Source: Bartonella taylorii | GTDB lineage: Bacteria > Pseudomonadota > Alphaproteobacteria > Rhizobiales > Rhizobiaceae | Length of the DNA: 64,000 nt | Direction of reading: 5' to 3' | Assembly: GCF_023920105.1 (NCBI RefSeq) | Contig: NZ_CP083693.1 | Location: 1,257,001-1,321,000 of the forward strand | Notes under the pieces: generated by a model | Seen by the model: only the letters and a program-made list of their open reading frames with translations | Database searches by the model: none | What the model was told of the DNA's origin: nothing | Translations under genes and position numbers: made by a program | Shown here: positions 1 to 64,000 of the stretch, piece by piece | Numbering within the stretch: the stretch's first letter is position 1 | Layout of the letters: each line of letters begins with the position of its first letter

Positions 1-782
1 GGCATATAAAACTTGCAACCGCTGTTGAATTTATGCATACAGCAACCTTGTTACACGATGACGTGATTGATGAAAGTAATTTACGACGCGGAAAATCTAC
101 TGCACGAATGATTTGGGGGAATCAAGCAAGCGTACTTGTTGGTGATTTCCTGTTGGGACAAGCTTTTAAAATGATGGTCGATGTTGGTTCTATAGAAGCG
201 CTCTCTGTCCTAGCAAACGCTGCTGCAATTATTGCTGAGGGGGAAGTTATGCAACTTTCTGCAGCCAAAAATATACAAACCAGTGCTTCGGACTATCTTA
301 AAATCATCAACGCAAAAACAGCAGCACTTTTTTCAGCGGCTGCTGAAGTTGGACCAATTATTGCAGGTTATAAAGATAAAGAGCGTTCTGCATTGCGTGA
401 ATATGGAACATTGTTAGGACTAGCTTTCCAATTGATTGATGATGCACTTGACTATGGTGGCGCTGCTAAACATTTAGGAAAAAATATAGGAGACGATTTT
501 AGAGAAGGCAAAATCACAATGCCTGTTATCCTCGCATATGCACGCAGTAATACGGTAGAAAAAGCATTTTGGGAACAAGCTCTTGAAAACGGCAATAACA
601 ATGATGAAGCTTTCGCACATGCGCAATATTTAATAGAAAAATATGATAGCCTCTCAGATACAATAGAGCAAGCACGCATCTATGGAACACGTGCAACCAA
701 TGCTCTTGCTTCAATGAACAAAAATCTCGCTCACAATGCTCTCGTTGAGACTGTTGATTTTTGTATTGCGCGCGTAAACTGA
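1..782 (+). CDS. ispB: Polyprenyl diphosphate synthase (octaprenyl-type), 5' end cut by window
   Basis: Trans-isoprenyl diphosphate synthase that lengthens an allylic diphosphate with isopentenyl diphosphate to make the ubiquinone side chain. The reading frame is open from base 3, so the start lies upstream of the window. The first Asp-rich motif reads LLHDDVIDES just after the window start, followed by LRRGKSTARMIWGNQASVLVGD as a continuous conserved stretch. The second Asp-rich motif is FQLIDDALDY, and GKNIGDDFREGKITMP follows it; all are hallmarks of the long-chain group. About 260 codons are present, so only the first helices are missing. It is followed after about 90 bases by a same-strand TPR gene. 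The exact chain length of the product cannot be told from sequence; the octaprenyl or decaprenyl assignment is by analogy with Rhizobiales. Confidence 0.88.
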   Translation, partial: HIKLATAVEFMHTATLLHDDVIDESNLRRGKSTARMIWGNQASVLVGDFLLGQAFKMMVDVGSIEALSVLANAAAIIAEGEVMQLSAAKNIQTSASDYLKIINAKTAALFSAAAEVGPIIAGYKDKERSALREYGTLLGLAFQLIDDALDYGGAAKHLGKNIGDDFREGKITMPVILAYARSNTVEKAFWEQALENGNNNDEAFAHAQYLIEKYDSLSDTIEQARIYGTRATNALASMNKNLAHNALVETVDFCIARVN

Positions 783-875
783 TTATTTGCAAGAATCAGA
801 TATTTTTCAACAAAGTAATTAGATATGATCTATAAACCACAAAATCTATTGATTATCTTGAAAAGGACTAGCTCT

Positions 876-2570
876 ATGCACAATGCAACAGTATCCCGCT
901 TTTTTACTCTCTTTATTGCGGGTATCATGTTAATGCCTTCAGCTACCTACAGCAAAATAAACGCCACTATAAATACAACTTCATTTACAGGCGCCTATTT
1001 AGCTGGGAGAGTCGCAAATCATGAAAATAAAACAGATCTTGCTATAAATTATTTTAAACAAGCACTCGCTCATAAACCTGATAACATTGAAACACAAAAA
1101 GAGCTCCTTGAAGCCATGCTTTCTGTAGGAACATTCAAAGAAGCTGTTCAGCAAGCAAAAAAACTAAAAGAACAAGATATTATAACTCCCTTTGTTTCCT
1201 TGACATTATCGGTAGAAAGTCTCATAAGGAGAGATTACGAAAATGCCAAACTTCTTTTACAATTAAAAGTACCTCCAGAATCCAATAATCCAATAATTGA
1301 ACTCATTGGTGCATGGGTTACATTCGGATCTGGACAAAAATCTCAAGCAATCGCTGATCTTGAAAAAATCAAAGGGCCTGCTTGGTACGACCTTTTTATA
1401 CGTTATCATCTCGCACTCATGAGCGATCTAGCAGGACGTACACAAGACGCAAAAAAATATTTCATTCAAGCACTCAATAACAAACAGGGGACTCTTATCG
1501 CCCCTAATACCTATGAACGTATTATCATAGCTTACGCTTCATTCCAATTGCGCCATAAGATGCGCAATCAAGCTCTTCAGACTCTCAAGCATGGAGAACA
1601 AATGTTGTCAGGCCGAGAAGCACTCAAAAACATACGAGAAAAAGTTGAAAAAAACGCTTCCTTAGAAAAGTTAGTAAAAACACCTCAACAGGGAGCGGGC
1701 GAGGTATTGTACAACTTTGGAACAGCCCTCAACTACAAAAACTCAGGACAAATTGCACGTATTTTCAAACAGTTGTCTTTCGCCCTGTACCCTCAAAATG
1801 ATGCAACATTGTTTCAATTGGCAAATATTTCTACTAAATTGGGGAATCCTAATCAAGCCATTAAACTTTACCGTGCTTTACCATACCAATCCCCTTATTA
1901 TAGAGATGGACAACTTCAACTTGCATTTCTTCTTGCAAATAATAATAATTATAGTGAAGCCATCAAATTACTCTCGTCATTAAAGAAAAAATTCCCCAAC
2001 GATCGCGCCGTTCTGATAACGTTAGCCGCTTTTTATATACAAGATAATAAATTTGTCGAAGCTACCCAAATGCTGGATCAGACGATTGCACAGATAAAAA
2101 ATTTTCAACGAGAGGATTGGAAACTTTTTTACCAACGCGGTATCGCTTTCGAACATTTGCAACAATGGACAAAAGCCGAAATTGACCTGCGAAAAGCACT
2201 TGAATTTTTTCCTGATCAACCGCAAATCCTTAACTATTTAGGCTATTCACTTGTTGAACGTGGTGAAAAACTTGAAGAATCACTCCATATGTTGAAAAAG
2301 GCCTCTACATTACAACCGCAAAATAGTTACATCCTCGATTCTCTAGGATGGGCCTATTACAAACTTAAACAATATAACCAAGCTGTTCAAATACTAGAAA
2401 ATGCTGTCAAATTACATCCTGAAGATCCAACATTAAATGATCATTTAGGTGATGCCTATTGGCAAGTTGGACGCAAACGTGAAGCAATATTTCAGTGGAA
2501 TCATGCAATTGATGGGGAAGCAAAAAACTCTAAGGAAATCCAAAAGAAATTGAAAATTGGTTTGCAATAA
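876..2570 (+). CDS. Secreted or periplasmic tetratricopeptide-repeat protein
   Basis: 564-residue TPR protein. I choose the ATG at 876 because AAAGGA lies at 863-868 and the N-terminus MHNATVSRFFTLFIAGIM followed by a small-residue stretch looks like a signal peptide; an in-frame ATG at 825 would add 17 residues and has no clear Shine-Dalgarno. Repeats are recognisable from about residue 35 (AINYFKQALAHKPDNIETQK) and very clear in the last 150 residues (ILNYLGYSLVERG, ILDSLGWAYYKLKQYNQAV, LNDHLGDAYWQVGRKREA). Proteins of this build are conserved in Rhizobiales next to isoprenoid genes and are annotated only as TPR proteins. The repeats imply protein-protein contacts, probably in the periplasm or at the outer membrane; the partner is unknown. 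It lies about 100 bases before glyQ. Confidence 0.85.
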   Translation: MHNATVSRFFTLFIAGIMLMPSATYSKINATINTTSFTGAYLAGRVANHENKTDLAINYFKQALAHKPDNIETQKELLEAMLSVGTFKEAVQQAKKLKEQDIITPFVSLTLSVESLIRRDYENAKLLLQLKVPPESNNPIIELIGAWVTFGSGQKSQAIADLEKIKGPAWYDLFIRYHLALMSDLAGRTQDAKKYFIQALNNKQGTLIAPNTYERIIIAYASFQLRHKMRNQALQTLKHGEQMLSGREALKNIREKVEKNASLEKLVKTPQQGAGEVLYNFGTALNYKNSGQIARIFKQLSFALYPQNDATLFQLANISTKLGNPNQAIKLYRALPYQSPYYRDGQLQLAFLLANNNNYSEAIKLLSSLKKKFPNDRAVLITLAAFYIQDNKFVEATQMLDQTIAQIKNFQREDWKLFYQRGIAFEHLQQWTKAEIDLRKALEFFPDQPQILNYLGYSLVERGEKLEESLHMLKKASTLQPQNSYILDSLGWAYYKLKQYNQAVQILENAVKLHPEDPTLNDHLGDAYWQVGRKREAIFQWNHAIDGEAKNSKEIQKKLKIGLQ

Positions 2571-2671
2571 ATAACGAGGCTTGACCATAATCCTATGAAA
2601 CAATAGACAGGTATAAAAGCTGAAGTCCCTTTAGTTGCTGTCTATTGGTTAAATGTTAAAGAGTATAAAGC

Positions 2672-3616
2672 GTGAAACTACCTGAACATCTCAATCCAAA
2701 ACGTTCTTTTCAGGGACTTATCTTAACTTTGCAAAATTATTGGGCTCATTATGGATGCGCAATTTTGCAACCTTATGATATGGAAGTCGGTGCCGGCACT
2801 TTTCATCCGGCCACAACACTGCGCTCATTGGGACCACGCCCTTGGAAAGTGGCATACGTCCAACCTTCTCGACGCCCAACAGATGGTCGATATGGTAAAA
2901 ATCCAAATCGTTTACAGCACTATTATCAATTCCAAGTTCTCCTCAAGCCTTCCCCCCCCAATTTACAAGAACTTTATATAAAGTCACTACAAGCCATTGG
3001 TCTTGATACAAAACTTCATGATATTCGCTTTGTTGAAGATGATTGGGAAAGTCCAACGCTCGGGGCTTGGGGACTTGGATGGGAATGCTGGTGTGATGGA
3101 ATGGAAATTTCCCAATTTACTTATTTTCAACAGGTTTGCGGCATTGAGTGCGCTCCCGTTTCAGGAGAACTTACCTACGGGCTTGAACGTCTAGCAATGT
3201 ATATACAGAGTGTTGATAATGTCTATGATCTTAACTTTAATGGTTTAGATGGCGAAAACAAAATAAGTTATGGAGATATTTTTTTACAAGCAGAGCAGGA
3301 ATATTCATACTACAATTTTGAGTTTGCGGATACCAAATTGCTGCACCAGCATTTTATCGATGCAGAACGCGAATGCATCGCACTTCTTGAGGCTGGACAA
3401 CCAAATCAAGAAAATGGCTTACATCTGTGCGTTTTTCCAGCTTATGACCAATGTATTAAAGCTAGCCATATCTTTAACCTTTTGCAGGCACGTGGCGTTA
3501 TTTCTGTGACTGAACGGCAAAGTTATATTCTTCGCGTTCGTGATCTCGCGCGCCGTTGTGGAGAAGCTTTCTTGCTAACAAAAGCTGGTCAAATATCCCC
3601 TAAAGGAGAAGCCTAA
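2672..3616 (+). CDS. glyQ: Glycyl-tRNA synthetase alpha subunit
   Basis: Catalytic alpha chain of the bacterial (alpha-beta)2 glycyl-tRNA synthetase, 314 residues, the usual length for the family. Starts with GTG. The family signature is plain from the first residues: [19 protein letters not shown], then [20 protein letters not shown] and the class II motif 2 region around [19 protein letters not shown]. The invariant [17 protein letters not shown] block is also present. Its stop codon overlaps the glyS start (TAATG), so the two subunits are translationally coupled and made in equal amounts. A run of eight C at about 2952-2958 lies inside the gene and is in frame. Confidence 0.97.
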
Positions 3617-5838
3617 TGTCTGATCTTCTTCTGGAACTTTTTAGCGAAGAAATCCCTGCTCGCATGCAACGCAAAGCTGCTGCTGACCTCAAAAAATCTG
3701 TTACAGATCAACTTGTGAAGGCGGGATTAACCTATAAAGTTGCCTGTGAATATTGGACACCTCGTCGACTAACATTAGACGTACGTGGAATTTCTATGCG
3801 CTCAAAAGATATCTATGAAGAACGCAAAGGACCCAATACAAAATCACCGCAGCACGTAATTGATGGCTTCCTGCGCGCGACAGGACTGAGTAATATTTCT
3901 GAAGCACAGATTGCACATGATAATAAAAAAGGTGATTTTTATATCGCTAAAATCATCAAGAAAGGTCGGAAAGCAGAAGAAATTATTGCCGATATTTTAC
4001 CAAATATTATTCGCAATTTTCCATGGCCAAAGTCTATGCGTTGGGGTGAAGATTCAGCAAAAAGTGGAGTACTAAAGTGGGTTCGATCTTTACAAAACAT
4101 TCTTTGCGTCTTCGGACCAGAAATTGGTGAAACCTATGTTATTCCATTTACAATTGATTCTCTCAAAAGCAATAATCTAACCTATGGTCATCGCTTCTTA
4201 AGTGACGGAAAACCACTCCAAATTCGCCGCTTTGATGATTATATTGCTCAACTTGAAGCCCATAAAGTTATTCTCGATGCCGAAAGGCGAAAGAATATTA
4301 TTTTGGCGGATGCTCAAAATCTTTGCTTCGCAAACGGTTTAGAACTGGTTCAAGATAATGCCCTTTTAGAAGAAATTGCTGGCCTTGTTGAATGGCCTGT
4401 TGTCCTTATAGGTAATTTTGACAAATCTTTCCTTGATATTCCTCCAGAAATCATTCGCTTGACCATTCGAGCTCACCAAAAATGTTTTGTAACCCGTAAT
4501 CAAGGCGAAAAGATCAAGCTCTCTCATCATTTTATTCTCGTTTCTAATATCCTTGCAAGTGATGAAGGAAAAGAAATTTCTAAAGGAAATAGTAAAGTTG
4601 TCTGTGCTCGTCTTTCCGACGCACTCTATTTTTGGCAAACAGACCAGCATAATTTGCCTGATATCAAGCAGTTGGAATCTTCTGCAAAAAAATTTGATCT
4701 TGATTTAAAGAAACCTCTCGATCAAAGGATGGCACGACTTGATCATTTAAATGTAACTTTCCATGCAAAATTAGGTACACAAGGTGCAAGAGTAGAACGA
4801 ATTGCTACCTTAGCACAAAAAATTGCTCCTTTAGTGCAAACGGACCCTCTCTTAGCTAAACGTGCAGCAGTACTTGCAAAAGCTGATTTACAGACAGAAG
4901 TTGTCGGAGAATTTTCTGAACTGCAAGGTCTAATAGGACGAAAATACGCTCTTCTCCAAGGAGAAAGTCCTCGCGTAGCTGAAGCAATTGAAGACCACTA
5001 TAAACCCCTAGGGCCCACAGATCGTGTTCCACATGAACCTCTTGCTATAACCATTGCGCTAGCTGATAAAATTGATACGCTCATTGGTTTTTGGCTCATT
5101 AATGAAAAACCAACCGGTTCAAAAGATCCCTATGCGTTAAGACGAGCAGCATTAGGAATTATTAAGCTTGTTCTTTCGCGTGACTGGAAAATCAATCTTA
5201 TGCCACTGTTTAATCTGGCAACAAATCTTTTTTTACAACAAAAAATAAAACAGGAAATATCTCCAATAGAAACTGAACAGCCGCAGAATATACTTTCAGA
5301 AAAAGTACAATATATTTTAACAGACCTGTTGTCCTTTTTTCATGAACGTTTAAAAATCTATCTAAAAGAAGAAGGTGCTCGTTATGATGCTATTGAAGCA
5401 GTCTTAAACAAAGATGCTGATGACTTTTTGTTAGTCACGCGTCGTGTTGAAGCACTCATTGCTTTTATAAATACAAGTGAGGGAAGCAGCTTTTTAGCCG
5501 CTGTAAAACGCACTGTAAATATTCTTGAAAATGCATTCCCAAAAGGCACCATAATAGCAAACGAAATTACTCCTGAACTCTTTATTGAAAAAGAAGAAAA
5601 ACAGCTTTATCAAGAAATCATTGAGGTAGAAAAAAAAGTTCATAATCACATCAGTGCAATAAATTTATCAGGTGCACTCAATACGCTAGCTCAACTCGGA
5701 AAATTTATCGATATATTTTTCGAAAAAGTATTGGTGAACGATAAAAATCCTGATATTCGCACTAACCGTCTCGCTCTTCTCAAACGTATCCATACCATTA
5801 CAGAAGTAGTAGCAGACTTCTCGAAACTTGTAATTTAA
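3616..5838 (+). CDS. glyS: Glycyl-tRNA synthetase beta subunit
   Basis: 740-residue beta chain of tetrameric glycyl-tRNA synthetase; it contacts tRNA-Gly and carries the anticodon-binding domain. The N-terminus [18 protein letters not shown] is the family signature. The middle has the conserved RLDHLNVTFHAKLGTQGARV segment and the HD-like block AKADLQTEVVGEFSELQG, GRKYALLQGE. The C-terminal anticodon-binding region includes DDFLLVTRRVEAL. It is slightly longer than the roughly 690 residues usual outside Rhizobiales. Its ATG at 3616 overlaps the glyQ stop by one base, so it depends on glyQ translation. It is the last gene of the cluster; downstream is a 576-base non-coding spacer before the convergent atp genes. 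Confidence 0.97.
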   Translation: MSDLLLELFSEEIPARMQRKAAADLKKSVTDQLVKAGLTYKVACEYWTPRRLTLDVRGISMRSKDIYEERKGPNTKSPQHVIDGFLRATGLSNISEAQIAHDNKKGDFYIAKIIKKGRKAEEIIADILPNIIRNFPWPKSMRWGEDSAKSGVLKWVRSLQNILCVFGPEIGETYVIPFTIDSLKSNNLTYGHRFLSDGKPLQIRRFDDYIAQLEAHKVILDAERRKNIILADAQNLCFANGLELVQDNALLEEIAGLVEWPVVLIGNFDKSFLDIPPEIIRLTIRAHQKCFVTRNQGEKIKLSHHFILVSNILASDEGKEISKGNSKVVCARLSDALYFWQTDQHNLPDIKQLESSAKKFDLDLKKPLDQRMARLDHLNVTFHAKLGTQGARVERIATLAQKIAPLVQTDPLLAKRAAVLAKADLQTEVVGEFSELQGLIGRKYALLQGESPRVAEAIEDHYKPLGPTDRVPHEPLAITIALADKIDTLIGFWLINEKPTGSKDPYALRRAALGIIKLVLSRDWKINLMPLFNLATNLFLQQKIKQEISPIETEQPQNILSEKVQYILTDLLSFFHERLKIYLKEEGARYDAIEAVLNKDADDFLLVTRRVEALIAFINTSEGSSFLAAVKRTVNILENAFPKGTIIANEITPELFIEKEEKQLYQEIIEVEKKVHNHISAINLSGALNTLAQLGKFIDIFFEKVLVNDKNPDIRTNRLALLKRIHTITEVVADFSKLVI

Positions 5839-6414
5839 AAATTAAACACTCTCTAAACTAAAAGAATAATGAAGATAAAATTCTCCTACTTTTTGTCATT
5901 GAACATTAAAAAAACATTGGAAAAATTTCAGTACGAAGCTTGAGACAGTTTTAAGAGCAATTGTAGAACTTATGATGTAAATATTACTTTATAATAATTG
6001 GTAAAAAAGTTGCGTAATCATCAAATACAGTAAGAACTTTCAACTCTCTCATTAGAATAACAAATCATTTTCTTGCACTTCACAAGTGGGGTCAATACAT
6101 GAATAAAAACCATTTGAAAAAAAAGTAAATACATCTCTTATGTAGCATCTAAATGCCACAGCCATAACCTTTTGAGCTTATAAATAAAACAATGGTACTG
6201 GCTTGTATTTTCACAAGCAAAAAGATAATAGCATCCTATAGATTTTGCGTTATATCTTTCATAGGTAGGCAAAAAAATGAGCTTGAGGACAAGGCGAGGC
6301 GTTTTTTTTAAAACTAAGTGTAGAAATTAGTAGTACAAGAGAAAGTGTAAAAAGATAAAACACTCAATCTTGAAAAGGAACTATGCTGCTAAAATTCAAT
6401 ACTGCAAGCTGCCA
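5839..6414. other. Non-coding spacer between convergent glyS and atpF
   Basis: No open frame with a credible start lies in this AT-rich stretch. It contains one copy (6024-6230) of a degenerate intergenic sequence that recurs at 31431-31653. Near 6282-6308 a G-rich segment followed by eight T may terminate glyS transcription, but I see no clean long stem. Confidence 0.6.
6024..6230 (+). repeat. Degenerate intergenic repeat, copy A
   Basis: Shares blocks in the same order and spacing with 31431-31653: AATACAGTAAGA, then AAATCATT.TTTGC..TCACAAGTGGG after about 45 bases, then ATAAAAA and, about 150 bases on, a CTTGTAT..AAG.AAAAATGA.AATG-like block. Identity is patchy, so this is either an old duplicated spacer or the relic of a mobile or coding element. 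No terminal inverted repeats or transposase are visible. Confidence 0.5.
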
Positions 6415-6909
6415 TTAATTAAGATATGTTTTCATTTTGGTAAGAGATTCTTCACCAAGAGATTCCTTAATAAGTTCATTCGCTTTATTAGAATCTAATT
6501 CTTTTGCGATAAGCGTACGTGCAGCGGAAACTGCCAAATCGATAGCAGATGAAGAAACCATACGTATTGCATCAGCTTCTGCTTGAGCAATTTTTTGCTC
6601 TGCTAACTTATTGCGATTCTTCACATATTCTTCTGCTTTTGCACGAGCCTGAGCGATAATAGCTGTAACTTCATGCTTAGCTGCTGCAATAATCTCTTGG
6701 GCATCTTTCTCTGCTTCCGCATGTTTCCGCTGATATTCAGCCAGAACCTCCTGTGCCTCTTCACGAAGACGCAGAGCTTCATCAAGCTCATCTTTGATAC
6801 GCTTTGCTCGGGCATCAAGATGGCGAACAACCATTTGTGGAATTTTGAAATAAACCAAAAGAGCCAGAAAAAGAATTAACCCAACAAAAGCCCAAAAAGT
6901 ATCAGTCAT
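6415..6909 (-). CDS. atpF: ATP synthase F0 subunit b
   Basis: 164-residue b subunit, one of two peripheral-stalk chains that hold F1 to the membrane sector. An N-terminal membrane helix (FWAFVGLILFLALLVYF, residues about 5-21) is followed by a long, strongly charged coiled coil rich in Ala, Glu, Lys and Arg, which is typical. It is the last gene of the F0 cluster, 11 bases after the b' gene, and the two are probably translated together. In Alphaproteobacteria the F0 genes form a cluster separate from the F1 genes, and that is the case here: no F1 gene is nearby. Confidence 0.95.
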   Translation of the reverse strand: MTDTFWAFVGLILFLALLVYFKIPQMVVRHLDARAKRIKDELDEALRLREEAQEVLAEYQRKHAEAEKDAQEIIAAAKHEVTAIIAQARAKAEEYVKNRNKLAEQKIAQAEADAIRMVSSSAIDLAVSAARTLIAKELDSNKANELIKESLGEESLTKMKTYLN

Positions 6910-6920
6910 CCTCGTATCCT

Positions 6921-7487
6921 TCAGTAATCGACAATTTTAATAACTGAACGAACAGCCTCTTTGCTAATATTAACATCAGTCAATTTTTTTACGATTTCAA
7001 GAGCCACTTCTTCGGCAATAGAACCAACATTTTGCATAGCCTTATCCCGAATTTTTGTTATCTGTTTTTCAGCATCTGCTAACTTTTTCCCCAAACTTTC
7101 TTCAATTTCCTTTCGTTCAAGCTCAACCTTTTCTTTTAACTCTTCACTCGCTACTTGTGCTATATCATGTGCCCGCGAACGAGCCTCTGCCAATTTCCGC
7201 TCGTAAGTTTCAACTACGGTATCCGCTTCCTGCTTCATACGCATTGCTTGATCCAAATCAGATGCGATTCGATCTCGACGTGTTTCAATAACACCGCCAA
7301 TACGCGGTACAATTACGCGAGAGATAAAGAGATAAAAAAGACCAAAAGAAATTGCCAACCAAAAAAAGTGCGAACCAAAATACACAAAATCAAAAGGTGG
7401 AAACACACGATCCGCATGTTCTGCCACACTCTTGATATGTCCTATAGGCCTTTCAGTGATCTGTGCATAAGCGCTGGAAACAAACAT
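6921..7487 (-). CDS. atpF2: ATP synthase F0 subunit b' (second b-type subunit)
   Basis: 188-residue b' chain, found in Alphaproteobacteria and photosynthetic bacteria in place of a second identical b. After a short N-terminal extension (to about residue 35) comes one membrane helix, [19 protein letters not shown], then [20 protein letters not shown], a conserved dimerisation start, and a long charged coiled coil. It is separated from atpE by 131 bases that contain a terminator-like hairpin, so it may be made in lower amount than subunit c, which fits stalk stoichiometry. It sits 11 bases before the b gene. Confidence 0.94.
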
Positions 7488-7562
7488 TTTCTTTCATCTT
7501 TCAAAAAACTTATTAAAGCCCCCCAACAACTGATGACAACTAACTAACGTTCTTTCCGTTAA

Positions 7563-7610
7563 GAGAAAAAAGGGATACCTGCCTCTCATACAGAAAACAA
7601 GCACCCCTTT
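7563..7610 (-). terminator. Terminator or attenuator-like hairpin between atpE and atpF2
   Basis: Read on the minus strand, AAAGGGGTGC pairs with GTATCCCTTT (10 pairs, two of them G-T) across a loop of about 22 bases, and the right arm runs into TTTTTTCTC. It starts 9 bases after the atpE stop. The shape is that of an intrinsic terminator; because b' and b follow on the same strand, partial termination would leave more atpE message than stalk-subunit message. Confidence 0.55.
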
Positions 7611-7618
7611 GACGATGA

Positions 7619-7849
7619 TCAAACCCCAAAAAGAAGCAATAAAGCAATGAGCAATGAAAAAATACCCAAAGCTTCCGTCACAGCAAAACCAAAGACGAGA
7701 CGACCAAACTGACTATCTGCTGCTGATGGATTGCGTAATGCACCAGAAAGATAGCTACCAAAAATATTTCCAAGGCCCAAAGCTGTCCCCGCCATACCAA
7801 AGCAAGCAAGACCAGCTCCAATATATTTTGCTGCAAGCACTAATTCCAT
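7619..7849 (-). CDS. atpE: ATP synthase F0 subunit c (proteolipid)
   Basis: 76-residue double-helix hairpin that forms the rotor ring. The first helix is rich in Gly and Ala (YIGAGLACFGMAGTALGLG), the polar loop carries the invariant RNP (ALRNPSA), and the second helix holds the proton-binding carboxylate, a Glu in FAVTEALGIFSLL. Length and composition match the alphaproteobacterial c subunit. It lies 54 bases after atpB and is followed by a terminator-like hairpin. AAGGAGAATA at the plus-strand positions just above the start gives a strong Shine-Dalgarno, as expected for the most abundant subunit. Confidence 0.97.
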   Translation of the reverse strand: MELVLAAKYIGAGLACFGMAGTALGLGNIFGSYLSGALRNPSAADSQFGRLVFGFAVTEALGIFSLLIALLLLFGV

Positions 7850-7903
7850 ATTATTCTCCTTTTAAGTAAAATTATACCATTCGACGGAAAACCGCCAATT
7901 TTA

Positions 7904-8662
7904 TTAATGTCCTGGATGAACTGCATCATTAAGATACATACAAGTTAGAACCGTAAAGACATAAGCCTGAAGAAATGCAACCAAAAATTCAAGAGCAGTA
8001 ATCGCTACAGTCATGATAAGCGGTAAAACCGAACCACCAACACCTACAATCCCTACCCCAATCATTGAGACAATAAAACCAGAAAATACTTTGAGAGTAA
8101 TATGACCAGCGAGCATATTAGCAAAAAGACGAAGTGAAAGACTGATAGGACGAGAAAGAAAAGAAATAACCTCAATCATCGTAACCAAAGGCAAAACTAC
8201 AACAGGCACGCCACTAGGAACAAACAATCTCAAAAAACTGACTCCATGCTTATAAAAACCATAACCAATGACCGTCAAAATCACTACCATAGCCAAAGAA
8301 AACGTGATCATAATCTGAGAGGTAATTGTATAAAAATAAGGGAAAAGACCAATAAAATTGGCAACCAAAATAAAAGTAAATAGGGAAAAAACTAAAGGGA
8401 AAAATTGCATTCCCTGCACACCAGATGATTCCCGCAAAGTCGACGCTACAAATTCATACGCCATTTCTGAAAGAGACTGCATTCGTGTTGGGACTAATCC
8501 ACGACTTGATGACGAAATGAAGAGAAAAACTGAAGTTACAACAACTGTAGCTACTATAAAAAATGATACATTTGTAAACGATAAATCCATATCTCCTATG
8601 GAAATCTTAATCAGTCGTGAAACTTCAAACTGATGGATAGGATCTGGAGCGTGCGATGTCAC
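7904..8662 (-). CDS. atpB: ATP synthase F0 subunit a
   Basis: 252-residue polytopic subunit that forms the proton half-channels beside the c ring. The family signature [14 protein letters not shown] contains the essential Arg that faces the c-ring carboxylate, in the fourth predicted helix. The N-terminus [17 protein letters not shown] is typical of Rhizobiales. At least five hydrophobic helices are visible. It starts 8 bases after atpI ends and precedes atpE on the same strand, which is the standard order. Confidence 0.96.
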
Positions 8663-8669
8663 TTCAACC

Positions 8670-9095
8670 TCATTTATCAGACCGCTTATCGGTCCCTTTA
8701 TCTTGGCGTAATACGCCCTTTTGCCTTAATTGACTGGAGGTAATATACCCCACAGACCGAAGAACACTTAATACACCAGCAGCAAATCCAAGAAAAAGAA
8801 AAAACACCAACCCCCATGGTGATGAACCTGCTAACTTATCAAATCCCACCCCCAAAACAACGCTGACAATAATACTCGCCAGAAACTCACTGGAAAGCTT
8901 AATTGTATGCGCCATCCTCCCTTGTTGCTTTTCCCCCTCATTCCCATACTCCCGCTTCTTTAATGCTTTCTTACGCATTAAAGCTCTACCTAAATTCTTA
9001 CTCCGACATTCTAAATCCTCTGAATGAAAGAAGCCTCCTTGCTCTTTTTCTTCAGCTCCCTCCCGTGGCACAACGGGTTTACCGCCCTCCGCCAT
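8670..9095 (-). CDS. atpI: AtpI-like F0 assembly protein
   Basis: Small membrane protein that precedes the F0 genes and assists c-ring assembly or magnesium supply. The likely start is the ATG at 9095 ([20 protein letters not shown]), because AAGGAG lies 7 bases upstream on the minus strand; a start 10 codons earlier is possible but lacks this site. About 141 residues: a charged N-terminal half, then two membrane helices ([19 protein letters not shown] and [19 protein letters not shown]) of the AtpI/AtpZ type. It is the first gene of the operon, and the promoter must lie in the 600-base spacer above it. Confidence 0.88.
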
Positions 9096-9125
9096 AATTG
9101 GCTCCTTAGTCAAAAAGCAAAGCAA

Positions 9126-9715
9126 AAACGTATCTCATAAAACCGTGAGCATCATATTGTTCCTGAACTTATTCGTCAAGACGCTAAAAGAAATCTATCA
9201 CAATTTATCGCACAAATAACATGTTTTTCAATCTTATACACCCAATTACTAATACACCTTAAAATAATCCAGCTTCACCTGCAAATAATGTGTTTCCACC
9301 TCACTTTTAGCCACAATTCTAGAAACATTCCGAAAAAATATCTTCTTATAACAAACCAAATGTTGTACATTGTCATCCATCATTAAATAAAACTATCATC
9401 GATGATGACTGCTACATCTTTTAATGCACAACATAGATCTATGATTTAATATACGTTATGCAACAAGGCTACATAAATAGGGCTTTAAACACAAATGTTA
9501 CACAGCCTTGTACAACTGTAATTAACTTTTTAAATCCTTATCCCTGCAGTTGAAATATTAATAAATGCAAAAAATACTTTCACTTTTTATTTAAATGGAT
9601 CGCCGCAAATTAGCATTTCTGCCCTACAATTTATAGATACTAAATTTTCCTTTACGCAAGCCAGCATCTCTTTGCTTGGCGCTAATTATTATAATTTCTC
9701 TTGCATTAAGAAGAT
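9126..9715. other. Non-coding spacer upstream of the atp cluster
   Basis: AT-rich and without a credible gene. It must hold the atp promoter (towards 9126) and the end of der transcription at the other side. I could not pick a confident promoter by eye. Confidence 0.5.
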
Positions 9716-11143
9716 TCATTTCTTTCTGGAGCGTGCTGCAAAAGGATTATCAGATGCTCGTAATGATATGCGAATTGGTACACCAAGCATATCAAATGTA
9801 TCACGTAATCCATTGGAAAGATAACGTATATATGATTGAGGCATTACCTTTGGTCGTGAACAAGAAATCACAAATCCAGGAGGACGTGTTTTAATCTGTG
9901 TTATATATTTAACCTTAAGGCGACGTCCCGAAACTGCAGGTGGTGGGTGATGCGTAACAACCGTTTCAAGCCATCTGTTTAATTTAGCCGTGGAAATACG
10001 GCGATTCCATACACGGTGCATTATCATGACATTTTCCATCAGTTTATCAATGCCTTGACCATATTGCCCCGATAAAGGGACAGCTCTCAAACCACGAACC
10101 TGAGGAAGAAGACGAGTACATTTTTCATGCAAATCAATTAATGTTACCTGACTATTTTCAATAAGATCCCATTTATTAAAAGCAATAAGTGGAACCCGTC
10201 CTTCACGAATCACAAGATCAGCAATTTGTAAATCCTGCTTTTCAAAAGGCGCAGTTGCATCAAAAACGATCACGACCACCTCTGCGAAACGAATTGCACG
10301 TAAAGTATCGGCAACGGAAAGTTTTTCTAATTTTTCTTGAATCTTTGATTTGCGACGCAGTCCTGCAGTATCAAAAAGTTTAACGTGACGACCATTCCAT
10401 TTCCAATCTACAGAAATGGAATCACGCGTAAGCCCCGCTTCAGGTCCTGTCAATAAACGATCTTGTCCCAACATCCTATTGATGAGGGTTGATTTTCCTG
10501 TATTTGGACGACCAGCAACCGCGATTCGAATGGGTTTACTTTCATCGTAAACAGAGCCCTCCTCCTCAAAGTCATCCACATCATCACAAACAGATTCTGG
10601 CTGTATAGCAATATGTTCTTCTTTGATCCTACTCTTTAAAGCTTTTTCTCTACCAATAGCATCGATAATTACATCACGAAGATCTGAGAGACCCAAACCA
10701 TGTTCAGCAGATATTGGGCAAGGTTCCCCCAAACCTAATGACCACGCTTCATATTCTCCCCCCATAGCTGCTTTTGACTCAGATTTATTAGCAACAAGCA
10801 CAATCGGTTTCCCTGACTTGCGAACCAATGAAGCAAAATTTAAATCACTCGGCGTTATTCCGCTCTTCACATCAAACATAAATAAAATGAGATCTGCTTC
10901 ATCAATGGCAGCCTTTGTATGAGAGCGCATACGACCTTCAAGTGTATGATCACCCGCTTCTTCCAACCCAGCTGTATCAATTACATCAAAACGTAGATCT
11001 TGAAGTTTTGCCTTATGAATACGCCGATCACGAGTTACACCTGGCTTATCATCAACCAAAGCCAATTTTTGCCCAACCAAACGATTAAAGAGTGTTGACT
11101 TCCCAACATTGGGGCGACCAACTATAGCAATGGTAAGGCTCAT
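9716..11143 (-). CDS. der: Ribosome-assembly GTPase Der (EngA)
   Basis: Tandem-domain GTPase needed for 50S subunit maturation, 475 residues from the ATG at 11143, which has AAGGAA 9 bases upstream; a longer start 15 codons earlier would overlap the preceding gene. First G domain: GRPNVGKST near residue 10 and DTAGLEEAG for G3. Second G domain: GRPNTGKST near residue 200, [11 protein letters not shown] and the G4 motif NKWD. The C-terminal KH-like domain follows and ends in Lys/Arg. The first G4 reads NKSE instead of NKxD, which is common in Rhizobiales. The gene starts 4 bases after a YfgM-like gene and is surely cotranscribed with it. Confidence 0.97.
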
Positions 11144-11147
11144 AAAT

Positions 11148-11819
11148 TTATTCCTTATTTGCCTTGCCTTCAGCTTGCATAAGCTCAAGCATAATCCGAG
11201 CCCGATCAGTTATTTTTAATCCGAGCGCACCTTCTTTAGAAATCTTGCGAAAATAATCAACTGCCTCATCCATCTTATCAGCTTTATATGCTGCTAAACC
11301 CAAAACCTCTCTAGCAGACATCCGCATAGGATCAATATCATTTTCCATATCTTTAACACGCTTTTTGACATCATCTAAGGTTCCTGTATCAACCAAAATA
11401 TAAGCTGCTCGAATTTTTGCAACTTTCCGCAAAATTTGTGGTGCTTTTTCATCAGTTGCAACAGAATCAAAGGCCTCCACTGATTTGACAAAATCGCCTT
11501 GTTCCATGAGTAAAGAAGCCTCACGCAAACGAGCTAGAAAAGGATATCCCCCAAAGTTAGAGACTTTAACATTTTCTAATTGCTTCATCGCTTCATCAAA
11601 ATGACGTGTATCTGCAAAATCAAGGCTTTTTACAAATGTATCACCAATATGACCAGCTTTCTTTATTTGCTCATGATGGTAAATTTGATAAATAATGATC
11701 ATCAGGACAAAAATAATGGCTGCAACAACAACCAAAACACCATAACGTCTCCAAAACGCAAGAGCCTTTTCCTGACGAAATTCAGCATTAACTTCAGCAA
11801 TAAAACTATCATACGACAT
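11148..11819 (-). CDS. YfgM-like membrane-anchored TPR protein
   Basis: 223 residues. A cytoplasmic N-terminal segment ([22 protein letters not shown]) leads to one membrane helix ([20 protein letters not shown], residues about 28-47), then a TPR-type periplasmic domain. This is the build of the YfgM/TPR_21 family, which in E. coli binds the SecYEG translocon and periplasmic chaperones. In many Proteobacteria the gene order is yfgM-bamB-der; here it abuts der directly with no bamB between them, so bamB has been lost or moved. Membership is judged from the N-terminal motif and context; the partner in this organism is inferred. Confidence 0.8.
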
Positions 11820-12220
11820 GATTCATACCTTGGTAAAAATTTACTTTCTGTGCTTTTACGCATAAATGGACAAAGATGGTAGCCATAATCGACTAAAAAC
11901 CTTAAAATTACTAGCTTATTCATTTCAAATAGATGTGTATCTGAATTGCTTGAACTTTTGCAACTGTATCAATCAAAAACGATATAATTGCCTTTTGGTT
12001 CATATTATAGTGTTTACTTTAAATTTTGTAAAAAAGCCATTATAGCCTGCATGTGCACCATACATGCTGGGCCTATAATCTCAAGAGCTATTCGTGCCTC
12101 ACTCCTCGTTACATGACAGACCTCCCTTTAAAAATCTTTTACAGGAAGTGTATCTCTTCAATTTAGCTTCATCTGATTGACGACCTTTCGTGATTGATAT
12201 TTACAGTTTTTGAAAATGTT
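11820..12220. other. Spacer between der operon and SLC13 permease gene
   Basis: About 400 AT-rich bases without a supported gene. It should contain the promoter for the yfgM-der operon next to 11820. Confidence 0.45.
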
Positions 12221-13993
12221 CTATTGCAATGGCCAAATCCACATGAGCATTGGCACAGCAACAATAACTATCAAGACTGCCAATGGAGCCCCAAAGCGTG
12301 GGTAATCACTAAAACGATATCCCCCTGGCGCCATCACGAGCATATTACTTTGATGCCCAATAGGTGTAAGAAACTCACATCCTGCGCCAATTGCAACAGC
12401 CATCAGAAAAGCTTCAGGCTTATAATGAAGAGAATGAGCAAAACTTGACGCAATGGGAGCTACCATCATAACTGTTGCTGCATTATTCAAAAATGGTGTT
12501 ACCAACATGGCTGTAATCAACATAAGAGCTAATGCACCAGACGGTGGGAAAAATACCGCCAATTGGCTAAGCCATTGACCAATGAGATCTGTACATCCTG
12601 TCTTCTCTAGCGCTTCACTCACGGGAATAAGAGTTGCTAATAATACTAATATTTGGCCATCTAATGCTTGATACAAATCACGCGCTGGCAAAACTCGAAA
12701 GATAACCATAGCAGCAGCAGCAGAAAAAAAAGAAAAGGCAACTGGTACGATATGAAAAGCTGTAAAAATAATCGCTATAAAGAGAATAGCTAAAGATACA
12801 AAACCATGTCGTAAATTACCAAACACAATATTACGCTTTGCTAAGGGTAAACATTTCAACTCCCGTAATAAATTTGGAATAACCATATCCTGTCCCTGCA
12901 AAACAATCACATCTCCAAGATGGAAAACAATATCACCAAGCCTTCCCCGCACCCTTTCATGCTGGCGACTTAACGCAAGCAAATTCACATCATAGTGATC
13001 AAATAGCAAAAACTCTTTCGCACTGATACCAATAAGAGGCGAATTATGTGTGATGACTGCCTCAATAATATCTATATCACTATCCTTATCACCCGTAGAA
13101 ATAGTTCGACCCGTAGAAAATTCTAAACGTGCAAAATTCATCACACTTTCTAATCCTGTATGCGAACCTTCTAGCAAAACAATATCGTTTTCAGATAAAA
13201 CAAAATCTGGTAATGGTGAAATAAATACTGTGTTTCTTATGATTTGAATCACCATGACATCACCACCTGATGGCTTGACGAGGTCAACAATAGTTTTTCC
13301 CACAATCGGTGAATTCGTTGGGATATGCACTTCCGAAACATAGTTACGAATATCAATAGCATCATCAAACGATACACCTGAACGTACACGCACAGGTAAA
13401 CGCCAAGAAAAAAAGATCAAATATAATACACCAGCAGTAGCAACAGCTAAACCGACCGGCGTAAAATCAAACATAGTAAAGGGAATCCCCGTTAAACGTT
13501 CCTGCATAGCTGAAATGACAACGTTGGGTGAAGTCCCTATCTGTGTCATAAGACCGCCCAACAAAGAACCAAATGCCATAGGCATCAAAAAGACAGAGGG
13601 TGAAACCTGAGAACGACGAGCAAATTGAAAGGCAATCGGAAGCATGATAGCTAAAGCACCAATGTTTTTAACAAACATCGACAAAACCACTACAGAAATA
13701 ACTAAAAAAGCCAATTGAAGACGTACTGATTTCACATCTGGCCATATCCGTTGGATAATAAATTCCATTATACCAGAACGCGATACAGCCGTACTGACAA
13801 CAAACACACTCCCTACAATAATAACAATATCATTACTAAAACCGCTAAACGCCTCCTTCGGACTGACAAGTCCCACACTACAAGCAATCAATAATGTACA
13901 AATAGCGACAAGATCATAACGGAATCGATCCCAAATAAAAACAATCATCATAAGACCAATGATTGAAAAAGCTATTATTTGATTTTCTGTCAT
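12221..13993 (-). CDS. SLC13/DASS-family permease with two RCK-C (TrkA-C) domains
   Basis: 590-residue sodium-coupled anion permease. N-terminal helices (residues about 1-195) end in a conserved loop with GGLMTQIGTSPNVVISAM, the first signature of the DASS family. Two cytoplasmic RCK-C modules follow at about 205-290 and 300-380, each with pattern G(K)TI.DL/GISAKEF and a closing VLLEG/IVLQGQD segment. C-terminal helices carry the second signature, FLNNAATVMMVAPIA. The substrate (sulfate, dicarboxylate or other) cannot be read from sequence; the RCK-bearing group is often named sulfur or citrate permeases. GGGAG precedes the ATG by 4 bases. The gene stands alone, divergent from the next one. 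Confidence 0.88.
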   Translation of the reverse strand: MTENQIIAFSIIGLMMIVFIWDRFRYDLVAICTLLIACSVGLVSPKEAFSGFSNDIVIIVGSVFVVSTAVSRSGIMEFIIQRIWPDVKSVRLQLAFLVISVVVLSMFVKNIGALAIMLPIAFQFARRSQVSPSVFLMPMAFGSLLGGLMTQIGTSPNVVISAMQERLTGIPFTMFDFTPVGLAVATAGVLYLIFFSWRLPVRVRSGVSFDDAIDIRNYVSEVHIPTNSPIVGKTIVDLVKPSGGDVMVIQIIRNTVFISPLPDFVLSENDIVLLEGSHTGLESVMNFARLEFSTGRTISTGDKDSDIDIIEAVITHNSPLIGISAKEFLLFDHYDVNLLALSRQHERVRGRLGDIVFHLGDVIVLQGQDMVIPNLLRELKCLPLAKRNIVFGNLRHGFVSLAILFIAIIFTAFHIVPVAFSFFSAAAAMVIFRVLPARDLYQALDGQILVLLATLIPVSEALEKTGCTDLIGQWLSQLAVFFPPSGALALMLITAMLVTPFLNNAATVMMVAPIASSFAHSLHYKPEAFLMAVAIGAGCEFLTPIGHQSNMLVMAPGGYRFSDYPRFGAPLAVLIVIVAVPMLMWIWPLQ

Positions 13994-14336
13994 GACTCCC
14001 GTCTCTCCCCGTTAGATTACAATAAAAAACATATCCTTTTGTATTTTAACTGTTCCTATAAACAGCAGCAAGATAAAAGCAGACATGGGTATACTTTAAA
14101 AATGTTTTAAAGCGATAAAAATTATGATCAGCATATACTTCCCTTTATTCTGTGCGTAATTTTTATAAAATACTGAAACCAAAGAAAATTGGTGACAGTT
14201 TATAAAAGCGTATTGTAAAAAATATTAGAATGACTCTACATGTAAAGGGATTAGAAGTAGGTAACTGTTGAAACTGAACACGCATATTTTAACCTTTACG
14301 TTGCTGAAAGAAATTTACCTCTACTTCTCATAAAGA
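13994..14336. other. Divergent intergenic region
   Basis: 343 bases between divergently transcribed genes; no gene visible. Both promoters must lie here. No clear operator-like dyad was seen. Confidence 0.45.
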
Positions 14337-16052
14337 GTGATAAAAGCGAAAGAAAAAATGATGGGCAATCTTAATAGTGGGTATCGAGGGAATCTAAAAT
14401 ACTGGCTAACTTATCTTATTGGATTTATTGCTATTCTGGCAATTATAGTTGTCGGTGGCTTTTATATGGCAAAACCTTATCTCGACAGTTTTGTGAAACG
14501 AGAAATAGCTCGCCGTTCAATAAAAGCAGAGACATCCGAAGTCAGCATTATAGGAAAAGTCAATTTAACAAATGTTACACTACCAGTCCCTGCAGGCACA
14601 TCACTTAAAATTGGTGCCGTTTCTGCCCGTCCTCCGATTTCCTTTATTCCTGGGGCTTTTACTCTTTATAATATTGACTTACAGCATAATAATATTCATG
14701 TAAAAATTCCCCAAATCTCTCTTAAAGGCGTATCCTTAAAAGAAAAGGACACTACGATCACATCGCACCTTTTACAGTCAATTATGCGTATTGAACTTGC
14801 ATCAATTACTGCTCCAGATATACGCCTTTCTATAAAAAATAAAAATAAACTAACCGAAAGAGTTGAAGTAAAGAATTTTGAGCTTTTTGGTTTTAAAAAT
14901 GGTCATATCCGTTCTGTTAGCATAAAAAATATGGACCTTACAACGACCGCCGCAAATGGTGCCAAGCAAATGCGTCTTACCGCCAAAAGTGATACAATGA
15001 AAGCCCATGATGTGGATATCAATTACGCTTATTCTATCATTTTCGGAAAGAAAACGGCTCTCAATCAAGGAGAAGCTATTACTGGCCCCATTTCCCTAAA
15101 TAATATAATAGTCGACATTTTTGAAGAAACAGAAAAAAACAGCTCTTTCTCTCTCGGACGATTTAAAACATCTGGTCTAAAGATGAAACCACTCGAACAA
15201 ACACCTGAAAAATTGTTCAAGGCTTATCTTAACGCAAAGAAAGAAAATAATCAGGTCGCTGAAAAAACAGTACGAAATGATATTATTCTAAACACACTTC
15301 TTGCCATTACCTCGGCTGATGCCAAAGTTGATAATGTCACCATTGATATACCGCAGTTTAAAGCAACGCTCGGATCATTCCAATTTAAACCAAGTTTGTG
15401 GAAACAACCTATACCGAAAAAACTTTTCCTTTCTCTTGATAACCTTTCAATTTTACCTAAAAAAATGGAAGAAAAAGACTTAGACTTCCTCAAAAAAATG
15501 AACTTTGAACGCTTTGATATTTCAGGAAAGCTTGATGTTTCTTATGATGAGAGAAAGCGTACAATCTTTCTGAATGCAATGACTTTCAACATAAAAAATG
15601 TTGGTTCTGGAGAAATATCAGCTAAAGTTATTGATGTTGATGAAAAACTCTTTTCTGGTCAGAAAAATGTAATGATCACTGCCTCTCAAAACCTTGGCAT
15701 TAATAAAATTGACATCCGTTATACCGATGCAGGTTTCATTGATAAGCTTTTTTCTTATCTTACACAAAGTCTTAATGACAAAAAACATGATCTTAAACAA
15801 GAGCTCTATGACGATTTCTATCTGATGATGACACAAAGTCCAAAAATATTTCTAAAAGATCATGATGAAGCTGAAAATATTTCAAAATCTTTTGGTGACT
15901 TTGCTAAGAATCCCCAAACGTTGACCATTAAAATTAAAGCGAAAGATAATAAAGGCCTCACAACAGCTGATCTCGAATCCGCCCTACAAAATGATTTGTC
16001 CACAGCTTTGAGCAAAGTGCATTTAACTGTAAAGAATGAAGCTTCCCCCTAA
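14337..16052 (+). CDS. Membrane-anchored protein of unknown function (AsmA/DUF748-like in outline)
   Basis: 571 residues; not recognised to family level. A short Lys-rich N-terminus is followed by one strong membrane helix (YLIGFIAILAIIVVGGFYMA, about residues 30-50). The rest is a long chain of alternating polar and hydrophobic segments with many basic residues, as in periplasmic beta-rich proteins of the AsmA or DUF748 kind that bridge the inner and outer membranes. No catalytic motif is seen. The GTG at 14337 and the ATG at 14358 are both possible starts; neither has a strong Shine-Dalgarno. It stands between the SLC13 permease gene and nhaA, with no operon partner. The lipid-transport idea is inference only. 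Confidence 0.7.
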   Translation: MIKAKEKMMGNLNSGYRGNLKYWLTYLIGFIAILAIIVVGGFYMAKPYLDSFVKREIARRSIKAETSEVSIIGKVNLTNVTLPVPAGTSLKIGAVSARPPISFIPGAFTLYNIDLQHNNIHVKIPQISLKGVSLKEKDTTITSHLLQSIMRIELASITAPDIRLSIKNKNKLTERVEVKNFELFGFKNGHIRSVSIKNMDLTTTAANGAKQMRLTAKSDTMKAHDVDINYAYSIIFGKKTALNQGEAITGPISLNNIIVDIFEETEKNSSFSLGRFKTSGLKMKPLEQTPEKLFKAYLNAKKENNQVAEKTVRNDIILNTLLAITSADAKVDNVTIDIPQFKATLGSFQFKPSLWKQPIPKKLFLSLDNLSILPKKMEEKDLDFLKKMNFERFDISGKLDVSYDERKRTIFLNAMTFNIKNVGSGEISAKVIDVDEKLFSGQKNVMITASQNLGINKIDIRYTDAGFIDKLFSYLTQSLNDKKHDLKQELYDDFYLMMTQSPKIFLKDHDEAENISKSFGDFAKNPQTLTIKIKAKDNKGLTTADLESALQNDLSTALSKVHLTVKNEASP

Positions 16053-16202
16053 AAAACATGTTCAGCTTTAAAGATGATAATCTTATCTATAAATTAAGAG
16101 CTTTATTCCTCTTTGTTTCTTTTGTATGATACAAGAGAGCACCATAGAGTAGTTTACGTAGAAAGTGTATGTTCGTAAAATTGTCGATACTTGGAATTGT
16201 TC

Positions 16203-17564
16203 ATGTCTGATTTATCTTCAAATCGCCTACCTAATCGCGCTTCTCGTGTCACAAATCAAGCGCTTTCCGCTATCGAGCGTTTTCTCCATATTGAAGCTCT
16301 CAGCGGCATTGTGCTTTTATTAGCTGCTGCTGCTGCACTCGTTTTTGCCAATTCTGAATATGCTTCTCTCTATGAATCCTTTTGGCATACACCTTTTGGC
16401 TTTAACTTTGGTCATTTCACCCTCTCATGGGATTTACATTTCTGGGTTAATGATGCTCTCATGACTGTTTTCTTTCTCGTCGCGGGAATGGAAATCCGGC
16501 GTGAAATTCATGAAGGAGCTCTCGCGGATTTTAAACAAGCAGTTTTACCAATTGTTGCAGCAATAGGTGGAGTTTGTCTCCCTGCAATTATTTATCTCAG
16601 TTTCAACTTTAACGGGGGACATACACATGGTTGGGCTGTACCAACAGCTACAGATATTGCCTTTGCGTTAGGTATTCTAGCTCTTCTTGGAAAAAAGATT
16701 CCTTCTAATCTTCATATCATTCTCTTATCCCTAGCGATTATTGATGACATTATCGCTGTTCTTATTATTGCTTTCTTCTACTCGACGAACATTGATCCTA
16801 GTGGTTTAGTTATTGCAGCTGCAGGTATTGCCTTAGTGTTATTTTTTCAATGGATTGGCCTCGCATCGGCATGGCTTTACGTTCTACCCGGTGCAATCAT
16901 CTGGTGGGGCTTAATGGTAACAGGGGTTCATCCATCACTTGCTGGCGTAATTTTAGGCATGATGACTCCAGTTTTTCCTACTCGTACCCTTGTAGCACCG
17001 CTCACCATGTTAAGTAACGCAATGCAAGTTCTTCAGGAAAAGAATACGAAAACGGACCTGCATCATATCTCGACTGCGTTGAAAAAAATGCGCAAAGGAC
17101 AGCGCGATATGATTGCTCCAGTAACGCGTGTTCAGAAAGCATTGCATCCATGGGTTGCGTACGGCGTTATGCCAATTTTTGCCTTTGCAAATGCTGGTGT
17201 TAGTTTTACTAATTTTGACCTTTCTTCTCATGAATCATTCTTGATTGTATCCGGTGTGGTTATTGGTCTCTTTGCCGGTAAACCTTTGGGTATTATCACT
17301 GCCAGTTATTTGGCAGTAAAATCAGGATTATGCCGCCTACCTCCTCATATGACATGGTCAGGAATTTTGCTCATTGGATTTTTAGCAGGAATTGGCTTTA
17401 CAATGTCTATCTTTGTCTCAATGCTTGCTTTTAAAGATATTATTCTACTTGATTCCGCAAAAATTGGAGTGCTTTGTGGATCTGGTTTATCTGCTCTCTT
17501 CGGCCTTGGATATGGAGTTGTCTACATTAAGCGCAATAAAAAAATGCCTTATAGCTCCCAATAA
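16203..17564 (+). CDS. nhaA: Na+/H+ antiporter NhaA
   Basis: Sodium-proton antiporter of the inner membrane that regulates internal pH and sodium; 453 residues from the ATG at 16203, which has GGA 7 bases upstream (an in-frame TTG at 16191 is less likely). The transport core is intact: VPTATDIAFALGILALLG, then LAIIDDIIAVLIIAFFY with the two adjacent Asp residues that bind Na+, and ILLIGFLAGIGFTMSIFVS near the C-terminus. An insertion of about 40 polar residues in the middle (NTKTDLHHISTALKKMRKGQ) is a feature of many alphaproteobacterial copies. It is a single-gene unit. Confidence 0.95.
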   Translation: MSDLSSNRLPNRASRVTNQALSAIERFLHIEALSGIVLLLAAAAALVFANSEYASLYESFWHTPFGFNFGHFTLSWDLHFWVNDALMTVFFLVAGMEIRREIHEGALADFKQAVLPIVAAIGGVCLPAIIYLSFNFNGGHTHGWAVPTATDIAFALGILALLGKKIPSNLHIILLSLAIIDDIIAVLIIAFFYSTNIDPSGLVIAAAGIALVLFFQWIGLASAWLYVLPGAIIWWGLMVTGVHPSLAGVILGMMTPVFPTRTLVAPLTMLSNAMQVLQEKNTKTDLHHISTALKKMRKGQRDMIAPVTRVQKALHPWVAYGVMPIFAFANAGVSFTNFDLSSHESFLIVSGVVIGLFAGKPLGIITASYLAVKSGLCRLPPHMTWSGILLIGFLAGIGFTMSIFVSMLAFKDIILLDSAKIGVLCGSGLSALFGLGYGVVYIKRNKKMPYSSQ

Positions 17565-18459
17565 ACAAAATGACAATGCGCTTTTATACTCATTTTTAAA
17601 AGCGCGCGGATTCATTTGTTGCGCTACTTTAGTTTTCACATAGTTACAAGAACAGATAAAGAAACTGTTCTGACGTACGGTATCTTTTCGTCTGAACCTA
17701 TTTCAATCCTATTGATAAACTTTATAAGAGAGATTTAATCAAAAATAATGCGTAATTTGTGCGCAATAATACGCCTTCATTCGATTAAAACATTGAAATC
17801 TTGACGGATCAATGCAAATGGATGATGTGTATTAAGATAGTCAACAAATAAACAATACAGAACAAATTGTCCATTGCAAATGTTTATACTAAAATCGTAG
17901 ATGGTAATTTCAAACATCTCAACTTATTACCATTTTGCAAACTGTAGTTTCGACAACAAAGTACATATCATTTGGTTCATTGAAAACTATAAGAAACTTT
18001 TTACTGCATTCGATGTCAATAAATCCATATCCAAAGCTAACAATAGGAGATAAATCAAAAGCCATAAAACCAGTACGCCAAGGGAAAAGAAGATTTTAGC
18101 GTATTTTTTAAATTGAAAGTGTTTCTTTTATGAGCAATTACTGCGTAAACCCTTCCTACAGATTTTTATTCACTCTTATGAAAAGAATAAAATTAAATCT
18201 ACAGGATACATATAAAGTTCTCAACAATCATTTGAGAAAAACAAATCACTAATGGAATATATCTCATCAGCTCTGTTTTGCACAGTTGTGCGAATAATCC
18301 AATGAAATTTATCGTATTCATAGAAATTCCTACATAACATGTATTTGAAAGAGTGGTGTATTTCCCCTCTCCCACTAAACGCTTAGTAAAAAGTTCTCTA
18401 CTCTCCTACACATAGAATGCTCTATATTATTTGGAAATCTTTTTAGAGCTAAAAAATGT
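17565..18459. other. Long AT-rich spacer, nhaA to lysC
   Basis: 895 bases between convergent genes with no supported gene. A 40-codon frame at about 18130-18255 lacks a Shine-Dalgarno and is not claimed. Probably decayed DNA. Confidence 0.5.
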
Positions 18460-19716
18460 TTAACCCTTCTCAAGCCCATAAACAGCATGTAATGTTCTAA
18501 CCGCAAGTTCAGTATAAGCGCTATCAATTAAAATAGAAATTTTAATCTCTGAAGTCGTGATTGCTTGAATATTAATACCCTTTTCAGACAAAGCCTTAAA
18601 TGCTGTAGCTGCAACACCTGCATGGCTGCGCATTCCAATACCAATAACAGATACCTTGGCAAGATCGCTTTCAAATTGGATAACATCAAACCCAATCTCT
18701 TTGCGATTTTTCTCAAGAAGCGCAACTGCTTTATCCACATCTGCTGATGGTACAGTAAAAGTCATATCAGTCTTTGAGCCATCTTCAGAAATATTTTGCA
18801 CAATCATATCGACATTAATTCGCTCTTCGGCCAAGGGTCCAAAAATTGCTGCTGAGATCCCTGGACGATCTGCAAGTCGACGGAGTGAAATTTGCGCTTC
18901 ATCCTTAGCAAAAGCAATACCAGTAACATTCTGTTGTTCCACGATTTCATCCTCATCGCAAATAAGTGTTCCAAAAGAATTCATTGGATCACCCATGCTT
19001 AATGCATCAGGATCCTCAAAACTCGAGCGCACGAAGGTACGGACTTTATGAACCATTGCCAATTCAACAGAACGAACCTGTAAAACCTTTGCTCCAAGAG
19101 AAGCCATTTCCAGCATTTCTTCAAAAGCAACTTTTGGTAAACGGCGTGCCTTAGGCTCTATACGCGGATCTGTTGTATAAACGCCATCCACATCTGTATA
19201 AATATCGCAACGATCAGCTTGTACAGCTGCCGCTATAGCAACAGCACTCGTATCTGATCCTCCACGCCCTAAGGTAGAAATCCGATTATCCGGAGCTAAC
19301 CCCTGAAAACCAGCAATAACCGCTACCTGACCTTCCTGAAAACGCTGTATTAAAAAAGAACCATCAATATCTGTAATACGTGCACGACTATGCGCGCTAT
19401 CTGTATGAATAGGAATTTGCCAACCAAGCCATGAACGCGCATTCATCCCCATTGCTTGGAGTGTAAGAGCCAACAAACCTGCTGTTACTTGCTCACCAGA
19501 AGCAACAACTACATCATATTCGTAAGCATCTTTATGTATTGGTGAAGTGTCACACGTCCACTGAACAAGCTCATTGGTTTTTCCAGCCATCGCGGATACG
19601 ACAACCGCAACCTCATTGCCTGCATCCACCTCTCTTTTTACATGCCGTGCAACATTATGAATACATTCAATGTTTGCTACAGATGTTCCGCCAAATTTCA
19701 TGACTATCCGTGCCAT
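18460..19716 (-). CDS. lysC: Aspartate kinase
   Basis: First enzyme of the aspartate family pathway (lysine/diaminopimelate, threonine, methionine); it phosphorylates L-aspartate. 418 residues from the ATG at 19716 (MARIVMKFGGTSVANIE); a GTG three codons earlier is better spaced from AAAGGTAAG and may be the true start. The kinase domain shows KFGGTSV, VVSAMAG, the GRGGSDTSAVAIAAAV active-site block and YTDVDGVYTTDPRI. Two ACT domains for allosteric control follow (from about residue 265), with the SVIGIGMRSHAGVAATAF segment of the second. In related Rhizobiales lysC lies next to ubiG; here about 5.9 kb of accessory DNA lies between them. Confidence 0.95.
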   Translation of the reverse strand: MARIVMKFGGTSVANIECIHNVARHVKREVDAGNEVAVVVSAMAGKTNELVQWTCDTSPIHKDAYEYDVVVASGEQVTAGLLALTLQAMGMNARSWLGWQIPIHTDSAHSRARITDIDGSFLIQRFQEGQVAVIAGFQGLAPDNRISTLGRGGSDTSAVAIAAAVQADRCDIYTDVDGVYTTDPRIEPKARRLPKVAFEEMLEMASLGAKVLQVRSVELAMVHKVRTFVRSSFEDPDALSMGDPMNSFGTLICDEDEIVEQQNVTGIAFAKDEAQISLRRLADRPGISAAIFGPLAEERINVDMIVQNISEDGSKTDMTFTVPSADVDKAVALLEKNRKEIGFDVIQFESDLAKVSVIGIGMRSHAGVAATAFKALSEKGINIQAITTSEIKISILIDSAYTELAVRTLHAVYGLEKG

Positions 19717-20059
19717 CAATAACACTCTTACCTTTACATTTCTTATCTCAAACGACAGTGCGAATAAGGCCTTACTACCGTATCAACAAAGTACTTTTTC
19801 ACATACAGAATATCTATCATTTGTGCAAGTTGAGTTATGTTTGTGTTAATTTTTCTTGACTTTAGATAAAATAGACCTGACTGGATCATGAGAAATAAAT
19901 AGAGAGCGACATGATAGATGCTGCAATCTCATAAATCTAATAGCAAACCACTTAACATTACACTCTCGTTAGAATCTTACCATAATCATACAGAATAGGG
20001 CACGATAGGCGAAATTCTTTTGAAAAGTTGTCATTGCTTATTTTCTGCAAGTCCCTCTT
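19717..20059. other. Upstream region of lysC
   Basis: AT-rich, 343 bases, no gene. It should contain the lysC promoter. It marks the left edge of the accessory insert that runs to about 25.3 kb. Confidence 0.4.
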
Positions 20060-22125
20060 CAAAAGCAAGAATATGAAAAAGTTAGACTTATTACGAATAG
20101 ACGTAAGAGCATGAAGATTGGAATAAAAATGATATAGGTATTGATCTGATTGCTAAGCTGCGTAATCGAGATGATTATGTACCACTCAATGTAAGGTTTA
20201 TGCGGCCCATAGAACAACTGGAGCTGTGTTGGGAACAGACAACGATGAATCTCTGAGTTTATCAAGGTTCATGATAACAGCATTATGGTGGGGAACAACA
20301 TCTATACATGACAGCAAGGCCTCGTATTTTTAGTGACACTGCAAAAAATGTGCCGATGAGATTAATACCGTTCTGACTTCTATGGATGATGAAACGCTTT
20401 ATGGTAAACAACTCCATCATTATACCTTCGCAGAAGCTGTCGATAATGAACTTTTAACACCTTACAAGATTGTTGTCTTGAGAGTTAATGAAAATTATAT
20501 CACTCCAGCAATACAGAATATTATTGCAAATGAAGACTGTGAAATTGATTTAGACGATGCTGAAAAAACTATTAGTTTTATAGAGCACTCACCAAAATAG
20601 ATAAGGAAGCGGCTGCCGATGATGATACAGAGCCCATACATAGTGCTTTAGCTTTTTGCAAAGATATCGATACCTCTCAATATATTACAAAGGCATTCAA
20701 TCGGGTTATAAAACCTCATATCAATGATTTCCTTAAAACTGTTCCCTTTCTTAACTGTAAAGTAAGATATATTGACGGAACACAAAGTGTAAAAAACGCA
20801 ATGAGGAACTGGATTGGTTTAAAGAAGATGCCAGTAAAAATGTTTGTCGGATCTTAAGCAATGTATGGTGTTTTTCGGAAGGAATTGATGTCCCTGTTCT
20901 TGATGCGATACTGTTTTTACATCCGCGCAATAGCCAACTGGATGTGATACAAGCAGTGGGACGTGTGATACGTCGTGCCAAGAGAAAAAAGACAGGTTAT
21001 ATCATTTTACCGGTTGTCATTCACACCTAGAAGCTAAAAAAGCTTTACGAAACAATAAGAGATACCGCGTTTTCTTGCAGGTTTCGCATGCTTTACATTC
21101 CCATGATGAGAGATTTGCTAGAACGATTAATCAAATGTCTGTAGGACAAGATAGCAGCCATAATGCTATTGAGATTGTGGAGATTAAACGTGCTAATGAA
21201 TTACAGGAACTCACCACAACTGTTGATACAGTCTCGACACAAACAAAATCAGAAAGTGCTAGACGTGTCATTGGAACAGCGGAAAGCAAATTCAAATCGG
21301 CGTATAAAGAACAAGGAGAATTATTCCACTCTTCTGAATTTGTTGATTTTATCAAGATAATTTTTCTGGAAAGTTTTGAAATCACAGATTATTGGTTATT
21401 GGGAAAATTTTGATGGTAATGTTGCTGAGATTGCACAGAACCATATTACGCGTCTTAAAGACATGCTTTGTGATGAGATAAGCAAAGCACGCCATACCTT
21501 TGATAGTTTTCATAAGGAATTAAAAAAACAACTTAAACAACTATATAAAACAAGAAGAAACGAGAGATTTTGAAAAATTTTACAAAAATGTCAAGTTTTG
21601 TACAGTGGGCATTACCGAACCACACGCAAAACAGAATCTTATTATTAAACTTCATGAAAGTTTTTTGCCAAGGCTTTCAAAAGGACAATCGATAAGCTTG
21701 GAATTGTTTATTTCCCGATTGGAATTATCGATTTTATCTTAATTCCCTCAATGATGTTTTACGAAATGAATTTTCGCAGAACTTGGGAACACGTGGTATC
21801 TCTATTCTCAATCCTTTTACCAGAACAGGGACCTTTATCACAAGGCTTTTAAAATCTGGATTAATAAGACCAGAAGATATGGAATATAAGTTCCGTTATG
21901 ATATCCATGCTAATGAGATTGTTTTGTTAGCTTATTACATTGCCCCGTCATAGTCTGATGAGAAGAAACTATATACCATTCAAACATATTGGTTTGGCTG
22001 ATACGTTTCTTATACTTTTGAAAACCGTAAAAATGAAACTGTATTTCCGTTTCAAAAATTTTCCAAACAGATTACACAATATACCTACCTCAATAAAAAT
22101 AGGACTTTCTCTACAATACTGAACC
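20060..22125 (+). pseudogene. Remnant of a single-chain (type ISP-like) restriction-modification enzyme: nuclease, helicase and methylase
   Basis: Pieces of one large enzyme lie in order but in different frames with many stops. At 20110-20165 DWNKNDIGIDLIAKLRNRDD matches the Mrr-like nuclease core (GIDL.A). At about 20195-20240 AAHRTTGAVLGTDNDES is the helicase motif II region, with the expected DE of DEAH lost. ISEFIKVHDN follows, then TARPRIFSDTAKN (motif III, normally TATPRI), then MDDETLYGKQLHHYTFAEAV at 20382. At 20850-21015 GIDVPVLDAILFLHPRNSQL and DVIQAVGRVIRRAKRKKTG form helicase motifs V and VI. At 21795-21940 ILNPFTRTGTFITRLLKSG is methylase motif I, and HANEIVLLAYYIA follows. The target-recognition part is missing. 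This order is that of type ISP (LlaBIII-like) enzymes. The gene is dead; the edges are approximate. Confidence 0.8.
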
Positions 22126-22264
22126 GTTTTAATCTTTTTCAACTATGTAATAGCATGAGGATTAGATATTTTTTTACAAACAACAGTTAAAGCGCGAACT
22201 TAAGGAGCATTTGCTTCACCCGATTTATAGAATACAATTTGTAAAGTCTTTACTTCTTAGACTT

Positions 22265-22885
22265 ATGAAAGCTCTTATGCTATTAAAGAAATTAAAACTT
22301 TGGACAATTTCTTTGTCGAATCGACGTACAGCTCCCCACTGGCTTGGCTTCATTGCCTTTATTGAAAGTTCTGTTTTTCCGATTCCGACAGATGTTTTGT
22401 ATATTCCGATGGCACTTATCCGTCCTCGTCAAGCTTATCAGTACGCTTTTATTGCTACTATATGTTCTGTTTTGGGGGGAATTGTGGGTTGGTTCATTGG
22501 ACATTTTGCCTATGAAACTATAGCTAAACCGATTTTAGAATTTTACGGTCAAGTTGAAAACTTTCAAACGTTACAGAACAATGCAACACTACAATTTCTT
22601 ATAATTTTACTGATAACTTCAGGTTTTTTACACCTTCCCCCTATCAAGATTGTCACGATCTTAGCCGGAGTCATAGGTGTGCATCTTGAACTTTTCATTC
22701 TCACCTGTATTTTTGCTCGGGGAGCTCGTTTTTATCTTCTCGCGTGGCTCATTCAACGTTTTGGACAACAAGTAATAAATTTTCTTACTCGTCACTTCAA
22801 ATGGATTATCCTGATTGGTTGTGTTATTCTCTTATTAATCTATGGAATTTTCATAGCTTTTGTGAACAAGCACCTTTTATTTTAA
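22265..22885 (+). CDS. YqaA/DedA-like small integral membrane protein
   Basis: About 206 residues with four to five membrane helices, belonging to the SNARE-associated/YqaA group of the DedA superfamily. The signature is in the N-terminal part: GFIAFIESSVFPIPTDVLYI, followed by RPRQAYQYAFIATICSVLGG and a GWFIGHFAYE helix end. DedA proteins are proton-coupled lipid transporters or flippases; the YqaA group has no proven job. The start is uncertain: TTG at 22211 has AAGGAG but only three bases away, ATG at 22265 and ATG at 22277 have weak sites; homologues begin near LKKLKLWTISL, which favours one of the ATGs. dsbB follows 12 bases later, so they form an operon inside the decayed insert. Confidence 0.82.
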   Translation: MKALMLLKKLKLWTISLSNRRTAPHWLGFIAFIESSVFPIPTDVLYIPMALIRPRQAYQYAFIATICSVLGGIVGWFIGHFAYETIAKPILEFYGQVENFQTLQNNATLQFLIILLITSGFLHLPPIKIVTILAGVIGVHLELFILTCIFARGARFYLLAWLIQRFGQQVINFLTRHFKWIILIGCVILLLIYGIFIAFVNKHLLF

Positions 22886-22897
22886 GGAACATGCTCA

Positions 22898-23470
22898 ATG
22901 GCACACATTTTTTCTTCTCAGCATATTTTGCACAAGCACTTTCATCTTGAACCAAGCAGAAAAGAGCAAAGTTTATGGGCTTTTTTTCTCGCTTTTTGCA
23001 TGTTAGGCACGATAGGCCTAGCGCTTAGTTTTGAACACATAGGAGGATATCTTCCTTGTGATTTATGTCTCATTGAACGTTTTCCATATTATGGTGCTAT
23101 ACCATTTTTGATTTTAGCAGGTTTTGGGGCATGGTTTTTCCGCATGTCTTTTTGGGTGCAGCTTTTATTTTTATGTGTTTTTATCTTAATGACCATCAGC
23201 TTTGTTTTAGCGGTGTATCATGCGGGTATTGAATATGGTTTTTGGCCAGCTCCTTCCAGTTGTGGTTTAAGCGCAATGAGAAGAATAACAGACGTTAATC
23301 AACTGTTCAACCGTTTGAACAACATCCATCCTCCTTCTTGTTCTGAAGCGCCCATGCGCTTTCTTTTTCTCTCATTTGCCGGCTGGAACGTCGTTGCCAG
23401 CCTATTTTACGCACTTATCAGCTTTACTGTTGCTTCAAAAGGGCTTTTTTCAAGCTATAAAAAACTATAA
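22898..23470 (+). CDS. dsbB: Disulfide bond formation protein DsbB
   Basis: 190-residue inner-membrane quinone reductase that re-oxidises DsbA. Four membrane helices are visible. The first periplasmic loop carries the CXXC pair in YLPCDLCLIERFPYY (Cys about 49 and 52); the second loop carries the other pair, in PAPSSCGLSAM and HPPSCSEAPM. All four redox Cys are present, so the protein should be active. AAGGAA lies 7 bases before the ATG. It follows yqaA by 12 bases. No dsbA is in the window. It survives intact although both flanks are pseudogenes. Confidence 0.93.
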   Translation: MAHIFSSQHILHKHFHLEPSRKEQSLWAFFLAFCMLGTIGLALSFEHIGGYLPCDLCLIERFPYYGAIPFLILAGFGAWFFRMSFWVQLLFLCVFILMTISFVLAVYHAGIEYGFWPAPSSCGLSAMRRITDVNQLFNRLNNIHPPSCSEAPMRFLFLSFAGWNVVASLFYALISFTVASKGLFSSYKKL

Positions 23471-24126
23471 CTGGAAAACACAGACGAGACCACTTGCACC
23501 CATACTCTCAAATCCACATTTTTCCAACATTCTTATTAAGATACCGTGCAATCAAAATTGCAAATAATACAGCGTGTGCATTTTGCCGCCAAATGAAAAA
23601 ATAGATACCCCTTCTCATAATATCACTCCAGACTTTTCAAAATCTCCAAGAATATTTAAATGAAGTCTAAGAAATGAACATCCAGAGTGTTTAGGCACAC
23701 AACAATACAGATCAAGGGGTTGTTATCAGGCATCTAGACTTTGGTATTTAGAAACACTATTGAGGAGTTGCAAGAAAGACAGTTTATCGTTTTTCTTGAA
23801 TTAGAGACCCGAATATCGTAAAATTTCCTTACTCTTTTTTCCTCAAGCTTTAAATCAGAGCTGCTAAAGTCTTGCATTAAAGCGACGATGTGAAAACCAC
23901 CTGCACAAATTGCATACCATCATATGCCTTAAGGTTAGCAGCTTCATACTTCATATCGCTGCCGGCTAAATAGTAAGATACACCACTGGTAAGTACACTA
24001 AACTGATAATAACGGCTTTGGTTAGGACCCTACCTTCTATAATTTTTTTGTATCTCTTAAGGAGCTATTTGTTGTCCTTTTTCCGAATAAACCTTGCAAT
24101 TTTTTCTTCCAAAAGTAAGGCTGCTC
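23471..24126. other. Decayed spacer downstream of dsbB
   Basis: About 650 bases with no supported gene. Its right part continues, in broken frames on the minus strand, the small degraded frame at 24127-24285. Confidence 0.4.
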
Positions 24127-24285
24127 CTAGCTGGAAAAGCTTAGTTTATTGTCACGCATTTCTGCCACCTGCTCAATCAAAGTATAGCTTAATTGTTTGG
24201 CTTTTCCCACTTCTTTAGCTAAAATCAGTGCGTATTCAAGATGAATCTTTTGAATACTATCATTAAAACCTACATGATCCTCCAT
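24127..24285 (-). pseudogene. Degraded small gene of unknown family
   Basis: A 52-codon frame that starts MEDHVGFNDSIQKIHLEYAL and is helix-forming and polar, then ends in TAG; similar codon quality seems to continue downstream in other frames. It lies just downstream of, and on the same strand as, the frameshifted gene at 24436-25260, so both may be remnants of one operon. No function recognised. Confidence 0.35.
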
Positions 24286-24435
24286 AACAAAACTTTGATT
24301 ATAAAACTGTAACGTCTAGTATCACTCAAGAAAAAAAGAGTAGTAATGAAATAAATCATAATACGCGTCATTCACCTTGATCACCTTATACGCTTTAATT
24401 TCGCTTTTTTCCAATGTGGTGCACCATACCTAGAA

Positions 24436-25260
24436 CTAAAACAATTTATAAAGATCAATTTTTTCTACCATCCATTCCAAAATATAATAAAATTCTAATT
24501 TTAGGCGATCCACACATACCCCTTCTCCATATATTGTTAATCCCCTCTTATCAAAATGAAGTTGTAGATCTGACAAATTTTGAGAATTGATAGGATCAAT
24601 CACCTTACAGGCAGCAGTAAGAATGTCAGTATTAATCGAAAATCCAACATCAAATTGTGGACAATCTTTGGTGATTTCGTCGTTATAAAGAATTTTTATG
24701 AGCCAGAATATCATCCAGTTCTCCATTTTTGTAGGATTGTACAAAAAGAAGAAGACGCTCAATCCATGTTGTCGTTTTATAATCAGCAAATTCTGGCACA
24801 TATAATTGGGGATTAGATTTATAACGCTTTAAAGCTTCTATATCACCGAGTACAGCCTTTGCAACAACAGAGTTTTTGACAATGCCATTTGTGAATTCTT
24901 GGCATAATTTTTGTTCAATATTTTGTGTTTGTGCCCATGCGATTACCTTGTCTAAAGATTCCTTGATATGGATTTCAAAAAACTCCGAGGCTTTAATCCC
25001 AAAACCACCTTCAGAAAACAGTATCCCTTCAGATCAAAACCTTTTACCTTTAGCACCCTCCCAAGCAAGGAGATAGGGAGCAGTGATAACTCTTGCTCCC
25101 AGTAAAAATTTTCTGCACTCCCATCCATCTGTCACTTCATAACTGATGCACACAATGCGATCGGAAAAATAATAATAAGTAGATGCGTCATACACGTCAT
25201 CATAATATGGTTCCCAGCCAAGTCTTTTAAAATTTTTGTTACATCTTTTGTTTGCATCAT
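24436..25260 (-). pseudogene. Frameshifted gene of unknown function
   Basis: Starts MMQTKDVTKILKDL at 25260 but leaves frame after about 13 codons at an A-run. In the next frame it continues LGWEPYYDDVYDASTYYYF and SYEVTDGWECRKFLLGARV, then shifts again within the KGKRF region. It goes on with KASEFFEIHIKESLDKVIAW and FADYKTTTWIERLLLFVQSY. After another shift near 24690 the end is DEITKDCPQFDVGFSINTD through KIDLYKLF at 24436. Summed, this is one protein of about 270 residues with at least three frameshifts. I do not recognise the family. The sequence is soluble, mixed alpha/beta, with many aromatic residues, as in phage- or toxin-associated unknowns. Confidence 0.6.
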
Positions 25261-25629
25261 GATTTACTTATCAACCAATTGTGCAACATCAACTAAAGTG
25301 TAATTTTTCATGAATTCCCCCTCACGCGTTCTTTAATTCTTTTTATGTTATCGACAATTTTAAATAATTGAGCTTTTAACAATGCAGTTTGTGTTGTAAT
25401 AGAGCTGTATTATAAAATGTTATGATGATATTTAATTTGCATTTAATTTAATTGCTTATATGTGTCATCATATTTATAGCGTCATTTGCTTTTTATACTC
25501 TGTTCATGCGTGGTAATCTTTTATAAAAAATAGGTCAATTAAATTACACATTAAAGTGTGAATTCCGAAAAGGATTCAAACACTATAAATTCATATTAAC
25601 ACATTGACTTTATTGTTTTTTTATGTTAG
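25261..25629. other. Spacer upstream of ubiG
   Basis: 369 very AT-rich bases without a gene; right border of the accessory insert. The ubiG promoter must lie in its last part. Confidence 0.4.
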
Positions 25630-26379
25630 ATGTGTATGATGAATGAAACGCGTACCACTATTGATCAGAGTGAAATTGATCACTTTTCGCGTATTGCTGC
25701 TGAATGGTGGAATCCACAAGGGAAATTTCGACCACTTCATCAATTCAATCCGGCACGTCTTTCTTACATTAGAGAAAAGATCTGTTTAGAATTTCATCGT
25801 GATCCTCTTTCACTTATGCCCTTCGAAAATTTGAAAATTCTCGATATTGGTTGTGGAGGTGGTTTGTTATGCGAGCCTATAGCACGCCTTGGCGCTATAG
25901 TTGTAGGAGCTGATGCGGCACAAACGAATATCGAAGTTGCAAAAATCCACGCAGCCCAAAATAACCTTTCAATTGATTACCGCACTACTACTGCAGAATC
26001 CTTAGCCAATGAAGGAGAGCAATTCGATATCATCCTCAATATGGAAGTTGTTGAACATGTGGCTGATGTTAACCTCTTTATAGCAGCCACAGCAAAAATG
26101 CTCAAACCACAAGGGTTGATGTTTGTCTCAACACTCAACCGCACATGGAAAGCATGGGGATTGGCTATTGTAGGTGCTGAATATATTTTACGTTGGCTTC
26201 CAAAAGGAACCCACAATTATAAAAAGTTCCTAAAACCTCAGGAACTTAAAAATCTCTTATCAGAAAATGCTGTGACTGTCATTGATGAGATCGGTATTAC
26301 TTATAATCCATTAAACGACAGCTGGAATCGCTCAAGAGATATGGACGTTAACTATCTGCTTCTTGCAAAAAAGTCTTAG
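25630..26379 (+). CDS. ubiG: Ubiquinone biosynthesis O-methyltransferase UbiG
   Basis: SAM-dependent enzyme that performs both O-methylations of ubiquinone synthesis; 249 residues. The N-terminal signature is [20 protein letters not shown] followed by [11 protein letters not shown]. Motif I is [18 protein letters not shown] (about residue 72), post-I ends with GADAAQTNI, and [12 protein letters not shown] and [12 protein letters not shown] follow. The C-terminal [19 protein letters not shown] is diagnostic. The ATG at 25630 or the one at 25636 may be used. It is convergent with grxC, 8 bases apart. Confidence 0.96.
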
Positions 26380-26386
26380 GCGTAAT

Positions 26387-26650
26387 CTACCATTGCTGTA
26401 CATCTTGCAACAAAGAATCAAGCTTCCCTTCATTTTCTAAAGCGTAAAGATCATCGCAACCACCGACATGATAATCACCTATAAAAATTTGCGGAAATGT
26501 ATTGCGTCCATTCGCTCGTTGCACCATTTCTTGACGACGAGAAGTTGTTGCGTCAATATCTATGTATTTCACCCCTTTTTTATCAAGCAAATCACGTGCT
26601 TTCGTACAGTAAGGGCAGTTAGGACGTGTATAAAGTTTTATCTCTTTCAT
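26387..26650 (-). CDS. grxC: Glutaredoxin 3
   Basis: 87-residue glutathione-dependent thiol oxidoreductase from the ATG at 26650, chosen because GGAG stands 9 bases upstream; an in-frame start 8 codons earlier would add a non-conserved tail. Dithiol active site CPYC in LYTRPNCPYCTKARDLL, the cis-Pro in NTFPQIFIGD and the GGCDDLYALE glutathione-binding block are all present. It follows comF on the same strand, an arrangement common in Rhizobiales. Confidence 0.96.
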   Translation of the reverse strand: MKEIKLYTRPNCPYCTKARDLLDKKGVKYIDIDATTSRRQEMVQRANGRNTFPQIFIGDYHVGGCDDLYALENEGKLDSLLQDVQQW

Positions 26651-26698
26651 AGTATTATTCTCCAATGTTTTCAAAATAGTATTAACTTTAAGAACCCT

Positions 26699-27487
26699 TC
26701 AGGAATCAGGAAATATAGAAGCTTCTTTTAGTACACGCGAAAAAGTTAGCACATCAACCTGCCGCGCACCTGCACGTTTTAATGTTGCAGCTGCGGCTGT
26801 AACTGTCGCACCTGTTGTGAAAACATCATCAACCAACAAAATAGAACGTCCTTTTAGATATTTTTTAACTTTACGTGGCACCTCAAAAGCATTCAACACA
26901 TTCAATTTTCGTTCCTTAGCAGATAAACTAACCTGCGGACGAGTATGCCTACAACGCACAAGCCAGCTGGGTTTAAAAATCTTTTTCTGCGCTACTGCAA
27001 TATAACGAGCAAGCTCAGCAGATTGATTATAACGTCTTTTAAAAAAACGACGAAAATGCAAAGGAACGGAAATAATAACATCACAATCATCAATAATTTC
27101 ACGGCCAGCAAAAAGCATCCAATTAGCCATAAAAGATGCCAGTTCTATATGATCACCATATTTCAATCGCGTTACCAGAACTTGCGCCACCCCTTTATGA
27201 ACAATAACCGAGCGAACACGCGAAAAAGGAAGAGAGTTTTGAAGAGCTTCACCACTGAGAAAACCATCCCCCATATCACAAACAAAAGGCGTCCCCATAA
27301 CAGGACAATAAGGTTTTGTGATAAATTGCAAACTTTTCCAACATTCAGGGCAAATCGTACCATAAGCAGAAACTCTTTGCTTACATCCAGGGCAAATGGG
27401 CGGATATAAAATTGTTAGCAAGCCCTCAATGAACTTACTCAATATATTCCCGCTATTTAAAGCCATTCCTTGAAAGCATAACATCAT
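26699..27487 (-). CDS. comF: ComF-family phosphoribosyltransferase-like protein
   Basis: 262 residues. The N-terminus holds a zinc-ribbon with paired cysteines (PPICPGCKQRV and GTICPECWKSL), followed by the GxPFVCDMGDG region. The C-terminal type I phosphoribosyltransferase fold ends in the PRPP loop ILLVDDVFTTGATVTAAA. In naturally competent bacteria ComF supports DNA uptake; in Rhizobiales the substrate is unknown. The start is uncertain (27487 or the ATG seven codons later, MALNSG); neither has a well-spaced Shine-Dalgarno. It is transcribed with grxC, 48 bases downstream, and is divergent from the methyltransferase gene. Confidence 0.9.
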   Translation of the reverse strand: MMLCFQGMALNSGNILSKFIEGLLTILYPPICPGCKQRVSAYGTICPECWKSLQFITKPYCPVMGTPFVCDMGDGFLSGEALQNSLPFSRVRSVIVHKGVAQVLVTRLKYGDHIELASFMANWMLFAGREIIDDCDVIISVPLHFRRFFKRRYNQSAELARYIAVAQKKIFKPSWLVRCRHTRPQVSLSAKERKLNVLNAFEVPRKVKKYLKGRSILLVDDVFTTGATVTAAAATLKRAGARQVDVLTFSRVLKEASIFPDS

Positions 27488-27660
27488 TAAATTCGGCTTT
27501 TATAGCTTCCCTGCACAAAAAAATTCTTTTGTATTTTCTAATTGTAATTCCTTTAAAAATTCTTACTCTTTGTAAATTTGCTTTTCTTTCACACCATAAA
27601 CGCGCAAAAATGAACCTTCTCAAAATATAACTATATTACAGATCGAAAGACCTTAACGAT

Positions 27661-28545
27661 ATGTCACATCCTTTAATTTTTGATCATGACCGCATTGAAC
27701 AATACCGCAAACGTGCTTTTCAAAAAGCAAAAGAGGGATATGATTTCTTACTGTCTCATATGGCCGAAGATCTTTATAAACGTCTCAGTACTGTTGATCG
27801 TCTCTTTACATTAGCTCTAGATTTACACAGTCATACAGATCTTGCCGCGCAAGTTTTAATGAAATCTGGAAAAGTCCATTCCATAGAACGCGTCGAAACC
27901 GACATACTTTACCGAAGCCATGATAAAAAATTTCATTTACGACATCGAGAACTTCTTGATTTCCCTCAAAATTATTGTGATCTTATCGTTTCACTTCTTT
28001 CATTACAATTGACCAATGATACCCCTGGTGTTCTGAGTCAAATAAAAAATATCCTTAAACCAGATGGCTTATTTTTGGCTGTTATGGCTGGGGCTGGTAC
28101 GCTAGTAGAATTACGCGAATGCCTCCTACAAGCTGAAATTGAAATCTATGGCGGAGCAAGCCCTAGAATCTATCCTTTTGCTGACATTCGTGATGTAGGT
28201 ACTCTTTTACAGCGTGTTGGTTTTGCTTTACCTGTAGCAGATATTGAAGATATCACAATACGCTACAATACAATGTTTGATCTTATGCATGACCTTAAAG
28301 CTATGGGAATGCAAAATGCGCTCATCAATCGTTCACGACGCCCTGTATCTAAGCGCTTTTTTCTTCGCGCGGCTGAAATCTATGCACAACGATTTAGCGA
28401 TCCTGATGGCCGCATTCGCGCATGTTTTTCTTTCATCTGGCTCTCTGGTTGGGCTCCTCACCCAAACCAGCAAAAACCTCTACAACCGGGCTCTGCGAAA
28501 ATATCTCTTGCAGATGTTTTAGTAAAACAACAAAAAAAAACATAA
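27661..28545 (+). CDS. SAM-dependent methyltransferase-like protein (BioC/NDUFAF5 type)
   Basis: 294 residues. The N-terminus SHPLIFDHDRIEQYRKRAF is typical of the group found beside comF in Alphaproteobacteria and related to mitochondrial NDUFAF5, an assembly factor of complex I. The fold of a class I methyltransferase is suggested by LDLHSHTDLAAQVLMKSGKV, the LIVSLLSLQLTNDTPGVLSQ segment and LKPDGLFLAVMAGAGTLVEL. Motif I lacks the usual glycine-rich GxGxG, so SAM binding is not certain. The C-terminal FFLRAAEIYAQRFSDPDGR is conserved. A role in complex I maturation is by analogy only. Confidence 0.82.
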   Translation: MSHPLIFDHDRIEQYRKRAFQKAKEGYDFLLSHMAEDLYKRLSTVDRLFTLALDLHSHTDLAAQVLMKSGKVHSIERVETDILYRSHDKKFHLRHRELLDFPQNYCDLIVSLLSLQLTNDTPGVLSQIKNILKPDGLFLAVMAGAGTLVELRECLLQAEIEIYGGASPRIYPFADIRDVGTLLQRVGFALPVADIEDITIRYNTMFDLMHDLKAMGMQNALINRSRRPVSKRFFLRAAEIYAQRFSDPDGRIRACFSFIWLSGWAPHPNQQKPLQPGSAKISLADVLVKQQKKT

Positions 28546-28559
28546 ACTCAACATGCAAA

Positions 28560-29915
28560 TTATTTTTCAAAGATGCTTTTATCCGTTGTCCGTAACATCT
28601 GACTGGTTATAGTTCCAGCCAACATTGAATCACTTACATTTAGAGCTGTACGCCCCATATCAATCAAGGGCTCGATAGACATGAGTACAGCAACTAAAGA
28701 AACAGGAAGCCCCATAATTGGCAACACTATCAATGCAGCGAAAATCGCGCCACCACCAACACCAGCAACACCAATAGAACTTAACGTTACAACACCAACA
28801 AGGGTAGCAATCCAAGTAGGATCTAAGGGATTAATCCCCACCGATGGTGCTATCATGGTCGCAAGCATTGCTGGATAAAGACCAGCACAACCATTTTGTC
28901 CAATTGTTGCTCCAAAAGAGGCCGCAAAACTCGCAATTGATTGTGGTACACCAATCCATTGTGTTTGAGCCTCAATGTTCAGGGGAATACTTGCAGCACT
29001 TGAACGACTGCTAAAAGCAAATGTTAAAACCGGCAAAACCTTTTTAAAAAAACGGAAGGGATTAATTCCTGATATACCGAGCAACACACCGTGAATTACA
29101 AACATAAGGATAATACCAACATAGGAAGCGATGATAAAAACCAATAAATTTAAAATATCTGTAACATGCGAGGTTGCTCCTACCTTCGTCATAAGTGCAT
29201 AAATACCATAAGGAGTCAAAGCAATCACAATACGGACTAATCGCATAATCCAAGATTGTGCGACTTGAATAAATAAAAGTGCTTTTTCCCCTTTTTCTGG
29301 ATCATCTTTCTTTAAAAGAAGAACTGCAGCTCCTAAAAAAGATGCAAAAATAACAATACTGATAATTGATGTACGCTTGGCTCCAGTTAACTCAGCAAAT
29401 GGATTTTTAGGAATCAAGGATAAAATCATTTTTGGGACACTCATATCTCCAAGTTGAGAAATACGATCCCCGAGAATAGTAGAAACATTTTGCCCTTCAT
29501 GTACCAAACCATTCGCCGTTAATTCAAAAACATTAACCACAAAAACACCAACCAACGCTGAAAGAGCAGTTGTAAAGAGCAATATTGAAATTGTCATTAT
29601 ACTCATTTTTCCAACAGCATAAATAGAATGCAAATGAGCAACCGCTGAGACTATAGAGACAAAAACCAATGGCATAACAATCATTTGTAGTAATAAAATA
29701 TAGCCATCTCCAACAATGTTAAACCATTCAACAGATTTCAACAAAGTGGCTTCACCTTCTCCATAAATAACTTGTAAAACACTTCCAAAAATCAAGCCAA
29801 GGATAAGTCCTAGCATAACGCGCAATGAAAGGCTCCATTTCATCCTCTTACTTTGAGCAAGCCATAACAAAAAAATAACAAATAGAAATAAATTGATGAA
29901 AAAATTGAATGTCAT
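28560..29915 (-). CDS. L-cystine/dicarboxylate:cation symporter (TcyP-like)
   Basis: 451-residue member of the dicarboxylate/amino acid:cation symporter family with eight helices and two re-entrant loops. HP1 signature: [19 protein letters not shown], the serine-rich loop, in the form seen in TcyP/YdjN cystine carriers. The [17 protein letters not shown] helix 7 region and the HP2 loop [19 protein letters not shown] follow. [15 protein letters not shown] is also conserved. Cystine is the likeliest substrate by motif, but dicarboxylates cannot be excluded. It is convergent with the methyltransferase gene, 14 bases apart, and stands alone. Confidence 0.87.
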
Positions 29916-30061
29916 TGTTTATGCTCACTCTTGTTATACTTAATATTGAATAAGATGATGCGTAATAACTGGAAATAAAATATAAAACTTACAAATTTTT
30001 TACAAAATCATTATTTTTAATTTATCGGTTAGAAAAGGATTTTTTATCTACGAATAACTGT
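29916..30061. promoter_or_regulatory. Upstream region of the symporter gene
   Basis: Short AT-rich stretch that should hold the symporter promoter; no operator recognised. Confidence 0.3.
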
Positions 30062-30250
30062 TTAAAGAAGATAAAAAATCAAACCATCCTTGCCAATTTT
30101 ATTGGCGACAGTTTCAGCAGCTTTCATCGCTATCTGTTTTTAAATACGTATCGGTTTGCTGGAAATAGCCTTTACATTTTCTTTCCTAGCGTCTAGTGGA
30201 AGCCTCTTTTCTGTTTTTTGAAACATTTGTTGTGAATTCTCCGCAGTCAT
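30062..30250 (-). pseudogene. Small gene interrupted by an in-frame stop
   Basis: With AAGGAA about 7 bases upstream, an ATG at 30250 opens MTAENSQQMFQKTEKRLPLD and runs 36 codons to a TAA. The same frame then continues for 25 codons (KQIAMKAAETVANKIGKDGL) to a second TAA. The good Shine-Dalgarno and continuous character on both sides of the stop suggest one 61-residue charged helical protein broken by a point mutation, or a functional 36-residue version. No family recognised. Confidence 0.45.
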
Positions 30251-30428
30251 AAAATATTCCTTATAAACATAAACACGAAGATTTTTAGATTCATAATCTC
30301 ATATTGAAATACAATACGATACGTACTGTATGTATCATTGAATATAATTTGTAATAAATCATCAACATAAATACCACATACTATATAATCTACGCTGATT
30401 AATTAAGCATTATCAATTGTAGCAAGAG

Positions 30429-30889
30429 TTGTATTCAAAATTTGTTTTTTTATTAAAACAAGAAGTTAAATTTTCAATGATGCATACTGTAATATTTTTA
30501 TTTTCTATCTTAGTATTATTTGAAAATAATAATACGAACAATCTCAACCAGTACAATAAATTTTATCAAACCTATCTAAATGAAATCTATAAAGAATTAG
30601 AGTACCGCGAAAAGGTAGAAATAGCAAAAGAATATATAGAAGCGTTCAAGGGAGCGATAAAGTCTGTCATACTATGGAATATGATGAGGGGCAGTTTTGG
30701 AGATATTTAATAGAGTTGCGAACTGATCTTCTAGAATTTGATCTCTTAAAGCATTATCATATAATGCTTGTTTTTTGTGGACGCTTTGCAGGTTTGTGGC
30801 AAGAAGATAAAGAAAAGTCAACACTTAACAACTTAAAAAGGAAACTTAAGGCTTTTAAAGCTAACGCAATAAAATCCGATGCTGATTAG
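30429..30889 (+). pseudogene. Frameshifted small gene, unknown function
   Basis: Two overlapping frames that together look like one protein of about 140 residues. The first (start near 30477) begins MMHTVIFLFSILVLFENN, a hydrophobic segment like a signal or membrane helix, then a charged helical part up to AKEYIEAFKGAIKS. The second continues from about 30665 as MEYDEGQFWRYLIELRTDLL and ends KAFKANAIKSDAD. The change of frame at about 30660 breaks it. No family recognised; flanks are decayed too. Confidence 0.4.
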
Positions 30890-31787
30890 GATAATTAAAA
30901 CGAATTTTCTTCTTAGAAAAGCTTGAAACAGATTTTTATGATCCAAATGTTTGCGTATGCATAAAATTTTCTAGCTGGCATTGTCGAGAAGAGCAAATCA
31001 TGGTTACAGAGAGAATGATAACACACAATTCTGTAACTCGTTTTTAAAATACAGCCGCTGTGTGCGCTCCGCTGTACAGGTATATCATATTCATAACGCT
31101 AAAAGGGAGACAATATCACCAGTAAGATATTGCTATTTTAAAAGATGGAGGCAGTATAATATACACCTTTAGCCAACAAAAGAAGTGCTTATTGCCTTAT
31201 CAGCACAAAAATCCAACTCTTGTCTTTTTCTTTCAAAGAGCACCTTGTATATCCATAGTAGATAACATGTATTGATACAAAAAAGAAACAGTTATATAAG
31301 GTAGATATAAATAGTGAGTAACAGAATAAGCGTTAATATTGAAAACGTATTTTCAAAAAAATGCTCTTTTAGCGCAGTATTTTGATTTATAAGGGTAATT
31401 CATCATGTTGCCACTTGAATGGGGATCCTGAATACAGTAAGATTTTCTCACTCTAGAATTGTCTTAAAGTGCATTAAAAAATCATTTGTTTGCGCATCAC
31501 AAGTGGGATGGGTATGTGGATAAAAAATGTTTTAGAAAGAGCTAAATATGGCTCTTTAATGAGTCGTTTTAATGCAAAAAAATACAATTTTAGATTGATA
31601 CAGTATTACTATAGTTCTGATCTGTTACTTGTATAAGTAAAAATGACAATGCCCAATAAAATTCATTATACCCTTTATGAATGACACTGGGGGGGGTGCA
31701 ATGTCTCTTTAAAAAAAAGTCCGTGAATGAGCAACACAAATATACACTTCTCTAGAGGTACAAAGCGTTTTTCTTTTTTCCCAAAAT
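30890..31787. other. Decayed spacer downstream of gshA
   Basis: About 900 AT-rich bases with no supported gene. It contains copy B of the intergenic repeat and a run of eight G at about 31690, which is rare in such AT-rich DNA. Confidence 0.5.
31431..31653 (+). repeat. Degenerate intergenic repeat, copy B
   Basis: Second copy of the sequence at 6024-6230 (see there). Shared blocks: AATACAGTAAGA at the start, AAAAATCATTTGTTTGCGCAT with CACAAGTGGG about 45 bases on, ATAAAAAATG.TTT.GAAA, and a final CTTGTATAAGTAAAAATGA. Both copies lie in the same orientation at the 3' side of a housekeeping gene. Confidence 0.5.
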
Positions 31788-33161
31788 TTAATAGGCGCAT
31801 TCTAAAAATAGAGGTTCCACAGTTCCATCCCAAATAGAATGATAAAGGGACAAAAATTTATCAGCGTCTGTTTGACCCATTGTGATCACCTCTTCTAGGG
31901 AATCCAGAAAATTTGTCTCATCAAAACCATCAGCATCATATTTCCAGCGATTTTTTAAGCCTTTGCGTGAAATAGTAACAGCTTGACGAGCTATTTCTAA
32001 AATTATGGTTTGACGAAAAGGGGTCCTTAATCCTTCTTTAGGAACACGTTTGCGCATATCTAAAACTTCTTCAAAACACCAATCTTTTGTCAAAGCTTCT
32101 GCTTCATTAAGGGCTTCACTATCATAAAGAAGCCCAACCCAAAAAGCCGACAACGCGCATATACGCTTCCAAGAACCGCAATCAGCACCTCTCATTTCCA
32201 AAAATCGTTTTAAGCGCACTTCGGGAAACAAAGTGGATAGATGATTAATCCAATCTCCCATATTAGGCATTGAATTTGCAATCTTATCTCTTAATGCTCC
32301 ATTCATAAACTGACGAAAAGTTATATTTGTACAATCATAATAACGACCGTCGCGCACAACGAAATACATTGGTACATCAAGTGCCCATTCAACGTAATCA
32401 GCAAAACCAAAATGCTCAGAAAATACAAAGGGAAGGACTCCAGACCTTTGATTATCAGTGTCACACCAAATTTCAGAGCGCCAAGATAAAAAGCCATTCG
32501 GACTGCCTTCCGTAAAAGGTGAACTGGCAAATAATGCTGTCGCAATGGACTGTAACTTCATTGATACTTGCATTTTTCGCCGCATATCAGTTTCAGATGA
32601 AAAATCGAGATTAACCTGAACAGTCGATGTGCGATACATCATATCAAGACCACTGTGACCAACTTTTGGCATATAATCGGCCATAATCTGATAACGTGAC
32701 TTAGGCATGCGGGGAGTTTCCGCCAAAGTCCACTTTGGACTAGCACCCATACCGAGAAAACCAATCCCCAATGGCCCTGAAATCTTCTTGAGAAGTGCTA
32801 AATGTTCCATAACCTCAGAATAAGTATGACAAATCGTTTTCAGTGGTGCACCAGACAATTCAAATTGTCCTCCAGGTTCCAAAGAAATAGCACCTTGATC
32901 AACTGATCCAACAAGGCCAATAATATTCCCTTCATCTAGAATAGGCTTCCATCCTAAAGCTTCTTGCATTCCCTCTAGAAGTGCACGAATTCCCCTTTTC
33001 CCTTCATATGGGACAGGACGAAAACCATCTCTATAGAAGGGAAACTTTTCATGTTCTGTACCAATACGCCAATCATTTTTTGCCTTACACCCCCCTTGGA
33101 AATAACTAACCAAGGAATCTAAGTTATAAATTTCACTTTCATCAGTTATATCAAGCGCCAT
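31788..33161 (-). CDS. gshA: Glutamate-cysteine ligase (plant/alphaproteobacterial type)
   Basis: First enzyme of glutathione synthesis, joining glutamate and cysteine with ATP; 457 residues. This is the GCL2 class shared by plants and Alphaproteobacteria, different from the E. coli enzyme. Signatures: DWRIGTEHEKFPFYRDGF near residue 35 (glutamate and metal binding), ISLEPGGQFELSGAPLKTI near residue 92, LGMGASPKW and YMPKVGHSGLDMMYRT for the ATP site region. The FLEMRGADCGSW block and the C-terminal AY end also fit. It follows rsmE by 68 bases on the same strand, the usual Rhizobiales order, so they are probably cotranscribed. Confidence 0.96.
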   Translation of the reverse strand: MALDITDESEIYNLDSLVSYFQGGCKAKNDWRIGTEHEKFPFYRDGFRPVPYEGKRGIRALLEGMQEALGWKPILDEGNIIGLVGSVDQGAISLEPGGQFELSGAPLKTICHTYSEVMEHLALLKKISGPLGIGFLGMGASPKWTLAETPRMPKSRYQIMADYMPKVGHSGLDMMYRTSTVQVNLDFSSETDMRRKMQVSMKLQSIATALFASSPFTEGSPNGFLSWRSEIWCDTDNQRSGVLPFVFSEHFGFADYVEWALDVPMYFVVRDGRYYDCTNITFRQFMNGALRDKIANSMPNMGDWINHLSTLFPEVRLKRFLEMRGADCGSWKRICALSAFWVGLLYDSEALNEAEALTKDWCFEEVLDMRKRVPKEGLRTPFRQTIILEIARQAVTISRKGLKNRWKYDADGFDETNFLDSLEEVITMGQTDADKFLSLYHSIWDGTVEPLFLECAY

Positions 33162-33229
33162 AACTTATTGTATCCTATCATCAGTTCTATCATTTTTAAT
33201 GAATTGTTTAGAATAATTTTACAAACTTC

Positions 33230-33973
33230 TCAATTAATTGACCAATCCCCCACGGTAACATTAAGAAGAGCAAAAGCAGCAACAGCTGCAGTATCGGCGC
33301 GTAAAATACGCGGTCCCAAAGATATCGGAATTACAAAAGGGTGCTTTTTTAAAAAGTTCCGCTCTTCTTCACTAAATCCACCTTCTGGTCCAATAAGGAC
33401 ACCAGATGTTGTAATTTCATAATTCTTTAAAAGATGTAATGGATTATGCGATTTGTGCGCTTCATCACAAAAGAACAAAGGTTGTGTCTTATCCCAACGT
33501 GCTAAAAGTTCTGCTATTGAGACAGCAGAGACACATTCAGGCAAAGATAAAATGCCACACTGTTCAGAAGCCTCAATAACATTAGCCTCCATACGTGCCA
33601 TATTGATACGCGTAACCTGTGTGTGATGCGTTATAACAGGCTGCAAAACCGATACCCCCATTTCAACAGCTTTCTGCACCATATAATCCAAACGCGCATT
33701 TTTGAGCGGAGCAAAGCAGTAAATGAGATTCGAATGCGTCGTTTGCAATCTTTCTTGCTGGATAAGCTGAACTACAACAAATTTTTTCTTAATGGTGATG
33801 AGTTTAGCAAGCCACTCACCATCCTGTCCATTAAAAAGTAAAATTTCGGCTCCTACTTGCATCCGCAAAACACGTATAAGATAAGAAGCTTGTGCTCCTT
33901 CTATCTTTATTTCTTTATTCAAAGCAAGAGGTTGCCGGATAAATAATCTTTTAAGTTTATAATTTATGCGCAT
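33230..33973 (-). CDS. rsmE: 16S rRNA m3U1498 methyltransferase RsmE
   Basis: SPOUT-class methyltransferase that methylates U1498 of 16S rRNA, about 247 residues. The N-terminal PUA-like domain includes HYLIRVLRM-type sequence (ASYLIRVLRMQVGAEILLFN). The knotted SAM site is at the C-terminus: LIGPEGGFSEEER and SLGPRILRADTAAVAA. Also conserved is KNARLDYMVQKAVEMGVSVL. The ATG at 33973 is preferred over a TTG five codons upstream; neither has a strong Shine-Dalgarno. gshA follows. Confidence 0.94.
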   Translation of the reverse strand: MRINYKLKRLFIRQPLALNKEIKIEGAQASYLIRVLRMQVGAEILLFNGQDGEWLAKLITIKKKFVVVQLIQQERLQTTHSNLIYCFAPLKNARLDYMVQKAVEMGVSVLQPVITHHTQVTRINMARMEANVIEASEQCGILSLPECVSAVSIAELLARWDKTQPLFFCDEAHKSHNPLHLLKNYEITTSGVLIGPEGGFSEEERNFLKKHPFVIPISLGPRILRADTAAVAAFALLNVTVGDWSIN

Positions 33974-34179
33974 AAAAAGTCGTATCAAAACTAACTATAA
34001 TTATCGAAAAAATGGAGAAAAATATATAGCAAAAAGAAAAAAATATATCTATAGAACTATAATAAGAGAAAGAATTATAGAGTTTTTTTAGCTTTATGAG
34101 ATAATAGTGGAACAAATGGATCACTAAGTGATTCTTCTTTCACACAATTTTATAAACACACACTATTTACCATTGCAGT

Positions 34180-34192
34180 CAATCATTGATTG
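34180..34192. promoter_or_regulatory. Perfect palindrome upstream of a small membrane-protein gene
   Basis: CAATCA-T-TGATTG, a 6-1-6 inverted repeat 18 bases before the ATG at 34211, between any promoter and the Shine-Dalgarno. It may be an operator or a small RNA hairpin in the leader. No regulator is assigned. Confidence 0.4.
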
Positions 34193-34210
34193 CATGATTT
34201 TAGGAAAAAT

Positions 34211-34354
34211 ATGTCTGCTAAAAAAGCCACAATTATTACTATTTCTGCCCTCTTAGCTTTTATTCTGATTACTGTAGGAATTGGCTCTGTTGGAGCGGAC
34301 GGGAAACGTACAATTGCCAAAGATGGCTATGGTATTTCTTCTGAGATTCAATAA
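34211..34354 (+). CDS. 47-residue single-helix membrane protein
   Basis: Short gene with AGGAA 4-8 bases before the ATG. The product begins MSAKKATIITISALLAFILI, one membrane helix of about 20 residues, then a polar tail that ends AKDGYGISSEIQ. Two or three Lys at the N-terminus predict that the tail lies outside the cytoplasm, or that the helix is an uncleaved signal. The frame is complete, lies alone between divergent neighbours and is preceded by a perfect palindrome, all of which argue for a real gene. Function unknown. Confidence 0.6.
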   Translation: MSAKKATIITISALLAFILITVGIGSVGADGKRTIAKDGYGISSEIQ

Positions 34355-34447
34355 GCACCGGTTGGCTTATCTCTAAAATTTTATAATAATACAATATTTT
34401 CTAGTAATTTTCTACAATTCCTGCCAGTGCTAAATGAAAAACGGTCA

Positions 34448-36328
34448 TCAATCTGCATTAATATCTTTTTTAACTAAAAAATCGCCGCGACCTTGTTCTG
34501 TAGAGCTAAGAGAAAAGGTAAAAGGTCTCTCAAGGCTATTAGCGAGACATTGGACATCGCTACATAAAGTTTCTGAGCTATGGCTTTTTCGTAATTGTGC
34601 CTGTAATGTAAACTCGTTTTTCTGATCTTTCATTATAGCAGACGCAATTATTCCCCAAACGGATAGCCTCCAATCCTCCGTACGCATTAATGATTCTGTT
34701 ATCCTTATCGTACCATCTGAAAAGCTTGTTTGAATATCCCATAGATCAAAAGCTGTTGAAAGGGCATCGTGATCCGTTAAAAAAAATTGTTCACTTTTTG
34801 AAAGTTTTGTCTGTAAATCATTCAAATCATATCCTAATAGTCGACCAGAAGACATACTCAGTGCCAATTCTCCCTGCATTTTCGTAAAGATTTCTGACCA
34901 AGACCGAGCAAGCGTTTGTACCGTCATGGTAAAATTCGCTTTGCTTTGTGCAAATGGGACAATTCCCAGAATCTCTGAAGCAGCCTGCATATCAACGGAG
35001 GTACCTGAAACACGTCCCTCAATACGTACTTTCTGACCAGCTGTTGCAACTTCGATATTGCTTTGGAGTGATCCACCAAAAATATTTGCATGTCCAAGAT
35101 CAAAAATGCCATGCCCATTTTTTATTTGTATCGCAGCTGCTAAATTTGTGAGCGCAACATTACCTACTTTTGCTTGTGGCGCTGAAAGCCGTACATCCAC
35201 CCCAATACGATCAAAAATTGCCATAGTTAAGAATGGCTTCTTTTCCTTAACTGAAGAAAACACTAATCCTAAGAGGTTAAAATCTAGGTTATCAAATGCT
35301 AAAGATCCAATTACAATTGGTACAGCATCCTGAAAATCAAGTTCTAACGCTCCACGCGCATTTGCTGTACCCATCGTAAATGTAACATTATTCATTTGGA
35401 TATGCATTGGCTGCGCTAAAAAACGAGACTCCCATACAATAGGAGTTTTTAATCTATATCCCCAAAACTGGTTACCTCCAATCCAAGCCAATGTCTGATT
35501 CCAACCCGGAGAACGCATCGATACCTTTCCGTCAAAAACATAATATTCAGATAATCGTGCCTGCCCTATAAAGGTTATACCACCACGCACAGAATTGAGA
35601 CTGGCCTTCATTTGGCTTTTCCCTCCTGCTAAAAGCAGCAACGCTTGATCGGCATCAATTGATAATTTTGTCAACTCTCCACGCCAACGAGCATCTGCAC
35701 GAAACTGCACTTCCTGGGTCGATTCGGGCCAATCTAAAGTCGCATTTAATCCCGTTATTTTTTCTGGCATACCGGAAATACTATCATGATATACAAGTAT
35801 GCCATTTTCGATCACAATCCGCCCAAAAGGTTGCTTTAAAAGATGCTCTATATCTGACTGATCAGGATTATGTTTAATTATTTCACGAGCATTGCGTATT
35901 GCTAATCCTAATGCTCCTTGTGACCGTGAAAATCTATCAAAAAAATCTGCTACTGTTTTAACGGGCTTTTCCATAACAAATTGCGGGTGCACAATTCGCG
36001 TCTCTAAAAAAGAAATATGACCCCAAAGAAGATCCATCAAAGAAAGATCAACTTCTATTGATTCAGCTTCCATTAACGGTACAGCATTATTCATTTTTGA
36101 TGTTAAAGTAACACCGGAAAGATATGCTTTGGGGTAAGGAAAAAGATTTAACCGCGGTGGATCACGCAATTGCACATTATAGCCCGTCCACGCACTCAAA
36201 TCCTGTGCTAAACGAATACGTATTGTATCTGTAGACACAAGATAAGGTAAAATGAGAATACCAAATCCAAACAGAACAATAATTGTAATGAAAATTCGTC
36301 TCAAAAATTTTATTATTCTGGCGTGCAC
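34448..36328 (-). CDS. AsmA-family protein
   Basis: 626 residues. The N-terminal membrane helix (FITIIVLFGFGILILPYLV, about residues 12-30) is followed by the AsmA signature region: IRLAQDLSAWTGYNVQLRDP, then PRLNLFPYPKAYLSGVTL. The rest is a long beta-rich periplasmic domain; the conserved C-terminal AsmA segment shows LALSMSSGRLLGYDLNDLQ and FDLWDIQTSFSDGTIRI. AsmA-like proteins affect outer-membrane assembly and phospholipid transport to the outer membrane. It has no operon partner; the divergent folD gene lies about 320 bases upstream. Confidence 0.88.
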   Translation of the reverse strand: MHARIIKFLRRIFITIIVLFGFGILILPYLVSTDTIRIRLAQDLSAWTGYNVQLRDPPRLNLFPYPKAYLSGVTLTSKMNNAVPLMEAESIEVDLSLMDLLWGHISFLETRIVHPQFVMEKPVKTVADFFDRFSRSQGALGLAIRNAREIIKHNPDQSDIEHLLKQPFGRIVIENGILVYHDSISGMPEKITGLNATLDWPESTQEVQFRADARWRGELTKLSIDADQALLLLAGGKSQMKASLNSVRGGITFIGQARLSEYYVFDGKVSMRSPGWNQTLAWIGGNQFWGYRLKTPIVWESRFLAQPMHIQMNNVTFTMGTANARGALELDFQDAVPIVIGSLAFDNLDFNLLGLVFSSVKEKKPFLTMAIFDRIGVDVRLSAPQAKVGNVALTNLAAAIQIKNGHGIFDLGHANIFGGSLQSNIEVATAGQKVRIEGRVSGTSVDMQAASEILGIVPFAQSKANFTMTVQTLARSWSEIFTKMQGELALSMSSGRLLGYDLNDLQTKLSKSEQFFLTDHDALSTAFDLWDIQTSFSDGTIRITESLMRTEDWRLSVWGIIASAIMKDQKNEFTLQAQLRKSHSSETLCSDVQCLANSLERPFTFSLSSTEQGRGDFLVKKDINAD

Positions 36329-36648
36329 AACATTCCTCTAAAATTTTACCTCTATAACAGATTAAAAGAAAACCTAAATAACTGTTAAAAAGTTTCTTAT
36401 AACCCTCAAATCCGCCAAATCTCATTTGAGAACTTCATTTCTTGTTCTTATCCAAAGTTTATTGAAACAGCAATGTTGCTGCTTCTTTACAAAGCAATTA
36501 TTTTAAAGGTTTGCAAAAATTATAAAATACACAAAACTATCGAACCATTCTTATTGTTCTCATATGAATATTGCTAATAAAACTCTATTGTATTGTCAAA
36601 AAATGCTTTACAAAAAAAATAGACAGCCTTACCGAAAGGATCTCCCTT
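36329..36648. other. Divergent promoter region, asmA-like gene and folD
   Basis: 320 AT-rich bases, no gene. Promoters for both directions must be here. The folD Shine-Dalgarno, AAAGGA, lies at 36635-36640. Confidence 0.4.
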
Positions 36649-37548
36649 ATGAATAATATTATCGACGGAAAAAAACTCGCTGAAGAGATTATTACGAAAG
36701 TTAAGGCTGAAACGACAAAACTCCGCAATAACTACAATATACAGCCTGGTATCGCCGTTATCATTGTTGGAGAAGACCCCGCAAGTCAAATATATGTCAC
36801 ATCAAAGAGCAGAAAAGCTGAAGAATGTGGTTTTTTTTCAGTAAAATATATGGTTTCCAAAGAAACAGAAGAACAAGAAATTCTTCAACTCATTGCAACC
36901 TTAAACTCTGATCCTAAAATCCATGGTATTTTGGTGCAACTTCCTTTGCCCCCCCATATTAATACAAACCGCGTAACACAAGCCATTGCTTTCCAAAAAG
37001 ATGTTGATGGCTTTCATTATATCAATGTAGGAAAACTCGCAACCAATGCATTTGAAGACGCTATCATTCCCTGTACACCAGCTGGTGCCATGATGATGAT
37101 TGAACAACAATGCGGACGAGATTTATCTGGTCTTGATGCCGTTGTTGTTGGACGCTCTAATATCGTCGGAAAACCTATGGCTACTCTCTTAACAGCCGCA
37201 AATGCTACTGTGACGATTGCCCACAGTCGTACACGTGACCTTGACGACGTATGTCGTAGCGCTGATATTTTAGTAGCAGCTGTCGGTCACCCACAAATGA
37301 TTAAAAAAGACTGGGTTAAAAATGGTGCCATTGTTATTGATGTTGGCATTAACCGCATTGCAGCACCAGAAAATGGTGTGGAAAAAACACGTCTTGTCGG
37401 TGATGTTGATTTTGAAGAAATAAAAGGAAAAGCCGCTGCAATCACTCCTGTTCCAGGAGGAGTTGGCCCTATGACAATTGCCATGCTCATGGTTAATACG
37501 CTCAAAGCAACCATTCAAGCCCACAATCTACCCGTGCCAAAATTCTAA
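36649..37548 (+). CDS. folD: Methylenetetrahydrofolate dehydrogenase/methenyl-cyclohydrolase
   Basis: Bifunctional enzyme that converts methylene-THF to formyl-THF in one-carbon metabolism; 299 residues from the ATG at 36649, which has AAAGGA 8 bases upstream (an open frame extends further but has no site). Motifs: [20 protein letters not shown] with the catalytic Tyr and Lys, [51 protein letters not shown] for NADP binding and the C-terminal [16 protein letters not shown]. It is convergent with edd, 54 bases apart. Confidence 0.97.
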
Positions 37549-37602
37549 GCAGTTTTTAGCATGTTCATTGTATGCATATCACTTTAGTTTTTTCGCATTT
37601 AC

Positions 37603-39426
37603 TTATATCATCAGAACAGATGCTCCTTGATCTGCACGATTAACCGATTGACGAAAAACACGAAAAAGCTCACGTCCTACACCATGTTCATTCTTTGAAA
37701 GGTCAGGAGGCATGATTGTTCGCGCGTTAAATTTTACTCCATCTTCTAAAATGGCTAATTTACCCACATGAGCATCAAGACAAACGATGTCACCATCTTG
37801 CAAACGTGCAATGGGCCCCTTCTCCAAAGCTTCTGGTGTTACGTGGATTGCGGCAGGAATTTTTCCTGATGCACCTGACATACGGCCATCCGTTACCAAC
37901 GCCACTTTTTGTCCCCTATCTTGTAAAACGCCTAAAATTGTTGTTAATTTATGAAGTTCTGGCATACCATTCGCTTTCGGCCCTTGATAACGAATGACAG
38001 CAATAAAATCTTTATCATTCAACGCCCCAGATTTAAAAGCCTTTTGCAATTCCTCTTGATCATTAAAAACAAGGACTGGAGCTTCAATCCGCCAATGCTC
38101 AGATTTAACAGATGAAACCTTCATAATAGCTGTACCCAAGTCTCCCGATAAAACACGAATACCACCATCAGGCTGAAACGGCTTTCTCCATCCTGCCAAT
38201 ACCCTATGATTAGCGCTTTCATTGAGAGCAGGTTCACGCACCACACTACCATCAGCGTAAAGCTTTACTTCAATTGCATAAGCATTGAGACCTTTACCGA
38301 AAACTGTACAGACATCCTCATGTACTAAACCCGCCTCAATGAGCTCGCGAATAACAAATCCCATACCACCAGCTGCATGAAAATGATTTATATCAGCCAA
38401 ACCGTTGGGATAAATCCGTGCCAAAAGAGGAACAACTGACGAAATTTCCGCAATATCATGCCATGTCAATCGAATACCGCAAGCAGCAGCCATAGCAATC
38501 AAATGAATCGCATGATTGGTAGATCCTCCTGTTGCATTTAATCCTACAATAGCATTCACGAAAGAACGCTCATCAACTATTGTACCAAGTGGTTTATAAT
38601 CATCGCAAAGAGCGGTCATTTCAAGTACACGCTTAGTCGCTTCCTTTGTTAAAGCATCACGTAACGGTGTGTTCGCATTGACGAAAGAGCTTCCCGGCAT
38701 GTGTAGTCCCATCATCTCCAGTATCACCTGATTTGAGTTAGCAGTCCCATAAAATGTACATGTTCCTGGCTCATGATAAGAACGCGCTTCTGATTCCAGC
38801 AATGTTTGGCGATCTATCTTATTTTCTGCGTAAAGTTGGCGTATCTTCACTTTTTCATCATTACCTTGACCACTTGTCATAGGACCAGCAGGAACAAAAA
38901 TTCCTGGTAAGTGACCAAATGTTAACGCCCCAATGACTAAACCAGGTATGATTTTATCACAAACTCCAAGATACAATGCAGCATCAAACATATCGTGTGA
39001 TAAGCCTATAGCCGTCGCCATTGCAATCACTTCACGCGAAAAAAGTGAGAGCTCCATCCCTGCATTCCCTTGTGTTACGCCATCGCACATCGCAGGAACA
39101 CCACCTGCCACTTGTGCTACACCACCAGCCATACGGGCTGCCTCTTTAATTAAGCGAGGAAAAGTCTCAAAAGGTTGATGTGCTGAAAGCATATCATTAT
39201 ATGCAGTAATAATACCAATATTTCCAGCGGTATTAAACTTTAAACGTTCTTTATCTATTGGGCAACAAGCCGCAAAACCATGGGCCTGATTGGCACATCC
39301 CAAAAAACTTCGCTTGGGATGCTTTGCCTGTGCTGTAACAATGCGATCTAAATAAATTTCTCGCGTTGGTAGAGAACGTTCATAAATTCTTCGTGTAATC
39401 TTAGCAACTGTCTTGGAAAGTGCCAT
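37603..39426 (-). CDS. edd: 6-phosphogluconate dehydratase
   Basis: Entner-Doudoroff dehydratase making 2-keto-3-deoxy-6-phosphogluconate; an iron-sulfur enzyme of the IlvD/Edd family, 607 residues from the ATG at 39426, which has GGGGA 6 bases upstream. Cluster ligands and signatures: [69 protein letters not shown] and [40 protein letters not shown] near the C-terminus is also diagnostic. It is the third gene of a zwf-pgl-edd operon. The partner aldolase Eda is not in the window. Confidence 0.95.
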
Positions 39427-39480
39427 GTTCGTTCCCCATTCCATCATAAAAGATGAGATCGCGTGTCACCTGCATCTGTA

Positions 39481-40218
39481 TCATATTTTCACTTCACTTA
39501 TTTCATTTTCTTCCGGCGACCAATAAACCTGAACAAGATGATGGGCATTACGTAAAACCGCGCGAACAGGCATTTCCATTTCAGTCCCATCTTGACAAAC
39601 CACTTCAAAAAAATCTCGTTTCTTAAAACCTTCAAAATGAAGAATAATGCAACGAGATTGTATTATAACTGGCAGCGTCAGCGTGAGCCTTGGCTCAAGA
39701 GCACTTTTTGCATGAAGTGGTAAAACAAGTGCCCGCGTCCGAAGATCAAGAGCTTCTTTCAAACGATCAGCATCAGGAAAAAAGGAAGCAGTATGTCCAT
39801 CAACACCCATGCCTAAAACAATAACATCAAAGGGTTTAGGCAAAGTATTGATACGGCTAGCTGCTGAAAAAGCCGCAAGCTCAGCAGTAATTGCCTTCTG
39901 ATAAAGTCCTACAAAATTTGCTTTAGTCGCAAAATTTTGTAATAAATGACGCCGTACCATATGTTCATTTGAACGCTCAAGATGAGCAGACACAAAGCGT
40001 TCGTCGACTAAAGTAATAATAATATTTTGCCAATCAATATCTGCTTTTGATAAATAATGAAAAAACAATTCTGGTGTTTTACCACCAGAAACTGCTAAAA
40101 TTGCGCGCTTACGCTCAAGAACTGCCACACTAAGCTCTGCTGCAACACGATCAGCCAATGCCAAAGCGAGAGTGGTAGGTGTTTCAAAATTTAAACGGTC
40201 AATATTCATTCCATGCAT
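39481..40218 (-). CDS. pgl: 6-phosphogluconolactonase
   Basis: Hydrolyses 6-phosphogluconolactone, linking Zwf to Edd; 245 residues, DevB/SOL type. Motifs: AILAVSGGKTPELFFHYLS (phosphate binding), IDWQNIIITLVDERFVS with the conserved DERFV, and FDVIVLGMGVDGHTASFFP with the catalytic-region GxDGHxAS. Start at 40218 or the ATG three codons later (MNIDRLNF); both sites are weak. It lies 10 bases after zwf ends and 54 bases before edd starts, so it belongs to the same operon. Confidence 0.95.
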   Translation of the reverse strand: MHGMNIDRLNFETPTTLALALADRVAAELSVAVLERKRAILAVSGGKTPELFFHYLSKADIDWQNIIITLVDERFVSAHLERSNEHMVRRHLLQNFATKANFVGLYQKAITAELAAFSAASRINTLPKPFDVIVLGMGVDGHTASFFPDADRLKEALDLRTRALVLPLHAKSALEPRLTLTLPVIIQSRCIILHFEGFKKRDFFEVVCQDGTEMEMPVRAVLRNAHHLVQVYWSPEENEISEVKI

Positions 40219-40228
40219 ACTTATTGCT

Positions 40229-41704
40229 CTAAACTAAATTGTTCCATATACGCCCATCACGTTCCATCAAAAGTGTTGAAGCAGACGGTCCCCATGAACC
40301 AGCGCTATATCCATAAACAGGCTGCTTTATTGCTTTCCATCCCTCAAGAATAGGATCAATCCAACGCCAAGCGGCCTCAACTTCATCACGACGCATAAAC
40401 AGTGTTTGATCTCCGCGAATAACATCCATCAATAAACGTTCATAAGCATCAGGATTACGTTCAGAAAACGCAGACGCAAAACTCATGTCCAATGGAATAT
40501 GACGAAATCGCATACCACCAGGACCCGGATCCTTAATCATCAACCATTGTTTTACCCCCTCATCAGGTTGGAGACGGACAACGAGCCTATTAGAAAAAAC
40601 TTCATCTGAAGCCGTATTAAAAATATTATGAGGGATGGGTTTGAAAACGACAACAATTTCAGACATACGCGTAGCCATACGCTTACCAGTTCGTAAATAA
40701 AAAGGTGTATCCGCCCAACGCCAATTATTAATTTTAACCTTAAGCGCCACAAATGTTTCATTCTTACTGACTTTTTTCCCCAGATCATCAAGATAAGATC
40801 CTACAGAAACACCATTCAATATACCAGCAAGATACTGCCCTCGCACAGTATGTTGCTCTACATTATGAATACCAAGAGGTGTTAAAGAATGCAAAACTTT
40901 CAGTTTTTCATTACGCACGGCATTTGCTCTATTAGTAAATGGAATTTCCATAGCAACCAGACAGAGCAATTGTAGCATATGATTCTGTACCATATCGCGT
41001 AACGCACCCGCACTCTCATAATATTGTGCACGCCCCTCCACTCCTAAAGACTCAGCAACTGTTATCTGAACGTGATCAATGTAGTTAGAATTCCACAACG
41101 GCTCATAAAGCGTATTAACAAAGCGCAATGCCATCAAATTTTGAACCGTTTCCTTGCCAAGATAATGATCAATGCGAAAGATTTGATCTTCATCAAATAC
41201 CTTTGAAAATGTATCATTAAGTTCAACGGCTGTTTTTACATCGCGGCCAATCGGTTTTTCAATGATAATCCGTGTTTGTTGAGTCACCAAACCATTTTGC
41301 CCTAATCTCATCGCAATATCGTCAAAAAGTGATGAACCAACTGCTAAATAAAAAGCTCGAATATCAGCTGGATTTTTTGACAGCAGTAGAGCTAAATCCT
41401 CCCAACCTCGGTTTGAGGTAATATCAGCAGAAACATAGGCTAAACGTGCAAGAAAACGATTAAGTTGAATTTGCTTGAGATCTTTTGGAGAAATATGTTT
41501 CTCCAAAGAAGCACGAACAAAATTTTGATACTCTTCACTCCTCAACGAAGAGCGCGCAACCCCGATGATACGCATTGGCTCGTTAAATTGCCCAACACAC
41601 TGACAATGATAAAGAGCAGGTAAAAGTTTGCGTGATGCCAAATCACCATTGCCACCAAAAATAATACAATCAAAGGGAGAGACTGGAATAATTTTACTCA
41701 CCAT
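40229..41704 (-). CDS. zwf: Glucose-6-phosphate 1-dehydrogenase
   Basis: Oxidises glucose-6-phosphate to the lactone with NAD(P)+; 491 residues from the ATG at 41704, which follows a purine-rich GAGGAAGAGAGACAGG stretch. Motifs: the dinucleotide-binding IIFGGNGDLASRKLLPALY, the substrate/active-site signature FRIDHYLGKETVQNLMALRF, and IIEKPIGRD. YLRTGKRMATRMSEIVVVFK and the ending EGWKAIKQPVYGYSAGSWGP also fit. First gene of zwf-pgl-edd; the upstream 120 bases hold its promoter. Confidence 0.97.
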   Translation of the reverse strand: MVSKIIPVSPFDCIIFGGNGDLASRKLLPALYHCQCVGQFNEPMRIIGVARSSLRSEEYQNFVRASLEKHISPKDLKQIQLNRFLARLAYVSADITSNRGWEDLALLLSKNPADIRAFYLAVGSSLFDDIAMRLGQNGLVTQQTRIIIEKPIGRDVKTAVELNDTFSKVFDEDQIFRIDHYLGKETVQNLMALRFVNTLYEPLWNSNYIDHVQITVAESLGVEGRAQYYESAGALRDMVQNHMLQLLCLVAMEIPFTNRANAVRNEKLKVLHSLTPLGIHNVEQHTVRGQYLAGILNGVSVGSYLDDLGKKVSKNETFVALKVKINNWRWADTPFYLRTGKRMATRMSEIVVVFKPIPHNIFNTASDEVFSNRLVVRLQPDEGVKQWLMIKDPGPGGMRFRHIPLDMSFASAFSERNPDAYERLLMDVIRGDQTLFMRRDEVEAAWRWIDPILEGWKAIKQPVYGYSAGSWGPSASTLLMERDGRIWNNLV

Positions 41705-41823
41705 GAACCTGTCTCTCTTCCTCTTCAACTACAAAAGCTTAAACAATTTATAGAAGCTTCAATTATTAAAGCAGATAGATACTAAATAAGCCATTAATTT
41801 TCTTTACTGCAAATGATTTCTAG

Positions 41824-43107
41824 TTAAAAATGATCCATTAAGGAAAACCAATGCATTGCCAAAAATACAAGCGGATAACGTAGAACTCTGCCACCTGGGA
41901 AAGATGAAATCTTTAAGTCTTGAAAACACGCAAAACGCTCACGCTTCCCAGTCAGCCATTCAGCATATAATTTTCCCATAAAAGGAGCAAGCATAACTCC
42001 ATGACCCGAATAACCACCACAATAAGTTACTCCTGCGAAAAGTTGACGAACATAAGGCATACGTTCAACCGTAATAGCAACTGTCGCCCCCCAGTTATGA
42101 GTCAAATTTATAGAGTGTAGATGAGGATAAATTTCAGCAATCTGCCGTAGTATACGTTCATCTAAATTTGCAGGATGCTGATTATCATAACTTTCTACTC
42201 CGCCAAATAATAAGCGATTATCAATGCTTTTGCGAAAATAGCGAACCATAAAACGAGAATCATCTACCGATTCGCCACCTCGAAGAATCGGACTATCTTT
42301 TGATAACGGTTCCGTTGCTCCAATATAAGAGCGGATAGAAACAATATTTTTCTCAACAAAATGCTGAAGTCCAAGCTTATAGGCATTGGTTGCCAATAAA
42401 ACTTTCTCAGCTGTTACATTCCCCCGTTCTGTTATCACTCTCCAATGGGTATTATTACGCTCTATCCCCGTTACTTGTGTCTTCTCATAAAGCTTAGCAC
42501 CAACACTTCTTGCTTTCTTTGCCAACCAAATAACCAGCTTTAAAGGATTTATATGGCCGGTGTCCGCATCATGAATACCACCATAATAAAAAGACGAGCC
42601 TAACCGTCTGGCCGTTTCATTCCTATCCATAAAAGTAATACCATGATAGCCATAACGCTGCATTGTCTCAACATGCTGTTGATAAGATATAACCTCACGT
42701 TTTTTATGAAACACAGAAAGCTGTCCTGCCATAAAATCACACTGACAATCAGGCATAGCGCACCAAGATAAAATATCTCTTTTGGCTTCTTCAGCTAAAT
42801 CAAACAGCGCTTTACTTCGCTCAAAACCATACTTTTTCTCTAATGTTTCCACCCATTGTCGTTGCCCCGTTCCCAATTGCCCACCATTGCGCCCTGAAGC
42901 ACCATCACCAAACCGCGAAGCCTCAAACAAAACAACACTCACTCCAGCTTTTGCTAAATGATAAGCAGCCGAAAGCCCTGTAAATCCACCTCCAATAATA
43001 ACGACATCACACTGTATCTGTCCGCAAAAAAATGGATAAGAGGGGCGTTCTTCTAAAGTATCCTCATACCAAGAAACTCCTGGAGAAATTGGATTACATT
43101 CAATCAT
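41824..43107 (-). CDS. FAD-dependent oxidoreductase, gamma-glutamylputrescine oxidase type (PuuB-like)
   Basis: 427-residue DAO-family flavoenzyme from the ATG at 43107, with GAGG 9 bases upstream. FAD-binding motif: CDVVIIGGGFTGLSAAYHLA followed by VVLFEASRFGDGASGRNGGQ. YCGGYSGHGVMLAPFMGKL is the conserved C-terminal FAD loop. Such enzymes oxidise the amine of gamma-glutamylputrescine or similar N-glutamyl amines. The gene overlaps or abuts the upstream glutamine-synthetase-like gene (stop at 43119, start at 43107) and they form one operon, which strongly suggests a gamma-glutamylated polyamine or amine route. The exact substrate is inferred. Confidence 0.85.
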   Translation of the reverse strand: MIECNPISPGVSWYEDTLEERPSYPFFCGQIQCDVVIIGGGFTGLSAAYHLAKAGVSVVLFEASRFGDGASGRNGGQLGTGQRQWVETLEKKYGFERSKALFDLAEEAKRDILSWCAMPDCQCDFMAGQLSVFHKKREVISYQQHVETMQRYGYHGITFMDRNETARRLGSSFYYGGIHDADTGHINPLKLVIWLAKKARSVGAKLYEKTQVTGIERNNTHWRVITERGNVTAEKVLLATNAYKLGLQHFVEKNIVSIRSYIGATEPLSKDSPILRGGESVDDSRFMVRYFRKSIDNRLLFGGVESYDNQHPANLDERILRQIAEIYPHLHSINLTHNWGATVAITVERMPYVRQLFAGVTYCGGYSGHGVMLAPFMGKLYAEWLTGKRERFACFQDLKISSFPGGRVLRYPLVFLAMHWFSLMDHF

Positions 43108-43118
43108 AGTGATAAACC

Positions 43119-44546
43119 TCAAACATTAAGCAAGAGATATTCGCGCTCCCACGGGCTAATCACTTCCATAAAAGTTTCAAACTCTTGTCGTTTGATTGCA
43201 GCATAAGTACTTACAAATACATCCCCTAGAATAGCACGTATCGCTGTATCTTGTTCAAATAGGTTAACAGCCTCAATAAGTCCACGTGGTAATTCAACAT
43301 TATCAGCATTCACATTACTTGTTGTTGGCTCATCGGGTTCAAGCTTTTGCTGTAAGCCAATGAGACCACAAGCCAGAGAAGCTGCAAGTGCTAAATAAGG
43401 GTTAGCATCTGACGAAGGAATTCTATTCTCAACGCGCCGTCCTTGTGGAGCAGAACGTGGTACACGAAAAGCTGTAGTACGGTTATCATACCCCCACCGC
43501 AAATTAACAGGCGCAGAAATATCAGGCATGAGACGTCGATAAGAATTCACATAAGGTGCAAGCATTACAAGCACCCCAGCCATATGTCTTTGTAATCCAC
43601 CAATAAAATGGCGAAAACAGATACTTTCTCCGCCATCCTCCTCTGTAAAAATATTAGCACCCGATTTCTTATCAATAACCGATTGGTGAATATGCATAGC
43701 AGACCCAGGCTGCCCTTGGATCGGTTTAGCCATAAAAGTTGCATACATATTATGTTTAAGTGCCGCTTCACGAATTGTTCTCTTAAACATGAAAACTTGA
43801 TCAGCTAATTCAATCGGGTCACCATGACGTAAATTGATTTCAAACTGACCGGCTCCTTCCTCATGAATGAGCGTATCAATTTCCAATCCCTGCGCTTCTG
43901 AAAATTGATAAATATCATCAATGAACTCATCAAATTCATTCACACCAGCAATCGAGTACCCTTGCCCTCCACCAATTGAACGTCCAGATCGACCAACCGG
44001 CGGAACTAAAGGATAATCAGGATCGGGATTCTTTTCTACTAAATAAAACTCTATTTCTGGTGAAACGACAGGCTTTAGCCCTCTTTGCGTGTAAAAATCA
44101 ACTACTTTTCGCAAAACATTTCGTGGTGTATAATCCACAACCTGCCCATTTTGATATATAAGATCACAAATCACTTGTGCAGTAGGAGCATCTTCCCATG
44201 GAACAATGCTTAACGTAGAAAGATCAGGCTCAAGGCGTAAGTCACCATCTGTTTTAGGATATTCAAAACCATTGCCATCTTCAGGATAATCTCCTGAAAT
44301 TGTTGCCATAAAAACGGCTGAAGGCAATGCCAATGATGTCTCCGATGTGAATTTTTTAGAAAGCATCATTTTGCCCCGCGGTACACCCGCTTGATCAGGT
44401 GTGATACATTCAATATCTTCTACATTACGGAAAGCAAGCCACTGCGAAACTTGTTCCCAATTATTTACACCACGTAAATTTTTGAGGAAACTAGAAACAG
44501 GCTTAGAACCCTTGTTTCGCATTTGTTTACCATTTTTTACAGCCAT
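43119..44546 (-). CDS. Glutamine synthetase-family ligase, gamma-glutamylputrescine synthetase type (PuuA-like)
   Basis: 475-residue member of the glutamine synthetase superfamily. Catalytic features: VSPEIEFYLVEKNPDPDYP (metal-binding Glu), EEGAGQFEINLRHGDPIELA, the ATP/metal segment GQPGSAMHIHQSVID, and SPVNLRWGYDNRTTAFRVP-type sequence near residue 345, with the NRIPSSDANPYLALAASLA end. No adenylylation-site Tyr context of GlnA is seen, and the sequence fits the PuuA/GlnA3 group that couples glutamate to an amine. Together with the neighbouring oxidase it probably degrades a polyamine or monoamine. It is the first gene of the pair. Confidence 0.87.
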   Translation of the reverse strand: MAVKNGKQMRNKGSKPVSSFLKNLRGVNNWEQVSQWLAFRNVEDIECITPDQAGVPRGKMMLSKKFTSETSLALPSAVFMATISGDYPEDGNGFEYPKTDGDLRLEPDLSTLSIVPWEDAPTAQVICDLIYQNGQVVDYTPRNVLRKVVDFYTQRGLKPVVSPEIEFYLVEKNPDPDYPLVPPVGRSGRSIGGGQGYSIAGVNEFDEFIDDIYQFSEAQGLEIDTLIHEEGAGQFEINLRHGDPIELADQVFMFKRTIREAALKHNMYATFMAKPIQGQPGSAMHIHQSVIDKKSGANIFTEEDGGESICFRHFIGGLQRHMAGVLVMLAPYVNSYRRLMPDISAPVNLRWGYDNRTTAFRVPRSAPQGRRVENRIPSSDANPYLALAASLACGLIGLQQKLEPDEPTTSNVNADNVELPRGLIEAVNLFEQDTAIRAILGDVFVSTYAAIKRQEFETFMEVISPWEREYLLLNV

Positions 44547-45006
44547 AATACACCAACTTTAAAACAACAAAGGTCCGCTTTTATGGTATCACCCCATGCA
44601 TGAATGTCACGAAAAACTTTATTAACTTAATTTTTAAAGAATGCCAAAACTTCCTTCAAGGTAAAAGAACCTTACACTCAACAAGCTATTCTATCAACCA
44701 TAGTGAAAAAATTGATATTGCACGCGATACATCGGTGCGAACCTTCTCCTTATATAAAACAGCGAGAAATACCATAGTGGACGTAACCTAATTCCGATTC
44801 AAATAATCACACATAAGCAAATATTGGCAAGAATAATAAAGGCGAGATATTTAATTTCCTTTTGGCTGTAACAATGCTTAATTAAAAGAAAAGAAACTTT
44901 TCTTTTAATATGAAGCAAGTTTTGTAACCTCTATTGTTATCCACATAGAAGTAAACAACCTAGGATGGTGAGTAGCTATGCCTTTACAGCTAATGCTTAC
45001 AAACAC
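44547..45006. other. Spacer at the left edge of the 45-54 kb island
   Basis: 460 AT-rich bases; no gene supported. Contains the upstream region of the PuuA-like gene, an AT hairpin (AAAAGAAAAG/CTTTTCTTTT near 44884-44910) and the left boundary of the island. Confidence 0.4.
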
Positions 45007-45273
45007 TCACCCCGCCGTAATATGCGTAAATGTATTTTCAGGATAAAACATACGCTCAGCATTTCCGACATGAAACTTAACCATCCCCTGCATAATAGCT
45101 TGTTCTGAGCGGATACCTATAGACTCTGCACTTATATCAATTCCCACCGCTTGACATTGCACTTCGCACACAATATTCAGAGCTGAAAATATAGTAGAGC
45201 ATACCAAATCCAATAGATAGGATTTTTTGCTAATTGCGCCATGCGTGATCCAACAGTTGATAGTCTCCAACAC
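45007..45273 (-). pseudogene. SAM-dependent methyltransferase fragment
   Basis: The 88-codon frame shows the core of a class I methyltransferase: YLLDLVCSTIFSALNIV where motif I (LDLGCGTG) should be, then CQAVGIDISAESIGIRSEQA (post-I acidic residue and following helix) and MVKFHVGNAERMFYPENTFT (motifs II-III). Motif I has lost its glycines, and the protein stops after ITAG, short of the rest of the fold. The gene is therefore non-functional. It lies downstream, on the same strand, of the broken decarboxylase. Confidence 0.6.
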
Positions 45274-45431
45274 ACTAGGAGGTGTGTTATTTATATCTAA
45301 AAAGCCAAAAAATCAGGATATGAGAACACAATAATATCAATTTCCTTTGAACTAACGTCCTTCATCGTCGATCTTCCACCATCGTAAAATCTTTTTTGTA
45401 TCAGTTGCTTTCACATACTTTGACTTATGAT

Positions 45432-46190
45432 CTAGTGACACTGTGCAGATTGAGTACACATCCCCAGAGCCCAGATTGTAATTAAGTTCGTACCATTCTG
45501 CTCTTTTATAGAGCTAATATTTGAAAATAAATAACCATAATCTTCATATATAATACCCCTAGGCTCAATAATTACCGTAAGCTTATGTAAATCACAACCC
45601 AATTGTGATAATGCCTCATAAATTTTACGAGGGGATTCATCATTGACCGTCACAGCATCGCAGAACGCTGTGGAAGTCGGATATCCCTCGCCTGACTGAT
45701 AAAACTTTTTTTATCCTTCAATGCATAAATATCCTTTCCAACCTTAGTTAAGGTGGATACTATTAACTCAGTCGAATTAGAGCCCACATGCAAAGGCACC
45801 CCATTAAGCCTAATTCTATTGCATTCTAGCAAAGATAATGCGGCACGTAACTCCGCCGCAGTCGTACTAAAACGCGATCTATCCCCGTTTGCCAGTACAT
45901 GGCGCAATCTCAATGAGATTTTAGGCAATATGTCAAAATGGCGGGCAAGAGCGATGATGTCATGTAATTCGATAATATTATCACACTGGACATTTATATG
46001 TTTTCTAATAGATAATTCTATCTCTTCTCGAAGTTTTACAGGGATATTAAAAAATATATCTCTACCTTTAAAACCATCTTTTTGCGCTAATGATATTTCA
46101 TAACCAGACGCAAATTCCAAGTCCCAGCAACATAGCAATGATGCCCCGCACGTCTATTAAAATACCCTGCTTTTTCTCGCCCTAGGCATT
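45432..46190 (-). pseudogene. PLP-dependent decarboxylase (alanine-racemase fold, LysA/ODC group), frameshifted
   Basis: Two frames that overlap at 45650-45653 make one protein. The first reads DLEFASGYEISLAQKDGF, IFFNIPVKLREEIELSIRK, NVQCDNIIELHDIIALARHF, KISLRLRHV and NGVPLHVGSNSTELIVSTL, the order of blocks of fold-type III decarboxylases (ASxxE, K-P-ELxxA, NVES-ELxxL, LRVN, GLHxHIGS). The second gives TVIIEPRGIIYEDYGYLFSN, the EPGR segment that binds PLP phosphate, and INGTNLITI-like sequence. The start with the PLP-lysine (YAxKAN) and the CxxxD end are lost; GHHCYVAGTWNL-like debris continues upstream in another frame. LysA-like, ornithine or MccE/SbnH-type decarboxylases share this fold, so the substrate is unknown. 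Confidence 0.65.
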
Positions 46191-46307
46191 CATAGCCCGA
46201 CCACGTAAAACAGGATACCAATTACAATATCAGACCATAAGGCTGCAAGAGAAAGTTCTTTTATATTTTTATTTTTACATTGCCTCTTAAACAAGCTAGC
46301 CTGTTCA

Positions 46308-46313
46308 TATAAT
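46308..46313 (+). promoter_or_regulatory. Putative -10 box of the minigene/radical SAM operon
   Basis: TATAAT lies 42 bases upstream of the ATG at 46356. Upstream T-rich and TTGCCT/TTAAAC sequences are possible -35 elements, but their spacing is not ideal, so an activator may be needed. Confidence 0.35.
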
Positions 46314-46355
46314 AAGTTATTAATACATATAACTTCTACAAAAAGAGGATTCATT

Positions 46356-46379
46356 ATGTTCCGTGAAAATCTTTGGTAA
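46356..46379 (+). CDS. Seven-residue minigene upstream of the radical SAM gene (candidate leader or precursor peptide)
   Basis: AGAGGA lies 6 bases before an ATG that encodes MFRENLW and stops at TAA. The Shine-Dalgarno is much better than that of the long gene downstream (GTG at 46463). A 6-bp hairpin follows 8 bases after the stop. Size and layout recall mccA of microcin C (MRTGNAN), but this peptide ends in Trp, not in the Asn that MccB enzymes modify, so it may instead be a leader peptide that controls the operon. A chance frame is quite possible. Confidence 0.35.
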   Translation: MFRENLW

Positions 46380-46387
46380 TACACTCG

Positions 46388-46402
46388 GGTGATTGGATCA
46401 CC
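46388..46402 (+). promoter_or_regulatory. Hairpin between the minigene and the radical SAM gene
   Basis: GGTGAT-TGG-ATCACC, perfect 6-bp stem with a 3-base loop; CGGG/CCCG may add an outer stem. No T-run follows, so it is not a standard terminator; it may stabilise the short message or act as an attenuator. Confidence 0.4.
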
Positions 46403-46462
46403 AGTCGCCCGTCAATAGTATAGTGCAAGTTAAGAAATTGGGCGAGGTAAGCTATACAACTC

Positions 46463-47869
46463 GTGGATTATCCTTTTGTGAAGTTCGATCAACTCAAGCC
46501 GATTTACAACTTCACATATCCGTTATTTCGCACTATTTCAAATGAATTTTACGATTACCTAGACTTTAATAAACTAGTACAAAGTAAGCAGATTCCACAA
46601 GCGCGTACCATTTCTCTTTATTTGCATATTCCCTTTTGCCAAACCATCTGTTCCTTCTGTCCCTTTCAGAAAGGGGCCTACAAGCACGTTAAGCAAATCG
46701 AATCTTATATGTCAGCGCTTACCACAAAGATCAGAACCAAAGGAAATTTCATTCGCTCGCTTAGAGGGCCCATCCGCAGCATCTATGGCGGTACACCGTC
46801 GCTTTTGTCCGCAGATAATATCCGACACATCGGAAAAGTATTGCATGCCGAATTTGAGCTCTCTTCCTTAACCGAGTTTACACTGGAAAGCGAACCGAAG
46901 AGCGTCACACGTGATAAACTTTATGCTGCCCGTGAGATCAGCGTTAACCGGATCAGCTTCGGTATACAGAGTTTCATTGAGCGTTTCCGATCATTGTTTA
47001 ACCTCACCTCAACACGTGAACAAATCAACAATACCGTGGCTTGGTCACAAGAGATAATTGGACATGTCGGTTTCGACCTACTATATGGCATGCACAGCCA
47101 GCAAGCCGAAGAACTATTATACGATTTGAAGCAAGCCAGCGAGCTTCATCCTGAAACCATCAATCTCTATGCAATCAACAATCTGGCTATCACGTCACAA
47201 CTGCATAAGTCTTACGCACAAAAAGGGCTAAAGCCATCCAGCCTACAACATCGACAGATGCTTCGCCTATTTAGCGACATCGTTATGCGCAGCTGCGGCT
47301 ATGCGCCGTGTAATGGGCATTCCTATATCAAAATTGCCAATAACACTCCTCTAACGCTCGCTAAAACAAGTTCAGCTAATTATTTCCGCTATCACAAATA
47401 TTTGCATGGTTATCATGACGATTATGTGGTTGGATTCGGAGCGGCAGCACTGTCGATTCTCGGCTCACTCGTCACACGAGCCAATCCCAGTCGAAGCGGA
47501 TACATTACCGACATACAACTTAAAGGCAAATCCAAAGTATACTACAATTGGGTATCAGCGGAGCAACAAGCCTCCAAGGCTTTGTGTATGCGGCTACCTT
47601 ATAACGGCTATGCCAAAAAAGAAAGAATTGACTGGACCGCACTCCCCTCTTTCGTTTACAACAACCTACAACAGCTCATAGTTGCAGGTCTCATCGCAGA
47701 AAGTGATAACGATCTCCAGCTGACTCAGCGTGGTTGGCAATGGTATTCCAACCTTATGTATTTTCTTCTACCTCAGGCAGATAGGAATATCTTGGACGGC
47801 TATGTCGCAAACATACTTAATACAACCGCCGTACTTGATGGACCAGCGGAAACCTGTGTGGCATCTTAA
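46463..47869 (+). CDS. HemN-like radical SAM protein
   Basis: 468 residues. Radical SAM cluster motif CxxxCxxC at Cys59, Cys63 and Cys66 (LYLHIPFCQTICSFCPFQKG), then YGGTPSLLS at 108-116, EFTLESEPKSVTRDKL, NRISFGIQSF and FDLLYGMHSQ, all in the order of the coproporphyrinogen oxidase HemN/HemW/HutW superfamily. The C-terminus has the HemN wing (GYAKKERIDW, LQLTQRGWQWYSNLMYF). Members include coproporphyrinogen dehydrogenase, heme chaperones, heme-cleaving methyltransferases and natural-product C-methylases; the motifs do not decide among them. GTG start after an in-frame stop; weak Shine-Dalgarno. The DNA looks richer in GC than its neighbours, which suggests transfer. An MFS gene follows 10 bases later. 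Confidence 0.8.
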   Translation: MDYPFVKFDQLKPIYNFTYPLFRTISNEFYDYLDFNKLVQSKQIPQARTISLYLHIPFCQTICSFCPFQKGAYKHVKQIESYMSALTTKIRTKGNFIRSLRGPIRSIYGGTPSLLSADNIRHIGKVLHAEFELSSLTEFTLESEPKSVTRDKLYAAREISVNRISFGIQSFIERFRSLFNLTSTREQINNTVAWSQEIIGHVGFDLLYGMHSQQAEELLYDLKQASELHPETINLYAINNLAITSQLHKSYAQKGLKPSSLQHRQMLRLFSDIVMRSCGYAPCNGHSYIKIANNTPLTLAKTSSANYFRYHKYLHGYHDDYVVGFGAAALSILGSLVTRANPSRSGYITDIQLKGKSKVYYNWVSAEQQASKALCMRLPYNGYAKKERIDWTALPSFVYNNLQQLIVAGLIAESDNDLQLTQRGWQWYSNLMYFLLPQADRNILDGYVANILNTTAVLDGPAETCVAS

Positions 47870-47879
47870 GGAGAAAAGA

Positions 47880-49097
47880 ATGTTCACGCTTTTTGCCAAT
47901 AAGAACATACGCTATTTTTGCCTAACCGTTAGTCTGCTCGCCTTACTCAGCGGTGCTTTGCGCACTGCCATCCCGCTATTAGCAAGACAATCTGGATATG
48001 GCGTAGTCGGAGTAAGTTGGGCGCAAGGTCTCTTCTCATTAGCGTGGCCAATTTTCGGCATCCTTGCAGGCACTTTACTTGATCGCTGCGACAAAATAAA
48101 ACTTGCCACCTCGGCTCTCCTCATCTTCATGCTACTGCATATTGTACTGTTCGTACTGCTCATGATACAGATTGCTCCAGCCGAACAAATTTTCTTCTAT
48201 GCAACCATTGCTGGATTCATCGTCGTTTCTGCCGAAGCTTATATAATGACGATTCCACCACTTATCATGGAGGGAGAGCGATTGATGACCTTCTACTCAA
48301 TTGTCTTGTTTTTAGATTTCGGGGTCTCCTCTTTTCTTGCCCCTATCATAACAAGCAGCATTTTAGCGCATAGCACACTGCTATTTCTTGGCCTGTTAAT
48401 CGTGCTTTTTATCACATTGATTTTTACCGCTCGCCGTGCTGTTCCGACATCGCCAACACCTGATAAAGAAAACATCACTTTCCGTTATATCATTGCCGGC
48501 TTTCGTTTCATTTTTTCAAATCGGCATCTTATCTCCCTTACATTACTCACATTCTTTCTATCGGTGGTATTTGGAGCATTCCTAACCTCGTTCATCTTCT
48601 TCGTTACCGACGGTCGGTATCTGGGCCTACATAGCAGCCAATATGGCGTGATGTTTGCAGCCTACGCGCTTGGTACAATGGCAGGTGCCCTATTTGCGCC
48701 ACGTATACGCTATGCACCGGTGCGCCTAGCTGTTCTCATTGACGGTTTAGGAACGGTTGTCTTGCTGCTGATTCCAGCCTTTTCAAAAAGTGCTGTCGTC
48801 GTATGGGGCGTCACCTTTACCGCTGGCGTTGGAGCAAGCTTATGGTTTATTGGTGTTACCGCCTTCAGGCAGCGCCTCACACCAAAGCAACTTCTCGGGC
48901 GAGCTAATTCTGCTTTTCGGGTGATCGGCTATGCTGGAATGCCGGTCGGAAGCTTTTTGGTCGGCGTCCTTGGTTCTTTTATATCATTGCAATTTGCTGC
49001 CGCCTTTATCGCTGGACTACTATTGGTGGCTATCGCGATAACGCTTCCATTTCTTTGGCAGGCTGATCATATAACACCCAACCCTGCAACGAGGTAA
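47880..49097 (+). CDS. MFS transporter paired with the radical SAM protein
   Basis: 405 residues from the ATG at 47880, which has AAGGAG 6 bases upstream, directly behind the radical SAM stop. Twelve hydrophobic helices can be drawn. The N-terminal half carries GILAGTLLDRCDKIKLATSA, the loop 2-3 motif of drug/proton antiporters (GxLaDrxdrkk). The second half starts FRYIIAGFRFIFSNRHLISL, typical of the efflux group close to macrolide and tetracycline-type carriers. Tight coupling means that it probably exports or imports what the radical SAM enzyme makes or uses. Base use is like the radical SAM gene and unlike the core genes. The substrate is unknown. Confidence 0.85.
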   Translation: MFTLFANKNIRYFCLTVSLLALLSGALRTAIPLLARQSGYGVVGVSWAQGLFSLAWPIFGILAGTLLDRCDKIKLATSALLIFMLLHIVLFVLLMIQIAPAEQIFFYATIAGFIVVSAEAYIMTIPPLIMEGERLMTFYSIVLFLDFGVSSFLAPIITSSILAHSTLLFLGLLIVLFITLIFTARRAVPTSPTPDKENITFRYIIAGFRFIFSNRHLISLTLLTFFLSVVFGAFLTSFIFFVTDGRYLGLHSSQYGVMFAAYALGTMAGALFAPRIRYAPVRLAVLIDGLGTVVLLLIPAFSKSAVVVWGVTFTAGVGASLWFIGVTAFRQRLTPKQLLGRANSAFRVIGYAGMPVGSFLVGVLGSFISLQFAAAFIAGLLLVAIAITLPFLWQADHITPNPATR

Positions 49098-49577
49098 CAG
49101 CTGCTTTTAAAAAAAGACACGGTCAAAAAAGGCACATATCCCCTATTACGCAATCGATTGATCTGTTCTTTGGACGAGGAAATTATAACCGTAATAGCTG
49201 ATAGAGCCAGCGGCACTAATGGAAAAGCAGCCAAACAAGCGTTAAAGGAAAAATAGCCCCTTTACGTTGCATTGGGCGATGATCTCAACGCCTATATGAA
49301 GGATGCAGAGAGCTTATAGCGTACGGAGCGCAATTCTTAACTAAAAACTCTGCCCTAGCAATGCCCACTTATACTCCAGTTAATCCGTCACCCGCTGGAT
49401 ATCAAATGCCTCACCCCTTTACTGCTCCTCAAAATACATTTTGCTGCACTTACGCGCCGTATTCTTCCTTTGTAATTAAAAGAAAAGTCCTCCTTTCATA
49501 ATTTAGGATCTCTGCCTACACAACGCAGCAACAGATGCGACCATATATGCAATCACCCTTAAGACCTGCATAGTAGA
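49098..49577. other. Decayed DNA between the MFS gene and the Fic remnant
   Basis: 480 bases with coding-like debris and many stops, for example DEEIITVIADRASGTNGKAA at about 49173-49250 followed by VALGDDLNAYMKDAESL. No family recognised. Confidence 0.4.
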
Positions 49578-50118
49578 AAGCTTAATTCGAGAGATTCATA
49601 AAGCCTATATCCCAATAAATTTGCTACCCAATCCACCCTTTAAAATGGCAGCTTTATATAAACCGTTAGAGCAAGCTATGAAATCCTTAGGTGTATTAGA
49701 AATAATTGGCGGTTTTACCTCAGACCAATGTTGAATAACTTTTACTCGTGCATATACGCAAGCGGTGCTACTCTTTTCTCAGATAGAAAGGACATAATCG
49801 TTATCATCTGACCTATTATTTTTTGAAAATAAAGAAAAAGTATCAGTGGGACTGATGATATTGAAGAGCTATCTCATTATGTGGCTGTACTTAATTACGG
49901 CATTGGGAATGCTAGACACGCAATCACCCATTTCTGCGCGCCTTCTGCATGATATTCATAAGATTTTATTACGCAGTAAACGCGGTACGTCCAAAAGCCT
50001 TGGCGAATTTCGCAAAGCACAAAATTATCTTGGCAGTACGCAACTAAAGACAGCGTCATTCGTGCCGCCCACTCCTACCACAGCCCCCCCACTCTCTCTA
50101 CCACTATCCCCCGCTTAG
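49578..50118 (+). pseudogene. Fic-family protein remnant (N-terminal domain only)
   Basis: The parts of the Fic N-terminal domain appear in order but in three frames. They are HKAYIPINLLPNPPFKMAAL and QAMKSLGVLEIIGGF, then AVLLFSQIERT for the inhibitory S/T-x-x-x-E/G-N-like helix region (normally SSQIEGTQ). LLFFENKEKVSVG, TDDIEELSHYVAVLNYGI, and ISARLLHDIHKILLRSKRGT with LGEFRKAQNYLGSTQLKTA and FVPPTP follow. The catalytic motif HPFxxGNGR never appears; the sequence runs straight into a restriction-gene fragment on the other strand. Fic proteins AMP-ylate targets and are often toxins or effectors in Bartonella; this one is dead. Confidence 0.7.
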
Positions 50119-50124
50119 AATCGC

Positions 50125-50880
50125 GCCCCCACTCATCACCGGTACCTCGTTAAACACCACACCAGTCTCAAGGGCGGTAAAATGCGCCTTGCCGCATTTT
50201 AATCTTCAGCATCTCTTTAAGGCGCAAATCAAACTCGCTATTCGTTCCTTTTGTTTACAGTACAAAATAAAGCTTCTGCGCACCATCTTACTCTAAAACA
50301 CCCCCAAATCCAGCGTGTAAGAGCCTATGATCTCACAATTTTAAAGCTCCTTGGCAATTTAAAAAATAATTTTACTTCGGAGGCATTATCATTAATTTTG
50401 CGCAAATTCTTTCTCAATATTATTCTTAATAAACCATATGATCATATACACTCTTCTCACTCACCAAAGCTGTACGCTCTAAATTCGCCAAAAGTTAGCT
50501 ACTTGCAAAACATTCTTGCACACTATAGTCTTGGCCAGCTAGTTTTAAATATTTAATACCAGCAATAGTAAGATTGACATACGCTTTCTTTATCGAGGAT
50601 TTCCTCCGCGCACTCTAAAAAAGCTTGCGTTTTTTTGCAAAATCTAATACGCGCCCACTATTTAGCAAAACATCAATATCACAAGCTTCTTAATATGCTC
50701 GTTCACGATATTTCTGACTAATAGCAGTACAATCATTTAGTGCATTCAAATCGATAAGCATCTCTACTAAAAACGATGGACAGCTATTAATTTCAACTAA
50801 ATCCATAAAGATGACCCACACACTATTTTTTCTTGTGTCTTTATGTAAGTCACAGGCAAGGCCCTATTCAACTGTATCTT
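50125..50880 (-). pseudogene. Type III restriction enzyme (Res) C-terminal fragment, left copy
   Basis: Read on the minus strand with stops and shifts: MDLVEINSCPSFLVEMLIDL at 50805, SQKYRERAY, LLNSGRVLDFAKK, VNLTIAGIKYLKLAGQDYSV at about 50520-50575, then VYDHM.Y and NASEVKLFFKLPRSFKIV. These match the end of Res subunits (GIKYEKI, SVYDH..YDSEVE..FA, VK.F.KLP..FKI). A second, shorter copy of the last part lies at 52431-52815 in the same orientation, with roughly 70 percent identical bases by eye. The MFS/peptide cassette lies exactly between the two. Confidence 0.6.
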
Positions 50881-50885
50881 CACTC

Positions 50886-52136
50886 TCAGACCTCTTCGTT
50901 TTTTATTAACTTTTTATCAGTATAAAGCCAAGCCAAATTAAGCGGAATAATTAAACATATACAAAGCAAGGCGAAACAAAAAGCTGCTTCTATACAAACA
51001 TTATTCGCCAACCAACCAATCAGCACAAGCGCTAAAATACCAAAAATACGTGCAAGAAAACTAACAATGGATAAAACCGTATTTGCATTCTTTTGTTGAA
51101 TATGTTTAAAAAATTCTGCTTCAAACTGCGTCACAGGGACAGAAAAAAAACTGTGAAATACGGTGAATAAAATAATGGGGGCCCAACTGTTTGCAACGAG
51201 AAGCAGAGCAAGCATAACAACAGCACTCAGGACTAGTGAGCACAAAGTTATTACCATAGGAGCATATTTTTGCATAAGATATTTAATTACAAAGCGATTA
51301 AATAAGTATTTTACGAGACTATAAGACACAAAGCACAGGCCAAGAATAAGAATTTTAGTCTTTCCTGTTGCATTGTCTAATACTCCTGTTTGTCCCAAAA
51401 TAAAAGGTTGCCAAAAATGAAATATTGGCTGCAATGCAGCAACAATAAAACCACATATCAATATATAATATAACCCGATCTTTGAGGTAACTAAATAAGC
51501 AAAAGCTTCTGTTGCATGCAACAAAGAACCTGAGTCTATTGGCTTACTACCCGAAACAGATGCAATAGCTATCCCCGTCACCCGACTAAACAAGAATACA
51601 AGCACGAGAAACCCGAAAGAACAAAAATAATATGCTGACTGATAATTATCCATACACAAAACAATAAGAACACCTAGCGCACCAGCAACCATATTCATGA
51701 ATGCCGTTAGTTCCCGTTTATAGGCGTTTACTTGGTGGTAGATCAAACTACCCTTGTAACCACCGCCGTCGATTAAGCCTTTAATCCATGTGCTATCAGC
51801 GCCAGAACATAAAGCAAAGCCTAAAGCATAAATAATTTCTGCCGGAATTAATACAGAAAGATTAGGCGCGTAGATACATAAAAAGAAGAAGAGCGAAAAA
51901 AAGAAACATGATAAGATAACATTTTGTTTAACGCCGATTTTATCTCCTAAAATCCCACAAGGAATTTCAAAAATACAAATAGCTACGCTAAACACAATTT
52001 GCAATAAAGCTAACTGTGTTATACTAACGCCCATAGACAAGAAAAAAAAAGCATGGAAGGAACCTGTAATCAGCCGAACCCCGCTCATTGCCGCACAGCC
52101 ATAGAGCAATTTTTTAACTTCATAATCTATTGTCAT
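50886..52136 (-). CDS. MFS transporter of the peptide cassette
   Basis: 416 residues from the ATG at 52136 (MTIDYEVKKLLYG); a TTG four codons earlier is an alternative. Twelve helices. Helix 2-3 loop: EIPCGILGDKIGVKQNVILS, the usual MFS Gly-x-x-x-Asp-x-x-Gly pattern. The lengthy helix 1 region SGVRLITGSFHAFFFLSMGV and FHFWQPFILGQTGV in the second half resemble the group of MFS proteins that includes exporters next to small peptide genes. It lies 48 bases behind the 40-codon peptide gene, with a hairpin between, and shares its promoter. AT-rich like the genome. MccC of microcin C is an MFS exporter of about 400 residues, so export of a modified peptide is a fair hypothesis. Confidence 0.85.
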   Translation of the reverse strand: MTIDYEVKKLLYGCAAMSGVRLITGSFHAFFFLSMGVSITQLALLQIVFSVAICIFEIPCGILGDKIGVKQNVILSCFFFSLFFFLCIYAPNLSVLIPAEIIYALGFALCSGADSTWIKGLIDGGGYKGSLIYHQVNAYKRELTAFMNMVAGALGVLIVLCMDNYQSAYYFCSFGFLVLVFLFSRVTGIAIASVSGSKPIDSGSLLHATEAFAYLVTSKIGLYYILICGFIVAALQPIFHFWQPFILGQTGVLDNATGKTKILILGLCFVSYSLVKYLFNRFVIKYLMQKYAPMVITLCSLVLSAVVMLALLLVANSWAPIILFTVFHSFFSVPVTQFEAEFFKHIQQKNANTVLSIVSFLARIFGILALVLIGWLANNVCIEAAFCFALLCICLIIPLNLAWLYTDKKLIKNEEV

Positions 52137-52152
52137 TAATATATCCAAAAGC

Positions 52153-52173
52153 TATAAAGCTGCCAGCTTTATA
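52153..52173 (-). promoter_or_regulatory. Hairpin between the peptide gene and the MFS gene
   Basis: TATAAAGCT-GCC-AGCTTTATA, a perfect 9-bp stem with a 3-base loop, 11 bases after the peptide stop and 16 bases before the MFS ATG. A short T-rich GCTTTTGG follows on the minus strand. It may partly terminate or protect the short peptide message, as the hairpin behind mccA does. Confidence 0.55.
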
Positions 52174-52184
52174 TATTTTAAACC

Positions 52185-52307
52185 TCAATTCAGAAGGGAG
52201 CGTCGAGCAGCCATTTTCTGCTCACTTACTTGGGCTTTGAGCACAGTAACATCGACCCGCTTAATTTGAATTTTTTTCAGTGATTTATACATATCTTTAG
52301 TTTTCAT
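52185..52307 (-). CDS. 40-residue peptide gene with C-terminal Asn (candidate microcin C-like precursor)
   Basis: ATG at 52307 with an ideal Shine-Dalgarno, AGGAGG, 7 bases upstream, and a stop TGA at 52185-52187. The peptide begins MKTKDMYKSLKKIQIK, is strongly basic, has no Cys and no membrane helix, and ends MAARRSLLN. Microcin C-type precursors vary widely in length but always end in Asn, the residue that MccB adenylates. The gene has its own promoter with an operator-like dyad, a hairpin just behind the stop, and an MFS transporter next. What is seen: a well-expressed small gene in front of an exporter. What is inferred: that it is a ribosomal peptide-nucleotide precursor. A regulatory leader peptide is the main alternative. 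Confidence 0.6.
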   Translation of the reverse strand: MKTKDMYKSLKKIQIKRVDVTVLKAQVSEQKMAARRSLLN

Positions 52308-52359
52308 AATTTTACCTCCTGTATTAAATGAAAACAATTAAATTTAATATGAAGTACAC

Positions 52360-52391
52360 ATTATAGCTACTTTGTAGCTACCTTTTGTCAA
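52360..52391 (-). promoter_or_regulatory. Promoter with 20-bp spacer and internal dyad (MerR-type layout)
   Basis: On the minus strand TTGACA (plus 52386-52391) and TATAAT (plus 52360-52365) are both consensus but stand 20 bases apart instead of 17. The spacer holds a perfect inverted repeat, TAGCTAC-AAA-GTAGCTA (52364-52380). Over-long spacers with a central dyad are the signature of promoters switched by MerR-family activators, which unwind the spacer. A repressor site is the alternative. The -10 lies 53 bases before the peptide ATG. Confidence 0.65.
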
Positions 52392-52430
52392 TTTATTATT
52401 TTGATATAAAAAGCTTTGCTCTCCTCCTCG

Positions 52431-52815
52431 CGCCCAGATTAAGTATTTCATGCACCAATCATTCTGCAACAACCACCGCCGCACTTGGAAACTCATGCGC
52501 TGCTTCGAGCAAAGTACGCTTATATTCACGCCAATTTGTCACCGGCTGTGCACCACACTTGAACCCATTTCAAGCGCCGCAAAATGCGCAAAATAAAGCT
52601 TTTGTTCGCCCTCACGCTCTAATACCGCCCAATCTGGTGTGTAAGAACCGATTAGCGTTGCAATTTTAAACTCCTTGGCAACTAAAAAAATAATCTTATA
52701 TCAGGATCATTATCGAGATTTTGTGCAAACTTTTTCTCAATACGACTCTCACAAATCACATGATCATAAACACTTTTCTCGTTGACCACCGCCAGCCATT
52801 TGGTCGCCTTTCCCA
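52431..52815 (-). pseudogene. Type III restriction enzyme (Res) C-terminal fragment, right copy
   Basis: Minus strand, in two or three frames: KATKWLAVVNEKSVYDHVIC, ESRIEKKFAQNLDNDPDI, LFFKLPRSLK, then QPVTNWREYKRTLLEAAHEF and PSAAVVVAE, NLGARRRAKLFISK. These are the end of Res, including the part where the PDWA nuclease motif should be (here broken to LGGI). Same strand and clearly homologous to 50125-50880, of which it covers the last half. Confidence 0.6.
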
Positions 52816-53230
52816 ACCTAATTTTACAGATGTGGCATCAATCTTATTATGATGCGCACATCCAGAGATTATTTTATCCTCTGTATTAGAGCCAAAAACA
52901 TGAACAACACGCAGGGGCTTCGGTAATAAGGCCAGCCGCTCAATCAATCTACACAAAAATGCATGTGCAGGCGAATGCCCCCACAATATGCAATATTTCA
53001 AGCCCGTCCATAGGGGTGTCACTTTTAAAAATTGTGCCTGTAGCTTATCACAGTAATAATCCAAAAATACACATTTAGCCCTTGTCTGAAATAACTCAAT
53101 TTTGGATTGATGAGAACGAAAATGCGCTGCGATAATCACATCGTCCAGCCATAATGACCTACACAAGGGAGCCAACCATTCCTGTAGCACTAACGACTAA
53201 ATAATTGTATTTCCTATCATTTTTGATCAT
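52816..53230 (-). pseudogene. Rossmann-type NAD(P)-binding protein, frameshifted
   Basis: A strong Shine-Dalgarno (AGGGAGGAG) precedes the ATG at 53230. The start MIKNDRKYNYLVVSATGMVG has the beta-strand plus GxxGxxV loop of a Rossmann fold (NAD-dependent epimerase or short-chain dehydrogenase type). It meets a stop after 23 codons; in the next frame it continues CRSLWLDDVIIAAHFRSHQS, CVFLDYYCDKLQ, LKYCILWGHSPAHAFLCRLI and LRVVHVFGSNTEDKIISG, as such a fold should, and then runs into the Res fragment. The start overlaps the end of the frame upstream. Substrate unknown. Confidence 0.45.
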
Positions 53231-53649
53231 ATTCTCCTCCCTTATTGTTTAAAAATCTATAATACATTTCATCAGCAAGATTATGTGCAGCGAGCCCATA
53301 CATCTTCGCTGCTAAATCTCCATGTACGGTTTTCATTCTCAGACGCAAAATCATCTTTAGCTGAAGCAACCTGACATTGCAGTGCCTGTCCATAAAGCGT
53401 ATGCACAACTGGTCCCAAATAACATGACAGTAGCGCATTTTTTGGCTGTACTGCCATGAGAGATAAACCCAACAGCCAGTGGCATGCCAAAAGATAGCAA
53501 TTGCTTCATCACAGATTCAGCAGCTGATCTATATCCAGCTTGCCCTCGACAAAACATTGTGGAAATGCCGCTTTTAGCTTGGCTATACCTTGTTCTTGTA
53601 GGCTTTGACTTAAGCCCTCTATTTTATTCTCACTCGCTATAACACTCAT
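53231..53649 (-). pseudogene. Type III methyltransferase (Mod) N-terminus joined to unrecognised debris
   Basis: From the ATG at 53649, MSVIASENKIEGLSQSLQEQ continues GIAKLKAAFPQCFVEGKLDI and DQLLNL to a stop; this is the start of type III Mod subunits (IAxLKxLFPExFTEGKIDFDxL). The rest of Mod, with its DPPY motif, is missing. Downstream frames carry GPVVHTLYGQALQCQVASAK and YGLAAHNLADEMYYRFLNNK, which look coding but are not recognised. So a Mod gene was cut and fused to something else before all of it decayed. Confidence 0.55.
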
Positions 53650-53770
53650 TTGCGTGCATCCCCTTCACGCTTAATATAAAATGCCTATGAATATTTAGGT
53701 CTTTCGATTCATTGCCTTTCATCTTATTTATTTCCGTCTCTTCTTCAAGTTTATTTTATAATTGCATGAG

Positions 53771-53811
53771 CTTTAAGCAGAGGTCGCGGGTTCATATCAC
53801 AGTTGCTGCCA
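53771..53811 (+). other. tRNA-like 3'-half remnant
   Basis: CTTTAAGCAGAGGTCGCGGG followed by TTCATATCAC and AGTTGCTGCCA resembles the anticodon-stem 3' side, variable loop, T-arm (GGTTCATATC) and CCA end of a tRNA. No 5' half is found upstream. It could be an attachment-site remnant of an element that integrated into a tRNA gene. It lies 260 bases from tRNA-His and in the opposite orientation. Confidence 0.35.
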
Positions 53812-53876
53812 AAAAAATGCGCTTGCTAACCCAAAAACTGCAAAATTGATAACTGATTGAGAATAAAGGAGAAAAT

Positions 53877-54037
53877 GAGCAGAGACCTTCTAAGACGAAG
53901 TCTCTGCTCTTTGAGACGAATTGGCTATTTTGGGCAAAAAATGGAGAAAATTTGCGCGAGGCAACCTCTGCTCTTGTTTTCGCTCATGCGCAAAACTGGC
54001 CGCATTTCTAGGGACTTTCAGGGTCCGCAAAGCGGCC
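53877..54037. repeat. Cluster of three inverted repeats beside tRNA-His
   Basis: Within 161 bases: GAGCAGAGAC/GTCTCTGCTC (53877-53886 with 53900-53909), TTTGCGC/GCGCAAA (53951-53957 with 53988-53994), and GGCCGC/GCGGCC (53998-54003 with 54032-54037), the last containing an inner GGAC/GTCC stem. None has a terminal T-run. The segment is richer in GC than its surroundings. It lies downstream of tRNA-His and could be a terminator array, a recombination site or a small RNA; no function is claimed. Confidence 0.5.
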
Positions 54038-54071
54038 AAAAATGCGAATTAGAAAAGTTAGGGAAAATAAA

Positions 54072-54148
54072 TGGTACGGTTGGTGGGATTTGAACCTACG
54101 ACCTCTGGTGCCACAAACCAGCGCTCTAACCAACTGAGCTACAACCGC
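54072..54148 (-). tRNA. tRNA-His (anticodon GTG)
   Basis: 77-base cloverleaf with encoded CCA. Acceptor GCGGTTG pairs with CAACCGT, D-arm AGCTCAGTTGGTTAGAGC, anticodon stem-loop CTGGT-TTGTGGC-ACCAG with GTG, T-arm GTAGGTTCAAATCCC. Position 73 is A and there is no templated G at position -1 (T instead), as known for most Alphaproteobacteria, whose HisRS does not need G-1. It marks the right edge of the island. Confidence 0.97.
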
Positions 54149-54287
54149 ATAAAAAATAAATGCACCATAAATGTTTACTATTTCGTAAACATTTAATTCT
54201 CTGTTTGTGTGACATAAGGAAGATCAGAAGAGTTTGCAAGCCCCTTTAAAAAAATCCTGTACTTTTTATCAAGAAAAAATAGTTCTG

Positions 54288-55376
54288 TCATAAAGGGAGC
54301 TCACGTTTTGCCCAATACTCAACACGGTGATCACGATAGGCTTTTATGGCATCAATACCATCTTGCTGCATAAATTGCAAAATGCCTTCCAGAATAGTTA
54401 TGGCAAGATCTGGCCCCTCATACACCATTCCACTATATAATTGGATCAAATCTGCACCAGCTTTCACTTTTTCCAAAGCCGTTTGTGCGTCCTTTACACC
54501 ACCAACGCCGATGATTGCAATTTCCTTACCTAATTTTTGACGCATTTTTGCAAGTACAATAGTAGAAAGTTCGAAGAGTGGACGCCCAGAAAGCCCCCCC
54601 TCCTCACCACTTAGTAGGTTATCCGTAAGTCCTTGGCGTGAAAGAGTAGTATTAGAAACGACGAGACCATCAAAATCAGAAAGTTTCATTTCTTCAGCAA
54701 TATCGTCTAATTCCTTCTCTGATAAATCGGGCGCAATTTTTAAAAAAATGGGAACAGACAATCCATGCTTTTTCTTTTGCTCACTGCGTACTTGCGAAAT
54801 TTCATTCATCAAAAGATGCAAACTGTCACGCGCTTGTAAAGCTCGTAGACTAGGTGTATTAGGCGAAGAAATATTAACAGTAAAATAATCAGCAATATCA
54901 TAAAAATGAGCAATACCAGCAGTATAATCCTCAATCTTATAAACAGTATCCTTATTGGCACCAATATTGATTCCAACAATGCCAAGTTGTTTACGCGCAC
55001 GAAGCCTGCCGTAAACAACTTGATGCCCATCATTATTAAAACCCATTCTATTAATAATTGCTTCATCCTTTCTTAAGCGAAAAAGTCGTGGTTTAGGATT
55101 TCCAGCCTGAGGCTTTGGCGTAACTGTACCAACTTCAGTAAAACCAAATCCTAAACGAAAAACAGCATCGACAACCTCTGCATTCTTATCAAAACCAGCA
55201 GCAAGACCAACAAAGTTTTCAAACTTAAGACCCGCAACAGTCACACACAAACGTTTATCAACGACCTTTCGGCAACTGTTCAACCCACTCTTTAGCCCAA
55301 TAATTGCTAAACGGTGCGCATGTTCTGGATCCAACATAAATAAAGCAGAACGACCAATACAACGAAAGAAACTCAT
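54288..55376 (-). CDS. pyrD: Dihydroorotate dehydrogenase (quinone), class 2
   Basis: Membrane-associated flavoenzyme of pyrimidine synthesis that passes electrons to ubiquinone; 362 residues from the ATG at 55376, with GGAGAAGGG a few bases upstream. The N-terminal amphipathic helix region ([20 protein letters not shown]) marks class 2. FMN and substrate motifs: [63 protein letters not shown] with the catalytic Ser, [11 protein letters not shown] and [20 protein letters not shown]. It stands alone, 140 bases from tRNA-His. Confidence 0.96.
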
Positions 55377-55412
55377 CAACCCTTCTCCAAATATAAAATT
55401 GATCCAATGCAC

Positions 55413-55973
55413 CTCATACCAATTCTTTTAACACAAAAGATCGTAAATAAAAATGAACCATAATCTAAATTAGAACCTCCCTCCTACTACAAGAAAGTTC
55501 ATAATATAATCGCTATGTATGTTTACGCACACTATGCAAAACAAGAGCCTTTTAATCTTGAAAAAACTTTCTTTACCTTTTCGCAATGGTTCAAACATTA
55601 AAAATTGAAACCATCTGCAAGCGAGAAAAGTAAATGTCCCGTAAAATAGCTTTCTTCAATATGTTGGCATAAATATTTTGTAATGATTGTATAAATTAAT
55701 CATTGTTTCCTGCTTTTATTAAAAAAAGAACAGATACAGCTTTTATCAAAAAAGCCTTCTGTCACGTTGAAGTCTACGAGATACTACTTATTTAAGTCAA
55801 GCAGAGCCCTTCGTTAAGCTTTTTAACATGTCATAATATTCGTGGAAAAGAATATTAGTATTTGTATATAATACTTTATAAGAAAAATAAGAAAATAAAA
55901 ACCGCCCTTTCCTTTTTCATCAAAAGCGGTAATTAAAATTATCGTGTATCTTTTATATAAAGGGGAAAATGCA
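55413..55973. other. Spacer between pyrD and mscL
   Basis: 560 AT-rich bases between divergent genes; no gene seen. A long-loop inverted repeat ACCGC/GCGGT lies just before mscL (55900-55932). Both promoters must lie here. Confidence 0.4.
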
Positions 55974-56387
55974 ATGCTTAAAGAATTCAAAGAATTTGCC
56001 CTAAAGGGAAATATGATTGATCTCGCTATCGGTGTGATCATAGGGGGAGCTTTTGGTGGCTTGGTTAATTCAATTGTTAACGACATTTTTATGCCAATCA
56101 TTGGGCTTATTACTGGCGGGATTGACTTTTCTAACATGTTTATTCAGCTTGCCGGTGAAAAACAAGCTACACTAAGTGCTGCTAAGGCAGCTGGAGCAAC
56201 CATTAGCTATGGTAACTTTATAACTTTACTTATCAATTTTCTCATTATTGCTTGGGTTCTGTTCTTCTTTGTTAAAGCTATGAATAGAGTACGCCGAAAA
56301 CAAGAAGAAGATGAAAGCTCTAAAAAGATGTCTCTAGAAGAACAACTTTTGTCAGAAATCAGAGATCTTTTAGCTAAGAAAAAATGA
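55974..56387 (+). CDS. mscL: Large-conductance mechanosensitive channel
   Basis: 137-residue channel that opens under membrane tension to release solutes after osmotic downshock. ATG at 55974 with AAGGGG 8 bases upstream. The N-terminal amphipathic helix and TM1 are typical: [51 protein letters not shown]2 is [20 protein letters not shown], followed by a charged C-terminal helix ([12 protein letters not shown]). Its stop is 2 bases from that of the convergent sensor kinase gene. Confidence 0.97.
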
Positions 56388-56389
56388 AT

Positions 56390-57718
56390 TTATGGATGGT
56401 TTGCCTCATGGAACACAGGAAAAAACATTTCCACAGTTGTTCCATGATTGGGTTTTGAAAATAATAAAAATTGACCACCACTTTCTTCCACCATTGCCTT
56501 ACACAGCGGTAACCCCAAACCAGTTCCCATAAAAGCACTATCACCAGATCTGCCATCTTTACGCTCTACCTGACCATAAGGTTGCAATGCCTGTACAATC
56601 TCTTCATCACTCATCCCTATACCGTTATCACTTACTGCAATCTTTACGCGCTCTTTTTTTCCATAAGAAACATGAACAATAATTTGCCCACCCGATGGCG
56701 TAAAACGAATGGCATTGGAAAGAAGATTCCATACAATTTGCCGCAATATCTGCTGTGACACCCCAATAAATGGCACATGAGCTGGAGCAACAATACGCAT
56801 GATAATGCCATTATGATTAGCCTGTGTTTCAAGAAAAGCCATACTAGCACGCAAACAAGATATCACATCAAATGCTTCAGCTATAAGAGGCGTATTGATC
56901 TGGTCATTCGAGCCAGAATAATTTGCTTTCGAGCATTCTAGCAATTGATTAACCAACGATAATATATGTTTTCCAGATGAGACAATATCGCGTAAATATC
57001 CACGATAACGTTCATTGTCTATCATACCAAAACGGCCATCTCTCATAATTTCTGCAAAACCAATGAGAGCATTCAAAGGCGTCCGCATTTCATGAACAAC
57101 TCCAACTATTTTATTCTCTTCTGCTTTTTTATCTATTGGTGGAGTTGTTCCTGTCATATCATGCAATATAACAGCATAATTGTCTTGCCGTGCCAAAGGT
57201 ATAATCGTCATAGAAACTGTTATATTTTTATGATTTTTCGTCACCAACTCAGCTGTTTCGCGATTGAAAATCCGACTTTTTCCTTTTGCACGGATCAATT
57301 TAAAATATTTTTCAACTAAAAATTGGCTCTGCAAAGTAAATAATGATGATAATGGTTGTGCCAGCAATTCATTTATTTCATAGCCAGTTAATGCCAAAGC
57401 AGCACTGCTGACCGATTGAATAAAGCCCTGTCTATCTAACCAAAAAACGCTTTTAATCGCTGTATCCAACAATGATAAAACCACTGCTGGCTCTTTTATG
57501 AGAGTTTGTTCTATAGTATTTGCCGTCAATGTCTGTGCACTTGGCAACAAAACCGCCGTTTCCTTAACCAAGTGCTCGCATCTTACAGATGAATGCAACT
57601 CTCCACGCAATCGTTCTGCGATCTCACGAAAAGCTGAACGCTCTATCTCCGAAAGACTCTGCATTTTGGTATCCGATTCTTTATCTACTTTCTCTTGAAC
57701 TTTTTCTTGCATCTTCAA
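56390..57718 (-). CDS. PAS-containing sensor histidine kinase, probably the surviving C-terminal half of a larger kinase
   Basis: 442 residues. A PAS domain at about 82-195 (VFWLDRQGFIQSVSSAALAL, TGYEINELLAQPLSSLF), then HisKA with the phospho-acceptor His in GVVHEMRTPLNALIGFAEIM (about 208), the N-box QIVWNLLSNAIRFTPSGGQI, G1 VSDNGIGMSDEEI and G2 GTGLGLPLCKAMVEESGG. All ATP-binding boxes are intact. No membrane helix. The sequence style is that of the cell-cycle kinases PdhS/DivJ/PleC of Rhizobiales. The weak start (TTG at 57718 or ATG at 57712) and the kinase debris just upstream suggest that the N-terminal half of a longer gene was lost. Whether this part is still expressed is unknown. Confidence 0.85.
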   Translation of the reverse strand: MKMQEKVQEKVDKESDTKMQSLSEIERSAFREIAERLRGELHSSVRCEHLVKETAVLLPSAQTLTANTIEQTLIKEPAVVLSLLDTAIKSVFWLDRQGFIQSVSSAALALTGYEINELLAQPLSSLFTLQSQFLVEKYFKLIRAKGKSRIFNRETAELVTKNHKNITVSMTIIPLARQDNYAVILHDMTGTTPPIDKKAEENKIVGVVHEMRTPLNALIGFAEIMRDGRFGMIDNERYRGYLRDIVSSGKHILSLVNQLLECSKANYSGSNDQINTPLIAEAFDVISCLRASMAFLETQANHNGIIMRIVAPAHVPFIGVSQQILRQIVWNLLSNAIRFTPSGGQIIVHVSYGKKERVKIAVSDNGIGMSDEEIVQALQPYGQVERKDGRSGDSAFMGTGLGLPLCKAMVEESGGQFLLFSKPNHGTTVEMFFPVFHEANHP

Positions 57719-58400
57719 ACCACGAAAACCCTTAAGCCACTGTTTGGCATAAAAAAATTAGCAAAGCAGATAATTCAACACCAAGGTATTGTGGACAATC
57801 ACCAACAAGCCATTGAACCATCTGTTGCTCTAAAGCGCAGCTTCTTCAATAAAACCACTAAGTAATTGATACCGCTCATCATAAAATTGATTGGCGAATT
57901 CATGAAAGTAAGACTCTAAAATATGAAGACGATATAAGTCCAACAATTTCAGCTAACTCTTTTGAAACATAAAAAAACTGACCGTTGTTATCCATTTTCC
58001 AAGTAAAATGTCGTAGCAAAAGTTCTAGCATAAAATGAAAAGGTTTCTGCATAATCTTCAACTCATCTGCATTTAGTGGCACGCATAAAACAAAAAACTT
58101 GCCGGTTTTACTTCTAAGCGAATTACGAACACTTAACTATAGATAAAACAGTTTTTATTGGCATCCCATTACCAATCGTCTGTAGCAAAAATCTGATTGC
58201 TTCATCCACAAAACAAAAATGAGATGAAATCTCCAACAACATTGCACGTTCATCAACAACTGCAATAGATATTGTTGCACTATCCAAGTCAGCAATAAAA
58301 AAATATTTTCTTCATGCAAAGCTTCCAAAAAAAACACCTTTAAGAGATAACTACAGAAAGTTTAGTGTAGCGCTTTAAATCATCTAACGCAACAAAACTT
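57719..58400 (-). pseudogene. Decayed N-terminal half of the sensor kinase gene
   Basis: Minus-strand coding debris continues upstream of the kinase in several frames. Pieces include VDERAMLLEISSHFCFVDEA and IRFLLQTIGNGMPIKTVL at about 58140-58250, NSLRSKTGKFFVLCVPLNAD at about 58070-58130, and HFTWKMDNNGQFFYVSKELA at about 57940-58010, which has the look of a PAS domain start (W-x-M-D-x-x-G-x-F). A piece AALEQQMVQWLVGDCPQY follows near 57800-57850. Many stops separate them. This matches the multi-domain N-terminus of PdhS-like kinases in outline. Confidence 0.55.
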
Positions 58401-58835
58401 GCACAATTGAACATCTTTCACTATCTCGTGATGCTCTACTTAATCAAAAAAGGGCTTTCTTTCATCATGTCCGCTACAGAAGAAATCCCCCCCCAATATG
58501 CCACCGTAGCATGTAACCAAAGCATATTTTATAATCAGCAAAAAAAGCTATCTTTCTTCACCTGAAGGCTAGTTTAATTTCTTTACATTCCAGATAATCT
58601 AAAAATGGTAAAGACTTCTCCAATCCTTCTTTGTACCATCCTATAATACACACTAGCAGGCTTAATAAATATCGCTTCTATTTTCTTCCTCCCCATTAAA
58701 TATTTTTAATATTTCACAGTAAAAAAACAAGCATGAGGTAACATCCGCTCTCATAAAATAAAGCAAGTATTAACCATTAAAATAACAATCGTTAGGTATT
58801 TTAAAAGTCACGCATCTTTAAAATTGCCTTGCTGA
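58401..58835. other. Decayed spacer downstream of ftsK
   Basis: 435 bases with no intact gene. Fragments such as YMLRWHIGGGFL in minus-strand frames may be the far end of the ruined kinase gene. A run of eight C lies near 58487. Confidence 0.4.
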
Positions 58836-61376
58836 TTATTGTACCTCATTGATGAGAATTTCGCGTTTTCCAACATGATTAGCGGCTCCAACAATACCTT
58901 TTTCTTCCATGCGCTCAACAAGAGAAGCTGCCTTATTATAACCGATTGCAAGCCGGCGCTGAATATAAGATGTCGAACATTTTCTATCACGCATAACAAT
59001 TTTTACAGCTTGCATATAAAGTTCTTCACCATCCTCACCAAGATTTTCTGCCGTAGAAACTTCAGCAACTGAATCAGCAAGCTCAACATCTTTGTTATCA
59101 TCTTCGCTATCCGTTACCGTTGCTAAATAATCAGGCTTTCCTTGCATTTTTAGATGTGCCACAATGGATTCAACTTCTTCGTCAGAAACGAAAGGCCCGT
59201 GAACGCGTACAATGCGCCCCCCCCCAGCCATATGGAGCATATCGCCTTGGCCCAAAAGCGTCTCAGCTCCTTGTTCTCCCAAAATCGTACGACTATCAAT
59301 TTTCGATGTTACTTGAAAAGAAATACGGGTAGGAAAATTCGCTTTAATCGTACCTGTAATGACATCCACAGAAGGACGCTGCGTTGCCATAATAAGATGA
59401 ATACCTGCCGCACGCGCCATCTGCGCTAAACGCTGAATGGCATTTTCAATTTCTTTACCTGCCACCATCATGAGATCGGCCATCTCATCAACAATCACAA
59501 CAATATAAGGAAGCTGCGTTAGATCCATTGCTTCTTCATGATAAAGCATTTCCCCACTTTCCTTATCAAAACCCGATTGCACAGTACACATGATTGTTTC
59601 ACCTTTTTGTGCCGCAAGTGCGACGCGTGCGTTAAAACCATCAATATTACGTACACCTAATTTAGCCATTTTGCGGTAACGCTCTTCCATTTCACGGACC
59701 GCCCATTTTAAAGCTGTTACAGCTTTTTTGGGATCCGTCACAACAGGCGTTAAAAGATGTGGAATGCCATCATAAACAGAGAGTTCTAACATCTTAGGGT
59801 CAACCATGATCAAACGACACTGCTTTGGTGTCATTCGATAAAGAATCGACAAAATCATTGTATTAATTGCAACGGATTTCCCCGACCCTGTTGTTCCCGC
59901 AACCAACAAATGAGGCATTTTCGCTAATTCTGCAATGACAGGCTCACCATTAATTCCCTTCCCTAAAGCAAGAGCTAGTTTAAATTGGCTTTCACGAAAA
60001 GAACTTGTTTGAATTAATTCCCGTAAATAAACTGTTTCACGAACCGCATTTGGCAACTCAATCCCAATAACATTGCGTCCAGGAATCACAGCAACACGTG
60101 TAGAAATGGCAGACATAGAACGAGCAATATCATCGGAAAGATTAATGACCCGCGATGATTTTACTCCAGCTGCAGGCTCAAATTCGTACATTGTCACCAC
60201 TGGTCCTGGATGAACATGGATAATTTCACCCTTAATGCCAAAATCTTCCAAAACACTTTCCAAAAGCCCAGCACCACGCTCTAATGTTTCCTGTGAAATT
60301 ATCGTACCTTCATGAAAAACAGGTTCCTGCAATAAATTGATCGGAGGACATTCATAAGTGCCATCATCAAGAGATTGAACGTTTGACATAAAAACAGAAT
60401 TATAATTGCCTAATGACGTGTTAGCAGACCGCAATGCTTTGCCTTTTTGTTTTATTGCAAGAAAATCTTCTGAACTCTTTGCGACATCTTCTGTTTTACC
60501 ACCGGTAATATTCTTGGTATTTTTAGTTGTTTTAGGAATTTCGACATCACTAGCCCCTACATCGCTTAACGTATCAGTAGAATCTTCAACAACGATCTCA
60601 GAGTGACGCATTTGATGCTTTCTAACAGAATCACTCTTTACATTCATTAAAGCAGAAATTTTCTCAATTCCTCGGGTACTTTTTTCTGGAGATTCGGATA
60701 ATATTGAATCGAAAAACTGTGGAAAGCGGCATTCAAGAACACGATAAAGAGCTGTAATTGACTCATCGAATCCAGAAGTAGTATCGGATGTAATTTCATT
60801 CCCCATGAACTCAATCGGGGTTACCTCCTCTCCTGAAGGTGTAGTGTCCATCTGTTCTAATATAAAGGATTCACACTCAAAAAATGCGTCATCGGAAAGA
60901 TGCAAAATAGGCTTTGTTTTTTGCACCACATTTTCTACTTGTAATTTATGCTCCTGTGTATCCTCCTTAAGCGGCGTACTAACAGCTTGCCGTGACAAAT
61001 GCTCCAAAACCGTTGAATGACAAATTGATGCTTTATTCTCTAGCGATTGAGGATTAATCACCCTTTTGGTTGATGGAGAATTTGTTGTTTTTTTGTTACA
61101 GTGTATAATATTCGTAAGATTGTTTTGCTCTTTCTTGATCAAAACTTTAAACTGTTTGGCAAAAACTGGATCTGTTTCTATACGACGACGCAAAATCTCA
61201 ACTTCTGGTGTTCGTGTAAAACGCACGTTTTGTCCGAGCGTGAATGCCTTTTTCCATACTTCCGGATAAGGAAATATCTCTGCAATCTTAGTATATGAAT
61301 TTCTTTCTGATGCATCTTGTACACTCTCATCAGGAAAAGAAGGCGTAGAAATAGATTTTTTTTTCGAATTATGCAT
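58836..61376 (-). CDS. ftsK: FtsK/SpoIIIE DNA translocase without membrane domain
   Basis: 846 residues from the ATG at 61376 (a start four codons earlier is possible). No N-terminal membrane helices: residues 1-370 are a polar, low-complexity linker. The alpha domain begins with [20 protein letters not shown] and [20 protein letters not shown]. The RecA-like motor has Walker [19 protein letters not shown], Walker [14 protein letters not shown], and [20 protein letters not shown]. The C-terminal gamma winged helix ([20 protein letters not shown]) reads the KOPS sequences that orient movement to dif. The role is chromosome dimer resolution at division. A run of nine G lies inside the gene, at MAGGGRIV (plus 59217-59225). 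A second FtsK with membrane helices may exist elsewhere. Confidence 0.93.
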
Positions 61377-61816
61377 GACACCCAACAAACTGATAACAAT
61401 AAGAACAATTACCTCTTCAAAAAGAATGCATAGAGACTATAGAGTACGAAGGTTAATAACCTTTTGCTGGCTGTCACTTTTAATAAAAAATAATGCTATA
61501 ATTTCTCTTAATGAGACTTTCTCCACAAATATTGGGCAAATTGCTAAATTCATAGTTTCTATAAGCTGTAAGCCATTTGTTTCGAAGAAAATTCTGTAAT
61601 AAAAAATTACAGAAAAATCGCCAATTGTTCTCTTTCCTTTCCATTACATAAAAACAGTTAATATAAGAAGCGTTCTTTGAACTCTCCAACCTCATTGTCA
61701 TGAAACAAATCAATTTTTTACCTTTTATAAGATTATCCTTGTTATTCTTATTTAAAAAGGTTCAAATGGAAAAAATTTTTAATAAAACAAAAATAGAGAA
61801 AAATAGGGAGTGAATC
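61377..61816. other. Divergent promoter region, ftsK and aldehyde dehydrogenase
   Basis: 440 AT-rich bases without a gene. Both promoters must lie here; none could be picked with confidence. Confidence 0.4.
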
Positions 61817-63247
61817 ATGTTTAATAAGCGTAAATTTTATATCAATGGTCTATGGGACGATCCAAGCACTCCTCACGATCTACATGTCATTAATCCATCA
61901 ACAGAAGAGGCTTGTGCTATCATTAGCCTTGGCAGCATAAGAGACGCAGATAAAGCAATTAACGCGGCTAAAATAGCTTTTCAAACTTGGAAAACAACCC
62001 AACCTAGTGAACGTCTGGGCTTCGTTGAAAAAATTTTAGAAATCTATGAAAAACGCTCAGGTGATATGGCAAAAACCATTTCAATGGAAATGGGAGCACC
62101 TATTGATATGGCGCTCAATGCGCAAACCGCAACCGGCAGTTCTCATATTCGCAACTTTATCAAAGCTTACAAAGAATTTTCATTCCAAGATGTTTTAATA
62201 GAAGGAAATGAGCAAGCGATTCTTCATTATGACCCTATCGGCGTCGTAGGGTTGATCACACCATGGAATTGGCCCATGAATCAAGTGACTCTTAAAGTTA
62301 TTCCTGCTCTCTTGGCTGGCTGTACTATGGTGTTAAAACCCTCTGAAATTGCTCCTCTTTCTGCTATGCTTTTTGCTGAAATTTTAGATGAAGCTGCCCT
62401 CCCAGCCGGTGTTTTTAATTTAATCAACGGTGATGGTGCTAACATTGGTTCTTACCTCTCTGCTCATCCAGACCTAGAAATGATCAGCTTTACCGGATCA
62501 ACCAGAGCAGGGAAAGATATTTCTAAAAATGCTAGCAACACTTTAAAACGAGTCTGTCTGGAACTTGGAGGTAAAGGAGCTAACATCATCTTTGCTGATG
62601 CCGATACAGACGCTATTCAACGCGGTGTACGACACTGCTTTTATAATAGTGGACAAAGCTGTAATGCACCAACACGTATGCTTGTGGAACAAGCCATCTA
62701 TGACAAAGCCATCGAAACAGCCAAAGATATTGCTGAAAAAACACAAGTGGGGCCAGGGGACCAAGCAGGAAATCACATTGGTCCCGTAGTTTCAAAACAA
62801 CAATACGACAAAATCCAAGATCTTATCCAATCTGGAATTAATGAAGGTGCAACTCTTGTCGCAGGCGGAACTGGTTTACCAATAGGAATGAAACGCGGTT
62901 ATTATGTACGCCCAACAGTCTTTGCTGATGTGAAATCTCATATGCGTATTTTTCGAGAAGAAATCTTTGGTCCAGTCCTCTCGATTCTTCCCTTTAATAC
63001 AGAAGATGAAGCCGTAACTTTGGCCAATGACACCGAATACGGTCTTACAAACTATATACAATCGCAAGATCGCAGCAAATGTCGTCGTATCGCTGCACAA
63101 ATACGATCTGGAATGGTAGAAGTTAACGGGCATGGACTACCCAGTGGTAGTTACTTTGGAGGCGTAAAATTTTCTGGGCGTGCTCGTGAAGGTGGTCCCT
63201 GGGGTATTAAGGAATTTCTCGATACCAAAGCAATTTCATACTGGTAA
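61817..63247 (+). CDS. NAD(P)-dependent aldehyde dehydrogenase
   Basis: 476-residue member of the aldehyde dehydrogenase superfamily that oxidises an aldehyde to the acid. GGGAG lies 9 bases before the ATG. Cofactor site: VGLITPWNWPMNQVTLKV and FTGSTRAGKDI; catalytic Glu in VCLELGGKGANII (about residue 248) and catalytic Cys in YNSGQSCNAPTRMLVEQ (about 282); later EEIFGPVLSILPF and GLTNYIQSQD. It fits the broad-range group near betaine/aminoaldehyde and short-chain aldehyde enzymes; the substrate is not determined. It might serve the amine route at 41.8-44.5 kb, which also yields an aldehyde, but this is a guess. rluD follows 32 bases later. Confidence 0.92.
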   Translation: MFNKRKFYINGLWDDPSTPHDLHVINPSTEEACAIISLGSIRDADKAINAAKIAFQTWKTTQPSERLGFVEKILEIYEKRSGDMAKTISMEMGAPIDMALNAQTATGSSHIRNFIKAYKEFSFQDVLIEGNEQAILHYDPIGVVGLITPWNWPMNQVTLKVIPALLAGCTMVLKPSEIAPLSAMLFAEILDEAALPAGVFNLINGDGANIGSYLSAHPDLEMISFTGSTRAGKDISKNASNTLKRVCLELGGKGANIIFADADTDAIQRGVRHCFYNSGQSCNAPTRMLVEQAIYDKAIETAKDIAEKTQVGPGDQAGNHIGPVVSKQQYDKIQDLIQSGINEGATLVAGGTGLPIGMKRGYYVRPTVFADVKSHMRIFREEIFGPVLSILPFNTEDEAVTLANDTEYGLTNYIQSQDRSKCRRIAAQIRSGMVEVNGHGLPSGSYFGGVKFSGRAREGGPWGIKEFLDTKAISYW

Positions 63248-63279
63248 AAGGATTTTATTCAAAGCTTTATAGGAATTTT

Positions 63280-64000
63280 ATGATAACACAGCAAATAACG
63301 GATGAAGATGCTCTTGGACAACGACTCGATCAGTGGTTAGCTAAACAATATCATAATGTGCTGTCACGTTCACGTCTGCAAACCCTCATCCGTGAAGGCT
63401 ATCTTAAAATTGATGGTCAATTAATAAAGGAGCCTAAAACAAAATTAAAACCTAACCAAATTATAGAGTTGACGATACCTGTCCTTCGTGACGCAGAACC
63501 TAGCGGTGAAGCCATTGCATTGGATATTCTCTTTGAAGATGATCATGTCATTGTCATCAATAAACCAGCCGGTCTCGTTGTCCATCCCGGCAATGGCAAT
63601 TGGAGTGGAACATTAGTTAACGCTCTTGTCTATCATTGTGGTGAAAGTTTGTCTGGTATCGGAGGTGTTAAACGCCCCGGCATTGTGCATCGTCTCGATA
63701 AAAATACAAGTGGAGTCATGGTGGTCGCTAAAAATGACCTAGCTCATAAAAGCCTCAGTGCCCAATTTTCTGACCATGGGCGTACCAGCGCATTAGATCG
63801 ACGATATCATGCTTTGATTTGGGGATCTCCTAACCGTAATGTTTGGACAATTGATGCAGCTCTTGGACGCTCTCCCCATAACCGAACGAAGCAAGCCGTC
63901 GTCCATAACAAAAGCTTCCATGCTCGTCACGCTATTACACATTTTTCTCTCTTAGAAAAATATGGAATTAGTACAGATACAACATCTTTTGCTAGCCTTC
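63280..64000 (+). CDS. rluD: 23S rRNA pseudouridine synthase of the RluD family, 3' end cut by window
   Basis: Makes pseudouridines in helix 69 of 23S rRNA (positions 1911, 1915, 1917 in E. coli). AGGAA lies 5 bases before the ATG at 63280. The first 240 codons are present and still open at the window end. An N-terminal S4 domain (QRLDQWLAKQYHNVLSRSRL, LIREGYLKIDGQLIKEP) is followed by the catalytic domain: VIVINKPAGLVVHPGNGNWS, and GIVHRLDKNTSGVMVVAKND with the catalytic Asp. DRRYHALIWG and RSPHNRTKQAVV also fit. RluD and RluC-type enzymes look alike here; HPGNGN favours RluD. Confidence 0.93.
   Translation, partial: MITQQITDEDALGQRLDQWLAKQYHNVLSRSRLQTLIREGYLKIDGQLIKEPKTKLKPNQIIELTIPVLRDAEPSGEAIALDILFEDDHVIVINKPAGLVVHPGNGNWSGTLVNALVYHCGESLSGIGGVKRPGIVHRLDKNTSGVMVVAKNDLAHKSLSAQFSDHGRTSALDRRYHALIWGSPNRNVWTIDAALGRSPHNRTKQAVVHNKSFHARHAITHFSLLEKYGISTDTTSFASL

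Follow-up and report, generated by a model that had tools for sequence, protein, structure and literature searches.

A probable remnant of a long-precursor microcin C operon with a truncated mccB in Bartonella taylorii

A small cassette on the minus strand of Bartonella taylorii DNA is very probably the remnant of a long-precursor mcc operon of the Yersinia pseudotuberculosis type. It lies in the 64,000-nucleotide stretch analyzed here, referred to as the window (contig NZ_CP083693.1, positions 1,257,001 to 1,321,000), and consists of an mccA-like gene for a peptide ending in Asn, a hairpin, an mccC-like gene for an MFS exporter, and a stump of mccB (Table 1). Because mccB is cut after about 75 codons, the window locus alone gives no product at the sequence level. 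In view of the stump, a working unit in the window was rejected, and the locus is accordingly filed as a remnant rather than a working operon. Most likely, production from it is dead and the exporter was retained for some time afterwards, perhaps for self-protection.

Table 1. Features of the cassette and its flanks, in window positions
Feature	Position	Strand	Basis
PF19778 endonuclease-domain fragment upstream of the cassette	52586..52780	-	repeats, blastn, PF19778 on a relative
Promoter-like hexamers TTGACA / TATAAT, 20-nt spacer with dyad	52360..52391	-	sequence
AGGAGG ribosome-binding site	52315..52320	-	sequence
mccA-like 40-aa precursor gene, Asn at end	52185..52307	-	ORF, genus comparison
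9-bp hairpin between mccA and mccC	52153..52173	-	sequence
mccC-like MFS exporter, 416 aa	50886..52136	-	open frame, MFS_1, homologues, structure model
mccB N-terminal stump, ~75 codons, frame change near 50809 and in-frame stop	50657..50883	-	tblastn of P0012, P0013, P0014
Second fragment of the PF19778 domain, downstream of the mccB deletion junction	50263..50466	-	repeats, blastn

Results

The exporter gene is followed by a stump of mccB

The sequence-only reading of this DNA had reported that the window lacks a ThiF/MccB-like gene, which proved to be wrong. Three bifunctional MccB-like proteins, from Bartonella (P0012), Serratia (P0013) and Yersinia similis (P0014), were used as tblastn queries. 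Directly 3' of the MFS gene, a stump was detected that is 90% identical to P0012 over the 48 N-terminal residues of that protein; no other parts of mccB were found at the locus with the three queries, and of a ThiF-type MccB the window holds this N-terminal piece only. P0012, from an unclassified Bartonella, has 550 aa with a ThiF domain and a methyltransferase domain, and among solved structures those of MccB are closest to it (E 6.4e-27). Compared with the Serratia protein, P0012 has an annotated start displaced inward by about 26 residues, indicating that P0012 may itself lack its N-terminus.

The same reading had proposed looking for MccB in related Bartonella, and mccB-like genes do exist in genomes that bear the cassette. 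Of the 18 cassette genomes, 17 have the stump behind the MFS gene; it was not found in G025. The same deletion junction is present in nine of the 18 (G000, which is the present genome, G021, G040, G054, G056, G026, G020, G051 and G050), a second common junction is shared by G055, G067 and G066, and the other genomes differ. About 100 codons of mccB are retained in G018 (locus L059), and longer but broken copies are found in G036 (L065), with ThiF and methyltransferase parts, and in G032 (L061). The L065 piece is 43% identical to a Y. similis protein and is followed by a CmoA-like (mccS) fragment that matches TIGR00740 (E 1.8e-23; 83.5 bits, short of the 193.3 cut-off, covering the final 102 of 239 positions). 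Similarly, L061 has an ORF resembling this CmoA-like piece.

The MccB of Y. pseudotuberculosis has two functions, and its MccS acts as a cxSAM synthase (PMC9239234). The long broken mccB and the CmoA-like fragment in the relatives thus point to the long-precursor, carboxymethyl-cytidylate type of Y. pseudotuberculosis, and the broken methyltransferase-MccB and CmoA-like copies in L065 support a probable cytidylate-type ancestry. They do not support a present function of this kind in the window, where the methyltransferase part of a Y. pseudotuberculosis-type MccB is gone and the only methyltransferase match, near 25800-26270, is distant and unrelated. DNA of the relatives from beyond the mccB junction gave no match at the window locus. 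Elsewhere in the genome, a search for an intact cytidylate-type mccB with the ThiF-methyltransferase piece gave only 26-27% matches. Serratia-type MccB was found in 0 of 398 genomes of the phylum, a count that says nothing about absence.

The ancestral operon would have had the order mccA - hairpin - mccC - mccB (nucleotidyltransferase fused to methyltransferase) - mccS. In such an operon, a 40-residue peptide would have been made, MccB would have attached a nucleotide (probably carboxymethyl-cytidylate) to the Asn at its end, and the product would have been exported via MccC.

The surroundings of the cassette are full of gene fragments. Two restriction-enzyme fragments of the PF19778 domain, which was found on the relative L059 at 4210-4671, form direct repeats about 2.32 kb apart that flank the cassette; our reading is that they come from a type III restriction enzyme. 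The mccB deletion is close to one of them.

The precursor gene keeps its Asn-stop but little else

A 40-codon basic peptide gene ending in Asn, with an ideal AGGAGG site in front of it, had been proposed from the sequence, and both features were confirmed. The ORF has 40 codons plus a stop, a net charge of +8 and Asn as its final codon, and it recurs in 17 of 71 Bartonella genomes, all within the 18 that carry the window-type MFS gene. AGGAGG (52320-52315) sits 7 nt upstream of ATG 52307 and is exact in 12 of the 17 peptide-bearing genomes. The proposed consensus promoter with a dyad held up in part: the hexamers TTGACA (52391-52386) and TATAAT (52365-52360) are exact and the dyad TAGCTAC-AAA-GTAGCTA lies at 52364-52380, but the hexamers are 20 nt apart, and the pair was not called by a promoter scan for spacers of 16-18 nt. 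The intervening stretch is shorter in six of the 17 genomes (G052, G032, G056, G068, G020 and G050). Upstream of the peptide gene, a segment of about 130-155 nt has two or more matches in each of the relatives L010 and L014, as if tandem-duplicated.

Homologues of the peptide, another suggested check, end in Asn wherever the 40-aa frame is intact (7 of the 17 genomes). In G067, a 39-aa frame is shifted midway and still ends in Asn; the frame is broken in the remaining 9 of 17. Eight of nine database homologues, partly the same sequences as the genome set, are 40 aa long with a terminal Asn, and the ninth (38 aa, no terminal Asn) looks frame-shifted. Within the 123-nt peptide region aligned across 17 genomes, 53 columns are invariant, and AATTGA, encoding Asn and the stop, is the sole fully invariant 6-nt window of 118. 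Frames of 13-14 aa with an Asn end in G052, G021 and G054, arising from A-tract indels, were set aside as chance; AAT-TAA is already present in a shifted frame of the common sequence, so three Asn-ended indel events are weak evidence.

Among the seven intact frames, pN/pS of the peptide was 0.94 (bootstrap 0.55-1.96). A value near 1 with such wide limits gives no evidence of general constraint, and the coding status of the gene therefore rests on its position, ribosome site, length and Asn-stop. We conclude that mccA here is unconstrained or weakly constrained. Family searches with the peptide against Pfam and NCBIfam gave no match.

A hairpin separates the peptide gene from the exporter gene

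The perfect 9-bp hairpin that had been seen after the peptide gene is present as TATAAAGCT-GGC-AGCTTTATA. It is the shortened form of a longer layout, usually a stem of 15 bp capped by an A-rich loop, that is kept by 15 of the 17 genomes; G000 and G021 lack the top of the stem and have 9 bp left. G056 has the long layout, but its predicted fold is lost. Across the 15 long rows, 96.4% of cells pair, no pair is altered on both sides, and a shuffled control reaches the same pairing values, so that conservation rather than covariation supports the hairpin. RNAalifold was run on all 17 rows, an alignment spoiled by two rows with deletions. Rfam at the gathering threshold gave tRNA only.

The exporter gene encodes a putative MccC

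The MFS frame is open over 50886-52148 (from TTG 52148), and homologues place its start at ATG 52136, giving 416 aa. An intact 12-helix MFS transporter had been read here: the open frame was confirmed, and a structure model has about 12 long helices (mean pLDDT 76.9, pTM 0.77, 8 sequences), but a simple hydropathy count gives eight membrane segments. For the helix number, we place more trust in the model, which also matches solved MFS transporters, NorA among them.

In a genus-wide search at E<=1e-10, MFS matches were obtained in 35 of 71 Bartonella genomes. The window-type gene is present in 18 of the 71, with a best piece of 66-100% identity, and the non-window-type matches have roughly 25-47% identity. 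Beyond Bartonella, the nearest named relatives belong to Serratia fonticola (55%) and Pantoea cypripedii (50%). Among 72,556 plasmid records, the protein matched 29 at E<=1e-5, all from E. coli or Salmonella, with about 32-34% identity; 28 of these 29 plasmids were also among the best 30 of 32 ThiF matches in a companion search. The sole plasmid examined, NC_010257 (MccC7-H22, annotated as a microcin C7 plasmid), carries consecutive genes for ThiF, MFS, methyltransferase and GNAT proteins. Judged from these sequence relationships, the protein is a putative MccC-type MFS exporter.

An ordinary drug or metabolite exporter beside a small ORF that is there by chance or as a leader peptide, with a merely coincidental likeness to microcin loci, would also be compatible with the family searches, in which the MFS protein matches only the general MFS_1 (45.1 bits, cut-off 33.4), all NCBIfam matches fall below cut-off and the peptide has no family match; the MFS fold is moreover a common one. 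This explanation is largely refuted by the mccB stump, which lies behind the MFS gene in all but one of the cassette genomes, and the ThiF matches on nearly all of the matched plasmids and the unique invariance of the Asn-stop also speak against it. We regard it as very improbable. Of the earlier proposal, namely a precursor-plus-exporter part of a peptidyl-nucleotide system or a remnant of one, the remnant has gained support from the stump, the plasmid matches and the mccB and CmoA-like pieces of the relatives, and the working unit has been discarded.

The exporter gene bears a signature of purifying selection in the shared-deletion genomes

The MFS gene has an open stretch of at least 400 aa in 10 of the 18 cassette genomes and is broken below 400 aa in the other 8. 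It is full-length without a stop in seven (G000, G036, G040, G052, G055, G026 and G018); the first ~32 codons are out of frame in G021 and G066, and the G067 copy has one internal stop in the match, near an end. In pairwise comparison with G000, the nine other copies that keep 400 aa or more open gave pN/pS values of 0.14-0.27, and seven broken copies gave 0.16-0.34, a fragment in G051 being excluded. Pooled over the shared-deletion genomes with at least 400 aa open (G000, G040, G026 and G021), pN/pS was 0.24 (bootstrap 0.16-0.34); in the broken shared-junction copies (G054, G056, G020 and G050), it was 0.34 (0.26-0.44). The MFS gene thus shows purifying selection in the shared-deletion genomes, a signal that the peptide lacks.

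If the mccB deletion goes back to a single inherited event, selection on the pump continued beyond the loss of mccB. The common junction could, however, have spread by recombination rather than inheritance, and the pN/pS values of broken and kept copies overlap, so that selection acting on the pump today is unproven. The locus as a whole might thus be neutral mcc debris, with the MFS frame open only because too little time has passed. Such debris would agree with this overlap, with an MFS gene broken in 8 of 18 genomes and a peptide broken in 9 of 17, and with the gene fragments all around. It agrees less well with the low pooled value in the shared-deletion genomes, which drift since a single inherited deletion would not give, or with MFS frames kept beside several different mccB lesions. 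We assign neutral debris a considerable chance, short of even; it contests the kept pump alone and overlaps the rest of our best explanation. Whether the function of the pump was kept stands at about even odds. A pump so kept probably exports, or recently exported, peptidyl-nucleotides or similar compounds, which would amount to self-protection.

An MccE-like gene lies beside the cassette in some relatives

In 6 of the 18 cassette genomes (G018, G026, G020, G050, G051 and G056), a gene for an MccE-like protein lies 1.35-1.7 kb downstream of the MFS gene. The protein has 589 aa with decarboxylase and acetyltransferase parts, and its best solved relative is MccE (E 3.4e-48); the orthologs beside the cassette are 89-100% identical, and the G056 copy carries one stop. 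In the present genome, the best match to this MccE-type immunity protein is a 37% fragment at 45773-46117 of the window. The surrounding stretch (45516-49097) has this PLP-dependent decarboxylase fragment, 37% identical to the MccE-like protein, together with an open HemN/HutW-like radical SAM gene and an EntS-like MFS gene, and recurs in several relatives at 93% DNA identity.

It is possible, though in our view rather unlikely, that after repeated loss of mccB the exporter was retained, in some species along with the MccE-like acetyltransferase, to serve by itself as a shield against peptidyl-nucleotides. If this is true, the shield would act against peptidyl-nucleotide antibiotics of kin or of the bacterium's own heptapeptide operon, and immunity would outlive production.

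The genome has a separate heptapeptide operon and a third ThiF cluster

A ThiF search of the genome gave three places besides the window. The first (L001) has a 248-aa ThiF-family gene that we read as MoeB-like. The second (L002, G000:C1:279059-282772) is an mcc locus of its own, of the heptapeptide kind, with its genes open and in the order A-B-C: a ribosome site and MDHMGCN are followed by a 358-aa MccB and a 431-aa MFS gene. This MccB is 46% identical to E. coli MccB, and its best solved relative is MccB (E 4e-108). A hairpin after MDHMGCN was seen by eye. In an automatic scan that recovered MRTGNAN in E. coli as a control, an MD....N heptapeptide was found at the corresponding position in 10 of 19 Bartonella genomes with a whole or fragmentary copy of this MccB; for one of these 19 the identity is only 33%.

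The third place (L003, G000:C1:1892182-1895853) is another ThiF-based cluster, broken in this genome, whose members are a 371-aa ThiF protein, a 386-aa MFS protein and an ATPase-like protein of about 248 aa (Walker motif by eye). Its 35-aa peptide ends in ...ICDSLLS or ...ICDFMAS, without an Asn end, and its ThiF and MFS frames are open in the relatives L073 and L089. This cluster may be the more novel lead.

Completion of the window cassette by one of these ThiF genes was considered and rejected, the first being MoeB-like, the second part of the heptapeptide operon and the third broken. In particular, a working unit could be imagined in which the L002 MccB modifies the 40-aa peptide in trans and the window MFS protein exports it, given a second mcc locus in the genome with MDHMGCN, MccB and MFS genes, and given that the 40-aa and MFS frames of the window are both open. 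By contrast, L002 comes with a short precursor and an exporter of its own, the latter only 31% identical to the window MFS protein; MccB is reported in a review to be strict about MccA (PMC12250964); and the 40-aa peptide has no sign of purifying selection, its frame being broken in 9 of 17 genomes. Modification in trans has very little chance of being correct, and a remnant remains our reading of the locus.

Discussion

Taken by itself, the window gives a modest result, a remnant. Its interest lies in the set of loci to which it belongs: many stages of decay stand side by side in 18 genomes, here alongside a separate heptapeptide operon, providing a natural experiment on whether genes for export and immunity persist once antibiotic production has ceased. 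Microcin operons in Bartonella are already published, and Bartonella washoensis is said to be listed among mcc carriers. The present locus adds a long-precursor, probably cytidylate-type mcc locus to this genus; no report of such a locus in Bartonella was found among the literature matches listed, a set in which subscription journals are mostly uncovered.

Microcin operons of Bartonella were described as inactivated in B. quintana and B. henselae in PMC10949449, and the present cassette resembles them in that microcin production has decayed. The heptapeptide operon at L002 likewise has an Asn-ended precursor and an MFS gene related to that of the window, but differs in its seven-residue MDHMGCN, its 358-aa MccB and the order A-B-C. 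With E. coli microcin C7 (mccABCDE, NC_010257), the cassette shares an Asn-ended precursor, an MFS exporter (32% identical, with 65% of the query aligned) and a hairpin between mccA and the next gene, where microcin C7 has a terminator (PMC6495379). The E. coli system differs in its heptapeptide precursor and in a ThiF gene placed before the MFS gene; in addition, its MccB lacks the methyltransferase domain (PMC9239234).

The mcc system of Y. pseudotuberculosis has a precursor of 42 residues, of which the product retains 11, as stated in PMC6495379. The Bartonella cassette differs from it in that mccB is a stump and the precursor has 40 aa rather than the 42 reported there. It resembles the Y. 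pseudotuberculosis system in its long Asn-ended precursor and, in the Bartonella relatives, in a bifunctional MccB and a CmoA-like mccS piece.
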